NCBI GenBank assembly: GCA_026415985.1
Contig: JAOAGA010000067.1
Span: 1-9,204 of the forward strand
Source of the DNA: Pseudomonadota bacterium
GTDB taxonomy: Bacteria; CALINM01
Length of the DNA stretch: 9,204 bases
Reading direction: 5' to 3'
The notes under the pieces are model-generated. The model had not been told where the DNA came from, made no database searches, and worked only from the letters and a program-made list of their open reading frames with translations. Position numbers and translations under genes: made by a program. Below are positions 1-9,204 of the stretch, piece by piece (the stretch's first letter is position 1; every line of letters starts with the position of its first letter).

Positions 1-63
1 GTTGTAAATTAATAGATTTGAATCTAAACTATGGAAAAAGGAAAAAAATTTTTAGGAGAATAT

Positions 64-225
64 GTGAAAGAAATATTGTTTGTAGTTTTTATACTTGTTG
101 TATGGTATTTAGTTACACAGGTTGTCTTTCCAAAACTTGGCATTCCTACCTGAGGTTATGATCCGGACGCTGGGTCTCAGTGTTCCACTGAAAAGACTAC
201 CAAAAAGAAAGATTTAAAGAACTAA
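64..225 (+). CDS. Small single-pass membrane selenoprotein, Sec encoded by in-frame TGA at 151-153
   Basis: I do not recognise the family. The frame begins with a short charged segment and one hydrophobic helix (roughly 20 residues, ending VVF). It then reads PKLGIPT, an in-frame TGA, GYDPDAGSQC, and a lysine-rich tail ending at TAA 223-225. A hairpin with the expected position and loop of a bacterial SECIS element follows the TGA, so I read the TGA as selenocysteine. With GTG 64 as start the protein has 53 residues, with Sec at 30 and Cys at 40, a possible selenenylsulfide pair. GTG 64 is preferred because AGGAG at 54-58 precedes it by 5 nt. The first in-frame ATG, at 31, would add 11 residues but has no visible Shine-Dalgarno. 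Both helix flanks are basic, so membrane topology is unclear. The gene converges on the methyltransferase and overlaps its end by 12 bp. The alternative is a 29-40 residue peptide that simply stops at 153. A redox role is inference only. Confidence 0.72.
165..186 (+). promoter_or_regulatory. Bacterial SECIS-like hairpin immediately downstream of the TGA
   Basis: The RNA can fold with G165-C186 and G166-C185, a bulged U184, then A167-U183, C168-G182, G169-U181 (wobble), C170-G180, U171-A179 and G172-C178. This leaves the five-base apical loop GGUCU at 173-177. The stem starts after 11 nt of spacer from the TGA and the loop begins at the 20th base after it. In E. coli fdhF the SelB-binding hairpin also starts 11 nt after UGA, and its GGUC loop carries the essential G and U. 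Here the bulged U is on the 3' side of the stem rather than the 5' side. A competing shorter stem (160-164 with 172-176) is possible. There is no U-tract, so this is not an intrinsic terminator. Confidence 0.7.
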
Positions 226-1002
226 CAAACCGTAATATACTTCAAGAGACTTTCTTTCTATCAGTGTAATCATATTTTTAAAGATTTCTGAGCCATCTCT
301 GTTTTTAAATATAGGGTTGGCAAATAGTTTGTTTTCATATATTTTCTTATAAAATATTAAAGCTTCTTCAGTATCATTAACGGAGAAATCTAACTTAAAC
401 CCTCTTTCCTCAGCAATATTAATAAAATTATCAAAGGTTACAAGAAAATTATATTTTTCATTGTCAGACCATGGCAGTGGGTATAAAAGGTCTGTTTCTG
501 ATTTATCGGAGAGAAACCATTCGTGAAATACCACTACTCCTTTAGGTTTTGTTACCCTTTTTATCTCTGTGAAAAATTTTTTTTTGTTATGAATGTTCAT
601 ATTTATATGTTGTAACCATACGACATGGAAACTGTAATTCAAAAAGGGTATATTATTTGCATCTCCATTTATGTAAAAGACATTCAAACGATCTTTTATT
701 AGTGAACCTAACTTGAATCCTGTTAAGGAATAAGAAAAGGAAAGGTCAAGATTATAAACGGATACATCATAATTTTTTGCTAAAAATCTCGCTACACCTC
801 CAATTCCACCGCCTAACTCCAAAACCTTTTGTCCTTTTTGAAATTTTATCAGATTAGCGATCTTTTTGGTCGATGTTATACCGCCTGCGTGAATCTGGTC
901 AAAACGGTTGAGAGTTTCTGCATCAAAACTCTTAATATTTAGTTTTTCAAACAGAGTCAGGTAATCCTGATATAATTTCTTGTTGTTATCCCATGTATGC
1001 AA
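214..1002 (-). CDS. Class I SAM-dependent methyltransferase (small-molecule type)
   Basis: A 262-residue protein with one Rossmann-fold methyltransferase domain. Motif I is KVLELGGGIGG at residues 59-69, the acidic SAM-ribose position is NLDLS at 84-88, and GDANNIPF at 113-120 is the adenine-binding region. VVWLQHINMN at 127-136 and KPKGVVVFHEW at 152-162 complete the core strands. The preceding DQIHAGG at 35-41 resembles the segment before motif I in the glycine/sarcosine/dimethylglycine and UbiE-like methyltransferases, so a small-molecule acceptor is likelier than protein or RNA. The substrate cannot be told. The start is TTG: it gives MHTWD and has AGAAGAG a few bases upstream. The gene lies 99 bp downstream of the GspE-like gene on the same strand, so co-transcription is possible. 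Its stop overlaps the end of the convergent selenoprotein gene. Confidence 0.85.
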   Translation of the reverse strand: MHTWDNNKKLYQDYLTLFEKLNIKSFDAETLNRFDQIHAGGITSTKKIANLIKFQKGQKVLELGGGIGGVARFLAKNYDVSVYNLDLSFSYSLTGFKLGSLIKDRLNVFYINGDANNIPFLNYSFHVVWLQHINMNIHNKKKFFTEIKRVTKPKGVVVFHEWFLSDKSETDLLYPLPWSDNEKYNFLVTFDNFINIAEERGFKLDFSVNDTEEALIFYKKIYENKLFANPIFKNRDGSEIFKNMITLIERKSLEVYYGLLVL

Positions 1003-1101
1003 TTTATCTCTTCTTTATCTGACTGCTGATACAGATTTTAATAATTTTTTTCTTTTACTCTTGAGAGGTTAAAGGCTTAAAATTAAAAATAAAAACTGAG
1101 A

Positions 1102-3402
1102 CTATTTAATACACACCCTTCTTACCTCTCTTAAATCGGTTAATCCCTGAAATACCTTTAAAATTCCATCTTGTTTAAGGGTCGTCATCCCGTCTTTTAT
1201 TGCCTGTTTTCTTATATCGTCTATGTCTGCCTTTCTTTTAATCAGGCTTTTTAATTCATCGGTGCATTCTAAAATTTCATGAATTCCTAATCTACCTTTA
1301 TAGCCTGAGTTATTGCATTTTACACATCCGACTGGTTTTGCCAGCTTGACCTCTGATAAATCTATATTTTCCATTGAGAAATATTCTCTGCCATATTCAT
1401 CTATAATCTCATCTAACTCTTTTTTATCCGGCCTGTATATCTCTTTGCATTCCGGGCATAATCTTCTTGCCAATCTCTGGGCAAGTATGCATAGTAAAGC
1501 ATCGGAGAAACTGAAGGGGTCCATCCCCATATCCAGTAGCCTTGTAACTGTTTCCGGCGCTGAGTTGGTATGTAGGGTTGAAAAGACAAGGTGTCCCGTT
1601 AGTGATGCCTCAATACCGATTTCTGCAGTCTCCTCATCTCTCATCTCACCTACCATTATTACATCCGGATCTGCTCTGAGAAAGGATCTCAGTGCGTTTG
1701 CAAAAGTAAAGCCTATCTTGGGATTTACCTGCACCTGCCTTAACCCTCTCTGAGTTATTTCAACAGGGTCTTCGGCAGTCCATATTTTAACATCTTCCGT
1801 ATTGATTTTTGCTATGGCAGAGTGAAGCGTTGTTGTCTTACCGGAACCTGTGGGACCGACAACCAAAATCAAGCCATAGGGTTTGCTTATTGCATTTTCG
1901 AATACCTTATAGTTTCTTTCTGTTAGTCCCAGTTTTTCAAAGGGCAGGGGCTCACCTGAAGCAAGTATTCTCATAACCACATCTTCCAGCTGGCCTGCAC
2001 TCGGAACTGTTGCAACTCTAAGTTCTACATCTATGGGCCCGTATTTTTTAAAGTCTATCTTACCATCCTGTGGTTTACGCCGTTCAGCAATATCAAGACC
2101 AGCCATTATCTTAATTCTCGAGACAATAGCATGTTTGTATTTATAGGGTATTCTCTGATAAACGGAACATCTTCCGTCTATCCTGATTCTTACTATGGTA
2201 TCATTTTTTCCCGGATATGGTTCTATATGGATATCAGAGGCCTTTTTGTGATAGGCGTCATAGATAATCTTATTTACAAGCTGAACAATTACGCTATCTT
2301 CCTCGGAAACCTTCTTTACCTCTTCTTCTACGTCTGGTTCTTCCGTTTTGTCTAATTTCTCTAATATCTCTGAAATTGAACCCTTTTCTTCGGCAAACTT
2401 GCCTAATTTATAGAAATAATCAATATAGGTTTCAATATCTTCTTTGAAAGATACCAAAAAATTAATGTTTTTGTATTCGGGATACAAAAATTTAATAAAA
2501 TCCTGTTTTTGCAAGTCAGAAGGGTCTTCCATAGCAATATTTAAAACCCCATTTTCTATTTTTACAGGAACCCATAGCTCTTTTTTTAGTTTGTCCGGTT
2601 TAATTCTGTTGTGTATGTCAGGTAACGGCGGGAGGGAAGGATCAAAAAGAATATAATCGGTTCCGTAAAAAAGACTTAATGACTTAGCCATATCATCTCT
2701 TAAAATGCCAAAGTCTCTAATAAGGACGCCTTCAACACCGATTTTCGAAGAATCGGGATGATCGGTTGCCTTTTCTATGGTTTTTTCATCTATTAAATTT
2801 TTTCCAATCAGGTAATGAAACTTCCCCTTTTGCCTTGCAATTTTTGATGCCATTGTTATTTTATGGAGATTGAAAATAGCAATTGAAAGTGATGTTGCCA
2901 GCTCCGTTGCAAAGGATATATCAAGTTCATTAAAATATTGGCCGATTTTTTTATTTATTATCTGAATTACTCCTATAAGGGTGTTCTGAAACTTCATTGG
3001 TACGCATAAGACCTGTTTTGTCCTGAAGCCACTTTTTTTATCCCAGCTTGAGTCAAATTTTAGTTTTGTGTTAATTAACATCAGCTCTTCTGTATTATAG
3101 GCATCTTTTATGTTTATCAACTGCCCCGTTAATGCGACATAACCAGCAATACTGTCAGGACCTATAGGAACGATAATTTCTTTTAATTCGTCACCTGATT
3201 TTACCCGGGAAAAAAGGACATTTTTTTTTGAATCAGCTAAATATATAGTAATTCTTTCAGCATCAAAAAGTTCTGCTATGCTATCTTTTAGCTGTAATAA
3301 TATGGCATTGAGACTGCTTGCGGAATGGATCTCATTTATTTTTTCCATTAACTTTTTTCGGTAGATTAACTGTTGTTTTATCTGTTCAGTTTCGTTTATC
3401 AT
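1102..3402 (-). CDS. GspE/PilB/MshE-type secretion or pilus assembly ATPase with N-terminal GAF domain
   Basis: This 766-residue cytoplasmic hexameric-type ATPase would power type IV pilus extension or type II secretion. Residues about 20-180 form a GAF domain, with VLCVPM (131-136) and GVIQIIN (144-150) as its core strands. Residues about 195-332 are a GspE N-terminal domain, including GVLNIAMEDPSDLQ at 285-298. An acidic linker (about 352-370) follows. The motor domain contains ASDIHIEP (388-395), Walker A GPTGSGKTT (516-524), Asp box EDPVE (544-548), Walker B VIMVGEMRD (581-589) and His box TGHLVFSTLHT (602-612). The zinc tetracysteine is C649, C652, C693 and C696. All catalytic motifs are intact. 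GspE and PilB are usually about 500-570 residues, and the GAF domain explains the extra length. No inner-membrane partner (GspF/PilC) or pilin is in the window, so the system it serves is undetermined. The ATG start has only a weak AAAAG upstream. The gene is divergent from the Mla-like operon across 45 bp. Confidence 0.93.
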   Translation of the reverse strand: MINETEQIKQQLIYRKKLMEKINEIHSASSLNAILLQLKDSIAELFDAERITIYLADSKKNVLFSRVKSGDELKEIIVPIGPDSIAGYVALTGQLINIKDAYNTEELMLINTKLKFDSSWDKKSGFRTKQVLCVPMKFQNTLIGVIQIINKKIGQYFNELDISFATELATSLSIAIFNLHKITMASKIARQKGKFHYLIGKNLIDEKTIEKATDHPDSSKIGVEGVLIRDFGILRDDMAKSLSLFYGTDYILFDPSLPPLPDIHNRIKPDKLKKELWVPVKIENGVLNIAMEDPSDLQKQDFIKFLYPEYKNINFLVSFKEDIETYIDYFYKLGKFAEEKGSISEILEKLDKTEEPDVEEEVKKVSEEDSVIVQLVNKIIYDAYHKKASDIHIEPYPGKNDTIVRIRIDGRCSVYQRIPYKYKHAIVSRIKIMAGLDIAERRKPQDGKIDFKKYGPIDVELRVATVPSAGQLEDVVMRILASGEPLPFEKLGLTERNYKVFENAISKPYGLILVVGPTGSGKTTTLHSAIAKINTEDVKIWTAEDPVEITQRGLRQVQVNPKIGFTFANALRSFLRADPDVIMVGEMRDEETAEIGIEASLTGHLVFSTLHTNSAPETVTRLLDMGMDPFSFSDALLCILAQRLARRLCPECKEIYRPDKKELDEIIDEYGREYFSMENIDLSEVKLAKPVGCVKCNNSGYKGRLGIHEILECTDELKSLIKRKADIDDIRKQAIKDGMTTLKQDGILKVFQGLTDLREVRRVCIK

Positions 3403-3447
3403 ATCTTTTAGAATAGCAAAAGTTTAAAATATGGCAAGTGTAATAAT

Positions 3448-4236
3448 ATGATAAAAGTTTTTTTTGAAAATCTGTTCAACAGGTATTTGGGAAAACCTTA
3501 TAATTACATATCTTTTCTTGTCGTCGTTATTGATAGTACGATAAATAATTTTCCAAAAGGTATTAAAGCAGTAGAAAGGGTCACATTAAAGCAGATTTAT
3601 TTTACAGGAATTGAAGCTGTAAAAATAACCCTTCAGATAGGTTTTTTTATGGGTATAGTAGTAATAACACAGATAACCTCTTTTATAAAAGGGCTTGGAG
3701 GTATAAATCTTGTTGGTAAGATTATTACTATTGCAATTGTCAGGGAAATTTTTCCACTCCTTATTGCGGTAATTATGATTGCCCGAAGTGGTACCGCAAT
3801 AACCTCTGAACTTGCCTTAATGAAAATAAATAATGAGATTAAGACCCTGAGAATACTAAATATTGATCCGCTTTACTATCTGATCTTTGCAAGGATTTTA
3901 GGTTTTGTCATTTCAATTACCGTTGTTACCGTTATAGGAACCGCTACCGCTATATTGTCGGGTTCTCTGACAATCTATCTTATCCAGAAAATATCTGTTT
4001 CTGATTTTTTTGAATATTTTTTTATAAACCTTAACATATTCGATGTAACATTGTTTTTATTAAAATGTTTCTTTTTCGGGATCGTAATATCTACTATTTG
4101 TTCTTTCTACGGTCTATCAGTCGGAAAAAGTCCTACTGAGATTCCACAGGTTTCCACGAAGGCGGTAATGAGTTCCTTTTTCTATGTTTTTTTAATTAAT
4201 GTTATTCTCGATTTCATGGTGTTAATATGGCAGTAA
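3448..4236 (+). CDS. mlaE: MlaE-family ABC transporter permease (MCE-type lipid transport)
   Basis: A 262-residue multi-pass inner-membrane protein matching the usual length of MlaE/TtgB permeases. The family's signature block covers residues 98-148: IVREIFPLLIAVIMIARSG, then TSELALMKINNEI, LRILNIDPLYYL and FAR. It corresponds to the REIGPVL, ARVGSAIAAELGTM and DALRVMGVDPI segments of typical members. The C-terminal stretch with GLSVGKSPTEIPQVSTKAV (222-240) is the conserved final loop before the last helix. In the E. coli Mla system MlaE dimerises, binds MlaF on the inside and the MlaD hexamer on the periplasmic face, and moves phospholipid between the two membranes. It is the first gene of a four-gene operon, and the next start lies inside its last codons. 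No strong Shine-Dalgarno is visible before the ATG. Direction of transport is not decidable. Confidence 0.92.
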   Translation: MIKVFFENLFNRYLGKPYNYISFLVVVIDSTINNFPKGIKAVERVTLKQIYFTGIEAVKITLQIGFFMGIVVITQITSFIKGLGGINLVGKIITIAIVREIFPLLIAVIMIARSGTAITSELALMKINNEIKTLRILNIDPLYYLIFARILGFVISITVVTVIGTATAILSGSLTIYLIQKISVSDFFEYFFINLNIFDVTLFLLKCFFFGIVISTICSFYGLSVGKSPTEIPQVSTKAVMSSFFYVFLINVILDFMVLIWQ

Positions 4237-4874
4237 TAATTGAGTTGGAGGATGTTAAGATAAATTACGAAGGTGAGACCCTTCCTTCTATAAATTTAAG
4301 GGTTGAAGAAGGAGAGATTGTTGCTATTGAGACAGAAAGAGATTTGTATGACAGGGCTTTAAACGACTTTTTTGTCTGTGAAAATCTCGATTTTTCAGGT
4401 AATGCAAATATTTTTGGTATTAACTTATCTAAAACAGATAATCTATCTATACAGGAAATAAGAAAAAATTTATCTTTGATTTCCTTAGCCTATCCTTTAG
4501 TTTCAAACTTGAAATTAATAGAGAACGTTTACCTCACCTATCTTTTTCATTCAGATGAACCAGAAAAAAAGATATTTGAAAAGGCTTACAGAATTATTGA
4601 TTCATTGGGAATAGCCAATAAATTTAATCTTAATCCTGCTTTTTTAACCAATTTTGAGAAAAAACTTGCCCTACTGGCAAGAACATTTATGGTAAACTAC
4701 AAGGTATTAATTTTGTCCCGGTTTTTTAGCGATTTGGATGATTCTAAAAAGCAGTTTTTAGTTGATAAAATACTTGAGCAAAAAAAATTAAATGATAAAA
4801 TTGCTGTTATAATAATAGAGAGAAATATTAAATTACTCCCGATGATAGATTTTGATAAAATTATAAAGGTTTAG
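4227..4874 (+). CDS. Degenerate ABC ATPase-like protein (MlaF position, catalytic motifs lost)
   Basis: This 215-residue protein occupies the MlaF place in the operon and aligns by eye with ABC nucleotide-binding domains, but lacks every catalytic motif. The strand GEIVAI (29-34) normally leads into Walker A; here ETERDLYD follows, without glycines or the lysine. A Q-loop-like stretch, PLVSNLKLIENVYL (90-103), remains. The LSGGQ region reads FLTNFEKKLALLARTF (139-154). Walker B VLILSRFF (160-167) has Ser and Arg where Asp and Glu belong. The D-loop SDLD (168-171) survives, and the H-loop position reads IIIERN with no His. The gene is intact, overlaps the MlaE-like gene by 10 bp and ends one base before the MCE gene, so it appears maintained rather than decayed. 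It is somewhat shorter than typical MlaF. It may be a structural adaptor or the inactive half of a heterodimer. The fold call is inference from residual motifs and context. Confidence 0.8.
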   Translation: MAVIIELEDVKINYEGETLPSINLRVEEGEIVAIETERDLYDRALNDFFVCENLDFSGNANIFGINLSKTDNLSIQEIRKNLSLISLAYPLVSNLKLIENVYLTYLFHSDEPEKKIFEKAYRIIDSLGIANKFNLNPAFLTNFEKKLALLARTFMVNYKVLILSRFFSDLDDSKKQFLVDKILEQKKLNDKIAVIIIERNIKLLPMIDFDKIIKV

Positions 4875-4875
4875 T

Positions 4876-5868
4876 ATGGCGACATTACAGGACATAGATC
4901 CCCGTTTTAAAAATTTAGGGAAGAAGGTCTTCTTATTTACTCTTTTAGGCCTACTAATAATCATTATCTCGGTCTATTTTTTGGGAAAAGAGAAAGATTT
5001 ATTCTCCAAGAAGATAAGACTATATTTTATTACCAATTCAGCCTTTGGTTATTCTGAAGGTATGGCAGTTAAACTGGCAGGTTTCAGGATAGGGAAGGTC
5101 TCTAAAATAACCTTAGATGAGCAGGCAAGGGTAATAATAGACCTTAGCATACAAAAAAAATATCTTAAATGGATCAGGGAGGATTCCACCGCTTCCTTAA
5201 AGAAAGAAGGATACATTGGAGAAGATTTTATAGAAATAAGTTTTGGTTCTCTTGATAAACCGGAACTTAAAGATGATATGGAAATAAAATTTCAGAAGGC
5301 AAAAGGCATAGAGGATATTGCGAAGGAAATTGTAGAGGAGTTGAAGCCTGTAGCCTTAGATGTTAAAAACTTTGTCATGTATATTACAGATCCGAAAGGA
5401 GATGTAACAAGAATATTGAAAAACACTACAAACCTCACTTCCGAGCTTACCAACACCGCTCTTCTGGTTCAGGACCTGTTAAAAGAAACCAAGCCGGTTG
5501 TTAAAAACATAGAAGAGATCACAAAAAACATCAAAAAGGAGACGGAGGAAATACCCAAACTTAGGGCTGAAGTTAACAAATCTCTGACAAATATAGAAAA
5601 CTTATCGGAAATCCTAAAGAAAGATATACCCAACATGTTAGAAAACGCCAATATAACAATAAACAATCTTAATAAAATTACCGGAGATATTGCTAAAGAG
5701 GTTCCCAAAACCGGTTCAATTATAGATAACGTCGAGGGGATAACCGACAATACCAAAGATATTACAGAATCAATAAAAAGAAGCTGGTTTATAAGACGCA
5801 ACCTCCCTAAATCTCCTTTACCTTCGCTGTTACTTCCGGAGATAAAAAGAGAGAGTGAAAAGAGATGA
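4876..5868 (+). CDS. mlaD: MlaD-like MCE-domain lipid-binding protein
   Basis: A 330-residue periplasmic protein anchored by one N-terminal helix (about 17-36). The MCE domain covers about 46-126, with the conserved GMAVKLAGFRIGKVSKI (62-78) and a GYIGEDFIEISFGS end (112-125). MCE domains form hexameric rings with a central hydrophobic pore for lipids. Residues about 143-300 are predicted to be long amphipathic helices rich in repeated Asn, Ile, Leu and Lys, as in the MCE proteins whose helices extend a tunnel across the periplasm. The tail SWFIRRNLP (303-311) resembles the SW(L/F)(F/I)R motif common near the end of such proteins. E. coli MlaD is only about 183 residues, so this is the longer type. 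The start lies one base after the upstream stop, and the stop overlaps the next start as ATGA. Translational coupling is likely. Confidence 0.93.
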   Translation: MATLQDIDPRFKNLGKKVFLFTLLGLLIIIISVYFLGKEKDLFSKKIRLYFITNSAFGYSEGMAVKLAGFRIGKVSKITLDEQARVIIDLSIQKKYLKWIREDSTASLKKEGYIGEDFIEISFGSLDKPELKDDMEIKFQKAKGIEDIAKEIVEELKPVALDVKNFVMYITDPKGDVTRILKNTTNLTSELTNTALLVQDLLKETKPVVKNIEEITKNIKKETEEIPKLRAEVNKSLTNIENLSEILKKDIPNMLENANITINNLNKITGDIAKEVPKTGSIIDNVEGITDNTKDITESIKRSWFIRRNLPKSPLPSLLLPEIKRESEKR

Positions 5869-6689
5869 GAGTTATTTTTTTCATTAGTCTTTTACTGATC
5901 ATTTCCTGTTCATCAAACACCGAGAGGGTTATGTCACCTGCTGAAATAACAGGTTATAAATATTTAGAAAAGGCAAGAAGGGATTTAAAAAGGGCAGATA
6001 TTGATAGTTCCCTGAAGAATTTACAGTTTGCTTTAGATATGGCAAATAAGAACAATCTTCCTTATCTAAAGGCTCAGGTTTATTTAGATAAATTTGTTAT
6101 ATCAAATGCTTATAATCCAGAAATGTCTGAGAAAGATATTGAGATGGCAGAAGAGATAATCAATAAAGAAGCTAAAGAACTAATGCCCTATCTAAATATG
6201 AATAAAGCTATGTTGTTATATCAGAAAGGAAAGAGGCAAGAAGGAAAAAATCTTATAGAGAGCATGGATAAGCTTCCTTCAGAGCTTGAAAATTATCAAC
6301 TTTTATTTAAGGCAGTTTTTGCAAGGGATGAGAACAGAGACGATGATTTTAAAAAATTTTCTGATAAAGCATTGCAAAAATCTCTCAAGGAGGAAGACTA
6401 TTACTTAGCCTCTTACATATATAAGTTAACCGCATCCTACAAAGAAAACAGGGGTGACTTGGTTAATGCCATAGACGATTTTAAAAAGGCCTTAGATATT
6501 GACAGAATTACCGGCAACAGAAAGGAAATAATCAATACCTTAGAAATCTTGGGCGATCTTTATACAAAAATTAATGACAAAAATAACGCATTTTATTACT
6601 ATTATCAGGGATGGGAACTCTTATCAAGTTACGGTGATTATAAGGGCAGTCAGATTTTTTTGAATAAGGCATTATCTACAATTAATTGA
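5865..6689 (+). CDS. TPR-repeat lipoprotein of the Mla-like operon
   Basis: A 274-residue protein with a short signal peptide and lipobox IISC, the lipidated Cys being residue 15; Ser residues follow, compatible with outer-membrane sorting. The mature part is all-helical. TPR-like units are visible around 24-64 and most clearly at about 180-213 (YLASYIYKLTASYKE, then GDLVNAIDDFKKAL) and 221-255 (INTLEILGDLYTKI). It is coupled to the MCE gene by an ATGA overlap. Many MCE operons encode a lipoprotein here (PqiC or MlaA-like) or the soluble carrier MlaC, but this protein resembles neither. I infer it is an envelope adaptor or receptor for the MCE tunnel; its exact role is unknown. The stop codon directly abuts tRNA-Ala. 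Confidence 0.85.
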   Translation: MRVIFFISLLLIISCSSNTERVMSPAEITGYKYLEKARRDLKRADIDSSLKNLQFALDMANKNNLPYLKAQVYLDKFVISNAYNPEMSEKDIEMAEEIINKEAKELMPYLNMNKAMLLYQKGKRQEGKNLIESMDKLPSELENYQLLFKAVFARDENRDDDFKKFSDKALQKSLKEEDYYLASYIYKLTASYKENRGDLVNAIDDFKKALDIDRITGNRKEIINTLEILGDLYTKINDKNNAFYYYYQGWELLSSYGDYKGSQIFLNKALSTIN

Positions 6690-6762
6690 GGGGATGTAGC
6701 TCAGATGGGAGAGCACCGCGTTCGCAATGCGGGGGTCGGGGGTTCGACTCCCCTCATCTCCA
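6690..6762 (+). tRNA. tRNA-Ala(CGC)
   Basis: The 73-nt cloverleaf has acceptor GGGGATG (6690-6696) paired with CATCTCC (6755-6761), including the G3-U70 wobble that is the alanine identity element. The D-arm contains GTAGCTCAG. The anticodon stem CCGCG/TGCGG encloses loop TTCGCAA, giving anticodon CGC at 6723-6725, which reads GCG. The T-arm GGGGG-TTCGACT-CCCCT is intact and the discriminator is A6762. CCA is not encoded. The gene begins on the base after the lipoprotein TGA, so its 5' end is probably released from the Mla operon transcript by RNase P. Confidence 0.97.
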
Positions 6763-6770
6763 CTTATTAA

Positions 6771-6868
6771 ATCAGGCCTTTACTTTCATTATTTAAAAAA
6801 ATTTTTTGCAATTAGTCTTTCATATAATTCCTTTGACACATTTGTTTATGATTACTTTATGGCCTGAT
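6771..6868. repeat. Perfect 8-bp inverted repeat, arms 82 bp apart
   Basis: ATCAGGCC (6771-6778) and GGCCTGAT (6861-6868) are exact reverse complements, and no further pairs extend them directly. The arms are GC-rich in an otherwise AT-rich region. They could close a long stem in the serS leader or be coincidental; there is no independent support. Confidence 0.3.
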
Positions 6869-6942
6869 ATTAAAACTGGTCAGTATGTCTATGCCTATTT
6901 GTAGCAGATCGTAAAAAATCTTTGCTTTATTTGGCTCTTTTT

Positions 6943-6948
6943 GATAAT
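6943..6948 (+). promoter_or_regulatory. Candidate -10 box GATAAT close to the serS start
   Basis: GATAAT matches five of six bases of TATAAT and lies 11 bases before the serS ATG. A TTGCTT hexamer at 6922-6927 is a weak -35 at 15 nt spacing. A transcript from here would start within a few bases of the ATG, which would fit the missing Shine-Dalgarno of serS. Confidence 0.28.
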
Positions 6949-6956
6949 ATCTATAA

Positions 6957-8252
<1,296 letters not shown>

Positions 8253-8253
8253 T

Positions 8254-8340
8254 GGAGAGGTGGCCGAGTGGTTGAAGGCGGTGGTCTTGAAAATCACTGT
8301 ACCTGCAAGGGTACCGGGGGTTCGAATCCCTCCCTCTCCG
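8254..8340 (+). tRNA. tRNA-Ser(TGA)
   Basis: An 87-nt class II tRNA. Acceptor GGAGAGG (8254-8260) pairs with CCTCTCC (8333-8339), and the discriminator is G8340, as usual for serine. Anticodon stem GTGGT/ATCAC encloses loop CTTGAAA, giving anticodon TGA at 8288-8290, which reads UCA. The long variable arm around TACCTGCAAGGGTACC and the T-loop TTCGAAT are present. CCA is not encoded. The gene starts one base after the serS stop. A run of seven T (8341-8347) follows directly and may help end the transcript. Confidence 0.97.
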
Positions 8341-8349
8341 TTTTTTTAA

Positions 8350-8378
8350 TTGCAGTGAGTTAAAAAAAAATAGATAAT
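8350..8378 (+). promoter_or_regulatory. Candidate promoter for tRNA-Ser(GCT)
   Basis: TTGCAG (8350-8355, three of six consensus bases) is separated by 17 nt from GATAAT (8373-8378, five of six). A start about seven bases downstream would fall just before the tRNA at 8390. The spacing is ideal, but the -35 match is weak and the region is AT-rich, so chance matches are likely. Confidence 0.35.
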
Positions 8379-8389
8379 ATTATTTTTAG

Positions 8390-8479
8390 GGAGAGATGGC
8401 CGAGTTGGTCTAAGGCGCACGCCTGCTAAGCGTGTGTACCCCCTAAAGGGTACCGAGGGTTCAAATCCCTCTCTCTCCG
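8390..8479 (+). tRNA. tRNA-Ser(GCT)
   Basis: A 90-nt class II tRNA. Acceptor GGAGAGA (8390-8396) pairs with TCTCTCC (8472-8478), and the discriminator is G8479. Anticodon stem CACGC/GCGTG encloses loop CTGCTAA, giving anticodon GCT at 8425-8427, which reads AGC and AGU. The variable arm has the stem GTACCC/GGGTAC around CCTAAA, and the T-loop is TTCAAAT. CCA is not encoded. Acceptor and T-arm closely resemble tRNA-Ser(TGA), but anticodon and variable arms differ, so this is not a simple recent duplicate. Confidence 0.97.
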
Positions 8480-8522
8480 TTGAGAAAAAATGCAATACTA
8501 AAATAAATATGGAGGAACGTTT

Positions 8523-9041
8523 ATGAGAAAAGCTTTACTTGGGGGAATTTGTTTAATTTTGGTTGCCGGTTTTCTAACAGTGTCAGGTTGCAAGAAGAAA
8601 CAGGAAGAGACAATGCCTCAACAGATGCCACCTATGCCACCTGCTGGTCAGGGTCAGCAAATGGGAATGCCTCAGAAGATAGAAACTGTTTTACAGATAC
8701 CGGAAGATGTTAAGAAAAAATGGAAGGCAATTAAACTTAATGTTACAGACAAGTCTACCAATAAATCTTCCATCGTTTCTGTTGAGATAGGAAAGGAGTC
8801 TCAGATCCCCGGAACAGAGTTAAAGGTATTTGTAGAAGCCTTTTTACCAGCCTTTAAAATGGATGGCGGAACAATTACTTCCACAAGTCCTGACCAGACA
8901 ACTAACCCTGCAGCAAAGATTAAAGTTACAGAGAAAGGGCAGGATATCTTCAGCGGGTGGCTTTTTGAACTCTATCCGACAGTTCATCCTTTTACCCATC
9001 CAAAATATACAATTACTCTTGCCGGTTACGAGAAGAAATAG
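8523..9041 (+). CDS. DUF2155-domain lipoprotein
   Basis: A 172-residue envelope lipoprotein of unknown function. Signal peptide 1-22 ends in lipobox VSGC with Cys23 lipidated, followed by KKK. A Met/Pro/Gln-rich linker spans about 29-52 (MPQQMPPMPP and similar). The DUF2155 domain covers about 72-170, with the family's pattern PGTELKVFVEAFLPAF (96-111), ITSTSPDQTTNPAAKIKV (118-135), GWLFELYPTVHPFTHPKY (145-162) and ITLAGY. Start choice is secure: GGAGG at 8511-8515 precedes the ATG by 7 nt. The gene appears to be a single-gene unit, bounded by tRNA-Ser upstream and a strong terminator downstream. The domain is conserved across several proteobacterial and related groups, but I know of no established function. 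Confidence 0.92.
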   Translation: MRKALLGGICLILVAGFLTVSGCKKKQEETMPQQMPPMPPAGQGQQMGMPQKIETVLQIPEDVKKKWKAIKLNVTDKSTNKSSIVSVEIGKESQIPGTELKVFVEAFLPAFKMDGGTITSTSPDQTTNPAAKIKVTEKGQDIFSGWLFELYPTVHPFTHPKYTITLAGYEKK

Positions 9042-9049
9042 TTAGTTTG

Positions 9050-9074
9050 AAAGGGGGATCTATTCCCCCTTTTT
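9050..9074. terminator. Rho-independent terminator, probably bidirectional
   Basis: AAAGGGGGA (9050-9058) pairs perfectly with TCCCCCTTT (9064-9072) around loop TCTAT, giving a 9-bp stem that runs into a T-tract (9070-9074). It lies 8 bp after the DUF2155 stop. The A run at the 5' base gives a short U-tract on the other strand, so it could also end the convergent minus-strand gene whose stop is at 9077-9079. Confidence 0.88.
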
Positions 9075-9076
9075 AT

Positions 9077-9204
9077 TTATGATAGCTTTTCTATTATTTT
9101 ATCTGCAAGATAGTCAGCTAAATACTCAAGTCCTTCAGAGTCAAAACATAGTCCGCAACCTCTGTCAAACATAATTTTGCAATAGGGTGGGAACTCTTCT
9201 TCGC
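9077..9204 (-). CDS. C-terminal fragment of an unrecognised Cys-containing protein
   Basis: The last 41 residues of a minus-strand gene that runs off the window end at its 5' side. The readable part is acidic and begins EEEFPPYCKIMFDRGCGLC, so it has Cys at fragment positions 8, 16 and 19, including a CGLC pair. It ends with an amphipathic helix containing LEYLADYLADKIIEKL. The Cys spacing could bind a metal or be redox-active, but I recognise no family from this piece. Coding is supported by the open frame, its composition and its stop lying against a bidirectional terminator. Confidence 0.6.
   Translation of the reverse strand, partial: EEEFPPYCKIMFDRGCGLCFDSEGLEYLADYLADKIIEKLS

Follow-up and report, generated by a model that had tools for sequence, protein, structure and literature searches.

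Gene, translation start and predicted protein

The first 225 nucleotides of the window (the whole 9,204-nucleotide stretch of DNA analysed here) hold a short plus-strand reading frame that is crossed by a TGA, and the question is whether this triplet is a stop or a selenocysteine (Sec) codon and, if it is decoded, what such a small membrane protein could do. If TGA is translated as Sec, no stop interrupts the frame between 31 and 222; it contains one TGA, at 151-153, and ends at the TAA at 223-225. An earlier note, made from the sequence alone, had described a frame that passes through one helix to PKLGIPT-TGA-GYDPDAGSQC and closes at TAA 223, with a Cys ten residues past the proposed Sec. Both the coordinates and the translation were reproduced, and the Cys codon is the TGT at 181-183.

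The start had been left between ATG 31 and GTG 64. GTG 64 is probably the true one, since a Shine-Dalgarno motif (AGGAG, 54-58) lies 5 nt before it and the nearest relatives, L101 and L102 from the same family of genomes, begin at the aligned residue (MRGIIFLL... and VRSLIFLL...). ATG 31 has no Shine-Dalgarno motif upstream in the window sequence and is the less likely alternative; the contig begins 63 nt before GTG 64. The predicted gene (64-225) would thus encode 53 residues, MKEILFVVFILVVWYLVTQVVFPKLGIPT-U-GYDPDAGSQCSTEKTTKKKDLKN, with Sec at position 30 and Cys at position 40. A single transmembrane helix (residues 2-25, nucleotides 67-138) comes first, then PKLGIPT-U30-GYDPDAGSQ-C40, and the protein closes with a short hydrophilic tail. 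In the AlphaFold2 model, built from an alignment of 42 rows, residues 2-25 form a helix of high confidence (pLDDT of about 90 over residues 1-20), the remainder is disordered, and the mean pLDDT is 69.

Selenocysteine machinery and genetic code

The source genome is a draft of 1.57 Mb and 84% completeness. The search for selA, selB, selC and selD proposed in the earlier note returned the complete set, namely selA (C111, E 1.5e-102), selB (C119, 373 bits), selD (C33) and a tRNA-Sec with the anticodon UCA, TCA in DNA (C143, 76.6 bits), so the objection that selB or selC might be missing falls away. SelD carries a Sec site of its own (SASGUAAK, in which TGA encodes the residue that is usually Cys or Sec), and therefore at least one other selenoprotein is encoded in this genome. 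Recoding of UGA as another amino acid was ruled out, because ordinary genes in the window also end with TGA (open reading frames ending at 5868 and 6689) and the genetic code is thus standard.

The family is also confined to genomes that decode Sec. Among 386 sampled genomes, selB was found above the cut-off in 170, and all 42 family-positive genomes belong to this group (chance P about 4e-17 without correction for kinship). Its share of the sampled Sec decoders is therefore about 25% (42/170), and it occurs in none of the sampled genomes without selB.

Homologues and the codon at the Sec site

A search with the single sequence against 98 genomes found relatives in distant lineages, with TGA at the same place. 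A profile of ten sequences run against the 386 genomes gave matches in 47, of which 42 were accepted (E about 1e-6 or better), nearly all with one TGA. A scan of named genomes was queried with only the peptide upstream of the Sec site and is for that reason free of selection for TGA. The 73 loci that it identified belong to Acidobacteriota, Desulfobacterota/Geobacter relatives, Eisenbacteria, Krumholzibacteriota, Planctomycetota, Myxococcota, Chloroflexota, Nitrospirota and Chthonomonadales, with TGA at the site in 72 loci, TGT (Cys) in one and TAA or TAG in none. Furthermore, 195 genomes from the phylum of G177 (named members of the same sub-type are Myxococcota) yielded 35 matches, all with TGA.

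Overall, the family is distributed over about nine phyla, and its carriers include the isolate Geomonas sp. Red32 (L154). The family motif after the helix is P[K/R]LG[V/I]xTU. Across about 140 homologues, AT-rich genomes included, TGA occupies the site except in one Cys and one Arg form, and neither TAA nor TAG occurs there. The Cys form (L193) is the only homologue of the kind that the earlier note had suggested looking for; it has lost the hairpin described below, while its genome retains selB and tRNA-Sec. The Arg form (L082, in G248 around 3140) has CGA at the Sec position, stops shortly past the Cys and lacks the hairpin; its genome contains selB, and the gene is probably a copy in decay.

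Viral contigs contained no relative, and the family profile had no match among PDB sequences. Synonymous and non-synonymous changes around the TGA were counted in one related group, whose sequences are too diverged for this comparison.

A SECIS-type hairpin downstream of the TGA

The SECIS-like hairpin that had been noticed after the TGA is located at 165-185, where 165-172 pairs with 178-185 around the apical loop GGTCT (173-177), whose first base is number 23 in a count from the U of UGA. Hence the element that characterizes bacterial selenoprotein genes, a bSECIS hairpin just 3' of the UGA with G or GU in its apical loop, is found here. L101 and L102 keep the inner 6-bp stem by means of two compensatory changes. 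Folded alone, the segment 154-195 adopts a competing pair of hairpins as its minimum-energy structure instead of the SECIS hairpin; a ribosome that has halted on the UGA would mask the opening bases of this alternative fold.

The hairpin is a feature of the whole family, at the same place. With a stem of at least 6 bp, a loop of 3-6 nt with G among its first two bases, and a loop start 20-28 nt from the U of UGA, it was detected in 84 of 110 genes, against a mean of 4.2 and a maximum of 11 in 100 dinucleotide shuffles; when the test was shifted downstream, only 2-3 of the 110 genes passed. In 32 genes of equal spacing, double changes occurred in all seven stem pairs and 95.5% of the cells pair, compared with 26-42% in slid versions. 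As these rows were picked for their common hairpin position, this comparison leans towards structure and is support rather than an independent test, whereas the count of 84 in 110 involves no such choice. The mean folding z-score of the tails (-1.0) is weak by itself, and the positional hairpin test is more informative.

The tail and its thioredoxin fusions

The 134 non-identical tails average 26 residues and are hydrophilic and almost devoid of aromatic residues. Cys is present in 126 of them, exactly one in 121, whereas 23-41% of such tails would be expected to contain Cys at a Cys frequency of 1-2%. Its commonest position is U+5 (79 cases), and in other tails it lies near the C-terminus. 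It is not universal, since eight of the tails lack it, including that of the fusion L095. Part of the conservation after the Cys (VESRR) may reflect the RNA sequence of the hairpin and not a constraint on the protein.

In two loci, L090 (G079) and L095 (G221), the frame does not stop at the TGA but leads on to a thioredoxin domain, which Pfam recognizes in L090 with E 8e-29. Located C-terminal to the Sec segment, the domain brings a WCxPC motif of its own, either WCGPC or WCAPC. The earlier note's second objection, that homologues might all end at the TGA with nothing conserved beyond it, is therefore not borne out, given the tail Cys and these two fusions.

The Sec side of the helix and the tail are probably cytoplasmic according to the positive-inside rule, because the flank on the C side is more positive than that on the N side (mean net charges of +2.1 and -0.3).

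Gene neighbourhoods

Neighbouring genes were collected within 1.5 kb at 112 loci; since the reading frames were called mechanically and kinship was not corrected for, the counts are descriptive. Thioredoxin-like genes were the most frequent (21), followed by DUF302 (16), FmdB-type zinc ribbon (15), ArsR (13) and YgaP-like TM genes (10), with rhodanese (9), CsoR (4), Sec-containing Grx-like (4) and OsmC (3) genes being rarer. Most neighbours lie on the same strand, and the commoner ones are several-fold denser within 1.5 kb than at 1.5-4.5 kb, many of the counts being small. The identities of representative neighbours were confirmed by Pfam. RND pump genes also appear (AcrB at 14 loci, MFP at 9 and TolC at 5), AcrB mostly more than 1.5 kb away.

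The neighbours differ between phyla. The layout is thioredoxin-FmdB-CsoR-Sec gene in Chloroflexota, DUF302-Sec gene-YgaP TM-TolC-MFP in Acidobacteriota and thioredoxin-Sec gene-DUF302-rhodanese in Myxococcota. In Nitrospirota it is rpoA-rplQ-Sec gene, with no adjoining redox gene, and none was called next to the Sec gene in the closest relatives of the window gene, L101 and L102. In Eisenbacteria-type genomes (L105, L130, L144, L164, L165 and L182) the order ArsR, thioredoxin-like, Sec gene, YkuD, deoxynucleoside-kinase-like is conserved. The adjoining Grx-like genes of L087, L091, L110 and L159, of the AhpF N-terminal type, carry TPTUP[YH]CP and represent a second selenoprotein.

Regarding function, the rhodanese, YgaP-TM and DUF302 neighbours, together with the ArsR and CsoR regulators, suggest sulfane-sulfur stress (a link between DUF302 and persulfides was not found in the literature search). 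OsmC and the Grx-like genes suggest peroxides, and the RND pumps leave room for metalloids.

The rest of the window has features of its own. Three consecutive reading frames at 3448-5868 resemble a Mla-type ABC system (MlaE, MlaF and MlaD), the ATPase-like one being unusually short (215 aa). A frame recognized by its sequence as seryl-tRNA synthetase-like (6960-8252) is directly followed by two tRNA-Ser genes (8253-8341 and 8390-8479) with TGA and GCT anticodons; seryl-tRNA synthetase also charges tRNA-Sec. On the minus strand, Rfam matches below the threshold to a plastid psbl-rps4 3'UTR family (8426-8479 and 8289-8340) correspond to the antisense of these tRNA-Ser genes and are a model artefact.

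Proposed mechanism and alternative explanations

Taken as a whole, the explanation favoured here, with a probability of roughly 0.6, is that the family consists of bitopic membrane microselenoproteins with a cytoplasm-facing selenol/thiol pair that would be recycled by thioredoxin and would serve in handling reactive sulfur or hydroperoxides. Its parts differ in strength. On the sequence data, the window gene almost certainly encodes a selenoprotein, in which the UGA at 151-153 would be decoded as Sec by SelA, SelB, SelD and tRNA-Sec under the direction of the hairpin just downstream. Sec and the tail would stand at the cytoplasmic face of the membrane. It is likely that Sec and Cys act as a redox pair, which may form a selenenylsulfide during turnover with the tail Cys (Cys40 in the window) as the resolving partner. 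Thioredoxin would reduce this bond, as the two fusions and the frequent thioredoxin neighbours suggest, and the odds that it is the reductant are about even. The assignment of sulfur or peroxide as the substrate is more tentative; the protein could serve to reduce reactive sulfur species or hydroperoxides at the membrane. The earlier proposal of a thiol/selenol redox role at the membrane surface therefore stays conjectural, with the thioredoxin fusions and neighbours now in its support.

It is scarcely credible that the UGA merely terminates a transmembrane peptide of 29 residues and that the sequence downstream is untranslated. Such a peptide would fit the position of the most conserved residues (P, L, G and T) before the TGA and the failure of the window tail to fold into the SECIS hairpin at minimum energy. 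It would not account for a stop that is never TAA or TAG, even in AT-rich genomes, for the exclusive presence of the family in selB genomes, or for the conserved tail Cys and the covarying hairpin; the in-frame thioredoxin fusions and the loss of the hairpin in the Cys homologue also speak against it. A selenium-responsive leader, in which Sec supply would set readthrough and downstream expression while the peptide is incidental, is very improbable as well. The thioredoxin fusions and the strong conservation of helix and motif as protein oppose it, and although a leader would look like this short frame with a SECIS, which often stands near the beginning of an operon that includes redox genes, the gene is also often the last one or precedes a convergent gene; the window and L162/L163 are examples.

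A different activity is unlikely, namely that the membrane-anchored selenol binds metal(loid)s or selenium, for example in delivery to RND efflux pumps or as the partner of a regulator. The RND, ArsR and CsoR/metal-sensitive regulator genes nearby would agree with this, yet AcrB is mostly beyond 1.5 kb, and the thioredoxin fusions, like the neighbouring rhodanese, OsmC and Grx-like genes, speak rather for thiol redox chemistry.

Relation to known selenoproteins

SELENOK and SELENOS are small eukaryotic single-pass membrane selenoproteins without a thioredoxin fold, in which a disordered tail bears the Sec, and SELENOS forms a Sec-Cys selenenylsulfide that thioredoxin can reduce. The window family may resemble them in action and falls outside them by sequence: the Pfam library presumably contains SELENOK and SELENOS models, and the Pfam-A scans of family members gave no match to either. 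Moreover, in the window family Sec adjoins the helix and is followed by a tail of about 26 residues, and these proteins are bacterial, with a SECIS of the bacterial type just after the UGA.

The bacterial Sec-containing thioredoxins and Grx-like proteins (AhpF N-terminal, TIGR02187, UxxC) share a relation to redox processes with the family, a Grx-like gene adjoining it in some loci and thioredoxin being fused to it in others. In contrast to them, the window family itself lacks a thioredoxin fold (the AlphaFold2 model gives a helix and then disorder), and its U and C are mostly four residues apart (U at 0, C at +5). The near lack of Cys forms recalls GrdA, the glycine reductase selenoprotein A, which was long thought to have none (PMC12013277, PMC1794560), although several homologues with Cys have been described since (PMC12013277). 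Nevertheless, GrdA is unrelated, being a soluble subunit with CxxU.

No match at or near the cut-off was obtained in NCBIfam 20.0 with two sets of members or in Pfam-A with the first set, and the 119 prokaryotic selenoprotein families tabulated in a 2026 review (PMC13188914) include none of like description. The earlier statement that the protein belongs to no nameable selenoprotein family holds against these three resources. A stop-codon survey from 2007 did not report the family (PMC1914089), and no described equivalent appeared in the literature search, for which subscription papers, preprints and supplements were mostly out of reach. Earlier searches probably missed the family because it almost always occurs in the Sec form; deep-Sep, for instance, depends on homologues with Cys, and its authors write that every known selenoprotein has such homologues (PMC12013277). 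Being almost exclusively Sec-containing and short, the family lies in a blind spot of current annotation.

It is an evenly balanced proposition that these widespread, near-obligate-Sec bitopic microselenoproteins constitute a membrane-tethered, thioredoxin-recycled selenol system that is present in about a quarter of the sampled Sec-decoding bacteria and invisible to searches based on Cys homology. The family points to a selenol chemistry at the membrane surface for which the literature search found no bacterial description, and it can be tested because it is present in the isolate Geomonas sp. Red32. These findings suggest that bacterial selenoprotein counts are too low, and the family is a case in which Sec seems hard to replace by Cys.
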